A stretch of DNA of 64,000 nucleotides from positions 496,001 through 560,000 of the forward strand of contig JAIUOE010000002.1 in assembly GCA_020161395.1 (NCBI GenBank), read 5' to 3'. The DNA is from Bacteroidota bacterium (GTDB lineage Bacteria; Bacteroidota; Ignavibacteria; Ignavibacteriales; Ignavibacteriaceae). A program made the translations under genes and the position numbers. Below, piece after piece: positions 1 to 64,000 of this stretch (within the stretch, counting starts at the first letter, position 1; every line of letters starts with the position of its first letter). The notes beneath the pieces were generated by a model that worked only from the letters and a program-made list of their open reading frames with translations, searched no databases and had not been told where the DNA came from.

Positions 1-707
1 GCTTTCAACAGGGGCTTGAATTTCATGTCAATTTCGCACTGACCACCGCTCGCCACTTCATGATGCTGTGCCTCAACTTCAATACCTACATTGATAAGAT
101 TCTGCACCATTTCATTGCGAAGATCCATCAACATGTCAGTTGGAGGAACCGGAAAATATCCTTCTTTATATCTTGTCTTGTATCCGAGATTTGGATTTTC
201 CTGTCTTCCTGAATTCCATCTTCCTTCTATCGAATCAACTTCAAAATAGCTAAAATTGTTGCCAACTTCGAATCTCACATCATCAAAAACAAAAAACTCC
301 GCTTCAGGTCCATAGTAGGCGGTATCAGCAATTCCGGTCGATTTCAAAAAGTCAACTGCCTTGTTCGCAATATATCTCGGGCAACGGGAATATTTTTCTC
401 TCGTGGCTGGTTCATAAACATCACAAATCAGGCTTATTGTTGGCGCTTTGACAAAAGGGTCGACAAACATTGTTGCGGGATCAGGTAAAATAAGCATGTC
501 CGATTCGTTGATCCTCTTCCACCCTCTCAAAGAAGAACCGTCAAATCCGAAACCGTTATCAAATGACTTTGAGTCAAACTCCTGTATCGGTATGGTGACA
601 TGCTGCCACTGCCCGGGGAAATCCATAAATTTAAGATCCACAAACTCAATGTGGTTATCCTTCGCAAACGAAAGGATATTTTCGATCTGAGATGATCTGT
701 CGCTCAT
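1..707 (-). CDS. glnA: Glutamine synthetase type I, N-terminal part (runs off left edge)
   Basis: This gene makes glutamine from glutamate, ammonia and ATP, the main nitrogen-assimilation step in the cytoplasm. The 235 visible codons hold the N-terminal beta-grasp region with GFGFDGSS (about residues 53-59), the start of the catalytic domain with YGPEAEFFVFD (132-142), and VEAQHHEVASGGQCEID (211-227), all typical of GlnA. The ATG at 705-707 is the only sensible start. The gene lies 36 bp downstream of an Lrp/AsnC regulator on the same strand, which suggests co-transcription and control by amino-acid status. The C-terminal half, including the adenylylation-site region, is outside the window, so the subtype (alpha or beta) cannot be settled. 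Confidence 0.95.
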   Translation of the reverse strand, partial: MSDRSSQIENILSFAKDNHIEFVDLKFMDFPGQWQHVTIPIQEFDSKSFDNGFGFDGSSLRGWKRINESDMLILPDPATMFVDPFVKAPTISLICDVYEPATREKYSRCPRYIANKAVDFLKSTGIADTAYYGPEAEFFVFDDVRFEVGNNFSYFEVDSIEGRWNSGRQENPNLGYKTRYKEGYFPVPPTDMLMDLRNEMVQNLINVGIEVEAQHHEVASGGQCEIDMKFKPLLK

Positions 708-743
708 ATTAAATGTACCTTATTAATTGGGAAAAATGAATGA

Positions 744-1190
744 TTACAAGTTTATTTTTGTGGTTTCTTTTAGAGTCGATAAAACAAAGGAAGTGCGGGT
801 TGAGAGCACCCCGGGCCACTGCTGAATTTCCGCCAGCAGTTTTTCCAGTGATTCGGAATTTTTTACAACAGCTTTCAGGATATGGCTCCCCTCTCCAAGT
901 ATCGAATGACATTCGAGTATGTTATTATGCTTGGATGCATTCTCGATCAAGTGACTGTACTGGGAGGATGATTCCGATATTACCGTAATGAATACCATTA
1001 TGTCATAACCGAATTTTTTTCGGTCTATCTTTGTGTAGTATCCCTGAATTATCCCTTTATCCTCAAGTTTGTGCAGGCGGTCACTTATTGAAGGAATGGA
1101 CATCCCAAAAACCTCGGCAAGCTGGCTACGGCTCGTCTTTGCATTGTCCTGTAGAATGTTCAGAGCCTTAATATCTATTTCGTCAAGCAT
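744..1190 (-). CDS. Lrp/AsnC family transcriptional regulator
   Basis: This is a small amino-acid-responsive DNA-binding protein of 148 residues, the usual family length. Residues 1-50 form the AsnC-type winged helix-turn-helix (LDEIDIKALNILQDNAKTS, then SIPSISDRLHKLEDKGII). Residues 65-140 form the RAM ligand-binding and oligomerisation domain (DIMVFITV, then GEGSHILKAVVKN). It sits immediately upstream of glnA in the same direction, so it may regulate glutamine synthetase and itself. The ligand cannot be read from the sequence. Confidence 0.93.
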   Translation of the reverse strand: MLDEIDIKALNILQDNAKTSRSQLAEVFGMSIPSISDRLHKLEDKGIIQGYYTKIDRKKFGYDIMVFITVISESSSQYSHLIENASKHNNILECHSILGEGSHILKAVVKNSESLEKLLAEIQQWPGVLSTRTSFVLSTLKETTKINL

Positions 1191-1324
1191 GTTCTATTAT
1201 CATTTAGTAAAATAAATTTTCTTATCCTTAAATATAAAGGATTATCCAGATATTTACCAAATAATATTAGGTAGAAAGCGAAAATTATTTAAATAATTTT
1301 AACAAAATTGAAGCGCAACAAAAA

Positions 1325-1376
1325 ATACTCAGGTACTCAAGTACTCAGGTTCTCAGATACTCAAGTACTCAGGTTC
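1325..1376. repeat. 8-bp period repeat array at the 3' end of the GT2 gene
   Basis: Six to seven degenerate octamers follow one another. Read on the minus strand they are GAACCTGA, GTACTTGA, GTATCTGA, GAACCTGA, GTACTTGA, GTACCTGA, then GTATTTTT. The stop codon TGA of the glycosyltransferase (1369-1371) lies in the first unit. All units have the same orientation, unlike the arrays at 9.3, 61.4 and 63.4 kb. The array ends in a T run on the minus strand, which might assist termination. Confidence 0.85.
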
Positions 1377-2184
1377 TTGTAATCCCAAAAGGTGTGAAAG
1401 CATTCCTTTCTCTTTTTACCTGATCAAAAAGATCGAGGTTTTCCTGCGGGCGGGGTTGGAGTTTGTGATTGAGGTGGTATTGTACAGCGATATGATTTAA
1501 TGATTTGACTTTTATCCCCAGAAGTTCGAGCCGGTATTGTATGTCAGAGTCTTCACCCACAGATGCAGCTTCGTAGCGTTCATCAAATCCATTCACTCGA
1601 AGGAGGTCTTCGCGGTAGAGGCCAAAGTTACAGCCGACAATTCCCCTTTTCTTCCTGTTAAAGAATTTAAGAATCTGCCGGTTTTCAGAATAAAAACCTT
1701 TTTCGACATCGAATGAGTCTCCGAAAAGTCCATCCAAAACAACTTGAGTAAAATTTTTCTCAAGCCATCCAGCTTTTACATTTTCAGGTGTCAGTTGCCG
1801 TGTAATCTTGTCAGAGAGGTTAACTCTTCTCCCCGTCAGAGCGACACCATATGATCTGTGGTTCAGATATCCAGACACAAATTTTGCATGTGGAATACAA
1901 TCGCCATCCACAAAGATTATATAATCTGATCGGGCTGCCGTAATCGATTTATTGAGGATTTTGTTTTTTCGGAATCCTTTATCGGGATGCCACAGGTGGA
2001 GGAGAGGGAAAGAAGTGTTGCCTCCCATTTTTTCCACATGCCTGACCACATCGGGAGGCGAACCATCGTCGGCAATTATCACCTCAAAATCTTTGTTGTC
2101 CTGTCTTTCAAAACCGGAAAGTACAAGTTCGAGATATTTCAGATTTTTGTAAAATGAGATAATTACCGACGATGTGATTTTCAA
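1369..2184 (-). CDS. Glycosyltransferase family 2
   Basis: This 271-residue GT-A fold enzyme transfers a sugar from a nucleotide donor. Near the N-terminus are SSVIISFYKNLKYLELVL and IIADDGSPP. The metal-binding DxD motif is FVDGDC (about residues 93-98). The galactosyltransferase-like C-terminal motif GFDERYEAASVGEDSDIQYR (about 209-228) is present. The start is a TTG directly abutting the stop of the upstream protease gene, with AAAGGA about ten bases upstream; no ATG gives a complete domain. The last codon and the stop lie in an 8-bp repeat array. The acceptor is unknown, but a cell-surface glycan is likely. There is no membrane segment. Confidence 0.88.
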   Translation of the reverse strand: MKITSSVIISFYKNLKYLELVLSGFERQDNKDFEVIIADDGSPPDVVRHVEKMGGNTSFPLLHLWHPDKGFRKNKILNKSITAARSDYIIFVDGDCIPHAKFVSGYLNHRSYGVALTGRRVNLSDKITRQLTPENVKAGWLEKNFTQVVLDGLFGDSFDVEKGFYSENRQILKFFNRKKRGIVGCNFGLYREDLLRVNGFDERYEAASVGEDSDIQYRLELLGIKVKSLNHIAVQYHLNHKLQPRPQENLDLFDQVKRERNAFTPFGITRT

Positions 2185-3399
2185 CTATTTTAATCCTTTT
2201 ACTGCACTTTTATGTATCATGTAACTCATCATTTTCAGTTTTACATAGTCTTCCCTGTACGACATGTAACCGGGATTTGGTGAGTTGAATGAGCCGGCAG
2301 CAGATTCCCTTATCAGAAACCAGGTGACTCCATCTTTCTCAGTGGAACCGACACAATGAATACCATGATCATCGGTGGTCTGTCCATTCAGGAAACGGAA
2401 TATTCTCGAATCTTCATTGATGTCAGCGGGTTTAATATCAAAATCAGGGATTATTCCCACCCCTTCAAATCCGTTTATTCCCGGCTCTGAAACATCTCCT
2501 GCCAGAGCTACGGTGTAGCCTTTTTTGACAGCATCTTTCAGGGTTTGCATAAAATCATCGAGGGGAATGTTGTAGTAGTCGCTGTTTCTCCACCAGTTAT
2601 CAGGAACATCATAAATGATATATGAACCATAAGGCTGATTTTTAACGGAAATTAAGGCGACATAATCATCCGGATTGATCTGAAGATAATTCTTCAAAAA
2701 TGTCTCAGGAGTGTAGGTTTTTCCTTCATAATCAAATTTGTCAGGTGGAGCTCCCATATATTTATTGAGGATTGCCTTCACATTGTTTTCAATGAATCCC
2801 TCAGCCCATGTGTTATTTTCTTTGGCTTTGGTCAGAAAGGCATAAAATTCCTCGAACAGTTTTTGGTGATCAATGAATTTTTGTCCCGGCAACATCCCCG
2901 AATAAGCCGAATACGGGACTGCGCCATATTTCTTAAAATTTTTCTGAACAGCATTCCCCTGAGAACCCTCTCCCAATGCAGAGTTACCCCTTTCCTGTGC
3001 GTAGCGGAGAGCCTTCTCGACATACTCCCAATAAACGGTATAGAGTTCAGAAATCTGTACTTCCTTACCTGTCAGTCTTTTTACTTCCGATTCGAAAAAT
3101 GAGGTGGTCGAGAAACACCAGCAGGTACCCGTTCTTCCCTGGGATTCGGGCTTGTTGTGCCAGGCAAATTTGAAATCGGCCGGACCGGAAGGTTTGCTTA
3201 TTCCGGAAAAATCAGCTTTCCAGGAAGGCTTTTTAAGTTTTGGATTAACTGATTCCAAATAAGTATCTATCCCCTTTTGAATCGTATCCCAGTATCCACC
3301 CTTTGCTTCATAAAAAGTAACTTTGGTGGAATTGTTCTGAGCAAAAATTGCAGGAACAAAAAACATTAAGACTAATGCCGAAACGAATAACTTTTTCAT
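2185..3399 (-). CDS. Secreted C1-family (bleomycin-hydrolase-like) cysteine protease, Asn position altered
   Basis: The 404-residue protein begins with a signal peptide (MKKLFVSALVLMFFVPAIFA). The papain-type active-site segment SQGRTGTCWCFSTTSFFESE places the nucleophile at about Cys93, with the oxyanion Gln upstream. The catalytic His is in DDHGIHCVGS. At the position of the third papain residue (the Asn of NSWG) the sequence is WFLIRESAAGS, with no Asn. The family fit is C1B, but the enzyme is exported rather than cytosolic. It is directly followed, without a gap, by the GT2 gene. Whether it is proteolytically active is uncertain. Confidence 0.82.
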   Translation of the reverse strand: MKKLFVSALVLMFFVPAIFAQNNSTKVTFYEAKGGYWDTIQKGIDTYLESVNPKLKKPSWKADFSGISKPSGPADFKFAWHNKPESQGRTGTCWCFSTTSFFESEVKRLTGKEVQISELYTVYWEYVEKALRYAQERGNSALGEGSQGNAVQKNFKKYGAVPYSAYSGMLPGQKFIDHQKLFEEFYAFLTKAKENNTWAEGFIENNVKAILNKYMGAPPDKFDYEGKTYTPETFLKNYLQINPDDYVALISVKNQPYGSYIIYDVPDNWWRNSDYYNIPLDDFMQTLKDAVKKGYTVALAGDVSEPGINGFEGVGIIPDFDIKPADINEDSRIFRFLNGQTTDDHGIHCVGSTEKDGVTWFLIRESAAGSFNSPNPGYMSYREDYVKLKMMSYMIHKSAVKGLK

Positions 3400-3488
3400 C
3401 TGCCTACTGCCATAATAATTGAAAATTGTCTTTAAAAATAAGGATATTTCAGTAAATCAAAGAGTATCTGATATTTTCTGCCGGTTCT

Positions 3489-3557
3489 CATTAAATCAGT
3501 CTCATCCGGGTTCCATTCCCTCCCTCTGTCTTCTCTGCGTGCTCTGTGGTTTATTCC
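3489..3557. repeat. 69-bp direct repeat, copy 1
   Basis: This is the first of two copies of a pyrimidine-rich element in the gap between the C1 protease and the AAA-ATPase-like gene. It differs from copy 2 (3581-3649) at only two positions and is offset from it by 92 bp. It contains short CTCTG-type words such as CTCTGCGTGCTCTGTGG. Confidence 0.92.
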
Positions 3558-3580
3558 TTCAAACCCAATCCGTGTCAATC

Positions 3581-3649
3581 CATTAAATCAGTCTCATCCG
3601 TGTTCCATTCCCTCCCTCTGTGTTCTCTGCGTGCTCTGTGGTTTATTCC
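3581..3649. repeat. 69-bp direct repeat, copy 2 (overlaps a stop codon)
   Basis: This is the second copy of the element at 3489-3557. Its right end carries the minus-strand stop codon (3643-3645) of the AAA-ATPase-like gene, so the final codons of that gene are repeat sequence. The two copies are separated by 23 bp of unrelated sequence. Confidence 0.92.
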
Positions 3650-5370
3650 CCCTCAACCACAGCAAAATCAGATTTCCCCGTGAACACTATAGCAAATGCC
3701 TTACACATCATACCCTCCGCTTCAAGTTTCGCTTTATACCTCGAAACCTGTTCAGCCGCTTTTATCTTCTCCATTTCAAGATTCTCCTTGCTGCTTTTCT
3801 TCAGATATTTTAGTTCAAGCAGAAAATTGTCCCTACCGGGATTCAGCTTTGTCGGGAGTAAAACTAAATCAGCATATCCTTCGTTATTCTCCAGTTCGCT
3901 CTTTACAAAATAGGCGTTGTTTCCCATCAAGAGAGTCATGAATATCATCTTGATGTTCTTTTCGCTGAATTTCTGCAGATCGCGGTTGGAGAGGTTTTTC
4001 AGAACTGAATGAACATACTCCACCAGCTTGTCAATCTTCCCTGACTCCGACATCTCAATCAAAGCATCTCTCACTGGTATACTGTCATATTGTATCTTAT
4101 GCCTCGTCTCAAAAAGATATCTGAAATATTCCCAGTACATCACTTTTATTACATAATTTGGTATCACATAATCATATACCTGAAACCTCTCTCCTTCTAT
4201 GGTCAGCAATCCGTTATAAAACAGGAGGGAAACTGCTTCGGTCTTTCTGTAGGGTAATTCAAAATTATATTGGATCGTAAGTCTTTCAGAGAATCTGTCA
4301 GTCTCCAATACTGTGGATATAACTTCATCCGACTCTTCCTGAGATAACGGTGCAAGTATATTCGCAATCTTTTTGTAATCCGATGTTACATTTTGATCTG
4401 CCATTTCCCGCGGATATGTAAAATTTCTGCTGAAGTTGGAAAGAAATGTGATTACCATTTGAGGATTATACAGTCTTTCTGATGAATCGGGTGAGAATCT
4501 GCTTCCGTTGTACCAGGATCGCATATCGGAAACTACGATATCAACATCAAATCTGCCTTCTTCGTAAATGGTATTTTCAATCATCCCTCGAAGTTCGGCT
4601 TCAGTGAATCCTGCCAAATTATGGAATTTATGGTCGAGTGTAATGTTTTGTGCGACATTAAATCCACTTGTCATGCTGTCCAAAGTTACTGGTGTAACAC
4701 CCGTCGCAAAGAACCGGTCAATTATCCCCTCACCCATGAACTGCTTTATTACTTCATAGAATTTCCGTACCCATCCGTTCCGGGAAACAATCTCTTTGAA
4801 GTGATCCTTATTGAAGGAAAAAAGTTCATTTGTGAAGTGGTCGTATTCGTCAATTAAAAGATATATTTTTCCATCTGATTTATACTTCCTAAACAATGTC
4901 ATAAAATTTCTCAACAGTTCACTGCTACCGTCTATATTCAGATTTTGATTAATCTCGATATCTTCACCGATACCATATTTGTAAAGGAAACTTTTAAGCG
5001 CTGTTCTTATTTCCACTTCAAACTTCCGTTTGATTTCACTCTCTACATCTGTCTCTATTCCACTAAAGCTAAAATTCAGGATGTAATAACTGTTCCTCAA
5101 CGGTGTAACATTTCCCGGTTGTCCAATAAAGTATTGCCCGAACAACTCATCAAATTTCTCTTTATGTTGAATGCCGTAGTAATGCTCGAGCATTGAAATA
5201 AGGAGTGATTTTCCGAATCGGCGGGGACGAAGAAAGAACAAATACTTAAAGTTAAAATCCTCAAGTTGCCTGATGAATTGAGTTTTGTCTATAAAATATG
5301 CACCTTCTTCAATAAGACCTGCATAATTCGGTGTTAATGACGGAATCTTCTTCTTCATTTCTCGGCTCAT
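3643..5370 (-). CDS. AAA-ATPase-like protein with C-terminal PD-(D/E)XK domain
   Basis: This 575-residue protein combines the AAA-ATPase_like domain (PF09820 type) with a PD-(D/E)XK nuclease-like tail (PDDEXK_9, often annotated DUF1703). The N-terminal motif is YFIDKTQFIRQL, followed by a P-loop variant RPRRFGKSLL (about residues 48-57) and a Walker B KIYLLIDEYDHF. Near the C-terminus, GYADLVLL and NFLLELKYLKK supply the D...ExK pattern. Genomes of anaerobic and Bacteroidota-type bacteria often carry many copies of this family, and their role is not established; a defence or mobile-element link has been suggested. The gene stands alone, flanked by repeats, with its stop codon inside repeat copy 2. 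Confidence 0.88.
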   Translation of the reverse strand: MSREMKKKIPSLTPNYAGLIEEGAYFIDKTQFIRQLEDFNFKYLFFLRPRRFGKSLLISMLEHYYGIQHKEKFDELFGQYFIGQPGNVTPLRNSYYILNFSFSGIETDVESEIKRKFEVEIRTALKSFLYKYGIGEDIEINQNLNIDGSSELLRNFMTLFRKYKSDGKIYLLIDEYDHFTNELFSFNKDHFKEIVSRNGWVRKFYEVIKQFMGEGIIDRFFATGVTPVTLDSMTSGFNVAQNITLDHKFHNLAGFTEAELRGMIENTIYEEGRFDVDIVVSDMRSWYNGSRFSPDSSERLYNPQMVITFLSNFSRNFTYPREMADQNVTSDYKKIANILAPLSQEESDEVISTVLETDRFSERLTIQYNFELPYRKTEAVSLLFYNGLLTIEGERFQVYDYVIPNYVIKVMYWEYFRYLFETRHKIQYDSIPVRDALIEMSESGKIDKLVEYVHSVLKNLSNRDLQKFSEKNIKMIFMTLLMGNNAYFVKSELENNEGYADLVLLPTKLNPGRDNFLLELKYLKKSSKENLEMEKIKAAEQVSRYKAKLEAEGMMCKAFAIVFTGKSDFAVVEGE

Positions 5371-5504
5371 AAAATTTCTTGTTATTCTTTCACGAATATA
5401 ATAATTTTTGTTTCAATGATTCTTAAAATGAAAATTGCAAACTGATGAATCTTACTCCATTTCGTTGTTAGAGTAATCAAATGTTACACCCAAAGATAAA
5501 AAAA

Positions 5505-5530
5505 AGCCGGACCCGCTTCCGGATCCGGCT
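5505..5530 (-). terminator. Rho-independent terminator of the ferredoxin gene
   Basis: A perfect 7-bp inverted repeat (AGCCGGA / TCCGGCT) lies 22 bases beyond the ferredoxin stop. On the minus strand it is followed by a run of T (the A run at 5498-5505 on the plus strand). Confidence 0.8.
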
Positions 5531-5552
5531 TCAACCATCATAAATAAGGGGA

Positions 5553-5852
5553 TTATCTTCCTATTTCATCCAATTTTGCTTTTTTAGCAAGAAGTTCTTC
5601 TTCACTTTCCTGTCTGTCAGGATCGGGAACGATTGCGTCGGACGGGCAAGCAGGAATACACTGTGGTTCATCGTGGAAACCAACGCATTCAGTACATTTA
5701 TCAAAAGCGATATATGTATGATCATCATTAAGAGCAGGATGTGATTCGCCACCGAGGTTCCATTCGTCGCCTGCTGCATATATTGCGTTATTTGGACATT
5801 CAACTTCACATGCCTGGCATGATATGCAATCGTCAGTAATTAAAACTGCCAT
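5553..5852 (-). CDS. Two-cluster 4Fe-4S ferredoxin (Allochromatium/YfhL type)
   Basis: This 99-residue soluble electron carrier has two cluster motifs. The first is CISCQACEVECP (CxxCxxCxxxCP, residues 9-20). The second is CTECVGFHDEPQCIPACP (CxxCx8CxxxCP), whose eight-residue spacing is typical of Alvin-type low-potential ferredoxins. An acidic, helical C-terminal tail (SEEELLAKKAKLDEIGR) is also typical. The gene is monocistronic, with AAAGGA nine bases before the ATG and a clear terminator behind it. Such ferredoxins serve anaerobic redox enzymes; the partner here is not identifiable from neighbours. Confidence 0.93.
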   Translation of the reverse strand: MAVLITDDCISCQACEVECPNNAIYAAGDEWNLGGESHPALNDDHTYIAFDKCTECVGFHDEPQCIPACPSDAIVPDPDRQESEEELLAKKAKLDEIGR

Positions 5853-6021
5853 GATACAATTCCTTTAGTTAATTTTATTTGTTCGTGTGTGTTTAATAAT
5901 CAATCCAAAACCAATCGCAATAAATTAAGCAAGTTTCGTGCCAAAGGTGGCAAATACAGATAAATAGTCCTGTTTCATTGGATAATGCAGGTTTTTACCA
6001 CAAAAATATGTTTAAAAGAGC

Positions 6022-6050
6022 AAAACAGGAACTTTTTCAAGCTCCTGTTT
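6022..6050 (-). terminator. Stem-loop terminator downstream of the TonB receptor gene
   Basis: A 9-bp inverted repeat (AAAACAGGA / TCCTGTTTT) with a 12-base loop lies about 50 bases past the receptor stop. It has A/T-rich flanks on both sides and could act in both directions. Confidence 0.65.
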
Positions 6051-6100
6051 TTTCAAAATGTAGAATAATTCCCAAAAATAAAAACCGATTTTCTCGTTTT

Positions 6101-8104
6101 TTATAATCTGAGAGAAATCCCGCCGGTAATATTCCTGCCCGGTTCAATCAATCCAAGTTGATAAACCCGGTAGTGATCGAAGATGTTATTCACTCTGAAA
6201 AAGATATCAGCCGAATAACCGGCAGTGATTAGAGCATAAGAGAGCCTGATATTAAAAACTGCGGATCCGGCGATTTCAATCTTTTCGGAAGGCTTTGCCG
6301 GGTTTGTTTCAACCTGCTTGCCGGTGAATTCAGATTCAAGAGCAATCCCTGCCCTCGGAAATGGCTTTATATTGATGTTTATCCCGCCGAGCAATTCTGG
6401 TTTGTTATCAATTTTATCCTCATTCACACCATCAGCCTTGCCGGTTGCTTTCATCCAGGTGAGATTCCCTTCAATTCCGAGAAAGCGGGAAATTCTGTAA
6501 TCGAAGACAAACTCGGTTCCAAGAATGGTTGCGTCAGCAAGATTGACTCTCATTCTCCTTCTCTGAGGATCTTCTGCGGCAGTCAGTCTTATCTGTGTCA
6601 CAAGGTCTTTATATGAGTTGTAGAATCCTGATAACTTCAGTAAGATTGACTCCCTTCTGAAAAGCACTCCGAAATCAGTGAGAGTCCCTTTTTCAGGTTT
6701 CAGATCGGGGTTTGCCTTAAATCTGTTCAAGGCGCCTGAAAATGATTCCCGAAGCGACGGGAATCGATTCCTTATTGTCACTCCCGCAAAAATTTCCCAT
6801 TCGTGAGAAATGTTGTACGAACCTGAGAAGAAGAATCCGGGAGCATTTGCAGAAGTGTTGCCATATTGGGTGAAAGCACCGGTCTTGTTTATCATACTGA
6901 TATCATAGAGTCCGCCTGCCAACAGTGAAAAACTCTCTTCCCTGAAGGCATATTCAATTCCGGTACTCAGGAAACTTTGAGAATAATCGTAGTCAGAAGT
7001 CTGAACGCCTGAGGCATTCGTTATTTTTTCGTTATGCCCGGTTGCAGAAAAATTCAAAACACCCGTAAATGAGTGATTCTCATTAACACGAAAAGTGGAA
7101 GCCAGTCTGCCGCCAAGAGTCAGGTCTTTATCCTTTTGGGTCTCACTGACTTTGTTGTAGTTCAAATCAGAGAAGGTCTCAATGGTCTGACCAAAATTAT
7201 CGAGCCACAGCACAGCCGTCAGGTCCCACCTTCGCGATATTTTGAACCGGGAGTTGGAGGAAACGGTCAGTCTCTGCCAGTCAGGATATTGCCACAATCT
7301 TGCATCAGCAGTTGCAATATGAGTCTCAGGAGCCACACCCTTCGAACCCGAAACAAAATTCACAGACAACCCCGTCTTGATGTTCTCGTTGAAATGCAGT
7401 TCTCCTCTTGTGTAGAATGAGAACCTCTTTCTCTGTGTGTTGGTGATGAATTTTGCATCCCTGTCCTGATTACGAATATCTGCCGGGGAGCCCGCAGGCA
7501 TAATACTCCCTTTCGAGTCAAGATATGATGCCGAAGCTAAAAAATTAAAATTCCTGTACCTCAGATCATAAGAAGCAGATCCCGACCATGTCTCGGAATT
7601 TGAACCACTCAACGAAACAGTTCCCGTACTGCCATCGGAACTTCTTTCATATGTGTTCACATTTACGGCACCACCGAGAACATTCGCACCATAAAGAACA
7701 GATCCGGCATTTTGGCTAACTGTTATCTCCCCGATCACATCAAGAGGAAGAAATGTTAGATCAAACCTGTTGTCCCAGGGAACATTGAATGGTACTCCGT
7801 CAAAAAAGAGGCCAAGCTGTCTCTCACCTGCGCCCCGTAAAAAGAGGATCGACTCACCACGGGAGTTCGTTCTGATCCTTCCGGAGGGGATGTTTTTTTG
7901 AAGTTGAGAGAGGTCAAGCGCATCTGCATTCCGCAATTGTCTGAAATCTATCTTCGTATTTTGGGGAAGTGGTACTTCCTCTATCTTGAAGCCTGTTATT
8001 TCAATTTCGCCAAGGTTATAGGTTTTCACAATACTATCCTGCGGCGATTGCGCATAAATCGCCATCACCTGCATTAAAATCATTAATGCGGTCAATTTTT
8101 TCAT
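6101..8104 (-). CDS. TonB-dependent outer membrane receptor
   Basis: This 667-residue protein has a signal peptide (MKKLTALMILMQVMAIYAQ). The plug domain covers about residues 35-155, including SILFLRGAGERQLGLFFDGVPF and VLYGANVLGGAVNV. A beta-barrel follows, with the family hallmark NPDLKPEKG and a terminal aromatic/hydrophobic strand ending SLRL. It imports a large substrate (siderophore, cobamide or glycan) using TonB energy. There is no SusD partner and no carboxypeptidase-like N-terminal domain, so it resembles FepA/BtuB-type receptors more than SusC. The upstream membrane-anchored protein (8145-8687) is 40 bp away and may be co-transcribed. The ligand is unknown. Confidence 0.93.
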   Translation of the reverse strand: MKKLTALMILMQVMAIYAQSPQDSIVKTYNLGEIEITGFKIEEVPLPQNTKIDFRQLRNADALDLSQLQKNIPSGRIRTNSRGESILFLRGAGERQLGLFFDGVPFNVPWDNRFDLTFLPLDVIGEITVSQNAGSVLYGANVLGGAVNVNTYERSSDGSTGTVSLSGSNSETWSGSASYDLRYRNFNFLASASYLDSKGSIMPAGSPADIRNQDRDAKFITNTQRKRFSFYTRGELHFNENIKTGLSVNFVSGSKGVAPETHIATADARLWQYPDWQRLTVSSNSRFKISRRWDLTAVLWLDNFGQTIETFSDLNYNKVSETQKDKDLTLGGRLASTFRVNENHSFTGVLNFSATGHNEKITNASGVQTSDYDYSQSFLSTGIEYAFREESFSLLAGGLYDISMINKTGAFTQYGNTSANAPGFFFSGSYNISHEWEIFAGVTIRNRFPSLRESFSGALNRFKANPDLKPEKGTLTDFGVLFRRESILLKLSGFYNSYKDLVTQIRLTAAEDPQRRRMRVNLADATILGTEFVFDYRISRFLGIEGNLTWMKATGKADGVNEDKIDNKPELLGGININIKPFPRAGIALESEFTGKQVETNPAKPSEKIEIAGSAVFNIRLSYALITAGYSADIFFRVNNIFDHYRVYQLGLIEPGRNITGGISLRL

Positions 8105-8144
8105 AAAATCTCCGATTGTTTAATTAAATATTAAAACGGCTGTT

Positions 8145-8687
8145 TCAGGAGAAATATCTTGGGGGGTGTTCAGGAAGGTTTTTGATACCCGTCAAAATTG
8201 CGGGCACAGAAGTATGGTTATAATTAATGTCGGATTCAGTAATGCATTTCACCTCAATTATCGAACCCGTACTTATAAAAATATTTGACAATAATTTAAA
8301 TGCGGCAAAATTGAACGGTTTGTTCGATTTATTGTGCCGGGCAAAAGCAGCAATCAATTCCTCTTCCTGCTTGTCGTTCACACAATAATACTTGATCGAA
8401 TCCCCCTGTTTCTCACTTCTGACCACATCAAACATCATTCCATTAAACCGGAATTCCTTGTCATGAATGAACACTACTCCGGCTTTTTCACAGGAAATTT
8501 TATCTGCAGGGAATGTAAATATGTGGAGCCGGGAGGTATCAACCTGAGAAAGAACGAGATTTTTCATCTCCTTTTTTATCTTTTTCTGCATGAATACAAA
8601 CAGAACCGGAACTCCGAAAAGGTTCAGAAACATTACTGTGAGTAACAGCATCGCAAGAGATTTCCTCCTGCTACGGTATTCAATCAT
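8145..8687 (-). CDS. Single-pass membrane protein of unknown function
   Basis: I do not recognise a family. The 180-residue protein has a basic N-terminus (EYRSRRKS), then one strong hydrophobic segment at about residues 11-33 (LAMLLLTVMFLNLFGVPVLFVF), then a basic stop-transfer KKIKKEMK and a soluble domain of mixed alpha/beta character. The ATG at 8685-8687 shares one base with the tdk stop (TGATG), so translation is probably coupled to tdk. A TTG one codon upstream is possible. It precedes the TonB receptor by 40 bp. The domain is likely extracytoplasmic, perhaps accessory to the receptor, but that is guesswork. Confidence 0.75.
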   Translation of the reverse strand: MIEYRSRRKSLAMLLLTVMFLNLFGVPVLFVFMQKKIKKEMKNLVLSQVDTSRLHIFTFPADKISCEKAGVVFIHDKEFRFNGMMFDVVRSEKQGDSIKYYCVNDKQEEELIAAFARHNKSNKPFNFAAFKLLSNIFISTGSIIEVKCITESDINYNHTSVPAILTGIKNLPEHPPRYFS

Positions 8688-9283
8688 CAAAAAAGAGTCG
8701 GATCCTCTTCATCACCGGGGATGTAATGACATTTCCTGCAACGGGCTTCATAACTGTCAGATGCACCTATTAAAACTCTGTCACCTGAGGCTGTTTTTCG
8801 CTGTGTTCTCGAAGCAGGACTTCCGCAAACCACGCAAATTGCCAAAGGTTTAGTAACAAATTCAGCTATTGCCATAAGCTCCGGCATTGGGTCGAAAGGA
8901 ATGCCTTTATAGTCCTGATCCAACCCGGCGACAACGACCCGCTTTCCGCTGTTTGCCAGATCGGTGCATACCTTCACCAAATCACCACTGAAAAACTGTG
9001 CCTCATCAATCCCTACCACCTGAGCATCTCCAACAAGATCATAAACTTCATTTATATCATTGATATTAACTGATGGCAACGAGAGTTCACTGTGAGAAAC
9101 AATTGATTCCTCCGAGTATCTGTTGTCGATCACCGGCTTAAAGACCAATACCCGCTGTTTCGCGATTTTTGCTCTTCGCAATCTCTTAATCAGTTCTTCG
9201 GTCTTTCCGCTGAACATACAACCTGCAACCACTTCTATCCATCCGGATTCTCTTGGTTGCATGTGGGGGAATTCATTCATCAT
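8687..9283 (-). CDS. tdk: Thymidine kinase, type II
   Basis: This enzyme phosphorylates thymidine for nucleotide salvage in the cytoplasm. The 198 residues carry the P-loop GCMFSGKTEELIKRLRR (about 22-38), the Walker B-like VVGIDEAQFF, and the zinc-binding pairs CVVC and CRKC of the lasso domain. Length and motifs fit the family. The gene overlaps the next gene by one base. It follows cdd on the same strand across an 8-bp repeat array, making a pyrimidine-salvage group. Confidence 0.96.
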   Translation of the reverse strand: MMNEFPHMQPRESGWIEVVAGCMFSGKTEELIKRLRRAKIAKQRVLVFKPVIDNRYSEESIVSHSELSLPSVNINDINEVYDLVGDAQVVGIDEAQFFSGDLVKVCTDLANSGKRVVVAGLDQDYKGIPFDPMPELMAIAEFVTKPLAICVVCGSPASRTQRKTASGDRVLIGASDSYEARCRKCHYIPGDEEDPTLF

Positions 9284-9323
9284 GTGCGATACAATTTTTC
9301 CATTTTGTGTGAGTGAGTTTGGG

Positions 9324-9395
9324 GTACCTCAGAACCTCAGCACTTCAGAACCTCTGTATCTCCGGAGTTCTGAAGTTCTGAATCTCTGAAGTTCT
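9324..9395. repeat. 8-bp period array with central orientation switch, overlapping the cdd stop
   Basis: Nine contiguous octamers are GTACCTCA, GAACCTCA, GCACTTCA, GAACCTCT, GTATCTCC, GGAGTTCT, GAAGTTCT, GAATCTCT and GAAGTTCT. The left units are near reverse complements of the right units, so the strand can fold; for example 9346-9354 pairs with 9372-9380 with one mismatch or wobble. The minus-strand stop TAG of cdd (9394-9396) starts in the last unit. Confidence 0.9.
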
Positions 9396-9789
9396 ATTTA
9401 AGGTGTTCCCCGCCAAACGAGTGAGGTAAAATCTCATCCATCGAGAGGATTTTTATTTCATCTTTCGAATTTATCAAAACGATTTCGAAATCCTTACGGC
9501 AAAATTCCGCAAGGAATTGCCTGCAGGCTCCGCAGGGAGTACAGAAATCATCCATGTCACCAACAACGGCGATCGCTTTGAAATTCTTCTTCCCTTCTGT
9601 GATTGCTTTCACTATGGCTGTTCGTTCAGCACAGATACTTAATCCGTAAGATGCATTTTCAACATTGGCGCCAAGCACCACTTCACCATCGCTGGTAAGT
9701 AGTGCCGCACCTACTCTAAATTTGGAATACGGGGAGTAACTTCCCGACTGAGCTTCGCGTGCTTTCAGGGCAAGTTCTTTGTGATTCAT
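9394..9789 (-). CDS. cdd: Cytidine deaminase
   Basis: This enzyme deaminates cytidine and deoxycytidine to uridine forms in pyrimidine salvage. The 131-residue length fits the homotetrameric class. Zinc ligands and the catalytic Glu are in SICAERTAIVKAI (CAE) and CTPCGACRQFLAEF (PCxxC). The substrate motif GANVENASYGL is present. The ATG directly follows the stop of the upstream carrier gene (TAA then ATG), implying co-transcription. The stop codon is embedded in an 8-bp repeat array. Confidence 0.96.
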   Translation of the reverse strand: MNHKELALKAREAQSGSYSPYSKFRVGAALLTSDGEVVLGANVENASYGLSICAERTAIVKAITEGKKNFKAIAVVGDMDDFCTPCGACRQFLAEFCRKDFEIVLINSKDEIKILSMDEILPHSFGGEHLK

Positions 9790-11196
9790 TTATTGCCAGA
9801 TAAAAAATGGAGGAATCATTAAAATACATGCCAAAATTATGAAAATTATTTCAAGTGGCAACACCCAAACTGCCCATTTTTCATAAGGAATTTTTGCGAG
9901 GGTTAAAATACCCATCGTTACCGCTGATGTAGGGATAATCATATTGGCAAATCCCTCACCAAACTGGAATGCCAAAACCGCTGTTTGCCTCGAAACTCCA
10001 AGGATATCACTTAACGGAGCCATAACAGGCATTGTAAGAGCGGCCTGCCCCGAACCCGAAGGCACAAAGAAAACAATCACTTTCTGAACAAAAAGCATCA
10101 CTATCGAAGACCCGATTGGATGCAAGCCATCAAGGGGGGCTGAAAACGCATATAAAATTGTGTCGATTATTTTTCCATCTGATGCGACAATCAAAAGTGC
10201 TTTTGAAAGTGCAACTACAAAAGCGGTCGAAATAAGGTCCTTGGCTCCGGCGACAAAAGCGCCTGAAATTTCATCAGCCGAGAGTCCGCCGACTATTCCT
10301 GTAATTATGCCGGTTGCCAGAAAAACAGCACAAATTTCTTTTATATACCAGCCATAATTCAGCACACCGAACACAACAGTGATTATTCCGAGAAGAAAGG
10401 TTATCAGTACAGCGGTATGCCTTTTGTCTATTCCTTTGAAATTATCAAGCTCTCCAAAATGGAGGTCTTTTTTCTTTTCGATATCCTGTTCGTAGGTTAT
10501 GCTAAGCTTTGGTTCGTTTTTGATCTTTGCTGCATATCTCATCACAAAAAATATTGAAACAGAAGTGCATATAACCCAGATTATCAGGCGGTAACCAATC
10601 CCCGACATTGGAGGCAGTCCGGCAATCCCTTGTGCAACCCCAATGGTAAAAGGATTCATGAAAGCAGCAGCAAAGCCTGTGGAGGCGGCTACAAATGGAA
10701 TTGCCACTCCGGTAACCGTATCGTATCCCAAAACTAATGCAAGCGGAATAAATATCATAATAAATGGAATTGTCTCCTCACTCATGCCAAAAGTGGCACC
10801 CCCCAACGAAAAAATCACCATGAAAATGGGAATCAGCATCTTCCTTACAAAATTCGATCGTTTGTGTGCCTTTGCAAGCGCCATAATACCGGCATCGATT
10901 GCCTGGGTCTTCTGGAAAACATAAAAAGCCCCCCCCACGAACAAAATAAATACAATTATCTCGGATGCCGCCATAAATCCTTTTATGGGTGCAAGGAGAA
11001 TATTTAAATTGAACTGTGACACGGGGGTTATTTCCTTGTATGAACCGGGCACAACAAGATTTACCGACTGACCGTTTATTTCTTTAACAAGTCTGTCGTA
11101 TTCACCGGCGGGAATCACCAGTGTGAGCGCTGCTGTAATCACAAGTAGTGAAGTCAGAAGAACAAGGGTGTTTGGAACTTTTACTTTTAGCTTCAT
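9790..11196 (-). CDS. YfcC-family (DcuC-like) membrane carrier
   Basis: This 468-residue integral membrane protein has about 11-12 hydrophobic segments spread over its whole length. The start MKLKVKVPNTLVLLTSLLVI, the periplasmic segment with PAGEYDR, the loop GGATFGMSEETIPFIMIFIP and the C-terminal SGSGQAALTMPVMAPLSD match the YfcC/C4-dicarboxylate anaerobic carrier superfamily. Substrates proposed for relatives include dicarboxylates, amino acids and peptides; none can be chosen here. It is transcribed into cdd without a gap, so a nucleoside-related substrate is conceivable but unproven. Confidence 0.87.
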   Translation of the reverse strand: MKLKVKVPNTLVLLTSLLVITAALTLVIPAGEYDRLVKEINGQSVNLVVPGSYKEITPVSQFNLNILLAPIKGFMAASEIIVFILFVGGAFYVFQKTQAIDAGIMALAKAHKRSNFVRKMLIPIFMVIFSLGGATFGMSEETIPFIMIFIPLALVLGYDTVTGVAIPFVAASTGFAAAFMNPFTIGVAQGIAGLPPMSGIGYRLIIWVICTSVSIFFVMRYAAKIKNEPKLSITYEQDIEKKKDLHFGELDNFKGIDKRHTAVLITFLLGIITVVFGVLNYGWYIKEICAVFLATGIITGIVGGLSADEISGAFVAGAKDLISTAFVVALSKALLIVASDGKIIDTILYAFSAPLDGLHPIGSSIVMLFVQKVIVFFVPSGSGQAALTMPVMAPLSDILGVSRQTAVLAFQFGEGFANMIIPTSAVTMGILTLAKIPYEKWAVWVLPLEIIFIILACILMIPPFFIWQ

Positions 11197-11289
11197 TTTG
11201 ACGCTTTTTTTATTAATTACTTGACATTTATTGAAGGAATAGTTAAGTTATTTTTTCGACCTTTAAAATTATTAAATAAAGATGATAAA

Positions 11290-13356
11290 ATGAAAACATT
11301 TGTTACATTTTTTCTCCTGACTGTAAAATTTTTTTCACAATCATTGACCTTCCCAGTCGATACACTGGTGGCTGACGATAAATTTAACAACCGCCAAACA
11401 ATGATTCTTGATTCCGACGGGAAAATCAGACTGGTCTACTCCGGTCAGTCAGGCACACAAAGCAATACACGGGAAGTTTACTTCCTCGAAGAAAGAGCCA
11501 ACGGGCAGTTCAGCAAGGAGCAGATAACAAATAACAATGTCGATGAAAATTATCCGACTGTTTCTCTTGATGCTGATGGTATAGTGCATATCGGAATGAT
11601 AGGCAGGGATGCCTCATCGAATTATCAGGTTCTCTATTCAAACAACCGAAGCGGAACATTTTTCCCGCCGAGATTTATCACAATTGGAGGTGAGAATAAA
11701 GCCACCCCTGCCTCATGTGTCGGTCCCGATGGTAAAGTTCATTTCTTATATTATACCTTCACATCGAATCCTGACAAAGTATATTACAAGTGGTTCAACC
11801 CCGCAGACTCCACTTCATCCACTGATATTTATCTTGCAGATGGTGAAACCTCGGGTGACCTGGATGGACAAATTCTTTTTGACGGAAACGGAAAAATGCA
11901 TCTGGTTTTTAAAGGAGGAAATGTGGGTACCGGGATATTGAGATACTTCAATGATATCAGCGGAACACTTACGGAATATTCCACCGGAGTGACGGCGAAC
12001 ATCTCAAATCCGAAACTGGTAATTGATAAAAGCAACAAAGTCCATATCATTTTCAGAAACGAGTCGCAAAGGGCACTTCAGTATATTAACAATGTTGCAG
12101 GTGCTTTCTCAACACCCGTGAGCTTTACACCCGCAGGGCAACTTCCTGCTGGATATGCAAATTTTGCAATCGATGATGAGGGTACCCTCTTCTTTGTTTA
12201 TCAGTCATCGCAGTCAGCTTCCGGGAAAGGCTTTTTCCTCAAATATCTAAAAAACGGCACTTTTTCTGATACGCTTAGGATTTATGATTTGACTCCGGAG
12301 TATGTTACCAGAAATACCAGTGCAGTAGTTGCCAAAGGAAACGGAGAAATCGCAGTCACATTTTCACCTGCCGGGGTTCGAAATTCTGTGGTTTTTTGCG
12401 ATATTCTTATGAAAAGAGGAAAACTGTTTAAGGAACCGCATATCGTTGTAAATGATTCAGTGATAGATTTTGGAAATGTGGCTGTACAGCAACACATGGA
12501 GAAACAATTGCTCATCAAAAATACAGGTGACTCCACCCTTGTAATCAAGAGCTTCCAATGGAACAGCATTGAATTTGCAATAAGACTTGACTATCCCGAA
12601 CAGATAGCACCTGGTGACTCCGATATTGCGACTTTTGCATTCCATCCTCTCACACCGGGACCCAAAACGGATACTTTGTATGTTCGGTCAAACGATCCGA
12701 GGGACTCTGTAATAAAGGTCGTTCTGAAAGGTTACGGATCAGCTCCACCTCAGATTTCACTCTCAAAAGACTCCCTCTTTTTGTTCTACTCGACAGGATG
12801 GCATACCAGAGATTCTTTTTATGTAAGAAATACAGGATTTGACACACTGAGAGTTGATACTGTAACAGCAACAGGCTGGTTCGATTTTTTCAAAAGGATA
12901 GAACCTGAAAGCGCAATTGTTCCGCCGGGTGATTCAGTCCGATTTATCGTTGAACTTTTAATTCCCGTCTTTACGACTCCACCGGTCTTTACGGATACTG
13001 TCATTGTACACTCCAATGACCCGCTTAAGCCAAGAGTGTACCTGATAGTAAGATGGGAACAGCCACAATCTGCAGAAGATGAACTGCTGCCTGTAGAATA
13101 CTCCCTGGAGCAAAATTACCCGAATCCCTTTAATCCGGAGACGATTGTTGAATTTTCCCTGAAAGAATCGATTCCTGTCAGGCTGGAACTGTTTAGTCCA
13201 GAAGGAGGACTGATAAAAGTCCTGATTAACAAACAAATGGAACCCGGGCGGCACTTCATAACCTTTAATGCTCAGGATTTACCTTCAGGAGCATATTTTT
13301 ACAGAATAGCTGCGGGTGATTTTACAAAAACAAAAAAAATGATTCTGCTGAAGTAG
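11290..13356 (+). CDS. Secreted T9SS cargo protein with choice-of-anchor-D domain
   Basis: The 688-residue exported protein starts at the ATG preceding a signal peptide (MKTFVTFFLLTVKFFSQS). A TTG-started extension at 11221 is unlikely. Residues ~20-390 repeat LDSDGKIRLVY/LDADGIVHIGM/IDKSNKVHIIF-type blades, consistent with a beta-propeller. Residues ~400-610 hold two ASH/choice-of-anchor D modules (DFGNVAVQQ, KNTGDSTLVI). The last ~85 residues form a type A sorting domain (SLEQNYPNPFNPET, then SGAYFYRI and KKMILLK). It is probably delivered to the surface by a type IX system encoded elsewhere. Its function is unknown. Confidence 0.88.
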   Translation: MKTFVTFFLLTVKFFSQSLTFPVDTLVADDKFNNRQTMILDSDGKIRLVYSGQSGTQSNTREVYFLEERANGQFSKEQITNNNVDENYPTVSLDADGIVHIGMIGRDASSNYQVLYSNNRSGTFFPPRFITIGGENKATPASCVGPDGKVHFLYYTFTSNPDKVYYKWFNPADSTSSTDIYLADGETSGDLDGQILFDGNGKMHLVFKGGNVGTGILRYFNDISGTLTEYSTGVTANISNPKLVIDKSNKVHIIFRNESQRALQYINNVAGAFSTPVSFTPAGQLPAGYANFAIDDEGTLFFVYQSSQSASGKGFFLKYLKNGTFSDTLRIYDLTPEYVTRNTSAVVAKGNGEIAVTFSPAGVRNSVVFCDILMKRGKLFKEPHIVVNDSVIDFGNVAVQQHMEKQLLIKNTGDSTLVIKSFQWNSIEFAIRLDYPEQIAPGDSDIATFAFHPLTPGPKTDTLYVRSNDPRDSVIKVVLKGYGSAPPQISLSKDSLFLFYSTGWHTRDSFYVRNTGFDTLRVDTVTATGWFDFFKRIEPESAIVPPGDSVRFIVELLIPVFTTPPVFTDTVIVHSNDPLKPRVYLIVRWEQPQSAEDELLPVEYSLEQNYPNPFNPETIVEFSLKESIPVRLELFSPEGGLIKVLINKQMEPGRHFITFNAQDLPSGAYFYRIAAGDFTKTKKMILLK

Positions 13357-13479
13357 AAGATTTTGTCCGCCGGGATATCACTGATATGCTTAAATTTGAA
13401 GACGGTTTTACAGAAAATCGGAATGTCCTGTGATTTGCAAAAGGAATTGGATGGTTACAATAAACGATAAGATGTTTTT

Positions 13480-14013
13480 TTGATAATTCTCGGAATCGAC
13501 CCCGGAACGGTGAAGTGTGGGTATGGGATTATTTCCAAAGATGAGAACCTGCGGAAGTGCCTCGGCTACGGCATCATCAATGTTCCGTCGACACTAAAAA
13601 TGCCCGATAAGCTTGCCTATATTTACAATGAGATTGATAATCTTATAAGGCAATACAGCCCTGCTGAGTGTGCAGTGGAAACTGCATTCTACGGTAAAAA
13701 TATTCAGTCTGCCCTTAAGCTTGGGTACGCACGGGGAACAGCGATTATCGCAGCAGTTAGAGCCGGACTGAAGATTTCGGAATTTTCCCCCAAGGAAGTG
13801 AAGAAATCGGTAACTGGGAAAGGTTCGGCTTCAAAGGAACAAGTGGGATTTATGATTAAAACCCTCTTGAACCTTGGCGCAGTGGAAATCCCGCTCGATG
13901 CATCCGATGCCCTTGCAATAGCCCTTTGTGCCTCTTTTCAGGAGAGTGGACAGGCAACCAAACCCAAATCGTGGTCAGATTTTATTAAAAACAATCCGGA
14001 TAAAGTTTTATAA
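13480..14013 (+). CDS. ruvC: Holliday junction endonuclease RuvC
   Basis: This nuclease resolves Holliday junctions as a dimer with RuvAB during recombinational repair. The 177 residues carry acidic catalytic positions in ILGIDPGT, AVETAFYG and LDASDALAIAL. Translation must start at TTG 13480: an ATG seven bases upstream is out of frame and soon stops. The gene overlaps ruvA by one base (TAATG), so the two are translationally coupled. ruvB is not in this window. Confidence 0.96.
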   Translation: MIILGIDPGTVKCGYGIISKDENLRKCLGYGIINVPSTLKMPDKLAYIYNEIDNLIRQYSPAECAVETAFYGKNIQSALKLGYARGTAIIAAVRAGLKISEFSPKEVKKSVTGKGSASKEQVGFMIKTLLNLGAVEIPLDASDALAIALCASFQESGQATKPKSWSDFIKNNPDKVL

Positions 14014-14612
14014 TGATTGGATACCTGAGCGGAAAATTACTGATTAAAAAACCCACCCAGCTCCTTATTGATGTCAATGGAGTCGGTTATGAAGTGGCAA
14101 TTTCTCTCATGACTTTCGAGAGAATTGGTGATTCTGCGGAAGCCTCCCTCTTCATACATACGAATGTAAGTCAGGATGCAATTACCCTCTTTGGCTTTAT
14201 ATCTGAAGATGAACGGGAGATGTTTCGACTGCTGATTTCCGTCTCGGGTGTTGGACCTAAAACAGCTCTGGCACTTCTTTCTGGTATAAGAGTTGATGAA
14301 CTCCGCTTTGCCATAGAGACAGGAGACACTCACAGAATTCACGCGGCGCCCGGGATCGGTAAAAAGACCGCCGACAGACTCGTCCTGGAATTGAAGGGGA
14401 AGGTATCCTCAATCCAGTCCTCATCCACAACTGTGTTCTCTCAAAGAGGAGCACGAGCCGAAGCCCTGACCGCACTGATTACCCTCGGTTTCAACCAAAA
14501 GTCGGCAGAGAAGGTTGTGGGTTCATTGTGCGATGAAAACCCGTCGGCATCGGTAGAGGAAATCGTGAAGCAGGCTCTGAAAAAACTGACCGGGTTACAA
14601 TCTCCCTATTGA
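14013..14612 (+). CDS. ruvA: Holliday junction DNA helicase subunit RuvA
   Basis: RuvA binds the four-way junction and loads RuvB. The 199 residues show the N-terminal OB fold (MIGYLSGKLLIKKPTQLLID), two helix-hairpin-helix motifs (VSGVGPKTALALLS and APGIGKKTADRLVLELK) and the C-terminal RuvB-contact domain (ALTALITLGFNQKSAEKVV). The ATG shares one base with the ruvC stop. Confidence 0.97.
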   Translation: MIGYLSGKLLIKKPTQLLIDVNGVGYEVAISLMTFERIGDSAEASLFIHTNVSQDAITLFGFISEDEREMFRLLISVSGVGPKTALALLSGIRVDELRFAIETGDTHRIHAAPGIGKKTADRLVLELKGKVSSIQSSSTTVFSQRGARAEALTALITLGFNQKSAEKVVGSLCDENPSASVEEIVKQALKKLTGLQSPY

Positions 14613-14642
14613 TTTAATTTCCTTATATTTCGGTTTGTTTTA

Positions 14643-14671
14643 TTTGTAATTTCAAGCAAAATTTATCTTTG
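14643..14671 (+). promoter_or_regulatory. Candidate Bacteroidota-type promoter for the sugar cassette
   Basis: TTTG at 14643-14646 and TATCTTTG at 14664-14671, 17 bases apart, match the TTTG...TAnnTTTG pattern of Bacteroidota sigma factors. The start codon of the sugar dehydrogenase follows 29 bases after the -7 box. This is pattern matching only. Confidence 0.45.
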
Positions 14672-14699
14672 TATTAAACTACCTCTGAAGAGAATAAAA

Positions 14700-15875
14700 A
14701 TGAAGAAATATGATATTTGCGTTATAGGCGGATGCGGTCATGTCGGCTTGCCTTTGGCAATTGCCTTTGCTGATGCCGGAAAAAATGTCGGGATTTATGA
14801 TATTAATTCCAAATCGGTTGATTTTGTTAACAGCGGCAGAATGCCTTTCGATGAACCCGGTGCCGAACCCCTCCTGAAAAAGAATATTGGTAACAGACTG
14901 ATTGCCTCAACTGACCCCTCAACAATAACTCAGGCTAAATTTGTTGTGATTATCATCGGTACCCCGGTGGATGAACACTTGAATCCTAAAATGGATTTGA
15001 TGGAAAGAGTTTCCGAGGAAGTCCATCCCTACATCACCGATGATCAGATAATTATCCTGAGAAGCACTGTTTATCCGGGCACTTCTGAAAGATTCAGACA
15101 GCTTCTTCAACGACTCGGAAAAAATACTCCGGTCTGCTACTGTCCTGAAAGGATTGCAGAAGGAAAAGCGATGGAAGAACTCGGGTCACTGCCCCAAATC
15201 GTTTCCGGTTTCGACAACGAAAGCGTTGAAGCTGTGAAAGAGCTATTTTTGAACATAGCTTCAGAGATTATTGTTACACTTCCAAAGGAAGCCGAACTTG
15301 CGAAACTTTTTACAAACTCATGGCGCTATATCTCTTTTGCCGTTGCAAATCAGTTCTACATGATGGCAGAGGATCAGGGGGTTGATTTCAATAACATCTA
15401 TAATGCCATGACTCACAACTATCCAAGAACGAAGCATTTCCCAAAACCGGGATTTGCTGCCGGTCCCTGTCTTTTCAAAGATACGATGCAGCTTTCAGCC
15501 TTCAACAACAACTCCTTCTTCATTGGTCACAGTGCCATGCTGATCAACGAGGGTCTCCCAAAATTCATGGTTGAACAGGCTAAAAAGCGATTCGATCTTA
15601 AAAAGATGAAAGTGGGCATCCTGGGTATGGCTTTCAAGGGCGAAAGTGATGATCCCCGTGAGTCGTTATCCTATAAACTTTGGAAAATAGTGAAAACGGA
15701 AGCTGATCAGGTTTACGCTGCCGACGACAATATTAAAGACCCAAGATTCCTCTCTGAAAAGGAATTTATGGAAACCGTGGATCTCGTGATAATCGGAGCT
15801 CCTCATAACAGATACAAAACTTTTTCGTTTGGAAACATGGAAGTTTTGGATATCTGGAATATCATTAACAAATAA
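14700..15875 (+). CDS. UDP-sugar (UDP-glucose/GDP-mannose type) dehydrogenase
   Basis: This enzyme oxidises a nucleotide sugar at C6 to the uronic acid in two NAD-dependent steps. The 391 residues begin with a Rossmann motif (VIGGCGHVGLPLAIAFADAG). IIGTPVDEH and STVYPGTSE follow. The catalytic Cys is in GFAAGPCLFKDTMQL (about residue 258), and the C-terminal domain has GMAFKGESDDPRES. The closest functional type may be UDP-ManNAc/UDP-GlcNAc dehydrogenase (WbpA/WecC-like), but substrate is not certain. It heads a three-gene cassette with an epimerase and a GT2 enzyme, pointing to surface polysaccharide or glycoprotein synthesis. Confidence 0.9.
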   Translation: MKKYDICVIGGCGHVGLPLAIAFADAGKNVGIYDINSKSVDFVNSGRMPFDEPGAEPLLKKNIGNRLIASTDPSTITQAKFVVIIIGTPVDEHLNPKMDLMERVSEEVHPYITDDQIIILRSTVYPGTSERFRQLLQRLGKNTPVCYCPERIAEGKAMEELGSLPQIVSGFDNESVEAVKELFLNIASEIIVTLPKEAELAKLFTNSWRYISFAVANQFYMMAEDQGVDFNNIYNAMTHNYPRTKHFPKPGFAAGPCLFKDTMQLSAFNNNSFFIGHSAMLINEGLPKFMVEQAKKRFDLKKMKVGILGMAFKGESDDPRESLSYKLWKIVKTEADQVYAADDNIKDPRFLSEKEFMETVDLVIIGAPHNRYKTFSFGNMEVLDIWNIINK

Positions 15876-15890
15876 ACCGGAAAACTGAAA

Positions 15891-16910
15891 ATGAAAATAC
15901 TGGTTACGGGTGCAAAAGGCTTCATCGCAGGTTATGTGATCGAAGAACTTCTTGCCAATGGATTTGATGTAGTTGGAATTGATAATTTATCAAAATATGG
16001 CATGGTTGAAAAAAGTTATGACAACCATCCAAGATATCAGTTTGTTTTGGGAGATGTAAAAGACACTCCTCTTATGAAAGAGCTGCTCGAGGATTGCGAT
16101 CATTTTCTCGCCGGCGCTGCCATGATTGGTGGAATTTCTTATTTCCACGAATTTGCATATGACCTCCTCGCTGAAAATGAAAGAATAACTGCATCATCAT
16201 TCGATGCCGCCATTTGGGCATTCAAAAACAAAAAACTTCAAAAAATTACGGCTATGTCTTCTTCCATGGTTTTTGAAAGTGTTAATCACTTCCCCACTGA
16301 AGAAGGTGATCAGCTAACCTGTCCGCCGCCTCTCTCAACCTACGGTTTCCAGAAGCTCGCTGTTGAATACTTCTGCAAAGGTGCTTATGAGCAGTACAAA
16401 CTGCCATATACAATCCTTCGCCCCTTCAATTGCGTTGGTATCGGTGAAAAAAGAGCCCTGTCAGACAAGGAGATCACTTCAGGTAATGTGAAACTTGCCC
16501 TCAGCCATGTGGTGCCTGATTTTGCCCAGAAGATACTTAAAGGGCAAAATCCCATGCACATCCTTGGAAACGGAAACCAGGTCAGACACTATACTTACGG
16601 TGGTGACCTTGCAAAAGGAATCTATACAGGTATCGTCCATCCCAAAGCTTTGAATGACGATTTCAACCTCTCCACACCTGTGTCAACAACTGTGCTCGAA
16701 CTTGCCGAACTGATGTGGAAAAAGATCAATCCGGACACACCTTTCAATTATGTAACGGACAACGCCTACTTGTACGATGTTCAAAAACGCGTTCCTTCGG
16801 TTGCAAAAGCGAAAAATCTTCTCGGATATGAGGCATTGACACCACTCGAAGTCGCCCTCGACGAGATAATTCCATGGATTAAACACCAGATTCAAATCGG
16901 CGGCATTTAA
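15891..16910 (+). CDS. NAD-dependent sugar epimerase/dehydratase (extended SDR)
   Basis: The 339-residue protein has the Rossmann motif TGAKGFIAGYVIEEL (GxxGxxG) and an acidic residue after beta-2 (GIDNLS), giving NAD preference. It has the SDR catalytic triad with Ser in TAMSSSMVFE and the YGFQK motif (YxxxK), and the substrate-binding ILRPFNCVGIGEKRA. It follows the sugar dehydrogenase by 15 bp and precedes the GT2 gene by 3 bp, so it modifies or epimerises the nucleotide sugar of the same pathway. The exact reaction (C4 epimerase or 4,6-dehydratase) cannot be fixed. Confidence 0.9.
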   Translation: MKILVTGAKGFIAGYVIEELLANGFDVVGIDNLSKYGMVEKSYDNHPRYQFVLGDVKDTPLMKELLEDCDHFLAGAAMIGGISYFHEFAYDLLAENERITASSFDAAIWAFKNKKLQKITAMSSSMVFESVNHFPTEEGDQLTCPPPLSTYGFQKLAVEYFCKGAYEQYKLPYTILRPFNCVGIGEKRALSDKEITSGNVKLALSHVVPDFAQKILKGQNPMHILGNGNQVRHYTYGGDLAKGIYTGIVHPKALNDDFNLSTPVSTTVLELAELMWKKINPDTPFNYVTDNAYLYDVQKRVPSVAKAKNLLGYEALTPLEVALDEIIPWIKHQIQIGGI

Positions 16911-16913
16911 CGA

Positions 16914-17678
16914 ATGGTTGAACCTCCAATTCTTGCACTTTTAATTCCGGTTTATCATGAGGAGGATAACATTATCCCCCTCTTCAACCGGATTGCTGAA
17001 AGCATCAAAATACCGGTAAAGATATATATCCTTTATGATTACGATGGTGACCCCACCGTGGGAGTAGTAAACAGTATCAAGGATTCTTTTAAATTTCCTG
17101 TCGTCATGGTTAAAAACGAGATGGGAAAAGGGGTGTTGAATGCTATTAAAACAGGCTTTAAAAGTTTTGAAGAGGAGGCATGTGTCGTGATAATGGCTGA
17201 TGGATCAGATGATCTGAATACCATCAACGGTATGTACGGTCTCTTTTGTCAGGGATTCCATATCGTCTGCGGATCAAGATACATGCGTAATGGAGATCAA
17301 CTCGGAGGTACCTGGTTCAAAAAGACTCTCTCACGAATAGCGGGTATGTCGTTGTATTTCATTACACACCTGCCTACACACGATGTGACCAACAGTTTCA
17401 AGCTCTATTCCAAACCCGCTCTCGAGAAAATTACTTTCGAAAGCTCGGGGGGATTTGAAATTGGTATGGAGATAGTGGTAAAGTCTTTTGTTAATAATCT
17501 TGCCATTACTGAAGTGCCTACAACCTGGAGAGACAGGTATGAAGGCACTTCAAAATTTAAACTGTGGTCCTGGTTGCCGAAATATCTTAAATGGTATTTC
17601 TTCCTGATTTTAAGAGATAACAGGCTTTATTTCAAGAAAAAACCCGTATACAATAAAATCAGACAAGTCGGATACTGA
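16914..17678 (+). CDS. GT2 glycosyltransferase, polyprenol-phosphate-mannose-synthase-like
   Basis: The 254 residues resemble DPM1/DpmA-type enzymes that transfer a sugar from a nucleotide donor to a polyprenyl phosphate. Supporting motifs are LLIPVYHEEDNIIPLF, a DGSDD metal site in VIMADGSDDLNTI, CGSRYMRNGDQLGG and the acceptor-loop like region ITEVPTTWRDRYEGTSKF. Only the short hydrophobic KYLKWYFFLIL lies near the C-terminus, so it is a peripheral enzyme. It ends the cassette with the dehydrogenase and epimerase, probably making a lipid-linked sugar for envelope glycans. Confidence 0.88.
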   Translation: MVEPPILALLIPVYHEEDNIIPLFNRIAESIKIPVKIYILYDYDGDPTVGVVNSIKDSFKFPVVMVKNEMGKGVLNAIKTGFKSFEEEACVVIMADGSDDLNTINGMYGLFCQGFHIVCGSRYMRNGDQLGGTWFKKTLSRIAGMSLYFITHLPTHDVTNSFKLYSKPALEKITFESSGGFEIGMEIVVKSFVNNLAITEVPTTWRDRYEGTSKFKLWSWLPKYLKWYFFLILRDNRLYFKKKPVYNKIRQVGY

Positions 17679-17697
17679 TTCCCCGGGTTGAAGGGAC

Positions 17698-19488
17698 TTA
17701 TTTGACAATAATCCTGGTTTCAGACGGCAAATAATTCCATTGACCGTTCTCTTTTACCAAAATCCTCCTTACATACTCCCCTTTTGCAAGATTCCTGAAG
17801 GGAATTAACGCAAAGAAACCCGGAGCCGTATCTTTTTTGCTGTTCCTTTCTGAGCACTCATAATATTCGGAAAACCCGCCATTTTTTAACTCAACAAGAA
17901 CTTCCGTGTTCACAACATTTTCCCCGCCGGAAATTTTTCCTTGGAACATGTTGTAGAACTGCGTTGTATAGTCATAGTCATATTCGGCTGTCAGGCTTGT
18001 TTTGCCGGTGGAAGTCCCGGGTGAAGCAACAACACTGGAAATTATCCCATCCAGTTTCTCATACGGGAAGACTGGATAGTTGTTGAAAGGAGTTATCCCA
18101 ATCCTTGCCATCACCGCCGGATACTTTGAAAATTCGGTCGAGTCGGGATACACTGACAACAGCAATTCTCTGTTACCCGACATTTTGTAATATTCGGAAA
18201 GTGCAGGAAGTGTAGTCCTTTCATAATACAAAAATCTCCAGCTCGCAGAAAATGAATTTATCGCACCTGCAAGCATCACAAGCACCACCACGATAGTCAG
18301 TTTGTTTTTTTGATTTGAGATAAACCCAAAGAACCGTGATACGGTCTTCTCACCAAACCTGTCTGAATTTAATATGATCAGGAAAAGTGAAAGATTCGCA
18401 ACCCAAAACAGTGCTGAAAATGAAGCATACCTTGAAGAAACCGATGTCTCCAGACCAAAACCAATCCTGCCGAACGCAATAACAGCCCCTGAGAGAAGTA
18501 CCCACAGTGAAAGGGCAAAAAGGAAAAGGAGTCCGCCACCGGCGGATTTTCTGTGGCGAAACAACTTTACAGCATTGAAAAGGAAAATGAGGAGACCTGC
18601 AAAACCGGCACCCAGTGACAGACCTGCCAAAATCTTATTCGCGTAAAACGGATAAACTATAACCTGACCAATGAAAAAAAGAAAGAACACCGGCAATTTT
18701 GCAAGATTTGGCAATAAGTTTGCCATCATTGAATTGCCGCTCTCTCCCCGGGAGAAAGTTGTAAAGAAAAGAAGTACGATAATTGCCATTCCTGCCAGAT
18801 AAATAATTATTTTTTTCTTCCTGTCTTCTTTTTCCGATGCATCAAAAAAGAGCAGAAACCCGTTCACCACCAGACCAATGATACCGTTTCCAAATGAAAA
18901 GGTCGATATTCCTGCAAAAATCAGGGATAAAACTGTGTTTGAAGTGGAAGACTTTCTTACAAAAAGAAAATATGACGACCAGATAAAAAACACGATACAC
19001 ATGATCAGTTGTATCTGCCAGAATCTTAGGAAGTTTTCCCATTGCAGCAATGAGAAAAAAAGAAAGGAGCCTGCTGTAATCGCAATTTGACCAAGCCTGT
19101 TATGTGATTCCTCCTGAATCTGCACTTTCCATATCAAGCGATACCCTGTGAAAGCAAAGACGATTGTCAAAACCAGCAGTGGCAAAACCTGAAAATTAAA
19201 AATGGTGAGCATGCCGACCATTACCAATTTTGGGAAAAGAATCTGATGATCGTTGTGCGGTTTCAGCCAGTCACTCAAACCGGCATTTCCTGATGCAAGT
19301 TTCTCCCAAAAAGGTACCAGTGCCAGCTCGTCCCAAACAAAAAAATCGACATGGTACGAGATCACGAATGTGAAAAGCACAATCAGTGGTATCATGGCAG
19401 TTAAAAAACTTACCTGCTTCTGCCGGTTTGTTGTGCTCCCCTCCATTTTCTTGAAGAGGAATTGAATCAATTTACCTGATGAGTTCAT
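17698..19488 (-). CDS. Multi-pass membrane protein, possibly GT-C-like
   Basis: The 596 residues hold about ten hydrophobic segments up to residue ~430, then a soluble C-terminal domain of ~170 residues. The first extracytoplasmic loop contains DELALVPFWEKL and a His-rich PHNDHQILFPKL, reminiscent of the acidic and His motifs in the first loop of GT-C glycosyltransferases. I know of no functional assignment. It converges on the sugar cassette and starts 26 bp after the FAH-family stop. A role in surface glycan assembly is an inference from context. Confidence 0.78.
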   Translation of the reverse strand: MNSSGKLIQFLFKKMEGSTTNRQKQVSFLTAMIPLIVLFTFVISYHVDFFVWDELALVPFWEKLASGNAGLSDWLKPHNDHQILFPKLVMVGMLTIFNFQVLPLLVLTIVFAFTGYRLIWKVQIQEESHNRLGQIAITAGSFLFFSLLQWENFLRFWQIQLIMCIVFFIWSSYFLFVRKSSTSNTVLSLIFAGISTFSFGNGIIGLVVNGFLLFFDASEKEDRKKKIIIYLAGMAIIVLLFFTTFSRGESGNSMMANLLPNLAKLPVFFLFFIGQVIVYPFYANKILAGLSLGAGFAGLLIFLFNAVKLFRHRKSAGGGLLFLFALSLWVLLSGAVIAFGRIGFGLETSVSSRYASFSALFWVANLSLFLIILNSDRFGEKTVSRFFGFISNQKNKLTIVVVLVMLAGAINSFSASWRFLYYERTTLPALSEYYKMSGNRELLLSVYPDSTEFSKYPAVMARIGITPFNNYPVFPYEKLDGIISSVVASPGTSTGKTSLTAEYDYDYTTQFYNMFQGKISGGENVVNTEVLVELKNGGFSEYYECSERNSKKDTAPGFFALIPFRNLAKGEYVRRILVKENGQWNYLPSETRIIVK

Positions 19489-19514
19489 AACAAATTAATT
19501 TTATGAAAAATTAC

Positions 19515-20171
19515 TTATTTAACCGTTGCCCTGACAACGGGAACACCTTCCACATATCCTTCAAGCACGGCACCGGAAGTTACTCTGCCGACACCTGCCG
19601 GTGTTCCGGTAAACACAAGATCACCCTTTTCGATTGTCATCATTTTTGAAATTTCAGACACTATTTCTACAGGTTTGAATATCATAAGATTCAATGGTGC
19701 ATTCTGTCTTAATTCACCGTTCACATGGAGCACTATCTTTGCATCCATTGACAGATCAAGATCTTCCTTAAGAATAAACCCGGATACAATCGCTGCATTG
19801 TCAAAACACTTTGCCTTCTCCCAAGGGTGTCCCTTCCCCTTTAGTATATTCTGTTGATCACGGAGTGTCATATCAAGACCGGTCGCATAGCCGATTATTG
19901 CCTCCTCAGCCTCAGCCGGTGAAACATTTTTGATATCCTTTCCAATAAGAAGTACCAGTTCAGTTTCATAATTCATATCATCCGAGTAGGGCGGCACTTC
20001 GATTTCCGCTCCCGACCAAGCAAGGTTCGATGAAGGCTTCATGAAAAAGAGGGGAAAATCAGGCACCTCATTTCCCAGCTCTTTTGCGTGTTCTTCATAA
20101 TTTCTTCCTACACACAGAACTTTACCCGGAAAAAAACTGCCTGCTTTTGTTTTTATTTCGATTGTTGACAT
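19515..20171 (-). CDS. Fumarylacetoacetate hydrolase (FAH) family protein
   Basis: The 218-residue protein is a single FAH fold of the YcgM/FAHD1 type, which hydrolyses acylpyruvates or decarboxylates oxaloacetate. Motifs are KVLCVGRNYEEHAKELGNE, the metal ligands in DDMNYETELVLLIGKDI (ExE), MTLRDQQNILKGKGHPWEKA and VFTGTPAGVG. Acylpyruvase, oxaloacetate decarboxylase and catabolic hydratase roles are all possible. It starts 8 bp after the DUF5686 gene, suggesting co-transcription without an obvious functional link. Confidence 0.92.
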   Translation of the reverse strand: MSTIEIKTKAGSFFPGKVLCVGRNYEEHAKELGNEVPDFPLFFMKPSSNLAWSGAEIEVPPYSDDMNYETELVLLIGKDIKNVSPAEAEEAIIGYATGLDMTLRDQQNILKGKGHPWEKAKCFDNAAIVSGFILKEDLDLSMDAKIVLHVNGELRQNAPLNLMIFKPVEIVSEISKMMTIEKGDLVFTGTPAGVGRVTSGAVLEGYVEGVPVVRATVK

Positions 20172-20179
20172 TTTGTATC

Positions 20180-22609
20180 CTATAAAATAATTACTGAGTT
20201 GATACCAACCCTGAACGACCGTTCTTGGGTATGATTCAGCCTGAAGCCAAAATCGAACCTGACGGGAAAGAGTTGATGAAATATTCCAAATCCAACCTCG
20301 TACAAAGGTGAGGTGAGTTTTTTAAAGCCCCCGGGCATAAGAGCGGCGGACTGACTGTTATACTCAATCATGCCCGCATTCAAAAATGCTGTAAACTGCA
20401 AATTAAGCTTCTTCAAAAATGATATTCCGGTCAGTCTGAGAGGCAAATCCGACAGATTTTGATCGATAAAAACTGTCCAGCCTCTGTCACCGATATACTC
20501 ACCAAGGTCGAGAGTCCTGAATGTCTGATTCTGTGCTGTTGCATTGATATTGCCCGGAAGCGAGTTCAACATCTGCACGGGAATTCCACCATCTGTTGTG
20601 AAAGCGGACGCCCGGACGGTCATAGTGGTATTAAGTGAAGTACGCAAAAACATCCTGCCCCAAACAGAGTATTGTTTATACTCGATCCCCGAAGAGAGTT
20701 CCGCGGGCGCATATTTTATCCCGGCTCCCCCCGTGATATGGAAATTTCCCCAAAGCCGTCTTCTGTACATGCCATCTTCGATATATCTTCTGGAGTCAAA
20801 TCTTAGGCCGGCAGAAATTTCATTCAACCTCATTTCCGTAACGGGCAGGTTAGCCCTGTAGAGTTTATCACCGTTGAAAATTGATGCATTTGAATTAACG
20901 ATACCGGAATTATCGGTTCTGTTCAGAAAACCAAGATCGATATTCAATTCCGGAAGTATCTCACCCGAATAATCAAATTCGAATCCTTTTGAATAATAAT
21001 AATCGTTAAAATCGTACTTCGAGAGAAGTGTACTCACCGAAGTGAAAATTTTCCCGTAGTCATTGTTACTTCTGAAAAGAGTGTTCAATTTGTTGAACGC
21101 CTCAAAATTAAATCGATGAGTTCTGTAATCACCAAGAAGCCATGTAACATTCAATCTCTGTTTGAATTTTTCATCATTGATACCGTAGCCAAGATTAAGC
21201 TCAGCCGTAAGTCTGCTGTCGAACATATTCGCAGCCGTTACTCTGAAATCCACAGTATGCCCTTCCACCGGATTAAAATGATACATCGCAAGTGGTGCAC
21301 TGACAGAGAAATTATCATTAAACTGAAATCTCTCCGAAAGGAGTGAGAAGTTGTCCCAAAAACCTGTCGGCTGGTTTTGCAGTGAATCTATTCTCCGGTA
21401 GGCGCTTATTTCCTCCTGAGTGTTCGGAATCCCCTGATAAATACTCCAGAAAGAGGAGTCTTTTTTGTCGGCATCGGGTACAACGGTAATAAGAGCCTTG
21501 TCAAACAGATCATCGCTGAGGGGTAAATTAATCTCATAATTGGTAAGTGAAGTGTTGAGATCGAATCCGGCTCTCAGGAGACCAAGATAATTTACTTTTG
21601 CATTTATCCTGTAATCGGACGGCATAAAAATCTGCTCTGAACCATACTCAAAATACTGTTGATAGAAATTAAGAGTATCAAAAAAATTTGCTACCGTCCC
21701 CGTCCTGTTGGCTGTAAGTTCGACTTTTATCAGGTCGAATGACTTGTCCAGAATATACAGATTGCCGATAAACCCGGGATCGGCTGGGTCGTCAGGTTCG
21801 ATATGTATCTTGAAAACATTTTTGTGGTCGATGGAGAGTGTATCTTTTATGTAATAATAGTAGTGTTTTGTCGCATTGTCGGCGATGGGACCGATAAAAT
21901 TATTATTGCCAAAAAAGATAATCTGATCCTCATAGAAATTGGCGATAAATCTCCCGCCTGTAAGTATGTTCGCGAAAGGCGGAATATTGGCAGACTGCCT
22001 TCTCCCGAGAATTATCTCCTTGTAACTCGAGGGAGCTTTAAAGTATGATTCAGAAACATTTTCAATAATTCCGCTGATCTTCAAAGCGGATGTGTCGGAG
22101 GCAGTTCCCAGAGAGAGTGCTGTGCCTGCACGATTGCCCGATACATTTATGTCCTCGGTTGTTTTAACCGATACTTTAGTGTAAGCTGAAAACTTATAGC
22201 TCTTCAGGAACTCCTTTCTCTTGTTTTTCCTCTCAATTGCCTGTCTTATTATACCAAACGCTGGATTCTCGCCGGGAAAAACGGTTATTTCCTTAAGTTC
22301 GACAAGCGAACTCTCAAGAGCAAAATTGATATTTGAAAGATTACCAGTCGCATCCACCTCTATTGTCTGAGTAAGGTAACCCACAAACGAGGCGGCAATT
22401 TTATATTTCCCCTTTTTTATCAGGAGCTCATATATGCCATCCTTGTTCGAGGTTGCTCCTTCCTTTGAGCCCAAAACCCTGATGGTTGCGAATGAGAGCG
22501 GATCGCCTGTCTTTGCGTCAACTATTGTTCCTTTGACCGAGACAGACTGAGGAAAAATAAACGATACCAATCCAAGGAATAAAAAAATAAAAAATCCGGT
22601 TCTGATCAT
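20180..22609 (-). CDS. DUF5686 outer membrane protein with carboxypeptidase-regulatory-like domain
   Basis: The 809-residue protein has a signal peptide (MIRTGFFIFLFLGLVSFIFPQ). An N-terminal carboxypeptidase-regulatory-like Ig domain follows (SVKGTIVDAKTGDPLSFATIRVLG to about residue 105). The DUF5686 body begins near NPAFGIIRQAIERKNKRKEF. The C-terminal half is rich in alternating beta-strands, and the protein ends SVIIL, consistent with an outer-membrane barrel. The family is common in Bacteroidota and its function is unknown. It sits between an O-antigen-ligase-like gene (6 bp upstream) and the FAH gene, in one probable transcript. Confidence 0.88.
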   Translation of the reverse strand: MIRTGFFIFLFLGLVSFIFPQSVSVKGTIVDAKTGDPLSFATIRVLGSKEGATSNKDGIYELLIKKGKYKIAASFVGYLTQTIEVDATGNLSNINFALESSLVELKEITVFPGENPAFGIIRQAIERKNKRKEFLKSYKFSAYTKVSVKTTEDINVSGNRAGTALSLGTASDTSALKISGIIENVSESYFKAPSSYKEIILGRRQSANIPPFANILTGGRFIANFYEDQIIFFGNNNFIGPIADNATKHYYYYIKDTLSIDHKNVFKIHIEPDDPADPGFIGNLYILDKSFDLIKVELTANRTGTVANFFDTLNFYQQYFEYGSEQIFMPSDYRINAKVNYLGLLRAGFDLNTSLTNYEINLPLSDDLFDKALITVVPDADKKDSSFWSIYQGIPNTQEEISAYRRIDSLQNQPTGFWDNFSLLSERFQFNDNFSVSAPLAMYHFNPVEGHTVDFRVTAANMFDSRLTAELNLGYGINDEKFKQRLNVTWLLGDYRTHRFNFEAFNKLNTLFRSNNDYGKIFTSVSTLLSKYDFNDYYYSKGFEFDYSGEILPELNIDLGFLNRTDNSGIVNSNASIFNGDKLYRANLPVTEMRLNEISAGLRFDSRRYIEDGMYRRRLWGNFHITGGAGIKYAPAELSSGIEYKQYSVWGRMFLRTSLNTTMTVRASAFTTDGGIPVQMLNSLPGNINATAQNQTFRTLDLGEYIGDRGWTVFIDQNLSDLPLRLTGISFLKKLNLQFTAFLNAGMIEYNSQSAALMPGGFKKLTSPLYEVGFGIFHQLFPVRFDFGFRLNHTQERSFRVGINSVIIL

Positions 22610-22615
22610 CTGATT

Positions 22616-24661
22616 CTACTCTTGTTCATCATTTTTTATTAAAATCTTTTTTACTGCAAGTACGAGTCCGGTCGAAAACCAAACCATTGTGATTATTTCA
22701 TGGTCGCCAAAATTAAACTCTGTCAGTCCTGCACCAAGAAAAGCTGCTATACATGCAAGACTTCCCATCACAACCGCACGCTCAAAGGTTTTCAATTCTG
22801 TCTCGTTATACACTCTGTACCCGTACCTGATTATCACAAAGAACAAAATTATCAGAGAAATTATTCCAAATCCGCCAAGTGTGGCAAGGATATGGAAAAA
22901 GTTATTGTGGAGGTGGCCCTTTATCTCTTTTTCATGAGGCCGGTTATATTGTTTAAATATTTTGGCAAGGTCTATATCCCCTACACCAAAAAACGGGTGG
23001 TCTTTAAAAATCTCCCAGCCGATCCGCCACATCGAGAGACGGTTTCTGTTGGACTCTCCCGTCAAGTCAAAGAAACTCAGAATTCTGCTCTTTTTGATAT
23101 CGGTCATGCAGATATATTTTTCTGATGCCGAGAGCGAATATGGATAAAACCCTGTGTACGCAAGTTTCCTCAGAAAAACAGTCGTGTCACCGGAGAGACT
23201 TACATTATAAAGATTCTTGTCGTTACCGACAATATAAACTGAATCAGTCCCCGTTGCTACCGTTGACCACGATATTCCTTTACAATCTGTATTTGGCGGC
23301 AGATACTTTATATCCCCCGTTTCGGGATCTGCAAGATGAAATCCCTTTTCGAAATAGTAGAGAGGTTTGCCTTTTATATAGCCGACAAAATTTGTCCCTG
23401 ATGGAATTTTTTTGGCATACTTGACTGTGTCATACGGCATGCCGTTACTGTCGAGTTTTATTGTTGTGTGAGAATAATCGGAGTAGATCAGGTTTATACT
23501 GTTCGAATCCGCAACTATACTGATACCTCCCGCAAACCGGGGAAACCGCAGAGGTTTACCTGTATCTTTTGGTGTTTTATAAACCGAGATGCCGCTGTCA
23601 CCTTCGAAGGTGTAAAGCATTCCTTTGTTTGTGGCAAGTCGTCCAAGGTTACCCGGGGAAATGAATTCTTTTTCGATTTTGAAAGTTGTCCCTTCTTTTT
23701 GCAAAAGCAAAATCCGGTAATCACTTAGAAATGCAGCGAATTTATCTCCCCATTTTACTATTTCATAAACAGGACCGGGGGTTTCGAGTTGAGACACAAG
23801 AGAATCTTTTTTATAGACCTTTAGACCATCCATGTAGTCGGATACCACAAGTTCATCACCGATTGGTTGAACCTTATATGCCAGACCCGAAGTATTAAAC
23901 TGAGTTATTTTTTCCCCCTCAAGATCAAAAATATAGACTCTCGATTCATTCTTAGCCAAAAACAACAGGATTATGAAAGAAACAACTCCCAAAGCAATTA
24001 TGATATAATTCCTGTTGAGAAAGAGCATTACTAAAAGTCCGAGACCCAACCCTATCCAGGCTGTTCTCTTAAAAGTGGCAAGAAGTGAAGCAAATGAGAT
24101 AAGGGAAAGGATCAACCATCCCGCCTTCCACTTCACTCTTTTTTCATTTAAAAACAATGAAAACAAAAAGAGTGCGGTGAATGAGGTCAGTTCACCTGTT
24201 GTTATCGGGTGCAACAGCACACTGGGTCCTTCGGAAGTATATTTATATAAATCCCTGATAAAATACTCGATCGAAAATCCGATATACAATAAATCGGATC
24301 CCAGGGCAAAAATGAGATAAGTGTAGAAAAATATCCTCAGTTGTCTGGCATCGCCGATTCCCGCGGCAATTGTATACATTATCGGAAGAAGAATCACCCT
24401 TTTAAAACCAAATTCAAGTGCTTGTGCCTTGTTTTCGGTGAAAATGAATGAGAAAACCTCTGCAGCCACAAAGAGGAGAAGCCAGGGCTCAAATCCAACC
24501 TTCTTAAAGAGAGAATTATCCCCTCTGAAGTATGCTGTCGCAAGCAGTACCAGCGCAATGTAATATCCCAACTGGTTGAAGAAGAGGGCATTCGTCAGCG
24601 TGCCTGCAAACATCAGAAGGGAAAAAAAAGCTGTCTTTTTGAGTGTTGAGTTAAGCGGCAT
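22616..24661 (-). CDS. O-antigen-ligase/Wzy-like membrane protein with a ~300-residue insert
   Basis: The N-terminal ~235 residues contain eight to nine hydrophobic segments typical of the Wzy_C/WaaL family. The family signature resumes near residue 540 with RLSMWRIGWEIFKDHPFFGVGD and GHLHNNFFHILATLGGFG (the conserved HxHN), then further membrane segments. Between them, at about residues 240-538, is a beta-rich, repetitive segment (such as RVYIFDLEG, GLKVYKKD, GISVYKTPKD, NLYNVSLSG) that looks like a seven-bladed propeller placed in the large periplasmic loop. WaaL enzymes join O-polysaccharide to lipid A core; relatives also polymerise or glycosylate proteins. The start is the ATG at 24659-24661; a TTG one codon upstream is possible. 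Confidence 0.85.
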   Translation of the reverse strand: MPLNSTLKKTAFFSLLMFAGTLTNALFFNQLGYYIALVLLATAYFRGDNSLFKKVGFEPWLLLFVAAEVFSFIFTENKAQALEFGFKRVILLPIMYTIAAGIGDARQLRIFFYTYLIFALGSDLLYIGFSIEYFIRDLYKYTSEGPSVLLHPITTGELTSFTALFLFSLFLNEKRVKWKAGWLILSLISFASLLATFKRTAWIGLGLGLLVMLFLNRNYIIIALGVVSFIILLFLAKNESRVYIFDLEGEKITQFNTSGLAYKVQPIGDELVVSDYMDGLKVYKKDSLVSQLETPGPVYEIVKWGDKFAAFLSDYRILLLQKEGTTFKIEKEFISPGNLGRLATNKGMLYTFEGDSGISVYKTPKDTGKPLRFPRFAGGISIVADSNSINLIYSDYSHTTIKLDSNGMPYDTVKYAKKIPSGTNFVGYIKGKPLYYFEKGFHLADPETGDIKYLPPNTDCKGISWSTVATGTDSVYIVGNDKNLYNVSLSGDTTVFLRKLAYTGFYPYSLSASEKYICMTDIKKSRILSFFDLTGESNRNRLSMWRIGWEIFKDHPFFGVGDIDLAKIFKQYNRPHEKEIKGHLHNNFFHILATLGGFGIISLIILFFVIIRYGYRVYNETELKTFERAVVMGSLACIAAFLGAGLTEFNFGDHEIITMVWFSTGLVLAVKKILIKNDEQE

Positions 24662-24690
24662 CAAAAAATAATTAAAGGTTAAATAAAAGA

Positions 24691-24724
24691 AAACCTGAAT
24701 GCAAAAACTTTGTCATTCAGGTTT
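24691..24724 (-). terminator. Strong stem-loop terminator after the phosphatase gene
   Basis: A perfect 11-bp inverted repeat (AAACCTGAATG / CATTCAGGTTT) with a 12-base loop lies 30 bases beyond the phosphatase stop. It is followed on the minus strand by a T-rich tract (TTTTCTTTTATTT). It separates the phosphatase from the O-antigen-ligase-like gene. Confidence 0.87.
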
Positions 24725-24753
24725 CAAAATTACTTTAATAATTGCAATTTGGG

Positions 24754-26388
24754 TTACTTTTTAAAGACTCCCTCAATCACATTCCCAAAACTGCCGTTGG
24801 GAGCCATTATTTTAAGGAAGTTTGTAACTGTCGGAGCCACATCGGTGATCTCGACATATCCTCGGTGTTCCCCTTTATTGACACTCATTCCGTAAAAAAT
24901 TAGCGGGACATGGTTATCATATTCATAGGGCGCACCGTGCGATGTTCCCTTATTGTCGTGATGCAACCATCCGGGATTGAAAACCAGCCAGGCATCACCA
25001 CCTCTTTTTTTGTTGTACCCAAAGAACATCCTCTTCCTGAGAGGATCATTAGAATTGGTGCCGTTTTCCAATCCTGCCACCGGAAAAACATCCCTTATCT
25101 CCGGGAATTTCATAAGCTCGGGAGTGATGATTTTTGTCAACTCTTCTACAGTCGTCTTATATTTGGTTACAACTTTGTAATCAAAATAAATCTGGAAATT
25201 TTTAATTTCCAGGATAAATTTAGTCTCCGGATCGGGATTAAACTTTGAGGCGAGCACTTTTTCAGCAGCTTTTTGGTAAGCTGAAAGGTCGATCAATCCG
25301 CAGTCGATATGATTCTGTCTGACATAACCCGGCACTTCGGATCCCCCATGGTCCGCAGTCAGAAAAACCAGATAATCCCCTTTCGGGAACTGTTTTTTCA
25401 GGAATTCCAAAAATTCCTTGATTTCCTTATCAAGTTTCACATAACAGTCAGCAGTCTCAATTGCCTGGGGACCGTAACGGTGACCAATGTAATCGGGTGA
25501 AGAAAAACTAAGTGTAAGGATGTCGGTGTATTCACCCGCTCCCAGTTTTTCCTCCTTTATTGCTTCAATTGCAAACTCTTTTGTGAGTGTGCTTCCGTGG
25601 GGAGTTCCCTCTGCTGCACTGAAGTTCCCGAGTTTTAGTGTTATCGCAGGAATATCATGCGGGAAAACGGGTTTTTCCTCTCCCGGGAACAAACCTTCAA
25701 ACGGGGTGTCATCCTCGGAACACATTGTGTACCTCGTCAGCGGGTAGGTCGTCTCCCATTTGCTTTTCAAAAGTGTTTCGGGCCTTCTTTTTGCATTGAA
25801 ATCAGCTACCCACTTTGGCACCTCTTTCATATAATATGTACTGGATATCCAGTTACCAAGTATCTCATCAAACCAGTAAGCTGCATTTGCTGACTGCCCG
25901 GCAGGAAGGATCGAGCTTCGCTCTTTTATAGCTATTCCAATTGTCTTCGATTTGAATGAATTCGAAATCCTCATTTCATCAGCTATTGTATTCACAAGAA
26001 GTCGTCTTGGTGAGTACTTTCCCTGTTCCGGTGTACCACCAACGGCAGTCTCATTGTTATCCTCTGCACAATAAACAGACTTGCCTGTCTCCCGCTCATA
26101 CCAGTAATTGCCGATAATTCCGTGCATCCAGGGCGAGGTGCCCGTAAAGATTGATGCATGACCCGGTCCGGTGTAGGTGGGCATATAATTGTAATGTGTG
26201 TTGGAGCAACTGTATCCGTTTTTTACGAGTTCTTTGAATCCACCCTCGCCAAACAGATCCCAGAACCGGTACAAATAATCGTACCTCATCTGGTCAATCA
26301 CTATCCCGACTACAAGTTTCGGTCTCTCTGATTGCTGCGCATTTGCTGAGAAAACCAAGACCAATATAAATAAAGCTAATTTTTTCAT
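24754..26388 (-). CDS. PafA-like alkaline phosphatase, periplasmic
   Basis: The 544-residue protein begins with a signal peptide (MKKLALFILVLVFSANA). It is an alkaline-phosphatase superfamily phosphomonoesterase. The metal-binding Asp is in GIVIDQMRYDYL, and the Thr nucleophile is in YMPTYTGPGHASIFTG (about residue 72). The substrate Asn is in IIGNYWYER. Lys and Arg in IAIKERSSILPAG match the K-x-R pair of PafA enzymes of Bacteroidota. Metal ligands recur in LSFSSPDYIGHRYGP, FLTADHGGSEVPG and KGTSHGAPYEYD. It probably releases phosphate from organic esters. It is flanked by a terminator, so likely monocistronic. Confidence 0.92.
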   Translation of the reverse strand: MKKLALFILVLVFSANAQQSERPKLVVGIVIDQMRYDYLYRFWDLFGEGGFKELVKNGYSCSNTHYNYMPTYTGPGHASIFTGTSPWMHGIIGNYWYERETGKSVYCAEDNNETAVGGTPEQGKYSPRRLLVNTIADEMRISNSFKSKTIGIAIKERSSILPAGQSANAAYWFDEILGNWISSTYYMKEVPKWVADFNAKRRPETLLKSKWETTYPLTRYTMCSEDDTPFEGLFPGEEKPVFPHDIPAITLKLGNFSAAEGTPHGSTLTKEFAIEAIKEEKLGAGEYTDILTLSFSSPDYIGHRYGPQAIETADCYVKLDKEIKEFLEFLKKQFPKGDYLVFLTADHGGSEVPGYVRQNHIDCGLIDLSAYQKAAEKVLASKFNPDPETKFILEIKNFQIYFDYKVVTKYKTTVEELTKIITPELMKFPEIRDVFPVAGLENGTNSNDPLRKRMFFGYNKKRGGDAWLVFNPGWLHHDNKGTSHGAPYEYDNHVPLIFYGMSVNKGEHRGYVEITDVAPTVTNFLKIMAPNGSFGNVIEGVFKK

Positions 26389-26468
26389 CTCATTCCGTAT
26401 GTTTTATTTATCAAAATTGGCAAATCCCATTTAAATTTAATATTTTATACTAAAACTAATTAAATTTT

Positions 26469-27245
26469 ATGGCAAAAACTATGAAAAAATGGAGCCTTAA
26501 AGGCAAAAACGCTTTTATTACCGGTGGCAGCAAGGGAATCGGGCTTGCAGTCGTCGAGGAGTTCCTGACTCTGGGTGCAAATGTTCTCACTGTCGCCCGT
26601 AACGATGATGATTTAAACGCACTCAAAGCGGAACTGAAAACAGACAAACTTGAAACGATGGTTTGTGATATTTCTGTGAAGGAAGACCGGACAAAGGTAA
26701 TAAAATACCTCGGGGAAAAACTGGATTCATTGGACATCCTGGTTAATAACGCGGGTTCCAACATCCGTAAAAAAGTTCATGAGTATTCCGACGAGGAAAT
26801 TAAATATCTTTTTGAACTCAATTATTTCAGTTGTGTCGATTTCTGCAGAGGTCTTTTCCCGTTGTTCAGACTTTCGAAGTCTGCTTCCATTATCAACATC
26901 ACCTCGGTGGCGTCCTTTTTCGACGACTCCACAGGATTTCCATATGCATCCTCGAAATCCGCTGTAAATCAGTTTACCAAATCCCTTGCTTCCGAGTGGG
27001 GAAAACACAAAATCAGAGTGAATGCTGTGCTCCCCTGGTTTATTAAAACCCCGCTAACCGAGGGTTACCTGGCGAATGAAGAGAATTACAAAAAAATCAT
27101 TGAACGGACACCTCTGAACAGGGTCGGAAATGCTGATGAAGTCGCATCACTGGTTGCCTTCCTGTCGATGGATATTTCATCTTATATAACCGGTCAGACA
27201 ATCTTTGTGGACGGTGGGGTGAGCGGGAGTGTGTTTGGGAAGTAG
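26469..27245 (+). CDS. SDR-family oxidoreductase (tropinone-reductase-like)
   Basis: The 258-residue classical SDR uses NAD(P)H. It shows the cofactor motif [16 protein letters not shown] (TGxxxGIG), [13 protein letters not shown], and the catalytic Ser in NITSVASFF with YASSK (YxxxK). The C-terminal [14 protein letters not shown] is standard. The closest pattern is the tropinone reductase/3-ketoacyl-ACP reductase group, and the substrate is unknown. It is divergent from the phosphatase across an 80-bp gap. A second Met (residue 5) is a possible start. Confidence 0.92.
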
Positions 27246-27267
27246 GTTTGGATAAAAACAAAAAAAA

Positions 27268-27300
27268 GAGGCTGTCAGATCTTAAAATCAAGACAGCCTC
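27268..27300 (-). terminator. Rho-independent terminator of the zinc-ribbon gene
   Basis: A perfect 9-bp inverted repeat (GAGGCTGTC / GACAGCCTC) lies 6 bases past the stop at 27307. On the minus strand it is followed by a run of seven T. It also sits behind the convergent SDR gene. Confidence 0.85.
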
Positions 27301-27306
27301 AAACAT

Positions 27307-27636
27307 TTAGATAAAGTGGTCTGTGGCGTAAACCGGATGGATCATACACTCATCCTCTTCCGTACCGTAACAATGGCTGCATTTTTCTACCGTAAACACA
27401 AACTTGTCTTCCTTTTCCGATGCACCAATGAAATTAAGTACGGCTTTGCAGCTTGAGCATTGAACTATATGATACCTCTGAGATCTGCCCGAACACTCCG
27501 GACACAAATAACCAAGTTCTTCGTCGTGTAAGCCCGGCTCCAGTACGAAGAAGCTTCCACATTTTACATTATTACATTTAGCAAAATGTTTAGCATTTGT
27601 AGCTCTTTTCGCGATAGCTCCTCCATTTATTTTCAA
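27307..27636 (-). CDS. Small zinc-ribbon protein, function unknown
   Basis: I do not recognise a named family. The 109 residues carry four cysteine pairs (CNNVKC, CPEC, CSSC, CSHC), which should make two zinc ribbons. The basic N-terminus (KINGGAIAKRATNAKHFAK) suggests nucleic-acid contact. The C-terminus is acidic then hydrophobic (EEDECMIHPVYATDHFI). The gene has its own terminator and is probably monocistronic. It could be a regulatory or ribosome-associated protein, but nothing decides this. Confidence 0.8.
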   Translation of the reverse strand: MKINGGAIAKRATNAKHFAKCNNVKCGSFFVLEPGLHDEELGYLCPECSGRSQRYHIVQCSSCKAVLNFIGASEKEDKFVFTVEKCSHCYGTEEDECMIHPVYATDHFI

Positions 27637-27907
27637 GCCTCAACTTAACTGATTTGCCTCACATAAAAATATATAAAAATTTATACCTGTATATCGATTT
27701 TGTGCTTGCAAGTATTAATTTGTTCAATTAGAAGCGCAGGCGACAAATTTTGGACTAATTTCCCGACTTTAATTTTTGAACCTCTCCCGAAAGAATTCTG
27801 AATTTAATTTAGCGATTCAAAGACCACAACGGGGAGATAAATTCAACAAGTATGATTATTTTAAACGATTAAATTTTTTAATTATTTTCAAGATACCCGG
27901 AGAGTCA

Positions 27908-29254
27908 ATGTCGAAAATCGCATGTTTTAAAGCTTATGATATCAGAGGAGTCGTTCCTTCTGAATTGAATGTTGAGCTGGCATACAATATTGCCAGAGGA
28001 TATAAAAAATTCACCGGCTGCAAGTCGGTTGTAATCGGGCGGGATATAAGAAAATCGTCCGAGGAACTGAGCACAGCATTAGTGAACGGGTTTCTCGATT
28101 CAGGTGTGAATGTAATCGATATCGGTTTATGCGGAACTGAGATGGTGTACTTTGGTACATCATATCTGAACGCCGATGGCGGTATCATGATAACCGCATC
28201 CCACAACCCCCCTGAATATAACGGTATGAAGTTTGTCCGTGAGAGATCGATCCCAATCAGCTATGATTCAGGGCTTAATACTATTGAAGAAATTATCACT
28301 TCGAATGCTTTTGATCCCCTCCCTTCGGCGAAAGGAAGTTACTCCCAAAGAGACATCGCTGAAGAATTTGTGATACACCTCGGCAGTTTCTTTGATGTGA
28401 ATAAAGTTAAAAAAATGAAAGTTGTGGTTAATGCCGGAAACGGATGTGTCGGACCGATGTTGGACAGACTGGAAAAAATTCTCCCCATCGAGATGATAAA
28501 GCTCTTCAATGACCCGAATCCCGATTTTCCAAACGGTGTCCCGAATCCGATGATCGAGGAAAACCGCAAACCGACCATTGATGCAATCATTTCAAACAAA
28601 GCTGACCTCGGCGTTGCATGGGACGGTGACTACGACCGCTGTTTCTTCTTTGATGAGTCAGGAGAGTTCATTGAAGGATATTATATCGTCGGAATGCTCG
28701 CAAAATCGATACTTAAAATGAATCCGGGCGAGAAGATTATCCATGACCCGAGACTTGTCTGGAATACCATCGAAGTCTGTAAAGAAGCCGGCGGTGAAGC
28801 TGTTCAGTCAAAAAGCGGACACGCCTTCATAAAAGAGAAAATGAGAGAAGTGAATGCAATTTACGGTGGTGAAATGTCTGCTCACCACTATTTCCGTGAC
28901 AATGCCTACTCCGATTCGGGGCTGATCCCGTTCCTGCTGGTTATCCAGTTGATGTCTGAAGAGGGAAAATCGCTTTCGCAGCTCGTTAATGAAATGATCG
29001 AAAAGTATCCTTGCTCGGGTGAAATCAATTCAAAAATAGCCGACGCTGCCGGAAAACTTGAAGAGATAAAAGCCAAATACAGCGACGGTATTTTCGATTA
29101 TACCGATGGTGTTAGTGTTGACTATGGCACATGGCGATTCAACCTCAGAATGTCGAATACCGAGCCTATCATCAGATTGAATGTGGAAACAGTCGGAGAT
29201 ATCCCGCTGATGAAACAAAAAACAGATGAGTTGCTTGCGATAATCAGAGGATAA
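27908..29254 (+). CDS. manB: Phosphomannomutase/phosphoglucomutase
   Basis: The enzyme interconverts hexose 6-phosphate and 1-phosphate for nucleotide-sugar synthesis. The 448 residues show the start FKAYDIRGVVPSEL, the phospho-Ser loop GIMITASHNPPEYNGMKF, the metal loop AWDGDYDRCFFFD, the sugar loop YGGEMSAHHYF and the phosphate site RMSNTEPIIRLN. These fit bacterial ManB/AlgC. I chose the ATG at 27908 because the family start lies there; an upstream in-frame ATG at 27776 would add 44 unrelated residues. It could feed the GDP-mannose or UDP-sugar pools used by the glycan genes. Confidence 0.95.
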   Translation: MSKIACFKAYDIRGVVPSELNVELAYNIARGYKKFTGCKSVVIGRDIRKSSEELSTALVNGFLDSGVNVIDIGLCGTEMVYFGTSYLNADGGIMITASHNPPEYNGMKFVRERSIPISYDSGLNTIEEIITSNAFDPLPSAKGSYSQRDIAEEFVIHLGSFFDVNKVKKMKVVVNAGNGCVGPMLDRLEKILPIEMIKLFNDPNPDFPNGVPNPMIEENRKPTIDAIISNKADLGVAWDGDYDRCFFFDESGEFIEGYYIVGMLAKSILKMNPGEKIIHDPRLVWNTIEVCKEAGGEAVQSKSGHAFIKEKMREVNAIYGGEMSAHHYFRDNAYSDSGLIPFLLVIQLMSEEGKSLSQLVNEMIEKYPCSGEINSKIADAAGKLEEIKAKYSDGIFDYTDGVSVDYGTWRFNLRMSNTEPIIRLNVETVGDIPLMKQKTDELLAIIRG

Positions 29255-29280
29255 TCTTAATCACATTCCTAAAGTAGTTT

Positions 29281-29308
29281 ATCCCCGGAAGTCGAAACTT
29301 TCGGGGAT
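29281..29308 (+). terminator. Rho-independent terminator of the phosphomannomutase gene
   Basis: An 8-bp stem (ATCCCCGG-side / TCGGGGAT), with further internal pairing of AGT with ACT around CGAA, is followed by TTTTTTATTT on the plus strand, 27 bases after the stop. Confidence 0.85.
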
Positions 29309-29311
29309 TTT

Positions 29312-31570
29312 TTATTTCTTTTTGTCGAGGCTTTTAAGTTTCCAGACCAGTCCGGAGATAAAAGCGAAAAACATGAGTACAATTATTGAAAAAGCGATCC
29401 CGGCACCTTCAGTATTAAACCCTAAGGCCTTGACCCCTTCTTCCGGGTTGGAAGTTATGAGTACCAACTCATAAACCCAACGGCTCAACCAGAATCCTGC
29501 AAGAATATGGATACCTGAACTCTTCATTGCCTCGAAAGTCTGTACCAAACCGGCAAAAATCACCACAGGTATCAGAACTAATGGAAGAATAGTGAGAGCA
29601 AACGCCTCCGTTTTGGAAAATGAAGATAACAAGAGCCCCAGTACAGTCGAGGTGAATGAAGAGAACAGGAGAATGAAAAATAGTTGAATATCATTTGCAA
29701 AATTAAAATATGAACCTGTGATAATTAAGAGTGAAAAAGTCTGAACAACCGAAAACATAAAGAGCACAGCAAGTTTTGAAGTCAAATATGCAGGTATGGA
29801 AAGATTTACCATCCTTTCCCTCTTGTATATACTTCGCTCGTTTACTATCTCCCTTACGGCATTTGAGCAACCTAACCAAATTGTAGATACAACTAAAATA
29901 AATAATGCTTTAAATTCATCTCCGTTTTGTTTAAATAAAAGATTGATGAAAAGAGCGATTAGTGGCGCTTGAATCAGAAGAAAGATTAAATTTATTGTAT
30001 CCCGCATTTTAATCTTTAAATATCTGGAAGTCAGCGTAGTCAGTTGATTAAAAATGTCAGCCGTTTGTGGAACAGTTTTGTTTTGTGTTTGGGGTTTTCT
30101 AATTATTGTGTCAGGATTTGCAAAATTATCGAAATACTTGGAATTTCTAAATTTCTGTTTCCACTGATCGGGTGCGAATTTATCCAACTCATCAAAAATT
30201 TTAACAGGATCGTCAACTCCAAAGTACTCATTTACTTCGGAAGATGGTCCAAAAAAGGCAAGCTTTCCGTTCTTAGCCAAAACAATCACATGAGTAAAAA
30301 ACTTAAAATTTGCCTCGGAAATATTGTGAGTGGTAAGCAGAACAGTTCTTCCTTCATCAGCAATCCCCCTTAGAATCTGCATCACCTCCCTGTCTGATCG
30401 GGGATCAAGACCGGATGTTGGTTCATCCAGCACAAGAATATTAGGGTCGGTCATTAATTCCTGAGCCAGATTTACTTTTTTCCTTTGTCCGCCACTAATT
30501 CCCTTTTTCTCAGGAGAACCAATCTTCACATTTTCTGCTTCCTGGAGTCTCAATTTTTTAATAACTTTCCCGGCTCTCTCATCAATTTCAGTCTCCTCAA
30601 ATTGATGACCCAGCCTGAGCTTCCCGGTGTAGAGGAGTGACTCGCGAACTTCCAGTTCTCTGTGCAGAATATCATCCTGCGGGACATAACCGAAGACACC
30701 TTTAAAACTTTCAGGATTCGCCACAAGTGATTCCCCGTTTATTTTAACATCACCCGATGAAGGTTTGTTAATTCCGCAAATAAGATACATCAATGTGGTT
30801 TTACCGGCACCCGATCCGCCTATTAATCCAATGAACTGGCCCGGGGAGATATTTAGACTTATATCATCAATCAGTCTTTTTTCGCCTCCATAATAGATCA
30901 AATGTTGTGCTGAAATAGATATCTCATCAAGGGATTTTTTGGAACCACCCAGAAGTGAATCAAGAGAAAACGGGACTCCACCCACTGTAAGAATGTCCGA
31001 GGAAATAATTTTTGATTTTAATACTTTAATCCCGTTCAGAAATGTGCCATTGCTGCTGCCAAGATCTTCCACGAACCAGGAATCACCTTCCTGATAAAGC
31101 CGGCAATGCCTCCTGCTCACCTTGATATTATCGATCACTCTGTCACAGTCGGGATTTCGACCAATGAAATATTCCTTTTTACCTGTGTTACCCAAAGCCG
31201 CTTTTGATGGAGGAGTATAACCGCCGGAAGTGACGAGGTTTTGCCAGTCCAGTATGTGAGATTTTCCAAGAGTAACGGTATCCCCCTTCTGAAGTGTAGC
31301 GGAGGTGACCCTTTTCCCGTTGATATAGATTCCGTTTGTCGAGTTTTTATCCCGGATCGTACAGATTCCGCCATGGATTTCCAGTTCACAATGGAAATTC
31401 GAAATCCCTGATCCCTCCAGTTTGAGAGTATTCTGTGGATTCCTGCCAATCCTAATCAGTTTTGACCCGCCTGATGGCATGGAAGCTCCTGCCTGCATGG
31501 GGGCTCCACAGTCGGCACAGAATTTTGCCTCATCGTTGTTGTTGCTGTGACATTTCGGACATTGTTTCAT
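29312..31570 (-). CDS. ABC transporter with zinc ribbon and two FHA domains (ATPase-permease fusion)
   Basis: The 752-residue protein has, in order: a zinc ribbon (CPKCHSNNNDEAKFCADCG, residues 4-22), FHA domain 1 (IRIGRNPQNTLKL, STNGIYINGKRV; ~38-110), FHA domain 2 (FIGRNPDCDRVIDN, SSNGTFLNGIKV; ~134-205), an ABCG-like ATPase (Walker A IGGSGAGKTTLM, signature ISGGQRKKVNLAQEL, Walker B ILVLDEPTSGLDP; ~222-450) and six membrane segments of the ABC-2 permease type (~520-745). FHA domains bind phosphothreonine, so a Ser/Thr kinase elsewhere probably controls it. Substrate is unknown; lipid or envelope polymer export is plausible. It overlaps the LEA14-like gene by four bases. Confidence 0.92.
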   Translation of the reverse strand: MKQCPKCHSNNNDEAKFCADCGAPMQAGASMPSGGSKLIRIGRNPQNTLKLEGSGISNFHCELEIHGGICTIRDKNSTNGIYINGKRVTSATLQKGDTVTLGKSHILDWQNLVTSGGYTPPSKAALGNTGKKEYFIGRNPDCDRVIDNIKVSRRHCRLYQEGDSWFVEDLGSSNGTFLNGIKVLKSKIISSDILTVGGVPFSLDSLLGGSKKSLDEISISAQHLIYYGGEKRLIDDISLNISPGQFIGLIGGSGAGKTTLMYLICGINKPSSGDVKINGESLVANPESFKGVFGYVPQDDILHRELEVRESLLYTGKLRLGHQFEETEIDERAGKVIKKLRLQEAENVKIGSPEKKGISGGQRKKVNLAQELMTDPNILVLDEPTSGLDPRSDREVMQILRGIADEGRTVLLTTHNISEANFKFFTHVIVLAKNGKLAFFGPSSEVNEYFGVDDPVKIFDELDKFAPDQWKQKFRNSKYFDNFANPDTIIRKPQTQNKTVPQTADIFNQLTTLTSRYLKIKMRDTINLIFLLIQAPLIALFINLLFKQNGDEFKALFILVVSTIWLGCSNAVREIVNERSIYKRERMVNLSIPAYLTSKLAVLFMFSVVQTFSLLIITGSYFNFANDIQLFFILLFSSFTSTVLGLLLSSFSKTEAFALTILPLVLIPVVIFAGLVQTFEAMKSSGIHILAGFWLSRWVYELVLITSNPEEGVKALGFNTEGAGIAFSIIVLMFFAFISGLVWKLKSLDKKK

Positions 31571-32469
31571 GGTCTTAGTATCTCCTTAATATCAAATTTC
31601 CCGTTATAATTTAGGGGAATTGTAGCTGTTTGATCAAATATTTTTATCCTCAATTTCCCTTTTACTGTGTACGCGACCTTTCCTGCGGAAGTGAAAAGCC
31701 CGAACAGGGTTGAGGGACCCGATGAGAGAAGGTCGCCGATATAACAGGCGGCGTTGATAATTCCTGTGGCATTTTTTTCCAGCTTTCCGACAATCAGTGA
31801 CTCTTCAAGTGAAATTTTCCCGGCAGGTTTGTTTCCGAGCATTACCATTCCGCTGTCAACTCCCGAAATTTCAAAATTGACATCGTAAGGATTATTTACC
31901 TGAACCGTCAGATCAAATTTAATTGAATCCCCCTCCAGGGAAATGTCGCTTATTTTTTTAATGGAAACAATGGAATCATTTACGGGTGAACCTGTTTTAT
32001 TAAAGAGGGAATCTTTGATGTTCAGGGGGACCGGAATGTCAAAATCGACAGGGAGGGTAATAAAAGAAAGTCCGGCTACTGCATAACCACTGACGCTCAG
32101 GCGGGCTGTATCACCCATGCCATTGAAGAGTTTCAATGCCTGATTGATGTTCAGGGTGAGGTTTACCCGCATATCTGCAACCGAATCTGCCGGAAGCACC
32201 ACCTTCTGATCTACGGCAATGTTTCCGATTTTCTTCGAAAGATCAACAAGGTCAGCCCGCAGTTTTTCGAGTGTGATATCGAAGAACACCTTGTTCCTGA
32301 TACCAATTGTTATTTCAGCCTTAAGTGTTGAGTCTTCGATCGAAATCACACGGAACGAACGAAAACCCGCATACTCAGGTTTGCCAAAAGTCAGCAGTGC
32401 AAAAATACCGCCTGCAATTAAAAATAAAGCCACACCACCTGTTATCAGGAAAATCTTTTTCCTGCTCAT
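31567..32469 (-). CDS. Membrane-anchored LEA14/WHy-like protein
   Basis: The 300-residue protein has one N-terminal membrane anchor (KKIFLITGGVALFLIAGGIFALL, residues 4-26). The remainder looks like two water-stress-and-hypersensitive (LEA14-like) beta-sandwich repeats. The first includes LKAEITIGIRNKVFFDITLEKLRADL, in two runs of up to 20 residues, and the second IKFDLTVQVNNPYDVNFEISG. A GGGAG ribosome-binding site precedes the ATG. It overlaps the ABC transporter start by four bases, so it is probably a periplasmic partner of that transporter. Function is inferred only from fold and context. Confidence 0.78.
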   Translation of the reverse strand: MSRKKIFLITGGVALFLIAGGIFALLTFGKPEYAGFRSFRVISIEDSTLKAEITIGIRNKVFFDITLEKLRADLVDLSKKIGNIAVDQKVVLPADSVADMRVNLTLNINQALKLFNGMGDTARLSVSGYAVAGLSFITLPVDFDIPVPLNIKDSLFNKTGSPVNDSIVSIKKISDISLEGDSIKFDLTVQVNNPYDVNFEISGVDSGMVMLGNKPAGKISLEESLIVGKLEKNATGIINAACYIGDLLSSGPSTLFGLFTSAGKVAYTVKGKLRIKIFDQTATIPLNYNGKFDIKEILRP

Positions 32470-32481
32470 AACTGCTCCCTT

Positions 32482-33204
32482 TTATTGCATGTTTTCTATT
32501 CTCTTTGCTCTTTCCAGTGACAAAGGATGCGATGCGACAAAATCATTCACAGGGTCTCTGTCGGTTTCCTTGAAGAGCTCTGCGAGGCGTTTAAAGAATG
32601 CTATCGCTCCAAACTTCTTGTATCCCGCCTTCTTCAGGAGAGTTACCCCGTATTCATCAGCCTCATACTCATCATATTTGGTGAAAGGGACATCATAAAC
32701 CGATTTCATTGCATCAACAAGCATCGCAAGATTTACATCGAACTTCCCGGCGATATAGGTCAGCTTTATTTTGTTTATGCAGTGTTTCTTCTCGATGTGT
32801 CCGAGTTCGTGAGCTATAACAAAAGCGAGTTCATCCTCACTTTTCACGAAATTCAGAATTCCGGTGTTCAGGTATATTCTGCCTCCCGCAATTGCAAAGG
32901 CATTAACTTCCTTGTCATTCACAATTTTGTAATTATAGTTTATCCCTTTTCTTTCGACAAACTTCAGGATTTTCTTGAATACTTTATCGACATCCCATCT
33001 CTTTGTAGATCCGGCAGCCATGTTTTTATCGATGTCGGCAGCGAGTCCGGCACCAATATCATTCTCTTCGGCATCACTGATATCCACAATGTTCAAAGTA
33101 ATTTTTGTAAGGTCGTTTATGGTTCCCGTGATCTCGTCAAAAAGACTCCCTTGAGAAAAAGTGATACCCGAACCCAGAATCAGGAGAAAAAATAACTTTC
33201 TCAT
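32482..33204 (-). CDS. M48-family metalloprotease, exported
   Basis: The 240-residue protein has a signal peptide (MRKLFFLLILGSGITFSQG). The zinc site is AFVIAHELGHIEKKH (HExxH, about residue 141), with the third ligand Glu in YDEYEADEYG. Ser-His-Pro near the C-terminus (FVASHPLSLERAKRI) fits the BepA/LoiP/YcaL group that controls the quality of outer-membrane proteins. It lies between a lipoprotein and a LEA14-like gene, in a run that also holds lnt. A role in envelope maintenance is likely. Confidence 0.9.
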   Translation of the reverse strand: MRKLFFLLILGSGITFSQGSLFDEITGTINDLTKITLNIVDISDAEENDIGAGLAADIDKNMAAGSTKRWDVDKVFKKILKFVERKGINYNYKIVNDKEVNAFAIAGGRIYLNTGILNFVKSEDELAFVIAHELGHIEKKHCINKIKLTYIAGKFDVNLAMLVDAMKSVYDVPFTKYDEYEADEYGVTLLKKAGYKKFGAIAFFKRLAELFKETDRDPVNDFVASHPLSLERAKRIENMQ

Positions 33205-33214
33205 TTTTCGATCC

Positions 33215-33577
33215 CTATTTCAACAGATTAAAAAATCCGGAAGTGTTGCCTGTGTTTAGTGTGCACTCCCACTTTGACTCTCTCTTTTCAAATTTCAGAG
33301 TCCCGGGTATGTCCTTTTGGATACCAACGATCGGAACAGGTTTGTTGAGGTCAAACTTGAATTCAACCTCAAATTCCGTTTTTTGATCGTTTGTGTACCC
33401 CTCCTTGATTTCGCGGAAGTTGATCGCGTCATATTCCTGTCCGAGCAAACCTTTCACAGAATTCCGGACTTTCTCATATTCTTCTTTGTAAAGTGAATTT
33501 GAGGGCACATCTTTGCATCCCGAAAGGGTAAGAATCATTAGAACAGGGAGAAGCAATTTCACCAATCTGTTTTTCAT
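33215..33577 (-). CDS. Small lipoprotein, function unknown
   Basis: The 120-residue protein starts at the ATG one base after the lnt stop (TAGTATG); the longer in-frame start at 33613 lies inside lnt and is unlikely. The signal peptide ends in a lipobox (LMILTLSGC, Cys about residue 21). The mature part is charged and beta-rich (EFEVEFKFDLNKPVPIVG) with no family I recognise. Position directly behind lnt, whose product acylates lipoproteins, and ahead of an M48 protease suggests an envelope role. Confidence 0.75.
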   Translation of the reverse strand: MKNRLVKLLLPVLMILTLSGCKDVPSNSLYKEEYEKVRNSVKGLLGQEYDAINFREIKEGYTNDQKTEFEVEFKFDLNKPVPIVGIQKDIPGTLKFEKRESKWECTLNTGNTSGFFNLLK

Positions 33578-33578
33578 A

Positions 33579-35252
33579 CTAACCTCGTTTTTCAGTTTTA
33601 TTCTTTTTCTCAATAATTACCTGATATATCCAAAGAAGGACTGCAATTACTGACAATAAAATCGTTAGATACGGTACAACAAATGCACTGTTCATGAACA
33701 GAGTGCTTTTCTTCAACAACGGAACATCCACCGTGATCACGGCAGTCTCATACATCCTTGTCGCAGTTTGCGTTGTTCCCGACTGATTAATCAGGCACGA
33801 AATGCCGCCGTTTGCTGCCCGAACAAATGCCCGGTGATTTTCAAGCGCCCGGAGAGTGGAAAATTCTTTATGCTGATATGGTCCTGATGTGTTGCCGTAC
33901 CAACTGTCATTTGTAACAACTGCAAAAAATTCAGCACCCTTCTGTGAAAACTCTGTCACAAAATTAGGGAAAACCGATTCGAAACATACAAGAGCACCAA
34001 ACTTTACCTCCCGCTTGCCGGTTGATGTCTTTACATTAGCAGAAAATACCATCGACTCCTGCCCCACATTCCAACTGCTCAGCCCAACTCCCCATTGCAA
34101 AACATTTCCCAAAAAAGGAAGCTGATCGATATAAGGGGTTCGCTCGCCAAAAGGAACGAGCTTTACTTTCCCATACTGCTGAACGGTCCGGTCACCGGGG
34201 GCAAACAGCAGAACTGAATTATAAGTCGCATATTTAATGTCACTTCCCTTGTAGGATTTTACATCGGGGGGAAGCTTGTCACCGGGTTGAAACATTTTAA
34301 TATGCGGCATACCTGTAAGAATATAAACTTTGTTACTGTCGGCATAACTGTAAATTCTTTGTACCTGAGCGTCATACTGACCGTTCATGAGATAGACGGG
34401 CAACGCCGTTTCGGGCCAGATAATTAGTTGAGCTCCCTCTTTAACCGCCTTGTCTGAGAGGGTAAAATATTTATTCAGAATGTCATCAAGATTGCCACCT
34501 GCCCACTTTTCGTAGGGATCGAGATTTGGCTGTACCAGTCCGGTTCTTAGAGTCTCCTGTACCGGCTGATCATCACGGGTGACGATTCCGTAAAAAAGGG
34601 GAACAAGTATAAGGACATTCAAAATCCTTAGCGCCATCCTGTCGGTTTTCTTTTCAGTACGCCATTTTTCCCAAATCCGGAAGAGGATAATATTTATATA
34701 AAGGAGCAGCATCGTAACTCCGAGAGCTCCGATGATATCGCTAATCTTGTAGAAAACCGGGAAATTTGCCAATGAATTTGAAAGGGTAATCCATGGGAAG
34801 TTCAGGTCGATATTCATGTAAAAATATTCGTAGAATGCCCAAAACGGGGGAAGTAACCAGATCGCCTTCTCCTTCCCGACAAATTTCGACCTGGACAGGG
34901 CATAGTAGAGAGTAGTCGGGATGATAAAGAAAATCGGGTTGGCAAAAAGCATCAATCCCCCTCCAATCATCAGAAATGGATCTTTGCCTACAGTGTAAGC
35001 CCCGACCCAGTAGAGGGAAACCAGTCCGGTTACAAAACCAAAAAAATAGCCCGCCCTGTTTAAATCGATGAGTTTCTCCCGTCTCGTCAGGACATAAAGA
35101 AACGGGACAAGTGCAATGAAAGCGGTTACCGGAAATGGAAAAGGTGGATACGCAAACCCCATCAAAACACCCGATAGAACGATCATAAACCGTTCGGAGC
35201 GGAGTTTTTGCTTCTCTTCGGGAGTTCGCGGGATCCGTTTAAACAGGTTCAT
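33579..35252 (-). CDS. lnt: Apolipoprotein N-acyltransferase
   Basis: This inner-membrane enzyme adds the third acyl chain to lipoproteins. The 557 residues have about seven hydrophobic segments (six N-terminal, one C-terminal at TLFMNSAFVVPYLTILLSVI) around a periplasmic nitrilase domain. The catalytic Glu is in IIWPETALPVY, Lys in GKVKLVPFGERTPY and Cys in GALVCFESVFP. This is the full Glu-Lys-Cys triad. The start overlaps ispF by 14 bases. Confidence 0.95.
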   Translation of the reverse strand: MNLFKRIPRTPEEKQKLRSERFMIVLSGVLMGFAYPPFPFPVTAFIALVPFLYVLTRREKLIDLNRAGYFFGFVTGLVSLYWVGAYTVGKDPFLMIGGGLMLFANPIFFIIPTTLYYALSRSKFVGKEKAIWLLPPFWAFYEYFYMNIDLNFPWITLSNSLANFPVFYKISDIIGALGVTMLLLYINIILFRIWEKWRTEKKTDRMALRILNVLILVPLFYGIVTRDDQPVQETLRTGLVQPNLDPYEKWAGGNLDDILNKYFTLSDKAVKEGAQLIIWPETALPVYLMNGQYDAQVQRIYSYADSNKVYILTGMPHIKMFQPGDKLPPDVKSYKGSDIKYATYNSVLLFAPGDRTVQQYGKVKLVPFGERTPYIDQLPFLGNVLQWGVGLSSWNVGQESMVFSANVKTSTGKREVKFGALVCFESVFPNFVTEFSQKGAEFFAVVTNDSWYGNTSGPYQHKEFSTLRALENHRAFVRAANGGISCLINQSGTTQTATRMYETAVITVDVPLLKKSTLFMNSAFVVPYLTILLSVIAVLLWIYQVIIEKKNKTEKRG

Positions 35253-35739
35253 TACCTGCCTCTGTCTTCTGAAGCAACACTACAGCGTAAGCCACGGCAC
35301 CCTCTCCCCTGCCAATAAAACCCATTTGCTCTGAAGTGGTGGCTTTGATAGAGATATCATCCGGGCTACATTCAAGGATATCCGATATCATCTCTTTCAT
35401 GGCAGGTACATACTTCGCAATCTTTGGTTTCTCGAGCACAACTACAGAGTCGCAGTTTACAAGTCTGTAGCCCTTCTCTTTAACGAGTTGATACGAATGC
35501 TTCAAAAGAAGTTTGCTGTCGATATCTTTGAACGCAATACAGGTATCAGGGAAGTGCTTCCCGATATCCCCAAGTGCAAGCGCCCCCAACAGGGCATCCA
35601 TGATTGCGTGTAACAACACATCCGCATCTGAGTGTCCGAGCAGACCAATTTCAGAAGGTATTTCTACTCCCCCGAGGGTCAGTTTCCTTCCCTCTTCAAG
35701 CTGGTGGACATCGTATCCGTTTCCGATTCTAATTTTCAA
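35239..35739 (-). CDS. ispF: 2-C-methyl-D-erythritol 2,4-cyclodiphosphate synthase
   Basis: IspF cyclises CDP-methylerythritol phosphate in the MEP pathway to isoprenoids. The 166 residues carry RIGNGYDVHQLEEGRKLTLG (metal ligands D-x-H), GLLGHSDADVLLHAIMDALLG, DIGKHFPD and ATTSEQMGFIGRGEGAVAYA. The start is TTG at 35739, overlapping the stop of the acylphosphatase gene (TTGA), so translation is coupled. It overlaps lnt by 14 bases. Other MEP genes are not in the window. Confidence 0.96.
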   Translation of the reverse strand: MKIRIGNGYDVHQLEEGRKLTLGGVEIPSEIGLLGHSDADVLLHAIMDALLGALALGDIGKHFPDTCIAFKDIDSKLLLKHSYQLVKEKGYRLVNCDSVVVLEKPKIAKYVPAMKEMISDILECSPDDISIKATTSEQMGFIGRGEGAVAYAVVLLQKTEAGNEPV

Positions 35740-36008
35740 TGTCTAATCTCAAATTTAGTAAATTCATTATTTGCTTTTTCTTTAATTACTGTCACAGATT
35801 TCACATTCGATCTCATCGGACCTTCTTTCGCTTTCTGATGAAGTGCCTCAATCTGCCATTCCTCTCCCTCTGCCACTATTTCGACATCACCCGACCAAAG
35901 GTTTCTCACGAATCCGGTCACACCGATATCTGTTGCTTCCCGATAAATAAAATATCGAAAACCAACTCCCTGAACAAATCCTTTGACAACCATTGCAGCC
36001 CTAATCAT
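35736..36008 (-). CDS. acyP: Acylphosphatase
   Basis: This small enzyme hydrolyses carboxyl-phosphate bonds such as carbamoyl or acetyl phosphate. The 90-residue product has the family signature GFVQGVGFRYFIYREA (catalytic Arg) and GFVRNLWSGDVEIVAEG (catalytic Asn). I chose the ATG at 36006-36008, which overlaps the EamA stop and gives the family length. The longer frame from 36053 lies inside the neighbour. Confidence 0.92.
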   Translation of the reverse strand: MIRAAMVVKGFVQGVGFRYFIYREATDIGVTGFVRNLWSGDVEIVAEGEEWQIEALHQKAKEGPMRSNVKSVTVIKEKANNEFTKFEIRH

Positions 36009-36927
36009 CCGCAACCTCGTCTTTCTTGAAGACCTCTGTGAACAACAGCCCAAAAAAGATTATTCCTGCCCCGATCAAACCAAGTTTCGTGAACTGTTCA
36101 CCGAGCAACAAAAATGCAATCACCGCGGCGAATATCGGCTCAAAAGCATAAATAATCGCTGCCTTCACAGGGGGTACTTCCTTCTGATATTTTGTCATCA
36201 TCGTTATGTTAAACAGTGTTGCAAAAAGCGTCGTGTAAATCAATGCCAAAACCACATCGATATCCGGTGAAAATTTTATGACCTCCACCCCTGTAAAATG
36301 GAAAACGGGCATAAGCAAAATGGATACCACCGCTGTGAATGCCAGTTGAGAAAAGGTTGTATAGAGATAATTATTCCTCTTCGTAACAACATCCAAATAC
36401 ACTATATAAATCCCGAATGACATAGCACAAAGAAGAGTAAGGAAATCACCAAAATTAAATGTGCTGCCGAGCTCCGTCAACACACTGATTACATCCCCGT
36501 CCCCGCTTGAGAGGAATATAATCCCGACTGCAACAATCCCGATCCCAATGGAATTCACAAGTGACGGTGGTCTCCGCTCAATAATTGTTTGAGCAAGAGG
36601 GGTAAATATCACAAATGTGCCTGTAATAAATGCCGACTTTGATGCCGTTGTATATTGCAGTCCAACCGTCTGCAGAATAAACCCGAGAAAAAACCAGAAT
36701 CCAATCCAAAAACCGTCAAGAAGTTTACCCCTGTCAAGTCCCTTCAAATGTTTATAAACAAACGGAAGAAACACAAGGGACGCAAACCCAAAGCGGAGAG
36801 AAACAAAAACAAACGGTGAGACATGATCGAGTGCATTTTTGATTAGAGAAAATGTCCCGCCCCATATCACAGTAAGCAGAAGGAGAATTAATTCTGCCTT
36901 AAATTCACGAATTCTTGAACTGTTCAT
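36001..36927 (-). CDS. EamA/DMT-family membrane transporter
   Basis: The 308-residue protein has ten hydrophobic segments in two EamA repeats. The first contains LILLLLTVIWGGTFSLIKNAL, split here as LTVIWGGTFSLIKNAL, and FGFASLVFLPF. The second contains ALIYTTLFATLFN and AAIIYAFEPIFAAVIAFLLL, with the usual EP motif. Members export amino acids or metabolites; the substrate is unknown. The start is uncertain: ATG at 36927 or a TTG at 36939 overlapping the era stop. It shares eight bases with the acylphosphatase gene. Confidence 0.9.
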   Translation of the reverse strand: MNSSRIREFKAELILLLLTVIWGGTFSLIKNALDHVSPFVFVSLRFGFASLVFLPFVYKHLKGLDRGKLLDGFWIGFWFFLGFILQTVGLQYTTASKSAFITGTFVIFTPLAQTIIERRPPSLVNSIGIGIVAVGIIFLSSGDGDVISVLTELGSTFNFGDFLTLLCAMSFGIYIVYLDVVTKRNNYLYTTFSQLAFTAVVSILLMPVFHFTGVEVIKFSPDIDVVLALIYTTLFATLFNITMMTKYQKEVPPVKAAIIYAFEPIFAAVIAFLLLGEQFTKLGLIGAGIIFFGLLFTEVFKKDEVADD

Positions 36928-36935
36928 CCGCCGGG

Positions 36936-37844
36936 TCAATCCCCGTCATCTGTCGAATATCCGAAATACTTCAGATATCTGTCGTCGCTCCGCCAGTTTG
37001 ATCTTACTTTCACACGGATATCGAGATACACCTCCCTGTCAAGAAATGATTCGATACCGGCTCGCGACTTTTCACCAAGTTTTTTGATCATCGAACCCTT
37101 TTTCCCGATAATGATTCCCGCTTGTGAATCCCTCTCGACATAAATCATTGCGGCAATAAAATCCTTTCGTCCCTCCCGTTCTTTGAACTCCTCAATCACC
37201 ACTTCACAACTGTAGGGAATTTCCTTTTCATACAGTTCAAAGATGTTTTCCCTTATAATCTCGGATACAAAAAACCGCTCGTTTTCATCGGAGAGGTCGT
37301 CCTCGGGATAATATTTCGGATGTTCGGGAAGGTGTTCAATAAAGAACTCTTTGATCATCTGAAGATTGACACTTGCCAAGGCAGAAATCGGTACCACTTT
37401 GTCGAATTTCTTTGTCCCCTCGAAATATTCGATGCTTTCGATGGTTTTTTTCTCATCGATGTCTATTTTATTTACGCATGCGATTTTGGGGACATTCACT
37501 TTTTTTACGAGTTTAAATATCTGACCAATCGCAGAATCCTCCTCCTCGAGAGGTGGAGCCTGAGCATCATGGAGCCATACAATTATATCCGCATCCTGAA
37601 GGGAAATATTCACATAATCCATCATTTTTTCCTGCAATTTATATCTCGGCTCGAGGATACCGGGAGTATCAAGAAAAATGATCTGGTAGTTTTCCTCTGA
37701 AAGAATACCAAGAACTCTTTTGCGTGTTGTCTGGGGTTTTGAAGTGGTGATTGAGATTTTCTCACCGAGTAAAGCATTCATGAGGGTACTTTTACCCGCA
37801 TTGGGTGCTCCCAGAATCGTAACATATCCCGCTTTCGTTGTCAT
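36936..37844 (-). CDS. era: GTPase Era
   Basis: Era binds 16S rRNA and assists 30S ribosome assembly. The 302 residues show G1 GAPNAGKSTLMNALLG, G3 DTPGILEP, G4 NKID, and the C-terminal KH domain with QAGIIIGKKGSMIKKLG. AAGGAAG precedes the ATG by seven bases. It heads the packed run that ends with the FHA-ABC transporter. Confidence 0.97.
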   Translation of the reverse strand: MTTKAGYVTILGAPNAGKSTLMNALLGEKISITTSKPQTTRKRVLGILSEENYQIIFLDTPGILEPRYKLQEKMMDYVNISLQDADIIVWLHDAQAPPLEEEDSAIGQIFKLVKKVNVPKIACVNKIDIDEKKTIESIEYFEGTKKFDKVVPISALASVNLQMIKEFFIEHLPEHPKYYPEDDLSDENERFFVSEIIRENIFELYEKEIPYSCEVVIEEFKEREGRKDFIAAMIYVERDSQAGIIIGKKGSMIKKLGEKSRAGIESFLDREVYLDIRVKVRSNWRSDDRYLKYFGYSTDDGD

Positions 37845-37884
37845 GACATCTTCCTTTCTGTAATTTGCCTGAAGCTGAGCATCA

Positions 37885-39189
37885 TCAGTAGGGGTAAATT
37901 ATGAACAGTATCAAAGAGATAATGCCCAGTGCCCACATACCGGTTGATATTTCGGAACTCCGTTTAGCCGCAAGCTTAAAAATGATGTAAACAATGAATC
38001 CACCTGTCATCCCTATCCCTATATTATAACTGAATGCCATCAGAACAATAGTAACAAATACGGGTACCGCCTCACTAAAATCTGTAAAATTGAGATGTGT
38101 GACCATGCCGATCATCAACAGACCCACAACCATCAATGCCGGTGCATAAGCGTAAGCCGGAATCGCCGCCACAAATGGTGAAATAAAAAGCGTCAGTAAA
38201 AAGAGAAACGATGTAACCACCGCGGTAAGGCCTGTTCTCCCCCCTGCTTCAATTCCGGTTGCAGAGTCGATGTAAGCTCCGGCAGTTGTGGTTCCAATTA
38301 TACCTGCAAGAGTGGTTGCAATCGCATCACTCAGCATCGGTCTCTCTACATGAGGCAGTTCACCCTTCTCATCCAGTAAATTACCCACCATCGAAAGCGC
38401 CATCAGGGTTCCAATAGTATCAACAATGTCCATTACAACGATCGTTAAAATAATCGATGCAAAACTCCATTGAAGTGCCCCTATCAGATCAAACTGCCAT
38501 ACTATCGGCGAAATATCGGGTGGCATGCTAACCCATCTCTTTGGGAGATCCTCCAATCCCGTAACAAACCCCAGAAAAGTGATTGCGAGAATTCCAAGGA
38601 GAATAGCTCCCTTCACCTTTTTCATCATCAGAAGCGCAATGACGATAAACCCGAGTATAGCCAGATAGACCTCGGGGTTGTTCAGATGTCCGATTCTAAC
38701 AGGTGGACCACCTGCACTTTCAATTATCCCCGATTTGATCAATCCGATAAAAGTTAGGAAAAAACCGATTCCCACAGTGCATGCAAGTTTCAGCGAAGTC
38801 GGTATCGATTTTGCCAGCCAGCCCCGCAATCCTGTTACCGTAAGGACAATGAGGATGATACCGCTGATCAATATTGCACCAATGGCTGTTTGCCAGGAAT
38901 GCCCCATTATTTTTACAACAGTATATGCGATAAAAGCATTCATCCCCATATATGGAGCGATTGCAAAGGGTCGTTTCGCATAGACTCCCATTAAAAATGT
39001 GCCCAGAAAAGCTACCAGAATTGTGGCAACCATTGTCGGTTCCTCAGGAATTCCGGCGACAGCCAGCACTTTCGGATTAACGATAATGATATACGAAATG
39101 GTGAAAAAAGTTGTAATACCGGCTAATATTTCTGTTTTTACGGAGGAGCCGTGTTTTTCTATTTCAAAGAACGATAAAAGGAATTTCAT
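37885..39189 (-). CDS. NCS2-family nucleobase permease (AzgA/PbuG type)
   Basis: The 434-residue protein has 12-14 hydrophobic segments of the adenine/guanine/hypoxanthine branch of nucleobase-cation symporters. Signatures are ILAGITTFFTISYIIIVNP, FAIAPYMGMNAFIAY, CTVGIGFFLTFIGL and GTTTAGAYIDSATGIEAGGR. It should import purine bases for salvage. It lies 40 bp upstream of era in the same direction. No purine riboswitch fits in the 38-bp upstream gap. Confidence 0.93.
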   Translation of the reverse strand: MKFLLSFFEIEKHGSSVKTEILAGITTFFTISYIIIVNPKVLAVAGIPEEPTMVATILVAFLGTFLMGVYAKRPFAIAPYMGMNAFIAYTVVKIMGHSWQTAIGAILISGIILIVLTVTGLRGWLAKSIPTSLKLACTVGIGFFLTFIGLIKSGIIESAGGPPVRIGHLNNPEVYLAILGFIVIALLMMKKVKGAILLGILAITFLGFVTGLEDLPKRWVSMPPDISPIVWQFDLIGALQWSFASIILTIVVMDIVDTIGTLMALSMVGNLLDEKGELPHVERPMLSDAIATTLAGIIGTTTAGAYIDSATGIEAGGRTGLTAVVTSFLFLLTLFISPFVAAIPAYAYAPALMVVGLLMIGMVTHLNFTDFSEAVPVFVTIVLMAFSYNIGIGMTGGFIVYIIFKLAAKRSSEISTGMWALGIISLILFIIYPY

Positions 39190-39227
39190 TTACTTTATTT
39201 TTTTTAATCAGTTATTGGGAAATGCAA

Positions 39228-40175
39228 TTATTCAGAGAAAAATTTCCCGATCACCTCGGTTGTTTCTTCATCACTTAAAAGGAGAATTCTTGAGATCTCC
39301 CTGGCTTTTGCTTTAATTTTTTCTCTGTCTGTCAGCCCGGCAGACAAATGTTCGAGGTATTTTACGAGTACAAATTTCCCGGCAATTTCACAAAGATTCA
39401 TCACAAGAACCTCGTCCAGTTTCATCTTGCTCCCCAGTTCCATAATGAAATCCGCTTCCCGTCTGTCAAGCTCCCTGTCGGTTAAGGCTATTGCCCAAGC
39501 GAACAAAATTACGGCCTTTTTGAATTCAAAGCGGGTTTGTTCGTCGCACTCTTCCCGGGTTATCTCATGCGGTACTCTTATGTCACTCAGATCCCTGGGT
39601 ACCGGAAAAATGAAGTCAAAGAGGAAAAGCTTTTCTATTTCCCTCAAAGTTTCGTCCGCTCCGGCAACCATCAACAGAACTCTGGAAAGGAATTTCTTTT
39701 CCGAATCCACCAGTGGTTTTCCTTCACGGAGGATTTTCTCGAACCCGTATTGCTTCAAGTCCTCCGGTATCCGGTTCGCAGTCCACGATTGTGACTCCTC
39801 GTCCCATCTGAAATGAGAACTAATGGAAGTGAAAGCGAGAACTATACCGGTATTAATGGCATCCTCCGAAGGCTGACTTACACGATTATGGAGAATTGCC
39901 TTTGTATCAAAAAACTTTTCATCATCGTAAATTCTGCTTCCAAACCTGCCGTTTATTATTTTCTGAAATATGCGGGACATCGAGTGCCTTACATTATTAA
40001 GTGCACTCTCTTCACTTCCTCTAAAAACAGGTTCATTAATAGTGGTGGGAATATGGGACATGGCAGCAAACTTCTGTCCCGTGGAAGCACATTGAAAAAT
40101 GCAAAGAATTAAGTCGCCATCGAGTGTGTAACTCTGAAGGAGGGGTTTTACATTGGTAATATTTGCCTGTTGCAA
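39228..40175 (-). CDS. Uncharacterised soluble protein, possibly TerB-like C-terminal half
   Basis: I do not recognise the 315-residue protein with confidence. The start is TTG, supported by GGAG eight bases upstream; no early ATG exists. The first half is mixed alpha/beta. The second half is helical and shows two acidic-loop segments, LLMVAGADETLREIEKLFLF and AWAIALTDRELDRREADFIM, that resemble TerB-like metal-binding helical bundles. It precedes the nucleobase permease by 38 bp on the same strand. No signal peptide or membrane segment is seen. Confidence 0.7.
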   Translation of the reverse strand: MQQANITNVKPLLQSYTLDGDLILCIFQCASTGQKFAAMSHIPTTINEPVFRGSEESALNNVRHSMSRIFQKIINGRFGSRIYDDEKFFDTKAILHNRVSQPSEDAINTGIVLAFTSISSHFRWDEESQSWTANRIPEDLKQYGFEKILREGKPLVDSEKKFLSRVLLMVAGADETLREIEKLFLFDFIFPVPRDLSDIRVPHEITREECDEQTRFEFKKAVILFAWAIALTDRELDRREADFIMELGSKMKLDEVLVMNLCEIAGKFVLVKYLEHLSAGLTDREKIKAKAREISRILLLSDEETTEVIGKFFSE

Positions 40176-40245
40176 AGATTGTTCTCCAATAATTCAAAAT
40201 CGTTTAAGCAAATATTTGAAAAAATATCGGGAAAATCAATTAAAT

Positions 40246-43119
40246 CTACATCAGAAGTGTGGCTAATGCCTCATGAAGTCTGATTCTGAAGTTTTTTATT
40301 CCCTCTTTTTTCCTTGTCGGATAGACCCTGTTTGTAAAAAGGATGACAGCAAATTTTTTCCGGTAATCAGCCCAAATGGATGTGCCGGTAAAACCTGTAT
40401 GTCCGAATGAGTTCTCAGCAAACGATTTTCCCCCTACACCGGCATGTTTGAAGTTGGTGTCCCATCCGAGTGCTCTTGATGAATTGTTGCTTTGACGGGT
40501 AATAAATTGAGTGATTGTCTCCTGTTTCAGATATCTAACACCGTCAAAAACTCCTCCGGAGAGAAACATTATCATAAATTTTCTGATGTCTTCAACGGTG
40601 GAAAATAAGCCCGCGTGCCCCGTCATTCCTCCGAGTGCAAAACAGTTTTCATCGTGAACCGATCCTTGTATCAACCTGTTTCTCCAGAAATCATCTATTT
40701 CTGTCGGTACGCAATATGGAATGTCGACCTGCTCGGGATTATATTTTGTGCTCAACATCCCTATCGGGCTCCACAATATCTCCCTCATAAATTGATCGAG
40801 ATTCTTTCCCGCAACTTTCTCGACAAGTCTGCCGAGCACGATCATCCCAAGATCAGAATAAACAGTTTTCGTACCTGTCTTATAATCCAGATTCAGTTCG
40901 CAAATTTCATTAAATATTTCGTCAGGACCCTTCACCGACCTGAAAAACTTACCCGAAGCAGGCAGACCGGAAGTGTGGGTTAGAATGGTTTTTATTGTAA
41001 CTTTTTTTTTATTCACAAACCCGGGAATATATTTTTCGACAGGATCATCGAGCGAGATTTTCCCCTCCTCAAGCAGTTTCATCACTGCAAAAGTGGTTGC
41101 TGTCACTTTTGTCAGGGATGCAATGTCATACATCGAATTTGTTTTTACTGAGAAAGATGAGGGCTCATATGTGAATCGCCCGTACGAATTCTCATAGAAC
41201 AATTTTCCATCCTTGATTATGGAAATTGCTGCCCCGGGAAAGATGGAATCCTTTATTCCGCTGTTTACCAGCTCATCAATTCTCTTGTACTTGTCAGAAA
41301 GTCCCTGGGTTCTGCCCTGTTCTTTCAACAAGTCGATTCCACTCCCTCTTTTAAATTCGGTGCCGGGAATGGATACCGGAAGTCTACCCGAGATATTGTT
41401 TTCGCCAAAAACAGCAGCCGCCAGCGCTTTCTCACCCGCAATCTCGGCTCCATAGTTCGTCACAAATACATCAACCTGGGGAAAATTCAACAAAATGTAG
41501 GGATGACAGTGCGCCAGCAGAATAACTTTTTTCCCCTTCTTCAGAAGATCCTGCACTACTTTTATGGTCGATTTTTCCATGTTAATCTTCCCTGTCGCAT
41601 TACGGATCTGAAGATAAACAGAGACTATCACCTCTTTGGTACCTGTGAGTTTCTCGGAGAGAATTTCAAGATCTGTATCATCAGGTTTCAAAGGTAATTC
41701 CCAGGTGTCAATATTTTTATTTCTGGAATTCAGCTCACTGAGGAACGACTTATAATTAGGGAAATCACGCCCGTCCTTAATTACCAGATGAAAGTATTTT
41801 TTCTTTTTGTCCAACGGAAACAGACCCGGATTTGATTTCAACAGTGTAATCGACCTGATTGCAAGGTCCCTTGCAATCTCATCCACCTCCCGCTCGGCAT
41901 CAAGTTTCGATACTTCTGAAATCGAAGCGGGCTTGCTGTCGAAAAGTCCGGTCCATCTTTTCGCCTGCAACACTTTTCTAACTGAAAGGTCAATTCTGGA
42001 TTCCTTAATCTCTCCCCTCCTGACGGCTGCAACTATGGCAATGAATGCTTCCTTGGAATCGAGCGATGCCATGATTACATCCATCCCCGCCTTTATCGTC
42101 CTTACCGCTGCCTCTCCGGGTTTGTTATACTTGGAAACAGCCTTCATGCTCATTGCATCGGTATTTGCGATACCCTTGAAGCCAAGCTGTTCCCTCAGTA
42201 ATTTCGTTACAATGTTGTAGGAGAGTGTTGCAGGTGTATCGGGTGTATTTTGTGATTCCACTCCAAGATGCCCGACCATGACACTGTAAGCCCCTTTCTC
42301 GATGCATTTTCTGAAAGGAAAAAGTTCGGTCGAACGAAACTGTTCATCAGTACCTTTTATTACTGCGAGATCTGTGTGAGAATCGGTGGAAGTGTTGCCG
42401 TGTCCGGGGAAGTGTTTTAAAGATGAGAGTACACCCCCGGCATGAAGACCCTTCATCATCATAATTGCCAGTTCAGCCACCTGTTCTGGGTCCTCACCAA
42501 ACGAACGGACATTAATGATAGGATTTGCGATATTGTTATTGATATCTGCAACGGGGCTGAGATTCCAGTTGACCCCGAGAATTTTTGAATCACGGGCAAT
42601 CCTCTTTCCCATTTCATAAACAAGGAGAGGCGAGTTTGCTGCTGCCAGTGCCATGTTGAAAGGATATGATTTTGCACCGGGAATCCGCATCGCAACTCCC
42701 CTTTCAAAATCTTCCGCAAAGAGTAAAGGAATTTTGGAATACTGCTGCAATTCCCTTATCAACTGAGCTGATTTCATCATGCTCGAACCGAAAAGGACAA
42801 AGCCGCCAGGTTTATAGTTTTCGAAATGCTTGTTTTCGAGATATTCCTTTGTCATTCTCCCGGGTTGAACTGCAGGAAACAGCAACTGCCCGACTTTCTC
42901 CTCCAGCGTCATTTTTGAGAGGATGGAATCGATGAAGGGGTCAGGTTCAGTCGAGAATATTTCACCGGGGTCGGGTGTCTCTTCCAGCTTGCTGTAGATA
43001 TCATCCGCAGCTACGGCTGTTTCCGGCTCACTTCCATCAACCACCTTTTTTTCACAACCGGTGATCGAAAGAAAAAGGAGCAAAAGAAGCGTCGAAAGCC
43101 TGACCATTTTGCTGTCCAT
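40246..43119 (-). CDS. Lipoprotein fusion: GH3 beta-N-acetylglucosaminidase (NagZ-like) plus AmiE-like serine hydrolase
   Basis: The ~957-residue lipoprotein (lipobox LFLSITGC) joins two enzymes. Residues ~50-390 form a GH3 domain with SLKHFPGHGNTSTDSHTDL (His-Asp dyad loop) and the nucleophile Asp in GIANTDAMSMKAV. Residues ~590-957 form a class C beta-lactamase-type serine hydrolase with SLTK in YDIASLTKVTATTF, YSD and GHTG. In Bacillus subtilis, NagZ (YbbD) and AmiE (YbbE) are separate neighbouring enzymes that strip GlcNAc and peptide from muropeptides. The ATG at 43119 is favoured (GGA upstream, lipoprotein signal follows); earlier starts at 43146 or 43158 overlap the permease gene. It follows AmpG-like and sugar-kinase genes. 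Confidence 0.9.
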   Translation of the reverse strand: MDSKMVRLSTLLLLLFLSITGCEKKVVDGSEPETAVAADDIYSKLEETPDPGEIFSTEPDPFIDSILSKMTLEEKVGQLLFPAVQPGRMTKEYLENKHFENYKPGGFVLFGSSMMKSAQLIRELQQYSKIPLLFAEDFERGVAMRIPGAKSYPFNMALAAANSPLLVYEMGKRIARDSKILGVNWNLSPVADINNNIANPIINVRSFGEDPEQVAELAIMMMKGLHAGGVLSSLKHFPGHGNTSTDSHTDLAVIKGTDEQFRSTELFPFRKCIEKGAYSVMVGHLGVESQNTPDTPATLSYNIVTKLLREQLGFKGIANTDAMSMKAVSKYNKPGEAAVRTIKAGMDVIMASLDSKEAFIAIVAAVRRGEIKESRIDLSVRKVLQAKRWTGLFDSKPASISEVSKLDAEREVDEIARDLAIRSITLLKSNPGLFPLDKKKKYFHLVIKDGRDFPNYKSFLSELNSRNKNIDTWELPLKPDDTDLEILSEKLTGTKEVIVSVYLQIRNATGKINMEKSTIKVVQDLLKKGKKVILLAHCHPYILLNFPQVDVFVTNYGAEIAGEKALAAAVFGENNISGRLPVSIPGTEFKRGSGIDLLKEQGRTQGLSDKYKRIDELVNSGIKDSIFPGAAISIIKDGKLFYENSYGRFTYEPSSFSVKTNSMYDIASLTKVTATTFAVMKLLEEGKISLDDPVEKYIPGFVNKKKVTIKTILTHTSGLPASGKFFRSVKGPDEIFNEICELNLDYKTGTKTVYSDLGMIVLGRLVEKVAGKNLDQFMREILWSPIGMLSTKYNPEQVDIPYCVPTEIDDFWRNRLIQGSVHDENCFALGGMTGHAGLFSTVEDIRKFMIMFLSGGVFDGVRYLKQETITQFITRQSNNSSRALGWDTNFKHAGVGGKSFAENSFGHTGFTGTSIWADYRKKFAVILFTNRVYPTRKKEGIKNFRIRLHEALATLLM

Positions 43120-43132
43120 CGTCCGTGACGGG

Positions 43133-44413
43133 CTATTTTTTTCCATAATCGGCGTCAAGCGGAATCAGCCATGTCGCAAAGAGGCTTGGGATTGCCGTGA
43201 GTAGCACAATCATGAAAAAGTTGGAATATCCCACCGTCTCCTCCAGCCAGCCGGACCACATGCCCGGAATCATCATACCCAATGCCATAAAACCGGTGCA
43301 GACAGCGTAGGAGGAAGTTTTATATTTGTTGTCGGAAACATACATCATATAGACCATGTAGGCTGCAAAACCAAAGCCGTAACCAAATTGCTCAACCACC
43401 ACCGCAACTCCGATGATAAAGATATCATGTGGAGGGGTGGCAGCCAGATACCAGAAAGCAAGAATCGGGAGGTGCATCGCTACAAGCATGGGCCAAATCC
43501 ATCTCTTAAGTCCATGTTTCGAGATTGCAATACCACCGAGTATACCGCCGATGGTGAGGGCGATTATACCTGCGGTTCCATACACAACAGCAAACTGCTC
43601 ATTACTCAATCCCATACCACTTTTTGAGACGGGGTCTTTCAGAAAAGGAGCAACCATTTTCACAAGCTGAGCTTCAGGCAGACGGTAAACGAGGAGAAAG
43701 AAAAGTATCAAACCAATTTTCTTCTGCTTGAAAAATCCTGCGAAAGCCAGAAAAAATTCATTCAGTTTATTCTTCCCCTCTTCCACTCTCGGTGAATCAT
43801 CAGCGGGATAAGGAAGCATAAATTTGTGATAAACAAAGAAGAGAAGGAACAGACCTGCTGCAATTCCAAAAACTATCATCCAGGCAGGTTCTGCTTCACC
43901 TTTGAAATAATTTTTGGTGAAATACCCGGCAAAGAACACCAGAACACCATTTCCGAACAGTGTGGCAGCTCTGTAGAATGTGCTTCTGATTCCGACAAAA
44001 AACGATTGTTTGTCCTTGTCCAATGCCAGCAAATAAAAACCGTCTGCGGCAATATCATGAGTTGCCGATGCCAGTGCCATCAGGGCAAGGAAAATCATCG
44101 AGGGCCAAAAGAAATCCTCAATCGGTAGTGTGAGGGTGAAAGCCACACCGACAAACCCGGCTGCAAGCAATCCCTGCATGGCAACCGTCCACAACCTCTT
44201 CGTTTTTACAATATCAACAATCGGACTCCACAGCGGTTTGATAACCCATGGAAGATAGAGCCAGCTTGTAAACAGTGCTATATCTGTATTTGAGACCCCT
44301 AAATCCTTGTACATCACGACCGAAACTGTCATCACAATCACATAGGGGATGCCTTCAGCAAAATAGAGAGTGGGTATCCATGACCAGGGGTGCCTGTGTT
44401 CTTTTCTACTCAT
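43133..44413 (-). CDS. AmpG-like MFS permease
   Basis: The 426 residues hold 12 hydrophobic segments. The N-terminus WIPTLYFAEGIPYVIVMTVS, the motif SWLYLPWVIKPLWSPIVDIV and the segment ASATHDIAADGFYLLALDKD match the AmpG/muropeptide and related acetyl-CoA transporter group of the major facilitator superfamily. It would bring anhydromuropeptides or GlcNAc-containing fragments into the cytoplasm. It is followed after 13 bp by the NagZ-AmiE-like fusion and preceded by a GlcNAc-kinase-family gene, a coherent peptidoglycan-recycling set. Confidence 0.88.
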   Translation of the reverse strand: MSRKEHRHPWSWIPTLYFAEGIPYVIVMTVSVVMYKDLGVSNTDIALFTSWLYLPWVIKPLWSPIVDIVKTKRLWTVAMQGLLAAGFVGVAFTLTLPIEDFFWPSMIFLALMALASATHDIAADGFYLLALDKDKQSFFVGIRSTFYRAATLFGNGVLVFFAGYFTKNYFKGEAEPAWMIVFGIAAGLFLLFFVYHKFMLPYPADDSPRVEEGKNKLNEFFLAFAGFFKQKKIGLILFFLLVYRLPEAQLVKMVAPFLKDPVSKSGMGLSNEQFAVVYGTAGIIALTIGGILGGIAISKHGLKRWIWPMLVAMHLPILAFWYLAATPPHDIFIIGVAVVVEQFGYGFGFAAYMVYMMYVSDNKYKTSSYAVCTGFMALGMMIPGMWSGWLEETVGYSNFFMIVLLTAIPSLFATWLIPLDADYGKK

Positions 44414-44511
44414 ATTATTATCATTCCGGGATTATAAAAATGGTTAACAAATCAAAAAGGATGAAACTGAAATTGGTTTAATGTTTTTTCATCCGGGAGA
44501 ATAAACTGTTT

Positions 44512-45435
44512 CTAAAGTTTGCCACTCTGAGCCAGCCAGACAGCTCCCATTACGGGAGGATGGTCTGTTTGTTTCAATTCCACCTGCGGAAGCCTCTCGG
44601 CGAGTTTTGCTTTGAACATCTCTGAAAATTTATTTGATTTCACCAGTACACTTCCGACGAACGAGAGTCTCAATGGCTCATCACCAAATTTTTTCATCAT
44701 CGCCCTCACATGGTCAATCAAACCGTCAGATTCTTCATCCAGAATTTTGAGAGCGATGGCATCCCCATTACCGGCAGCTTCAACCACCAAAGGCGCAACA
44801 GATGCGATATCAAAATTATTGGTATAAACTGCGGTGATCAGGTCATTCGGCTCTTTAAATCCGAATTTTTCTTCCACCAGTGTTTTTATCAGGGTGTCTT
44901 CACCTCTTCCGTCAATAGCTCTTCCGGTGGCTGTAAGACCCCTTTGCCCGAGTTTAAAGCCACTTCCTTCGTCACCAAGAAATCTCCCAAGTCCGCCAAC
45001 CCTGTAGATATCTCCATTTTGATTTTTGCCAAACATAATGGAACCGGTACCTGCAATGAGAATTGCTCCACTAACGCCGGGAAATGCCGTTTCGAGTGCG
45101 ATTCTTGCGTCTGATACTATTGAGAAATTTTGGAAATGGATATTGTTGGAAAGGAATTTTTTAATTACTGCCTCTTCGAGCCGCTTTGCATCTGCAACTC
45201 TGCCGGCACCTGTGGTTCCGAGTACCGTTGCAACGAGGTCGTTGTAATCAAGTTTGTTGGTTGAAATGAAATCGTTGATAAGATTGAAAAGTGTCTCTGA
45301 AACGGCTTCTACCCCGTTCATAAGGAAGTTGGAGTTTCCGCCGAAACTCTCTCCAATCTTGTTATTTTGGTCGTCAAGACAAAAAAGATGTGTCTTGGTA
45401 CCGCCTCCGTCTATTCCTATGTAAAACTGCATCAT
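44512..45435 (-). CDS. N-acetylglucosamine/muramic-acid kinase family protein (BadF/BadG ASKHA)
   Basis: The 307 residues form an actin-like ATPase fold with the phosphate-1 motif YIGIDGGGTKTHLFCLD, SGAILIAGTGSIMFG (phosphate-2), GGLGRFLGDEGSGFKLG and a C-terminal adenosine motif LRLSFVGSVLVKS. Members of this branch include eukaryotic-type GlcNAc kinase and MurK, which phosphorylates GlcNAc and MurNAc recovered from cell walls. Its place ahead of AmpG-like and NagZ-like genes supports a recycling role. Exact sugar specificity is open. Confidence 0.9.
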   Translation of the reverse strand: MMQFYIGIDGGGTKTHLFCLDDQNNKIGESFGGNSNFLMNGVEAVSETLFNLINDFISTNKLDYNDLVATVLGTTGAGRVADAKRLEEAVIKKFLSNNIHFQNFSIVSDARIALETAFPGVSGAILIAGTGSIMFGKNQNGDIYRVGGLGRFLGDEGSGFKLGQRGLTATGRAIDGRGEDTLIKTLVEEKFGFKEPNDLITAVYTNNFDIASVAPLVVEAAGNGDAIALKILDEESDGLIDHVRAMMKKFGDEPLRLSFVGSVLVKSNKFSEMFKAKLAERLPQVELKQTDHPPVMGAVWLAQSGKL

Positions 45436-45521
45436 CTATTTTCTTATTTTTGGACAATTCTTTTTTAAATTCTTGTCTGAAAAATAAGAAATGATGGTCT
45501 CATAAAGAAATAAAGAGACAA

Positions 45522-45710
45522 TTATTCTGACATCAAATAAAAGATTCCGTAGAGCGCGCTAACTAACAGGGTTATCGAGATGGTAACAAGAAGAACTTGT
45601 TTGGCTTTTTTCTTCCTTTCCTGTTCACGGAGGAAACGATTCGTCTCAGTGTAATCGCGCTTATAGTCACCTTTATTTATGTCCCAGTTTTTATGATTTG
45701 GGTCTAACAT
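45522..45710 (-). CDS. Small single-pass membrane protein
   Basis: The 62-residue protein has a hydrophilic N-terminus rich in charged residues (NRFLREQERKKKAKQ) followed by one C-terminal hydrophobic helix (VLLVTISITLLVSALYGIFY). That is a tail-anchored topology with the charged part inside. It is divergent from the PLP-enzyme gene. I know no family; it is credible as a gene because it fills the gap cleanly and has a membrane-protein composition. Confidence 0.6.
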   Translation of the reverse strand: MLDPNHKNWDINKGDYKRDYTETNRFLREQERKKKAKQVLLVTISITLLVSALYGIFYLMSE

Positions 45711-45735
45711 AAAATATCGTTCAAAATTTAAGTTG

Positions 45736-45776
45736 ATCAGGATTTAATCTGCCTGAAAAGTCCTGATTCAGATTAA
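45736..45776 (+). promoter_or_regulatory. Interleaved inverted repeats in the leader of the PLP-enzyme gene
   Basis: ATCAGGA (45736-45742) can pair with TCCTGAT (45761-45767), and TTAATCTG (45744-45751) with CAGATTAA (45769-45776). The order is A-B-A'-B', so the two helices either form a pseudoknot or exclude each other. The element lies 39 bases before the start codon at 45816. Function is unproven. Confidence 0.45.
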
Positions 45777-45815
45777 TAAGATTTTCTCGAACCTAAAATA
45801 ACATTCAAATCAAAT

Positions 45816-47282
45816 ATGACCAAACTTGAAGAACATTTTCTCTCCTTTCGCCGTAACACTTCCGGAAACGATGTGACAATCAACACGATTCAGGGAAAAA
45901 AGAAGCTCATCTATGCCGACTGGATAGCGAGCGGAAGACTATATCTGCCAATCGAAGAGGCAATTGCCGGCAGGTTTGGTCCCCTCGTAGGGAATACCCA
46001 CTCCGAATCAAACTATACGGGTTCGGTGATGACAAGGGCATATCACCATGCCCACAAAAAAATCAAAGAGCATGTAAATGCCTCCGGGAAAGATATCATT
46101 ATTACTGCCGGTTCAGGAATGACAGGCGTGATCAACAAATTTCAAAGAATACTCGGTTTAAGGGTACCCGAGTTGTTGAGGAAATTTATCCACATGGAAG
46201 AGACTGTGAAACCGGTGGTCTTCCTTACTCATATGGAACACCATTCCAACCAAACTTCATGGCTCGAGACCATTTGCGATGTGGTTGTGGTTCCACCTGC
46301 TGAAAACGGACTCGTTTCCGAAGAAAATCTGCAAATGGAACTCGAGAAATACCAGGACCGCCCCGTGAAATTTGGGGCTTTCAGCGCGTGCTCAAATGTT
46401 ACAGGAATAGTAACTCCATATCATAAACTCGCTAAAATAATGCATGAAGCAGGTGGATACGCTTTTATCGATTTCGCTTGCTCCGCTCCCTATGTGGATA
46501 TCGATATGCATCCGGCAGACCCGGCAGAGAAACTGGATGCCATTTTCTTTTCTCCTCATAAATTTCTCGGTGGACCCGGAACCCCCGGCGTGCTGGTTTT
46601 TGATTCGGAACTCTACCACAATACTGTGCCCGATGATCCGGGTGGAGGCACAGTCGACTGGACTAATCCCTGGGGTGAATACAGATTTGTGGATGATATT
46701 GAAGCAAGGGAGGATGGCGGAACTCCCCCGTTTCTCCAGACTATAAAGGCTGCAATGGCTATCATGCTGAAGGAAGAGATGGGAACTGAAAACATTATTT
46801 CCCGTGAACATGAGATGCTGCCGGGATTCATGGAAAAACTCGACAGGATACCCGGACTCCATATCCTTGCAGGCAACCACCGCGACAGACTCGGTTGTGT
46901 GTCATTCTACATGGATAATATCCACTATAATCTGGTTGTGAAAATTCTCAACGACAGGTATGGAATTCAGGTCAGGGGTGGTTGTTCATGCGCAGGCACT
47001 TACGGACACTATCTTCTGAATGTCGATCCCTGGATGTCTAAAAGAATTACTGAAAAAATCAGCCATGGCGACCTCTCCGAAAAACCCGGATGGGTCAGGG
47101 TATCAATACATCCAACAATGACAAATGACGAAATTGACCTGATTGCCGAGGCAGTTTCCGAAATAAGGAAAAATATAGACCGGTGGTCGTCAGATTATAA
47201 ATATGACAACCACCGCAATGAATTTGTAAGCAGCGGAGGGGATCCTGTCCTCGAGGTTGGTGACCTCTTCAGGTTTCGCTGA
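45816..47282 (+). CDS. PLP-dependent class-V aminotransferase-fold enzyme (cysteine-desulfurase-like)
   Basis: The 488-residue protein has the class-V fold. Signatures are YADWIASGRLYLP, NTHSESNYTGSVMT, a His triad region THMEHHSNQTSW, the Asp pairing with the PLP nitrogen in GGYAFIDFACSAPYVDID, the Schiff-base Lys in FFSPHKFLGGPGTPG, and the C-terminal VRGGCSCAGTYGH with a Cys at about the position of a desulfurase active-site Cys. It is longer than IscS/SufS (~400). The substrate may be cysteine, but isopenicillin-epimerase or kynureninase-like chemistry is not excluded. It ends 8 bp from the convergent oligopeptidase gene. Confidence 0.88.
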   Translation: MTKLEEHFLSFRRNTSGNDVTINTIQGKKKLIYADWIASGRLYLPIEEAIAGRFGPLVGNTHSESNYTGSVMTRAYHHAHKKIKEHVNASGKDIIITAGSGMTGVINKFQRILGLRVPELLRKFIHMEETVKPVVFLTHMEHHSNQTSWLETICDVVVVPPAENGLVSEENLQMELEKYQDRPVKFGAFSACSNVTGIVTPYHKLAKIMHEAGGYAFIDFACSAPYVDIDMHPADPAEKLDAIFFSPHKFLGGPGTPGVLVFDSELYHNTVPDDPGGGTVDWTNPWGEYRFVDDIEAREDGGTPPFLQTIKAAMAIMLKEEMGTENIISREHEMLPGFMEKLDRIPGLHILAGNHRDRLGCVSFYMDNIHYNLVVKILNDRYGIQVRGGCSCAGTYGHYLLNVDPWMSKRITEKISHGDLSEKPGWVRVSIHPTMTNDEIDLIAEAVSEIRKNIDRWSSDYKYDNHRNEFVSSGGDPVLEVGDLFRFR

Positions 47283-47290
47283 CAGTCACT

Positions 47291-49438
47291 CTATTTTGTG
47301 TAGCCCATTCTGTCAAGAATAAAAGCGTACTGGTAAGCCACTTCCTTCAATCTGGCATATCTTCCCGAGGCTCCACCATGACCGGATTCCATATTCATTT
47401 TCAGAACGGTTATGTTGTCATCCTTTTTTAGCTCTCTCAGTTTCGCTACAAATTTTGTCGGCTCATGAAAACTGACCTGTGAGTCGTTCAGCCCGCCTGT
47501 AGCCAAAATGTTGGGATATTTAACCGCTTTTACATTGTCATAAGGCGAGTAAGACAACATATATTTGTAATACTTTTCTTCCTTTGGATTCCCCCACTGC
47601 TCCCATTCCTGAGTTGTAAGAGGCAGTGTCTCGTCAAGCATAGTGTTTATTACATCCACAAACGGGACGATTGCAAGGACGACATGGAAAAGGTCGGGAC
47701 GCATGTTTACGCACGCACCCACAAGAAGTCCGCCGGCACTTCCACCCATGATGGCAAGTTTCTCCGGTTTTGTGTATTTGTTGTTCACCAGATATTCTGC
47801 GCAGGCAATGAAATCGGTGAATGTATTCTTTTTATTCAGGAGTTTGCCATCCTCATACCACTCTTCACCGAGTTCGCTACCGCCTCTGATTTGAGCGATG
47901 CCATAGACGAATCCACGGTCAACGAGGCTGAAAACCGACGAGTTGAAGTTTGCCTCGGTGGAAGCTCCATACGATCCATAGGAATATAAAAGTGCAGGAT
48001 TGTTCCCGTCTTTTTTAAGGTCCTTTTTGTAAACCACAGCCATCGGTACCTTTTTCCCGTCAGGAGCTGTTGCCCACAATCTCTCAACTGAATAGTCATC
48101 CGGATTGAATCCACTCGGAATCTCCTGAACCTTCAATTTTTTGGTCTGACCTGAAAAGACATCATATTCAAAAGTGGTCCATGGTCTGTTGAGTGATGTG
48201 TAAGTGTATCTGATTGTTTTCGAAGTGTATTCGGGAGTACCACTCAGATTGAGAGAATAAACAGCTTCGGGGAAATCAAGCCATCTTGAGACATATGTGT
48301 CGAAAGTGATGGTTCTCAGCTTCCGCAATCCCTCGGTTCTCTCCTGTACCACCATAAAATTGTCGAAGACATCAAGATTTTCAATCTTCACCTGAGGATC
48401 ATGTGCAATCAGGATATTCCATTTTGACATCGATTCATACCCCTTTAGCGGAGCTTCATATACCATGGAATTCTTTGAATTGTCATCTTTGTAAAGAACA
48501 AAGAATTTCGACTTATGAGGGTAAACGGAATACTCAACATCCTTTTTACGGGGCATAAAGGGTTTGAAAGTTCCTGTCGGGTTGTTTGCATCAAGTAAAG
48601 AAATCTCACTTGTCGTAAAACTTCCCGAATAAAGCATCAGATAATCGTTTGTTTTACTTTTGTAAACGGAAATGTTGAAGAGTTCATCTTTTTCCTCGTA
48701 AACCAGTGTCCCGTTCCCTTTGCCAAAAGCATCCGCTCTGTATAACTGATAAGGTCTCAGAGCTTCATTCCCTTTAACAAAGAAGACTGTTTTGCTGTCG
48801 TTAGCCCACGCATAGGATTGTGTACCTGCAACAAAAAATCCGAGGTCTTTACCCGTTTGCAGGTCCCTGATTCTAAGATCATCCTCGGCAAACGAACCGG
48901 TTGTATTACTTGAATAAATTGCATAACGGTTATCTTTGCTTACTTCATATCCTGTAAAGAGAAATGTCGGCTTTCCTTCTGCCATCGCATTCACATCAAA
49001 TATCACTTCCTCAGGAGCATCCAGGTTCCCTTTTTTTCGGCAGTGAATGTTATATTGTTTTCCGGTCTCTGTACGGGAGTAATACCAGTAGCCATTGTCG
49101 AGGTACGGTACGCTGTTGTCCTGCTCCTTTATTCTCCCCTTCATTTCATTGTAGAGGGTCTCCTGCAGGACTTTAGTGTGTCCCATTACCTCATCGGCAT
49201 AAGCGTTTTCTGCCTCGAGATATTTTATAACCTCCGGATCCTTTTTGTCCCTCATCCAGAAGTAGTTGTCAACTCTTTTATTGCCAAATTCTGTAAAAGT
49301 AACAGGCTGTTTTTTTGCCACCGGAGGTGCCGGATAGTCTTTCTGTGTTTTGATCATTTTTGGATCGTCCTTCTTTTGGGCGGTGGTAATTCCTGTCATC
49401 AATAAAATGACTGAAACCATCAGGATAAGATTTTTCAT
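47291..49438 (-). CDS. Oligopeptidase B-type S9 serine peptidase, exported
   Basis: The 715-residue protein has a signal peptide (MKNLILMVSVILLMTGITTA). The N-terminal seven-bladed propeller (~70-430) includes DNYFWMRDKKDPEVIKYLEA and the C-terminal alpha/beta-hydrolase has Ser in IMGGSAGGLLVGACVN, Asp in LATGGLNDSQVSF and His in MESGHGGASGRY. It cleaves short peptides, usually after basic residues in this subfamily. It is monocistronic and converges with the PLP-enzyme gene. Confidence 0.94.
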   Translation of the reverse strand: MKNLILMVSVILLMTGITTAQKKDDPKMIKTQKDYPAPPVAKKQPVTFTEFGNKRVDNYFWMRDKKDPEVIKYLEAENAYADEVMGHTKVLQETLYNEMKGRIKEQDNSVPYLDNGYWYYSRTETGKQYNIHCRKKGNLDAPEEVIFDVNAMAEGKPTFLFTGYEVSKDNRYAIYSSNTTGSFAEDDLRIRDLQTGKDLGFFVAGTQSYAWANDSKTVFFVKGNEALRPYQLYRADAFGKGNGTLVYEEKDELFNISVYKSKTNDYLMLYSGSFTTSEISLLDANNPTGTFKPFMPRKKDVEYSVYPHKSKFFVLYKDDNSKNSMVYEAPLKGYESMSKWNILIAHDPQVKIENLDVFDNFMVVQERTEGLRKLRTITFDTYVSRWLDFPEAVYSLNLSGTPEYTSKTIRYTYTSLNRPWTTFEYDVFSGQTKKLKVQEIPSGFNPDDYSVERLWATAPDGKKVPMAVVYKKDLKKDGNNPALLYSYGSYGASTEANFNSSVFSLVDRGFVYGIAQIRGGSELGEEWYEDGKLLNKKNTFTDFIACAEYLVNNKYTKPEKLAIMGGSAGGLLVGACVNMRPDLFHVVLAIVPFVDVINTMLDETLPLTTQEWEQWGNPKEEKYYKYMLSYSPYDNVKAVKYPNILATGGLNDSQVSFHEPTKFVAKLRELKKDDNITVLKMNMESGHGGASGRYARLKEVAYQYAFILDRMGYTK

Positions 49439-49620
49439 GTATCTTCTCGGTTATTAAAAAAATGATGAGAAAAATAAGAATAAAATTAAAATTTGAACCC
49501 GTAAATATGCAGGAACGGATTTAAATAATTATAAACAGAAGGTGAAGTTATTTTGGACTTTCTGACAATGCAACTTCCCTTAAATTGAGGCTTTGATTTT
49601 AATTATTGATGGAACCACCA

Positions 49621-50613
49621 ATGTCCTCTTTTTCTGTAAGATTTTTCCTCCTGCCCGTTTCAATTTTATTAATGCAATCAGTCACCTTCGCACAAACAGA
49701 CACCGGATATTTCGCCTCCGATGGTGAGTTCATGCGGCTGGTTGAGGGTGGCACATTTAAAATGGGAGCCACTGAAAAAGAAAAATATCTTATTTCCGCA
49801 TCTGTTCCTCAACACACTGTAACCGTCTCCGACTATTACATCTCCACCACCGAAGTGTCGCTGGCAAATTTTAAAAAATTTATTTACGAAACGGGATATA
49901 AAACCGTGGCAGAGATAATCGACTCAAGCTATATAAAAACGAAGGATGATTTTGCTTTTACCAAAGGAATCAACTGGAGACACAACGAATGGGGGTATCT
50001 CAGAGACAGCATGTTCAATGATTTCCCTGTCTTTCATGTAAGCTGGTACGATGCAATTGAATTTTGTAACTGGCTAAGCAGGAGAGAGGGTTTAAATCCT
50101 GTTTACACAATCGACAGATCCACTGTCGACACATGCAATAAAAGCGAATACGACAAGCTAAAATGGAGCGTAACCTGGAACGATAACCTTCCAAACCCCG
50201 GCTACAGGCTCCCAACCGAATCGGAGTGGGAATTTGCCGCAAGAGGTGGAAATCTGAGCAAGGGTTACTTTTACAGCGGAAGTGATGAAATGAGTGCCGT
50301 AGCCGTTTCAAAAAACGAACACCTCATCTACAAAGGATCATACCCTGTCGCAGGAAACACGCCGAACGAACTGGGGATCTACAACATGAGTTTTAATGTA
50401 ATGGAGTGGTGTTGGGACTGGTATGCAGACTATACTCCTGAAGCAAAAATCAATCCCAAAGGTGCTCCTTCAGGCAACTGGCGTGTCAAAAGAGGCGGTG
50501 CATGGTACGGTCTCGGGTTCGAAGGAAAGCCCGCCTTCAGAAATGGTTACTCCTCAGATACGACTTTTTTCTGTCAGGGCTTCAGAATAGCAAAAAACAG
50601 GAAGAAAAACTAA
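49621..50613 (+). CDS. SUMF1/FGE-fold protein, exported, without catalytic cysteines
   Basis: The 330-residue protein has a signal peptide (MSSFSVRFFLLPVSILLMQS). The formylglycine-generating-enzyme fold follows: FMRLVEGGTFKMGATEKEKY, PQHTVTVSDYYISTTEVS, FPVFHVSWYDAIEFCNWLS, YRLPTESEWEFAARGG, MEWCWDWYADY, KRGGAWYGLGFEG and CQGFRIAKN. At RGGAWYG the Cys pair of true FGE (RGGSF.C....C) is absent, so sulfatase activation is unlikely. Such domains also occur in GldJ/GldK gliding proteins. The ATG at 49621 is preferred (GGA seven bases upstream); 49609 is an alternative. Confidence 0.88.
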   Translation: MSSFSVRFFLLPVSILLMQSVTFAQTDTGYFASDGEFMRLVEGGTFKMGATEKEKYLISASVPQHTVTVSDYYISTTEVSLANFKKFIYETGYKTVAEIIDSSYIKTKDDFAFTKGINWRHNEWGYLRDSMFNDFPVFHVSWYDAIEFCNWLSRREGLNPVYTIDRSTVDTCNKSEYDKLKWSVTWNDNLPNPGYRLPTESEWEFAARGGNLSKGYFYSGSDEMSAVAVSKNEHLIYKGSYPVAGNTPNELGIYNMSFNVMEWCWDWYADYTPEAKINPKGAPSGNWRVKRGGAWYGLGFEGKPAFRNGYSSDTTFFCQGFRIAKNRKKN

Positions 50614-50725
50614 AAAAAACATTAACATTTCATCCCTTTTGTTTGAATTCTGTAATTTATTTTGCATCTTCTTGTGCAGATTTTTGTAATTATAACTGCT
50701 CATTGCATGTTTCGCGAAAGTCCTC

Positions 50726-51937
50726 ATGATGGTGAAAGAGAATCATGCGGATCAAAAGACGGATAACACTCCTGATCTTGCTCTGCTTTATGAACTGACG
50801 GTTCAAGACCTGCCTGATGCCGTATACTGGGTTGGCAAGGATGGCAGATTCATCTTCGTGAATCCTGCGGCATCTCTGCACTATTGTTATTCTAAAGATG
50901 AATTCTCCACCCTCAATGTTTGCGATCTGTTATCGTGTTCAATCGAGAAGTGGGCAGAAGAATTTCATACACTGAAAGAAGCCGGATCCATTACCCGTGA
51001 AACCGAACAAAAGAGAAAGTCCGGTTCTTCAATCCCTGTTGAGGTTAAATCGAGTTATTTCGAACTCGACGGAGTTGGATACGCTTGTAATGTCGCCAAG
51101 GATCTTTCAATTCGAAAAAGGGCGTTGAAGGAACTCGAAAGAAGTGAACTAAAAATGCGACAACTCCTTCTTAACAGCATCGACGCAATTCTTCTTACCA
51201 AACCCGACGGCACAATTGAATCTGCAAACCCCAGCGCCTGCAAAATGTTTAACAGAAGCGAAGAGGAGATTTGCAGAATCGGAAGAGCGGGTATCGTTGA
51301 CATCACAGACCCCAAATTGGCAGCGGCTCTCGAAGAAAGAGCAAAGACAGGAAAATTTTTTGGTGAACTTACCGGCCTTCTACCCGACGGTACAAAATTT
51401 CCAATCGAAGTTGCCACCGCACTATTTTACCTCGATGGACTCCCTCACAGCAGTATGATAATCAGAGATATCACCACACGAAAAAAAGTTGAACTTGAGA
51501 TGCTTCTAAATTCCGAGAGACTCGCAGCAATTAATTCAACTAAAGATAAATTCTTCTCGATGATCTCTCATGACCTTCGCAGCCCTTTTCATATTCTGTT
51601 AAATTTCTCTCAAATGCTTCTCGAAGACGCTGATAAATTATCCAGGGAGCAGATCAGGCACTACGCAGATACTCTTTTCAAATCGATATCTAATTTGTAC
51701 GGACTCCTTGAGAATCTCTTAAACTGGTCTCTGATACAAAGGGACAAAATATCCTTCGAGCCGGAGGAATTGAATCTGGCTTCCATTACAGACCAGGCGT
51801 TCGAAATAATCTCTACCATAGCCCTTAAAAAAAATTGTTCTGATAAATGGAGTTTTACAGGAGACGCGGATTTTTGCCGACAAAAACATGCTAACGACAA
51901 TTATTCAGAATCTCGTTTCGAACGGCATAAAGTTTAG
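50726..51937 (+). CDS. PAS-PAS-HisKA sensor kinase, N-terminal part (frameshifted)
   Basis: This is the sensing and dimerisation part of a histidine kinase. PAS 1 covers about residues 20-125 (LPDAVYWVGKDGRFIFVNPA), PAS 2 about 140-255 (DAILLTKPDGTIESANPSA, ending DITTRKK), and HisKA about 275-345 with the phospho-acceptor His in FFSMISHDLRSPFHILLNF. The frame is intact to about 51873, then leaves the conserved path at a run of five T (51871-51875) and ends in ~20 unrelated residues. Removing one T restores DFADKNML and joins the ATPase domain at 51888-52226. There is no membrane segment, so sensing is cytoplasmic. Confidence 0.85.
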   Translation: MMVKENHADQKTDNTPDLALLYELTVQDLPDAVYWVGKDGRFIFVNPAASLHYCYSKDEFSTLNVCDLLSCSIEKWAEEFHTLKEAGSITRETEQKRKSGSSIPVEVKSSYFELDGVGYACNVAKDLSIRKRALKELERSELKMRQLLLNSIDAILLTKPDGTIESANPSACKMFNRSEEEICRIGRAGIVDITDPKLAAALEERAKTGKFFGELTGLLPDGTKFPIEVATALFYLDGLPHSSMIIRDITTRKKVELEMLLNSERLAAINSTKDKFFSMISHDLRSPFHILLNFSQMLLEDADKLSREQIRHYADTLFKSISNLYGLLENLLNWSLIQRDKISFEPEELNLASITDQAFEIISTIALKKNCSDKWSFTGDADFCRQKHANDNYSESRFERHKV

Positions 51938-52226
51938 TCACCGGGGTGGATCGATTCTCGTAACGGCTGTAAAAGGTAACGATGAGCTTGTTTTGATCGT
52001 CAGTGACCAAGGTGTCGGGATAAAAGAGTCTGATTTGCCGGGATTGTTTGAACAGCACGGAAATCTGCAGACTTCCGGAACTGAAAGAGAAAAAGGATCG
52101 GGTTTGGGACTGGTACTCTGCAGGGAATTTGCGAAAAGACACGGAGGTTCAATCGATGTGATCAGTCACCCGGGAGAAGGGAGCCGGTTCATTGTTTCAT
52201 TTCCGGATGCAAAAAAGGAGAAATAA
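51888..52226 (+). CDS. HATPase_c domain of the same histidine kinase (second frame)
   Basis: This 112-residue fragment holds the kinase ATP-binding domain: N box TTIIQNLVSNGIKFS, G1 LIVSDQGVGI and G2 EKGSGLGLVLCREFAKRHGG, ending FIVSFPDAKKEK. It is in the -1/+2 frame relative to the PAS-HisKA part and overlaps it by 50 bases. The nominal ATG is mid-domain, so it is unlikely to be an independent gene. Either the kinase gene is broken, the assembly has a one-base error, or a frameshift is programmed. No response regulator lies nearby. Confidence 0.82.
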   Translation: MLTTIIQNLVSNGIKFSHRGGSILVTAVKGNDELVLIVSDQGVGIKESDLPGLFEQHGNLQTSGTEREKGSGLGLVLCREFAKRHGGSIDVISHPGEGSRFIVSFPDAKKEK

Positions 52227-52231
52227 TTTTT

Positions 52232-52259
52232 TAAGCCCTGCCTCTGGCGACAGGGCTTA
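52232..52259. terminator. Stem-loop between convergent genes
   Basis: A 9-bp inverted repeat (TAAGCCCTG / CAGGGCTTA) with a 10-base loop lies between the kinase stop and the convergent sialidase-like gene. A long T tract is missing on both sides, so its efficiency as a terminator is uncertain. Confidence 0.6.
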
Positions 52260-52278
52260 ATAACTTAAAATTGTTGGA

Positions 52279-54147
52279 TTATTTTAGTACTATCATCTTG
52301 CGCGAAGAAACATACCCGTCAGTCTCCATCCTGTAAACATAAACACCCGATGAAAAACTTGATTTTGCTGAACTGATATCAAAATCAACCTCGTGCACTC
52401 CTGCATTCTTGTATCCGTTCACCAGAGTGGAAACAATGTTTCCCGTAATATCATATACTTTCAATGAAACCCACCCCGGCTTGGGCAACTCGTATGAAAT
52501 AACAGTTGAAGGATTAAATGGATTGGGATAGTTCTGGAAAAGCGCATAAGCATAAGGATTGGCTAAATCGATGAGAATTTCATTTGAATATGAGAAATCA
52601 CCGTTTAGATCTATTTGTTTAAGTCTGTATTTGTAAAATCCGGGAGACTGTCTCTCATCTTCAAAATAGTATCTTGATGGATAAAGTGAGGTCCCTTTGC
52701 CCTTAACAAACCCCACTGTCGACCATGTCAGGTTTTTATCAAATGCCGTTACCATCTTAGCCCTTTCCACCTCGAAACCACGATTGTTCACTTCACTGGC
52801 AGTCTGCCATTCCAGAAAAATCTTGCTCTCTTCCACCGAAGCAGAAAAACCGGTAAGCTCGACCGGAAGAACCGCCGCGGAATCAAAGAATGGAGCTGTC
52901 CAAATCGACATTGTGGTGTTGTCAGCTCTCATCCAAATTGGATACACTCTCCCCTGAAATGCTGATATACCTGTATAATCACCGAAAAACACGCCCGAGG
53001 AGGGGTTGAAAGATGTTTCACTTACTTTAAAATTTTCCCAGGTAAGCCCTCCATCAACCGATTTCGCAACAAAAACATCAGTAAGATTTCCCGTGGTGTT
53101 TCTTCTGTCATAAAAAATTGAATAAAGGACTCCCGTTGCCTGATCCACTGTAAGCCAGCAGAAAAACTGATGTCGTGACGAGTTGTCATTATTTACTTTT
53201 ATTGGAGCGCTCCATGTGTTGCCTCCATCCGTGGATCTTGCAATATAAACATCCGTGTTTGTCGACCCGGCTCCCTGATCCGACCAGTTAATGTAAATAT
53301 TGCCGCGATGAATTCCCCGGGAAGTGTCGCAAACCGTTACTGTCAATCCGTTTGCACGGTAGATTCCCGGGACTGAATAATCCCATCCGCCCGGATGTGT
53401 AGCCACAAATCTGTCATTTCCAAAAGTCACTCCACCATCAAGCGATTTGTCAAACATTATTCCATGCGGACCCGTCCACGAAACATAAACTTCTCCATTC
53501 GGACCAACCGCAGGTACTGCACCTTCCACAGTATTGTCCTCATCCACGCAGTCACCGCTTCTGTCGCTCACTTTTACGGGAGTGCTCCAGGTAATTCCCG
53601 CATCTGTGCTTCTGCTGAACAGAATCCTCGAACTGTCGGAGACGGATCCGCTCCCGTAATTATCGAATTCTGTCCATGACATGTAGATATTCCCTTTGTA
53701 GAGAGGACTGTGATAATCTGCTGCCAGCCACTCTTTGTCCTGCTCTTTAGGCGGAGTAAGCCCGACACCAGCACCGTCATTCCAGGTGGTACCGTTGTTT
53801 GTCGATCTTTGAACCACGATCCTGTCAATCCAGTAACCCACCGTGGGATTTGAAAGATGACCATAGTAGAGATATCCGCGGTGATCGTACAAAAGACATG
53901 GATCACCCCAAACACCAAGTGAGGAAGTCATCTGCTTCTGAGTCCAGGTGGCTCCCCTGTTTGTGGAAACATAAAAATAGCTGATGTTCGCCCCACCTGC
54001 AATAATGTCGGGGTTGGTCGGATTAATTGCTATCGACACCTCGTTCGGGCTCGATGCATTCGTTGTAGACATCCTGATGTTCTGGAACTGTGGGAACAAC
54101 GGTATTGAAAAGACTATTAACAAGAGCAATATCTTACACGGTTTCAT
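52279..54147 (-). CDS. Secreted sialidase-fold protein with T9SS sorting domain
   Basis: The 622-residue protein has a signal peptide (MKPCKILLLLIVFSIPLFPQ). At least five Asp-box-like repeats (STNRGATW, STNNGTTW, STDAGITW, STDGGNTW, SVDGGLTW) show a sialidase/BNR six-bladed propeller. Residues ~430-530 form a beta-sandwich (LPVELTGFSASVEESKIFLE). A type A sorting domain follows (LFQNYPNPFNPSTVISYELP, SGVYVYRMETDG, RKMIVLK). It is surface-delivered or released. The catalytic Arg triad of true sialidases was not identified, so hydrolase activity is unproven; the family often has only a binding role. Confidence 0.88.
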   Translation of the reverse strand: MKPCKILLLLIVFSIPLFPQFQNIRMSTTNASSPNEVSIAINPTNPDIIAGGANISYFYVSTNRGATWTQKQMTSSLGVWGDPCLLYDHRGYLYYGHLSNPTVGYWIDRIVVQRSTNNGTTWNDGAGVGLTPPKEQDKEWLAADYHSPLYKGNIYMSWTEFDNYGSGSVSDSSRILFSRSTDAGITWSTPVKVSDRSGDCVDEDNTVEGAVPAVGPNGEVYVSWTGPHGIMFDKSLDGGVTFGNDRFVATHPGGWDYSVPGIYRANGLTVTVCDTSRGIHRGNIYINWSDQGAGSTNTDVYIARSTDGGNTWSAPIKVNNDNSSRHQFFCWLTVDQATGVLYSIFYDRRNTTGNLTDVFVAKSVDGGLTWENFKVSETSFNPSSGVFFGDYTGISAFQGRVYPIWMRADNTTMSIWTAPFFDSAAVLPVELTGFSASVEESKIFLEWQTASEVNNRGFEVERAKMVTAFDKNLTWSTVGFVKGKGTSLYPSRYYFEDERQSPGFYKYRLKQIDLNGDFSYSNEILIDLANPYAYALFQNYPNPFNPSTVISYELPKPGWVSLKVYDITGNIVSTLVNGYKNAGVHEVDFDISSAKSSFSSGVYVYRMETDGYVSSRKMIVLK

Positions 54148-54419
54148 GATATTTAAACTTTCTTTATCTTAAGACTCATCTTGGAGAATTGATTCAATCA
54201 GACATTTAAAATAATCAAATCTGTTGACTTGGTAATGAACCGGAATTTTTTTACAAATGTAAACAAATTATCTCTTGAAATTTGTTATTCTAAAAATAAT
54301 TATTTATTTTTCGAAGTGTCTTGTATTTTGTATGTGAATTATTTATGAATCTAACATGTATATATTCAGACATCAAATTAAGACTTCCAAAATTATAATA
54401 ATCCTGAAAGGATTAATAG

Positions 54420-55820
54420 ATGAAAATCTTCACAAGAAACCTCCCTTTTTTCCTGTTAATAACACTATTCTGTTTTACTGATCAGTTATTTTCCCAAAAT
54501 CATGAAACCTCCATCGGCAGGGCTCCGGCTACTCAGAATCCTGTAAAAGAGGTCACCAAAAACGATAATTTGACAACAACAATCGCCTATGGCAGCGATG
54601 GAATTGGTAATCTGTGGTTTAGTGCCGCAATTCCTGCCGGTACTCTTACGCAGATTGGACCCAACGGTGGATTTCTACATATGGGTGGAGATTTTGACGG
54701 GCAGGGAGTCTTCTACGCGATAAATGGTAACCTCAACTCACTTATAACCGTAAATTATTTGACCGGGGCTGAAACTGTGGTTGGTGTAATTACTGGAGTC
54801 ACCGCAGGACTAACCGTCACCTCCATTAGTTGGAATCCTGCGGACTCCAAAATGTATCTAAGTGCCTCAAATTTAACGACTTCATTTCTGTACACAATAA
54901 ATTTGACCACTGCTGCTGCAACTCTTGTCGGCGAAATTACAAACGCTCCGTGTATTATCGCAATTGGAATAAATTGCACCGGAGAGATTTATGGGGTTGA
55001 TATAGTGACAGACAGTCTGGTATCCATAAATCCCGGAACAGGTGCCGGAACAGTATTGGGAGCGTTGAACTTTGATGCGAATTATGCTCAGGATGTTGAT
55101 TTTGACTTCGCTACAAACACTCTTTACCTCGCTGCCTATAACAACACTGCAATGTCTGGAGAGCTGCGTACAGCAAATTTAACCAATGGCTCAACTGCCC
55201 TGGTACTTGGCTGGCCCGGCGTTGAACTGACTTCATTTGGAATTCAGGGAAGCTGCGGACCTGTCCCTGTTGAATTAAACCGTTTCGAGGCTGTTCCTAA
55301 AGACGGTCAGGTTGAACTGCAATGGGCAACTTCCACCGAAACCAATAATAAAGGCTTCAGCATCGAAAGAAAATCCGCCGATGGTTTTATCGAAGTTGGC
55401 TTTGTTCAAGGAGCCGGAACCACTGCTGAGATAAAGCAATACAGTTTTACCGACAGGAATATTCCGGCAGGAACACAGATTTACAGACTTCGTCAAATCG
55501 ATCTCGACGGTACTGTTGCACTAAGTTCTGAAGTGACTGTCGAAATTGGAGCCCCCACAACTTTCAGCCTCGATCAAAATTATCCCAATCCTTTCAATCC
55601 TTCAACCACATTTGATTTCAAGATCGCGACAGGAGGAAAAGTAATGTTAAGTGTTTATGACCTGCTCGGAAGGGAATTGGAAGTGCTTGTGGATGAAATG
55701 ATGACACCGGGAAGCTATTCGGTTAAATTTGATGCTACAGGCTATTCGAGCGGAATCTATCTCTACAGACTGGAATCTTCAGGATTTGTACAGACCCGCA
55801 AATTAATAATTATGAAGTAA
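54420..55820 (+). CDS. Secreted T9SS cargo protein with propeller-like repeats
   Basis: The 466 residues begin with a signal peptide (ending DQLFSQ). Residues ~50-280 contain repeated Gly/Thr-rich blades such as SLITVNYLTGAETVVGVITG and LVSINPGTGAGTVLGALNFD, typical of a DUF4394/PQQ-like propeller. A beta-sandwich follows (VPVELNRFEAVPKDGQVELQ), almost the same module as in the neighbouring sialidase-like protein, then a type A sorting domain (SLDQNYPNPFNPSTTFDF, SGIYLYRLES, RKLIIMK). Function is unknown. It diverges from the sialidase-like gene across 272 bp of AT-rich sequence that shows no recognisable gene. Confidence 0.87.
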   Translation: MKIFTRNLPFFLLITLFCFTDQLFSQNHETSIGRAPATQNPVKEVTKNDNLTTTIAYGSDGIGNLWFSAAIPAGTLTQIGPNGGFLHMGGDFDGQGVFYAINGNLNSLITVNYLTGAETVVGVITGVTAGLTVTSISWNPADSKMYLSASNLTTSFLYTINLTTAAATLVGEITNAPCIIAIGINCTGEIYGVDIVTDSLVSINPGTGAGTVLGALNFDANYAQDVDFDFATNTLYLAAYNNTAMSGELRTANLTNGSTALVLGWPGVELTSFGIQGSCGPVPVELNRFEAVPKDGQVELQWATSTETNNKGFSIERKSADGFIEVGFVQGAGTTAEIKQYSFTDRNIPAGTQIYRLRQIDLDGTVALSSEVTVEIGAPTTFSLDQNYPNPFNPSTTFDFKIATGGKVMLSVYDLLGRELEVLVDEMMTPGSYSVKFDATGYSSGIYLYRLESSGFVQTRKLIIMK

Positions 55821-55834
55821 CCCTTTAAAATATC

Positions 55835-55868
55835 AAAAGCTGTCATCCGGATCCGGGTGACAGCTTTT
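55835..55868 (+). terminator. Rho-independent terminator after the T9SS cargo gene
   Basis: A perfect 11-bp inverted repeat (AAAAGCTGTCA / TGACAGCTTTT) with a 12-base loop lies 14 bases past the stop. The A and T runs on its flanks make it likely to act in both directions, but pdxJ ends further away at 55940. Confidence 0.87.
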
Positions 55869-55939
55869 AATTTATTCGCAAGAACAGCTTCTTCTTTCCC
55901 GGCAACAAAAAAGCATGGGAAAATATTTCGCTGAATCCC

Positions 55940-56662
55940 CTATTGAACACCAAGCTTGATAAGGTTGATCATCTCTCTTACCGCATTATCGATTCCGACA
56001 AACATGGCTCTGGCGACTACTGCATGACCGATACTTACTTCATCAATCGTATGAATTGATCTGAAAAGTTTGATGTTGTGATAATCGAGTCCATGTCCGG
56101 CGTTTACAACAAGACCGTTTTTATGAGCGTAAAGCGCCGCAGCTTCAATCTTGTCGAGCTCCTCCACTATCTTTTCCTCCGTTTTTGCTTCGGAATAAAC
56201 TCCCGTATGAATTTCAATCATGTCAGCACCCGACTCGAGGGCTGCGTCAATCTGCTCATTCAACGGTTCAATGAAGAGTGAAACCTTTATTCCGGCATCT
56301 TTCAATCTCTTGTTGCAATCTTTGAGAGACTGAAGATTTGCGATCACATCAAGTCCCCCTTCAGTGGTCAGTTCCTGCCTCTTCTCAGGGACTATGGTTG
56401 CCATTTCAGGTTTAATTTCGCAGGCAATTTTGATAATCTCATCATTTGCTGCCATTTCAAGGTCGAGCTTCGTTTTCACTAATTGTCTCAGTAAAATTAC
56501 ATCTCTGTCCTTGATATGTCGCCTGTCTTCACGCAGGTGAACAACTATTCCATCCGCACCTGCCTGTTCTGCAATCAGAGCAGCTAAAACAGGGTCGGGC
56601 TGGCTGCCACCCCTGGCATTTCTTATGGTTGCAAAATGATCTATATTTAAGCAAAAACGCAT
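55940..56662 (-). CDS. pdxJ: Pyridoxine 5'-phosphate synthase
   Basis: PdxJ closes the pyridoxine ring from deoxyxylulose 5-phosphate and aminoacetone phosphate in DXP-dependent vitamin B6 synthesis. The 240 residues show the N-terminal LNIDHFATIRNARGGSQPDP, HLREDRRHIKDRDV, VTLV-type strands, FIEPLNEQIDAALESGADMI and NAGHGLDYHNI. Length and motifs are standard. pdxA is not in the window. Confidence 0.96.
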   Translation of the reverse strand: MRFCLNIDHFATIRNARGGSQPDPVLAALIAEQAGADGIVVHLREDRRHIKDRDVILLRQLVKTKLDLEMAANDEIIKIACEIKPEMATIVPEKRQELTTEGGLDVIANLQSLKDCNKRLKDAGIKVSLFIEPLNEQIDAALESGADMIEIHTGVYSEAKTEEKIVEELDKIEAAALYAHKNGLVVNAGHGLDYHNIKLFRSIHTIDEVSIGHAVVARAMFVGIDNAVREMINLIKLGVQ

Positions 56663-56910
56663 TTCAATTTCCTTAATAATTTATTCTAACTCGAACCGTA
56701 AAGTTACAAAGGTAAAAGGTTGAATCAAAATTCAATTTTGTTCACCCGTTCGAACTTTGAATCGAAGGTTGGGGGTATCTTTTTCAGGAGGTTTAACCCC
56801 GCGCAAAATTTTGTTTGATTCGGGAACAAACTGCATTAAGTTGTTTGTATAATGAATTATTAACACTAATTTTGCAGTAATCATCAATAATAATTTAATT
56901 GGAGTATAAT

Positions 56911-57774
56911 TTGAGAAGAACGATTTTAATCTTCATAATTATGGCAAGTGTGGGCTTTGCACAACACTTCATACCTCACCTCGATAAACAGACACCAGAG
57001 TTTAAGAGTTTTTTGAAACAGTATGGCATCAAAAATTTGCTCGAAAAACTGATACCAACAGATTCAACCTTTATCGATAACTTCGACCCGGCTTCCCAAA
57101 CAATGTTTACATTTGATAAAAACGGGAACATCCTGACTGCAAAGTCAAAAGGATTTACTTATGTCAGTTCAACCGTCGACAGTTTTGTTTACAATAAATC
57201 CGGAAAACTTGAAAAAATAATTTCTTCCATGACCGAGGGACACGCTTCAGAAGGAGCCGGCATCATAAGCGTAAGAGAGTTTGTGTATTCCAAAGACAAG
57301 GGCATCATTACCAAGGTCCTTTATAAAGAGATCGAAAACGGAAAAACGAGAGACTATGGCTCTTACGATTACGAGTATGATAACAATTCGGTTCTGAAAA
57401 AAATTACCGATAACACAAAAATCGTTTTCATGGGAGAAGAGATGCCCAGCTGCGACTACATTTTCGATGCAAAAGGAAAGATGGTAAAAGAGGTTTCCAC
57501 TGCCCGTATAGCCGAGCACAAATACGATGCTGCAGGCAGAATTCTGGAAACCATCGAGAGCGTTGAAGGACTCGACCCCTACACCATCACATATACTTAT
57601 GACAATGATGGCAAATTGTTAAGCAAAAAAAGCAGAAGTGAAACCTCATTCGGTGATGCTAAATATCAGTATGCAGCTACGGGAGTTCTTTCATCAATTG
57701 AGGAGAAATGGGTTTATGGATACGACATTCCCTCCACATATTTTGTTACTCAATACTGGTTTAATGTAGATTAA
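56911..57774 (+). CDS. Exported protein with YD/RHS-like repeats
   Basis: The 287-residue protein has a signal peptide (RRTILIFIIMASVGFAQ). The start is TTG 56911, chosen because GGAG lies six bases upstream; an in-frame TTG at 56899 is the alternative. From residue ~65 on, a repeat of about 25-40 residues recurs with a (Y/F)Dxx(G)K core: FDKNGNILTA, YNKSGKLEKI, YDNNSVLKKI, FDAKGKMVKEV, YDAAGRILET, YDNDGKLLSK. This resembles YD (RHS) repeats, as in bacterial surface proteins. It lacks a sorting domain, so a periplasmic or outer-membrane-associated place is likely. Function is unknown. Confidence 0.75.
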   Translation: MRRTILIFIIMASVGFAQHFIPHLDKQTPEFKSFLKQYGIKNLLEKLIPTDSTFIDNFDPASQTMFTFDKNGNILTAKSKGFTYVSSTVDSFVYNKSGKLEKIISSMTEGHASEGAGIISVREFVYSKDKGIITKVLYKEIENGKTRDYGSYDYEYDNNSVLKKITDNTKIVFMGEEMPSCDYIFDAKGKMVKEVSTARIAEHKYDAAGRILETIESVEGLDPYTITYTYDNDGKLLSKKSRSETSFGDAKYQYAATGVLSSIEEKWVYGYDIPSTYFVTQYWFNVD

Positions 57775-57806
57775 AGTTGTTATTAATACTCTCTTTATCA
57801 GGTTCC

Positions 57807-57836
57807 AGGGTGTTCAGGAATCTTCCTGTTCACCCT
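57807..57836. terminator. Hairpin between convergent genes
   Basis: AGGGTG/CACCCT and CAGGA/TCCTG helices stack around a TT/TT internal mismatch and an ATCT loop. The hairpin lies in the 62-bp gap after the YD-repeat gene and before the end of the 316-residue gene, and could end transcription from both sides. Confidence 0.55.
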
Positions 57837-58787
57837 TCATTGTTTTAAAAGTCTCTCCACAAAAGCATCAGAGTTAAATTTATCTGAAAGTTCTGTCATA
57901 TATTCATTCAGTCTCTTTTCGGATTCGAGCATGGCAAGAAATTCTTTGAGTTCGTCAAACTCCCTTACTTGTTTTGGTTTATCAATCTTTCTTGCACCAA
58001 GTTCCCTGACAAACGCTGTATATTCCGCAAATATTTCATGTCCTTTGTGCAGTTCCTTAAAATCCAGCACATCTTCAGACACAACATCCAAAATATGTTT
58101 GAAGAATTCATGATCTCCAAGTTTTATCATTCTTTCAAGAAGCCAGTGATCAAGTTTGAACACCCGGGAGACATGAAAGTCGGATATCCCTGAAAACATT
58201 GGGTCATTTCTTCTTGGATCGGGCTTAATACAAATCGATGCCGCGGTAAAGAATCCAAGATAAGTCAACATCCAGCTTTTCTCTTTCTCTTCCTTCTCAT
58301 AAAGTTTTACCAACCCCATCTCCTTAAGTGAGGAGATCGCAAATCTGAGATTGGTTTTACAGCGAGTGGCACCTGAAGCAGTTATCGCAATATCAGCGAA
58401 AGTAAGACTTCTCTCTTTGTGGAAATCGATAAACCTGTCAATTATCTCGAAGAGGTTACACTGCTGTTTATAGAGTTCATTAAAATGGGTGAGAAGATAA
58501 ACCAACAGCCAGTATTGATAATCAATCTCGCTTATTGACCGTTCAAGCTCCGAGTCCTCGTTATTGAAGATGTCCCTGTTTACCCAGAAAAAACTCTTGG
58601 ATATTCTCTCTGAAAAGATTTTAGCATTATATGAAGTCAGGTGGTGTTTCGCCTTTATCTGTTCAAGCTCTCCCTCAATCAGATAAATAAGATGTTTTAC
58701 ATAAGTCTCCTCACCGGGGTGGAGTTTCTCCTTCTGCACAGCAATCAGAAGGTCTTCCAGTTTGTTTAAGAGGTCGAAAGCAGGCAT
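57837..58787 (-). CDS. Uncharacterised protein with central winged-helix-like segment
   Basis: I do not recognise the 316-residue protein. It is soluble, helical and highly charged. Residues ~105-180 look like a winged helix-turn-helix: FEIIDRFIDFHKERSLTFADIA, here in two parts, then SGATRCKTNLRFAISSLKEM and GLVKLYEKEEKEKSWMLTYLG as the wing. That suggests DNA binding. The C-terminal ~130 residues are helical with FDELKEFLAMLESEKRLNEY. It lies alone between convergent and codirectional neighbours. A transcriptional regulator is possible. Confidence 0.7.
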   Translation of the reverse strand: MPAFDLLNKLEDLLIAVQKEKLHPGEETYVKHLIYLIEGELEQIKAKHHLTSYNAKIFSERISKSFFWVNRDIFNNEDSELERSISEIDYQYWLLVYLLTHFNELYKQQCNLFEIIDRFIDFHKERSLTFADIAITASGATRCKTNLRFAISSLKEMGLVKLYEKEEKEKSWMLTYLGFFTAASICIKPDPRRNDPMFSGISDFHVSRVFKLDHWLLERMIKLGDHEFFKHILDVVSEDVLDFKELHKGHEIFAEYTAFVRELGARKIDKPKQVREFDELKEFLAMLESEKRLNEYMTELSDKFNSDAFVERLLKQ

Positions 58788-58872
58788 AAAAATTCCAAAA
58801 GTATTCGATTAAATTTAGAAATAATTTTTCTATTCCTGAAAGCAAATCCCATTTCCCGTTAAAAAGTATTTC

Positions 58873-59583
58873 CTATAGCATGTCCAACAGTAAAAAATCA
58901 TTGTGAGAATACTTTTTCTCATCAGAATGAAGGTTTTTGTCGTCATATTTGCAAACTTTCAGAAGAGGACAATGGATGCAATCCGGATTCTGCGGTCTGC
59001 AAAACTCCCTTCCAAGCAAAATCAGATTACTGTGAAAACTGTGAGCGAGCCCTTCGGGTATTTTTCCAAACAACAGTCTGAAAGTCTTTTCCGGCTGATT
59101 GCTTTTCACAAGTCCAACCCGGTTAACTATTCTGTTCACATGTGTATCCACAGGACAAACATTCCGTCTCAATGAAAAAAGCAGGACACAGGAAGCAGTC
59201 TTTACACCAACCCCCTTGTACGAGGTAAGCTCATCCAGAATTTCAGTATCCCCCATCCTCTTGGTGTGCTCGAGATTCAGGGTCCCCCGTTTTTCTTTCA
59301 AATCGTTCAAAACCTCAAGTATGGCAGCCGATTTCTGCTTCCCCAATCCGGCAACTTTTATTTGGTTCTCCAAATCCTCCCGGTTTAACTGTCTGACCTC
59401 TTCCCAATCCCTGAAATTTTCCTTAAGATTTTTGTAAGCCTTCCACGAATTCTTGTCATTTGTGTTCTGCGACAATATCGTTCCAATCAGCACATCCAAC
59501 GGATCCTGAAAATTGTCACTTCGTACGGGCTCTCCGTAATATTCACGGAGCAAACTGTCTATCTTTTTAATTTTTGTTTTCAT
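58873..59583 (-). CDS. nth: Endonuclease III-family DNA glycosylase
   Basis: This enzyme removes damaged bases (usually oxidised pyrimidines) and cuts the abasic site. The 236 residues from MKTKIKKIDSLLREYYGEPV contain the FGT-like DPLDVLIGTILSQNTNDKNS, the helix-hairpin-helix SYKGVGVKTASCVLLFS with the catalytic Lys, PVDTHVNRIVNRVGLV with the catalytic Asp, and the iron-sulfur loop CRPQNPDCIHCPLLKVC (Cx6Cx2Cx5C). Upstream the frame stays open for 92 codons through a 9-bp repeat array that would encode repeated Val-Ser-Gln; I reject that extension. Assignment as Nth rather than a near relative (MutY lacks Lys) is sound. Confidence 0.92.
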   Translation of the reverse strand: MKTKIKKIDSLLREYYGEPVRSDNFQDPLDVLIGTILSQNTNDKNSWKAYKNLKENFRDWEEVRQLNREDLENQIKVAGLGKQKSAAILEVLNDLKEKRGTLNLEHTKRMGDTEILDELTSYKGVGVKTASCVLLFSLRRNVCPVDTHVNRIVNRVGLVKSNQPEKTFRLLFGKIPEGLAHSFHSNLILLGREFCRPQNPDCIHCPLLKVCKYDDKNLHSDEKKYSHNDFLLLDML

Positions 59584-59601
59584 ACCGGGGTCTTTGGGAA
59601 A

Positions 59602-59756
59602 TTTGAGAAAATCGAGAGACTTGAGAAACTTGAGAAACCTGAGAAACTTGAGTACTTGAGAAACTTGAGAAACTTGAGAAACTTGAGAAACTTGAGAAAC
59701 TTGAGAAACTTGAGAGACCTGAGAAACTTGAGAGACCTGAGAAACTTGAGAGACCT
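59602..59756. repeat. 9-bp period minisatellite (GAGAAACTT units), upstream of nth
   Basis: About 16 units of GAGAAACTT, with variants GAGAGACCT and GAGTACTT, run head to tail in the nth-glmM gap. The 9-bp period keeps the minus-strand nth frame open, encoding Val-Ser-Gln repeats. The related array at 59927-60039 lies in the opposite orientation. Confidence 0.93.
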
Positions 59757-59764
59757 GGACTACA

Positions 59765-59851
59765 AGTTCTGAGATCCGAAATACTGAGGTTCTGAAGTTT
59801 CGAAGTTCCGAAATACTGATGTTCCGAAGTTCTGAAGCTCCGAAGTTCCTT
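59765..59851. repeat. 8-bp period array (GTTCTGAA/GTTCCGAA units)
   Basis: About ten octamers directly follow the 9-bp array: GTTCTGAG, ATCCGAA (one base short), ATACTGAG, GTTCTGAA, GTTTCGAA, GTTCCGAA, ATACTGAT, GTTCCGAA, GTTCTGAA, GCTCCGAA. The unit type is the same as in the arrays at 9.3 and 61.4 kb, here in one orientation only. Confidence 0.9.
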
Positions 59852-59926
59852 TGAATCAAATAAGTTTGTTATTTTTCCTTCTCAAAATTACAAAAATACT
59901 TTACTTGTAAAATAATTAACAAAAGA
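59852..59926. other. AT-rich centre of the divergent nth-glmM gap
   Basis: This 75-bp AT-rich stretch is the only non-repeat part of the 469-bp gap between nth (start 59583) and glmM (start 60053). It is the likely site of divergent promoters, but I see no convincing promoter box. Confidence 0.5.
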
Positions 59927-60039
59927 GTTCTCAAGTCTCTCGAGTTTCTCAGGTACTCAAGTCTCTCAAGTCTCTCTGGTACTCAAGTTTCTCAGGTACT
60001 CAAGTCTCTCGAGTCTCTCGAGTTTCTCAAGTCTCTCAA
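59927..60039. repeat. Inverted counterpart array (CTCAAGT/TCTCGAG units) upstream of glmM
   Basis: About 13 units of mixed 8 and 9 bp, such as TCTCAAGTC, TCTCGAGTT, TCTCAGGTA and CTCAAGTC. They are the reverse complement of the GAGAAACTT-type units on the other side of the gap. The array ends 13 bases before the glmM start codon; the glmM ribosome-binding site AAGGAG follows it directly. Confidence 0.92.
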
Positions 60040-60052
60040 AAAAGGAGTTTTC

Positions 60053-61402
60053 ATGCCCACATTGATGGTCAGCATATCAGGAATCAGGGGAATTGTAGGC
60101 GATGGTCTCGATCCCGAAATACTCGTAAAATTTACATCAGCTTATGCGAAATGGATTGGAAGCGGAACCGTCGTAATCGGTCGCGATTCAAGAATTACAG
60201 GTGCGATGGTTAGCTCAATCACTGCCGGTGCCCTTAATGCACTTGGGATTAATGTGGTGGATATCGGGATTGTTCCGACTCCGACAGTTCAGTTTGCAGT
60301 TAAAACTTTAGGAGCCCAAGGCGGAATTGCGATCTCGGCAAGTCACAATCCGAATGAATGGAATGCCCTGAAACTGCTCAATTCCACAGGTCAGTTTATG
60401 TCGCCTGGGGAACACAATGAGATGAAGAAATATCTGGGGCAACCCGCTGAATACAAACCATGGGACAAAATCGGCCATACCACATTCAATTACGAAATGC
60501 TTAAAAACCATAAAGAGAAGGCACTTTTGCTTCCCTTCATCGATGTGGAGCTGATCAGATCAAAGAAATTTAAAGTTGTTGCTGATTGTGTGAATGGTGC
60601 CGGAGTTTATGTAATTCCCGAGTTGCTCCGTGACCTTGGCTGTGAAGTAATCGAATTAAATTGTGAGAAGACAGGCATATTCCCGAGATTACCCGAACCA
60701 CTCCCCGAGAACCTCGTTGAAACGATGGCAAAGGTAAAAGAAACAGGTGCTGACCTCGCCGTGGTTGTTGATCCCGATGCAGACCGCCTCGTCCTCATCA
60801 CTGACGAAGGTGAACCCTTCAGTGAAGAAAACACCATATCACATGTAGTTAAATGGGTACTTTCAAAAAATCCGGGAAATGTTGTCGTTAATCTCTCGAC
60901 CACCAGAACAGTTGACGATGTTGCCAAGGCTGCAGGTTGCGAAGTGTTCCGCTCCCCTGTCGGAGAGGCAAATGTTGTACAAAAAATGAAAGAGACCGGA
61001 GCGGTCATTGGCGGTGAAGGAAGTGGCGGTGTTATTTATCCTGCACTTCACTACGGCAGAGACTCCCTTGTTGGTGTTATCATTACACTCCAGCATCTCG
61101 CTGAATTTGGCGGAAAACTGTCCGATCTGAAACGGGCTTTGCCGCAGTACAGTATTGCTAAAAAGAAAATCGATATATCAGGTAAATCTCCTGATGAAGT
61201 TCTGACTGCCATGGTGGAAAAATATAAACACGAAAAAGTTAATACTGATGACGGTTTAAGAATCGACTTTCCGGATCATTGGGTCCATTTCAGAAAATCA
61301 AACACTGAACCAATCATTCGTGTCATAGCAGAAACCACTTCTTATGATGAAGCCGTTAAACTTTGTGAGAAATATTTCGCCGAAATAACCTCACTCTTGT
61401 AG
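60053..61402 (+). CDS. glmM: Phosphoglucosamine mutase-like phosphohexomutase
   Basis: The 449-residue enzyme belongs to the alpha-D-phosphohexomutase family and probably converts glucosamine 6-phosphate to 1-phosphate for UDP-GlcNAc and cell-wall synthesis. Motifs are SISGIRGIVGDGLDPEILVK, the phospho-Ser loop GGIAISASHNPNEWNALKLL, the metal loop VVDPDADRLVLI, GGEGSGGVIYP (typical of GlmM) and RKSNTEPIIRVIAE. A clear AAGGAG lies before the ATG. The stop TAG is shared with the first unit of an 8-bp array. It is the second phosphohexomutase in the window; the 27.9-kb gene is the ManB type. Confidence 0.92.
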   Translation: MPTLMVSISGIRGIVGDGLDPEILVKFTSAYAKWIGSGTVVIGRDSRITGAMVSSITAGALNALGINVVDIGIVPTPTVQFAVKTLGAQGGIAISASHNPNEWNALKLLNSTGQFMSPGEHNEMKKYLGQPAEYKPWDKIGHTTFNYEMLKNHKEKALLLPFIDVELIRSKKFKVVADCVNGAGVYVIPELLRDLGCEVIELNCEKTGIFPRLPEPLPENLVETMAKVKETGADLAVVVDPDADRLVLITDEGEPFSEENTISHVVKWVLSKNPGNVVVNLSTTRTVDDVAKAAGCEVFRSPVGEANVVQKMKETGAVIGGEGSGGVIYPALHYGRDSLVGVIITLQHLAEFGGKLSDLKRALPQYSIAKKKIDISGKSPDEVLTAMVEKYKHEKVNTDDGLRIDFPDHWVHFRKSNTEPIIRVIAETTSYDEAVKLCEKYFAEITSLL

Positions 61403-61474
61403 AACTTCGGAACTTCAGTACTTCAGAAACTCTGAGGTTCTGAGGTTCTGTATCTCCGAGGTTCCGAGGTTCTG
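61402..61474. repeat. 8-bp period array with orientation switch after glmM
   Basis: Nine octamers start at the last base of the glmM stop: GAACTTCG, GAACTTCA, GTACTTCA, GAAACTCT, GAGGTTCT, GAGGTTCT, GTATCTCC, GAGGTTCC, GAGGTTCT. Left and right units are near reverse complements (GGAACTTC against GAGGTTCC with one G-U pair), so the mRNA 3' end can fold into a long hairpin. There is no T run behind it. Confidence 0.92.
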
Positions 61475-61562
61475 CATAGTTTTATAACCGTTCGTCAATT
61501 AGTTTTGTTGAAATTGCGGGTCTGTGCATAATTTGGGATTCGATTTAATTAAGGATTTCAAG

Positions 61563-63410
61563 ATGCCAAGACCCGTTTTTTCAATATTGTTGTTTTTACT
61601 CCTCTATATCCCCTCAATCGTAGCCCAAAATTCAGATCTCTTTATTTTCCGTGAATTTCAAAATGCTGTAAAGAAGGGCACGCGCACCCTTGACGGTGTT
61701 CCGGGTGAAAAATACTGGACCAATTCTGCAAAATATAACATCAAAGCCTCACTCGAACCGGTAACGGGGAAAATAAGCGGAAGTGAAATAATAGAATATT
61801 CAAACAACAGTCCCGATGATCTTAAATCTCTCGTTTTCAATCTCTATCCTGATGTCTATAAAAAAGGTGCACAAAGAAATGTAAAATTTCAACCCGAAGA
61901 TATAACTGACGGCATGATAATTCATGAACTGAAAATAAATGGAGCTGATATACCCGCAGCCAAAATCCAGCGAAACAAAGCAATCGGGTTCGTAAAACTG
62001 TCTGAACCCGTTAAGAAAGGTACTTCTGCGAAAATTGAAGTCAAATGGGAATTTACCATGCCCAAAAATCCCGATGACAGAATCGGAACTTATGGTGATT
62101 CATCTTATTTCGTTGCATATTGGTACCCGCAAGTGGCAGTTTACGACGACATTTCAGGCTGGGATATGATCGGATATGAAGGTGAACACGAGTTTTACAC
62201 CGACAACAACAGTTTTGAAGTGGAGCTGAATGTACCAAACGGGATACTTGTTTGGGCAACCGGTGACCTCAAAAATGGTGCAGAAATCTATTCCAAAGAG
62301 TGCCTCAAGAAACTGGATGATCTCAAAAACCATGACAATGTAACCATCATTTGCGAACCCGGTCAGGTAAAGAATATTTTGTTGCCGGGTAAAACTCACA
62401 CATGGAAGTATCTCGCAAAAGATGTGCCAGACTTCAGTTTTACAGTGGCAAATGCCGTTAGATGGGAAGCTGTGAATCTGAAACTTGAAAACGGGAAAAG
62501 GAATATCCTTATCAACTCAGTTTATTCACCCGGCGACTCTCTCACTCCCGAAGTAACAGGGCTGTCGAAGCACATAATAAAATATTTTTCGGAAGTTTTT
62601 CCGGCAGTCCCCTATCCTTACAATTACATGACTGTCTTCAACGGAAGTGGTGGTATGGAATTTCCGATGATGGTAAACCAGGACACCGAGAATGACCGTT
62701 GGCTGACCACCTATGTTACCACACATGAAATCGCCCACATGTATTTCCCGTTTCTTACCGGTACAAATGAAAAACGGTTTTCATGGCTCGACGAAGGGAT
62801 GGCTGTTTACCTCCCTCTGAGTGAACAGACAAATATCTTCCCAGGATTGAAATACGATGAAATCAGTGCGGCAAACCTAAGCAGAAACATGGGGACTCAA
62901 AGTGATGTTCCTTTGATGGTGCCTTCCACATTTGTATATGGTCCGGCACATATGACGGGTGCCTATTCCAAATCGGGCATCGCATTCCTGATTCTTGAAG
63001 ATATCATTGGTAAAGATGCCATGCGTACTGCTCTGCAGTCTTTTATCAAAACCTGGACGCACAAACACCCGACTCCTTACGATTTTTTCTTCTCGATAAA
63101 TAAATCAACGGGTAAAAACCTCGACTGGTTTTGGAAACCATGGTTCTTCGAGTTTGGTTATCCTTCCCTGATCTTAAACGACAGCGAGGCAAACACCAAA
63201 AGAAAATTTGAGGTGATCAAAAAAGGTAACTGCCCTGTTCCGATCCACCTTGAAATTGAATACACCGACGGCTCAAAAGAAACTGTAACCAGAACTGCTG
63301 AAGTTTGGAAGAATGGAGAGAAATCAGTAACTTTCGATCTCAAAGGAAATAAAGAAGTCAAGAAAATTTCCCTTGGATCACCCAAAATACCAAATGCAGT
63401 AATCCAATAA
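61563..63410 (+). CDS. M1-family metallopeptidase, exported
   Basis: The 615-residue protein has a signal peptide (PRPVFSILLFLLLYIPSIVA). The M1 fold shows the exopeptidase loop NGSGGMEFPMMVN (variant of GxMEN), the zinc site VTTHEIAHMYFPF (HExxH) and the third ligand Glu in WLDEGMAVYLPL. The Tyr/Trp-rich substrate region is conserved (KSGIAFLILEDIIGKDAM). The ATG at 61563 is favoured by AAGGA seven bases upstream and the signal sequence; the longer frame from 61524 is less likely. Its last codons and stop lie in an 8-bp repeat array. It probably trims peptides in the periplasm. Confidence 0.93.
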   Translation: MPRPVFSILLFLLLYIPSIVAQNSDLFIFREFQNAVKKGTRTLDGVPGEKYWTNSAKYNIKASLEPVTGKISGSEIIEYSNNSPDDLKSLVFNLYPDVYKKGAQRNVKFQPEDITDGMIIHELKINGADIPAAKIQRNKAIGFVKLSEPVKKGTSAKIEVKWEFTMPKNPDDRIGTYGDSSYFVAYWYPQVAVYDDISGWDMIGYEGEHEFYTDNNSFEVELNVPNGILVWATGDLKNGAEIYSKECLKKLDDLKNHDNVTIICEPGQVKNILLPGKTHTWKYLAKDVPDFSFTVANAVRWEAVNLKLENGKRNILINSVYSPGDSLTPEVTGLSKHIIKYFSEVFPAVPYPYNYMTVFNGSGGMEFPMMVNQDTENDRWLTTYVTTHEIAHMYFPFLTGTNEKRFSWLDEGMAVYLPLSEQTNIFPGLKYDEISAANLSRNMGTQSDVPLMVPSTFVYGPAHMTGAYSKSGIAFLILEDIIGKDAMRTALQSFIKTWTHKHPTPYDFFFSINKSTGKNLDWFWKPWFFEFGYPSLILNDSEANTKRKFEVIKKGNCPVPIHLEIEYTDGSKETVTRTAEVWKNGEKSVTFDLKGNKEVKKISLGSPKIPNAVIQ

Positions 63411-63494
63411 TGCAGTAATGCAGTAATATTTCTCGATTATTGAATTATTGGATTATTGCATTATTGCATTATTGGATTATTGAATTATTGGATT
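63396..63494. repeat. 8-bp period array (GCAGTAAT/ATTATTGG) with orientation switch
   Basis: Twelve perfect-register octamers: GCAGTAAT, CCAATAAT, GCAGTAAT, GCAGTAAT, the central ATTTCTCG, then ATTATTGA, ATTATTGG, ATTATTGC, ATTATTGC, ATTATTGG, ATTATTGA, ATTATTGG. The right units are reverse complements of the left ones, allowing G-U pairs. The last five codons and the stop of the M1 peptidase are made of the first two units. The array ends six bases before the aminotransferase ATG. Confidence 0.95.
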
Positions 63495-63500
63495 AAAAAA

Positions 63501-64000
63501 ATGAAAAGTAAACTTCCCGGCGCACCCGTGTCAATTTTTGCAGTGATGTCAGCTTTGGCACGGGAGCATAATGCCATCAATTTATCGCAGGGTTTCCCTG
63601 ATTTTGATCTCGATCCTGAGCTTATTGAGTTGATGGACAGGAATATGCACGCCGGGAACAATCAGTATGCACCGATGACGGGGGTGCAGCAATTGCGGGA
63701 AGTGATCTCGGAAAAGATATTCAGAGACTATGGTCGGCATTATGACCCCAACAGTGAGATAAACATCACTTCAGGTGCCACACAGGCACTCTTTACTTCA
63801 TTTAATTCGTTCGTTTTTCCGGGCGATGAGGTTATTGTAATTGAACCGGCATACGATTCATACATCCCGTCCATTATATTGAATGGCGGAATCCCCGTTG
63901 CAATACCCCTTTATGACAATTTCAGATATGACTGGGACAGAATAAAATCAGCGGTCACTCCGAAAACAAGGATGATCGTGCTGAACTCTCCTCACAATCC
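63501..64000 (+). CDS. Class I/II aminotransferase, N-terminal part (runs off right edge)
   Basis: The visible 166 residues match the methionine/kynurenine aminotransferase group (YbdL/KAT-like) of fold-type I PLP enzymes. Motifs are INLSQGFPDFDLDPELIELM, NNQYAPMTGVQQLREVIS, INITSGATQALFTSFNSFVF (PLP phosphate contact), EPAYDSYIPSI (Tyr stacking on PLP) and MIVLNSPHNP. The Schiff-base Lys is beyond the edge. The ATG follows the repeat array after an A run with no clear ribosome-binding site. Confidence 0.93.
   Translation, partial: MKSKLPGAPVSIFAVMSALAREHNAINLSQGFPDFDLDPELIELMDRNMHAGNNQYAPMTGVQQLREVISEKIFRDYGRHYDPNSEINITSGATQALFTSFNSFVFPGDEVIVIEPAYDSYIPSIILNGGIPVAIPLYDNFRYDWDRIKSAVTPKTRMIVLNSPHN

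Follow-up and report, generated by a model that had tools for sequence, protein, structure and literature searches.

Facing arrays of short tandem repeats between nth and glmM are one copy of a dispersed, paired intergenic repeat in an Ignavibacteriaceae genome

Tandem repeats fill most of the spacer that separates an nth-like gene from glmM. They represent a single copy of a dispersed type of element, in which paired arrays of short units face one another in intergenic DNA, and they are not special to these two genes. The window analysed is a stretch of 64,000 nucleotides (contig JAIUOE010000002.1, positions 496,001 to 560,000, of assembly GCA_020161395.1), to which all positions without a prefix refer. 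It was studied together with the genome from which it comes (G000) and the three other members of a four-genome genus set (G001, G002 and G003). On balance we think it likely that these elements are inverted minisatellites, paired and dispersed, whose growth is due to slippage, which exchange sequence between loci and which are tolerated outside promoter cores. A dedicated regulatory role for nth or glmM is not needed.

The arrays were sorted into six unit families (F1-F6) with units of 7-9 bp, and the two strand forms of each family were named L and R after the array at the left or right gene edge. Features of the window and of the sites compared between genomes are collected in Table 1.

Table 1. 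Coordinates of genes, arrays and compared sites
Feature	Position	Strand or form	Unit and copies	Score or basis
HhH-GPD DNA glycosylase gene, nth-like	58873..59583	minus		profile scores, ATG at 59583
Left arm	59594..59751	F1, L form	9-bp TTGAGAAAC, 17.7 copies	TRF score 232
8-bp array between left arm and core	59764..59849	F2, R form	8-bp AAGTTCCG, 10.9 copies	TRF score 67
AT-rich core	59850..59927		78 bp	alignment with G003 and G002
Right arm, inverted relative to left arm	59928..60039	F1, R form	9-bp TTCTCAAGT, 12.8 copies	TRF score 91
glmM, phosphoglucosamine mutase	60053..61402	plus		TIGR03990
Facing pair at glmM stop	L 61401-61428, R 61431-61474	F2		RNA -36.7 kcal/mol, z -4.80
Facing pair	L 63393-63427, R 63435-63495	F3		RNA -42.4 kcal/mol, z -9.43
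Facing pair	9326..9395 (L 9326-9354, R 9366-9395)	F2
Single array, ends at right-hand gene	1326..1377	F1, R form
Sites with both arms switched between G000 and G003 (G000 coordinates)	C2:460040, C2:466460, C9:100533, C6:135381, C8:37898

Arrays, core and folding of the nth-glmM spacer

Genes were called with a simple purpose-written script. The nth/glmM arrangement is divergent, as described in the first-pass annotation. The identity of glmM is secure, its product scoring 518.7 bits against TIGR03990 (cut-off 439). The nth label holds in part: the product is an HhH-GPD glycosylase of the endonuclease III type, but its 116.8 bits fall below the NCBI endonuclease III cut-off of 211.7. Between the two ATG codons lie 469 bp, of which three arrays occupy 356, in agreement with the earlier figure of more than 350 bp of repeat. 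The 9-bp and 8-bp arrays reported on the left were both recovered by TRF, and the interval between the facing arrays, previously given as 75 bp, proved to be 78 bases long (from the array ending at 59849 to the one beginning at 59928).

TRF was also run on 200 sequences resampled from the 469-bp spacer with a first-order Markov model; the top score was 72, and scores of at least 60 arose in 3/200. Both 9-bp arrays lie beyond chance. The 8-bp array is the least secure of the three, since its score as 8-mers is reachable by chance (67 against the resample maximum of 72); with a 32-bp unit the same array scores 106, and the right arm scores 151 with a 43-bp unit. Six consecutive perfect 9-bp units run from position 59656 within the left arm. 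Comparison of the left arm with the reverse-complemented right arm gave z 43.2, against z -0.8 for the right arm read directly, bearing out the description of opposed arrays with a right array of reverse-complement type. BLAST aligned the two 9-bp arms at 85% over ~110 bp.

On the minus strand the nth-like frame stays open across the left arrays (58873-59859), yielding an ORF of 328 aa from a TTG start, and the extended frame would give the protein an N-terminal tail of VSQ repeats. Such an extension was rejected. The open frame is taken as a by-product, because the 9-bp unit is stop-free in the nth frame and the alignment with homologues starts at the ATG (59583).

The 78-bp core is conserved in G003 and partly in G002, as judged by alignment, and likely holds the divergent promoters. 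Promoters of the Bacteroidota type follow the pattern TTG, 17-20 nt, TAnnTTTG, which here occurs 4.16 times per 10 kb of intergenic sequence versus 0.63 within genes. On either strand of the core the second box alone fits, and the promoter assignment is therefore tentative. A second copy of the core was found in G000 at C9:100613-100671, with 80% over 60 bp and E 8.3e-8 (E 0.15 for the next-best genomic match), likewise flanked by F1 arms and followed by a gene that we take to encode a PLP-dependent Cys/Met enzyme. The copy is absent from the 480 bases upstream of the C9-locus gene in G003, G002 and G001, and G003 keeps the core at nth-glmM. The simplest account would be that, in the G000 lineage, the core was copied from nth-glmM into the C9 element; alternatively, two AT-rich promoters may have become alike by convergence.

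A cruciform, or long leader hairpins in both divergent mRNAs, had been proposed for this region. The strand spanning both arms folds far more stably than its shuffles (RNA z -14.53, DNA z -11.64), and a long hairpin requires both arms on one strand. If transcripts begin in the core, each leader carries one 9-bp arm only. Pieces of the nth-side leader behaved like shuffles (z -0.33 and +1.22), whereas those of the glmM side folded moderately (z -2.53 and -2.25), and on these single-arm values leader hairpins were dismissed for the nth side and are weak for the glmM side. The cruciform is conceivable on paper, given the DNA fold, but the 176 bp that separate the two 9-bp arms would be a large centre to open. 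A stem-loop with a T-run in both leaders, as expected of intrinsic terminators, was not found in the spacer, which contains one weak terminator-like site against an average of 0.7 in shuffles. No known RNA family reached its gathering threshold within 56000-64000.

Distribution and orientation in the host genome

When the spacer was used as a BLAST query against its own genome, 51 matches were returned; a plasmid search with the sequence produced no match. About one third of G000 was then covered by samples. Unclassified rows were left out before counting (59/208 in the first samples and 13/34 in fresh G000 sequence). Of 151 TRF arrays with a period of 6-10 in 1.2 Mb, 105 lie mostly outside coding sequence, intergenic DNA making up less than one tenth of the total. 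Among intergenic regions 25 bp or longer, a classified array was present in 46/359 in two unbiased samples (0.8 Mb), and in 17/160 in a third sample (0.4 Mb). The window itself contains further examples (Table 1). In its F3 pair the L arm and the end of the preceding gene overlap, the pair reaches to 5 bp before the next gene, and G003 has a pair of the same family at the same place.

Visual inspection of the first samples set the L and R labels, which were fixed before fresh sequence was scored. In G000 all 32 regions with opposite arrays read L-then-R and none R-then-L, 22 of them being pairs of one family; in G003 the corresponding counts were 5 and 1. Because L-then-R is identical on both strands, this order belongs to the pair itself and does not depend on which strand is read. 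Individual arrays also tended to show the form expected from the nearer gene edge, both in G000 (57/70 and 29/35 arrays) and in G003 (28/37), as well as in fresh sequence scored with the pre-fixed labels (18/21). Polarity was obeyed by 42/42 arrays touching a 3′ end (gap <=0), and the rule was weak for arrays separated from the gene by over 10 bp (19/33 at 3′ ends, 20/29 at 5′ ends). Considered as a possible cause of the polarity, purine skew at gene edges differed little between plain and array-bearing regions. In 400 kb from another genus (G021), 30/32 TRF rows were unclassified and the 2 classified arrays both broke the side rule.

That polarity is strictest where arrays touch 3′ ends would fit a model in which arrays arise by slippage independently at each site and are oriented by translation alone, through stops at 3′ ends and avoidance of start signals at 5′ ends. 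A stop codon is indeed present in the L forms of F1, F3, F4 and F6, and constraint by stop codons may account for some of the 3′ rule in these families. It does not extend to F2 and F5, whose L forms are stop-free, nor to divergent regions, where the same arm order is found (4 in the G000 sample). Independent slippage would also leave unexplained why one unit recurs at many loci of one genome, and we regard it as highly improbable.

Array-bearing regions were most frequent between convergent genes (19/78) and least frequent between divergent ones (6/105), with 11/111 and 27/225 in the two co-directional classes. The abundance in convergent regions raises the possibility that a facing pair acts as a terminator or 3′-end protector by forming a hairpin in the RNA when transcription passes through. 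Compact pairs do fold very well as RNA (z -9.43 for 63393-63500, -4.80 for 61401-61500 and -6.54 for a pair in C6), and the strict polarity at array-touching 3′ ends is consistent with such a function. However, the divergent nth-glmM pair does not fit, and regions with arrays are richer in canonical terminator-like sites than regions without (31/74 versus 82/384, P 0.00035), although array hairpins may be counted among these sites. A role in ending or protecting transcripts seems unlikely. The related idea that array hairpins replace terminators was rejected on the same counts, array regions being richer and not poorer in terminator-like sites.

Unit differences between related genomes

Among named genomes, those closest to the host are MAGs that carry the labels Chlorobiota CHB2 and Ignavibacteriaceae SB14. 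Matches to F1/F2 were detected in 3/59 genomes, all within this genus. At nth-glmM, facing arrays are present in 3/4 genomes of the genus, with different units. G003 has the same order of shorter, 8-bp arrays (TGAGTACC, TTCCGAAG and ACTCAGGT), with 4.5 and 3.6 copies compared with 17.7 and 12.8 copies of the 9-bp units in G000, and in G002 the left array is ATGAACTT and the right one GTTCTTAA. In G001 the spacer has one AT-rich TRF row and no facing arrays, which are also absent from the divergent nth-glmM pair in 14 non-genus locus records (some perhaps representing one genome twice). The earlier suggestion of active slippage is upheld in so far as copy numbers differ between species and six perfect units stand in a row, the comparison being one between species only. 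More generally, spacers with arrays changed in length between G000 and G003 by a median of 9.5 bp (n=24), versus 0 for those without (n=70; P 0.0026).

Such length differences invite the interpretation that the arrays form a contingency locus whose length alters nth and glmM expression, in line with the suggestion of the first-pass annotation that slippage might tune a DNA-repair gene and a cell-wall gene. Each arm sits between the core and one of the start codons, and the moderate fold of the glmM-side leader could be read in the same way. Against local tuning of nth and glmM, arrays of the same kind adjoin many unrelated genes, and divergent regions are seldom used, convergent ones being preferred. 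Moreover, the nth-side leader pieces lack a fold, the 9-bp leader units switch no reading frame, and G001 and the 14 non-genus records retain the divergent gene pair without facing arrays. We therefore think this very unlikely to be what the arrays are for.

Nine F1 loci of G000 obtained from the spacer BLAST, and picked because they carry F1 in that genome, were compared with G003. At 5/9 of these sites both arms had switched, from F1 in G000 to F2-type in G003, with conserved flanks (Table 1). Among the remaining loci, nth-glmM kept F1 in a form that is shorter in G003, one single array shrank, the C3 locus was mixed in G003 (an F4-type left arm with a short right remnant), and the C13 locus of G003 showed no F1 arm within the 700 bases viewed. 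In an unbiased 400 kb, 2/8 F1/F2 sites had switched between the two genomes, and at F3 and F4 sites the unit was mostly unchanged. In places a mere few bases separate F1 from F2 units (GAGTACCT/CAGTACCT), which leaves some room for parallel change.

Left arms of G003 resembled one another with a median z of 6.8 (n=15). Compared with their G000 orthologues they gave z 0.0, 1.5, 1.7, 2.9 and 3.4, and 13.9 at nth-glmM, and were thus closer to one another than to the orthologue at 5/6 loci. The between-loci median within G000 (z 13.8) is not an independent measure, since these loci were picked for F1. Some arms scored strongly in direct as well as inverted comparison (13.1 versus 7.8 for C2:466460 in G003; 11.2 versus 16.0 for C2:460040 in G000), an effect of dividing the arms at the midpoint.

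At C2:459775-460270 in G000 and C2 ~984400-984900 in G003, the spacers are near-identical up to the element and then continue into F1 and F2 arms, respectively. By eye only, the shared part of these spacers resembles a cobalamin riboswitch.

Exchange between loci and relation to known repeats

In the account that we favour, of paired minisatellites exchanging between loci, facing arrays of 7-9 bp units present the same form outward to either flanking gene, and slippage would lengthen and shorten the arms. Units, and sometimes the DNA between arms, would be swapped between loci by gene conversion or by copying among similar arrays, and the loci of one genome would be alike because of this exchange. 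Purifying selection would restrict the arrays to spacer sequence outside coding regions and promoter cores. Together these processes would account for most of the observations. In the nth-glmM spacer, a promoter region of old, shared origin would have stayed as the core, with arms growing on either side. The joint swap of both arms is the new part, and its mechanism is inferred. More tentatively, the arrays could be viewed as repeat dialects, in which species share place, polarity and pairing but the unit of both arms is replaced at many loci within a lineage, as a bacterial counterpart of the concerted evolution of satellite DNA; exchange could then also carry a promoter core, as from nth-glmM to C9. 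The DUS dialects said to exist in Neisseria offer a loose analogy.

Several known repeats share features with these elements. In the available part of their description, heptamers of Xanthomonas and Nostoc (GGGAATC and GGGGA(C/T)T) form intergenic tandem arrays with inverted convergent pairs (70 in Xcc, 75 in Xac), are under-represented in divergent regions and differ in length between related species (PMC4692102). The arrays reported here likewise consist of short units, are mainly intergenic, and form inverted pairs of fixed polarity that are read outward, with convergent pairs and an outward preference as in that account (PMC4692102). Whereas the heptamers, as presented there, are one G-rich family capable of forming quadruplexes, there are six families here and none of their units contains a GGG tract; the switch of both arms to another unit from one species to the next is likewise a feature of the present arrays and not of the heptamers so described (PMC4692102). 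Short intergenic repeats with outward polarity have so far been described family by family, and here six are placed under one rule. Since these six have different periods, neither quadruplex formation nor any other single sequence-specific cause is the general reason for the rule. The differences in both arms between sister species provide a natural experiment on repeat exchange and on the travel of promoters.

Paired tandem sites of octa- and heptanucleotides, with three to five repeats each, have been proposed to bind IHF/HU in Geobacter metallireducens, according to the portion of that report at hand (PMC2700814). They resemble the present arrays in being numerous short tandem repeats, mostly in opposite-strand pairs at variable distance; the change of unit is a feature found here, and that portion of the report contains no comparison of units between species (PMC2700814). 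By extension, our arrays might be binding sites for a nucleoid or other DNA-binding protein, with the unit tracking the specificity of the protein, and their pairing, fixed polarity and species-specific units would fit this proposal as the Geobacter precedent does. Yet six unit families with different periods coexist in one genome and copy number varies freely, which makes a binding-site function seem improbable to us. In Beggiatoaceae, and also in some Bacteroidetes, TAACTGA heptamers are abundant as intergenic tandem arrays for which a post-transcriptional role has been proposed; as far as the accessible text goes, these usually occur as single arrays a short way ahead of start codons, with one indirect repeat, in contrast to the facing pairs seen here (PMC4679880). 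Among the papers listed in searches on Ignavibacter, no title or abstract opening deals with such repeats, which is no proof of absence.

REPINs, in the section of the literature consulted, are inverted doublets of palindromic REP units served by their own transposase, RAYT (PMC3116915). Like the present elements they are hairpin-forming inverted pairs that lie in extragenic DNA and spread through a genome (PMC3116915), but each arm here is a tandem array of 7-9 bp units. If the arrays were REPIN-like miniature elements moved by a RAYT, their inverted pairing in intergenic DNA would be expected, and the genome does contain three Y1_Tnp matches, one of which (C13) lies between F1 arms. The repeats adjoining that transposase are, however, a different palindrome bearing GGGTAG, and the F1 units there carry no GTAG-type tag of the kind found on REP palindromes. 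In addition, the C13 orthologue in G003 lacks F1 arms in the 700 bases viewed, and tandem units of 7-9 bp are not single palindromes of 20-40 bp. Mobilization of this kind is, in our judgement, a poor prospect, and exchange among similar arrays remains the preferred reading.

At C3:147292-148062 in G000 (L154), F1 arms enclose ~640 bp that have inverted ends of their own and terminator-like hairpins, and G003 carries related DNA with other arms at this site. At C13:28186-29673 (L144), the Y1 transposase gene has GGGTAG palindromes on both sides and lies with them inside F1 arms; the transposase is also present in G003.
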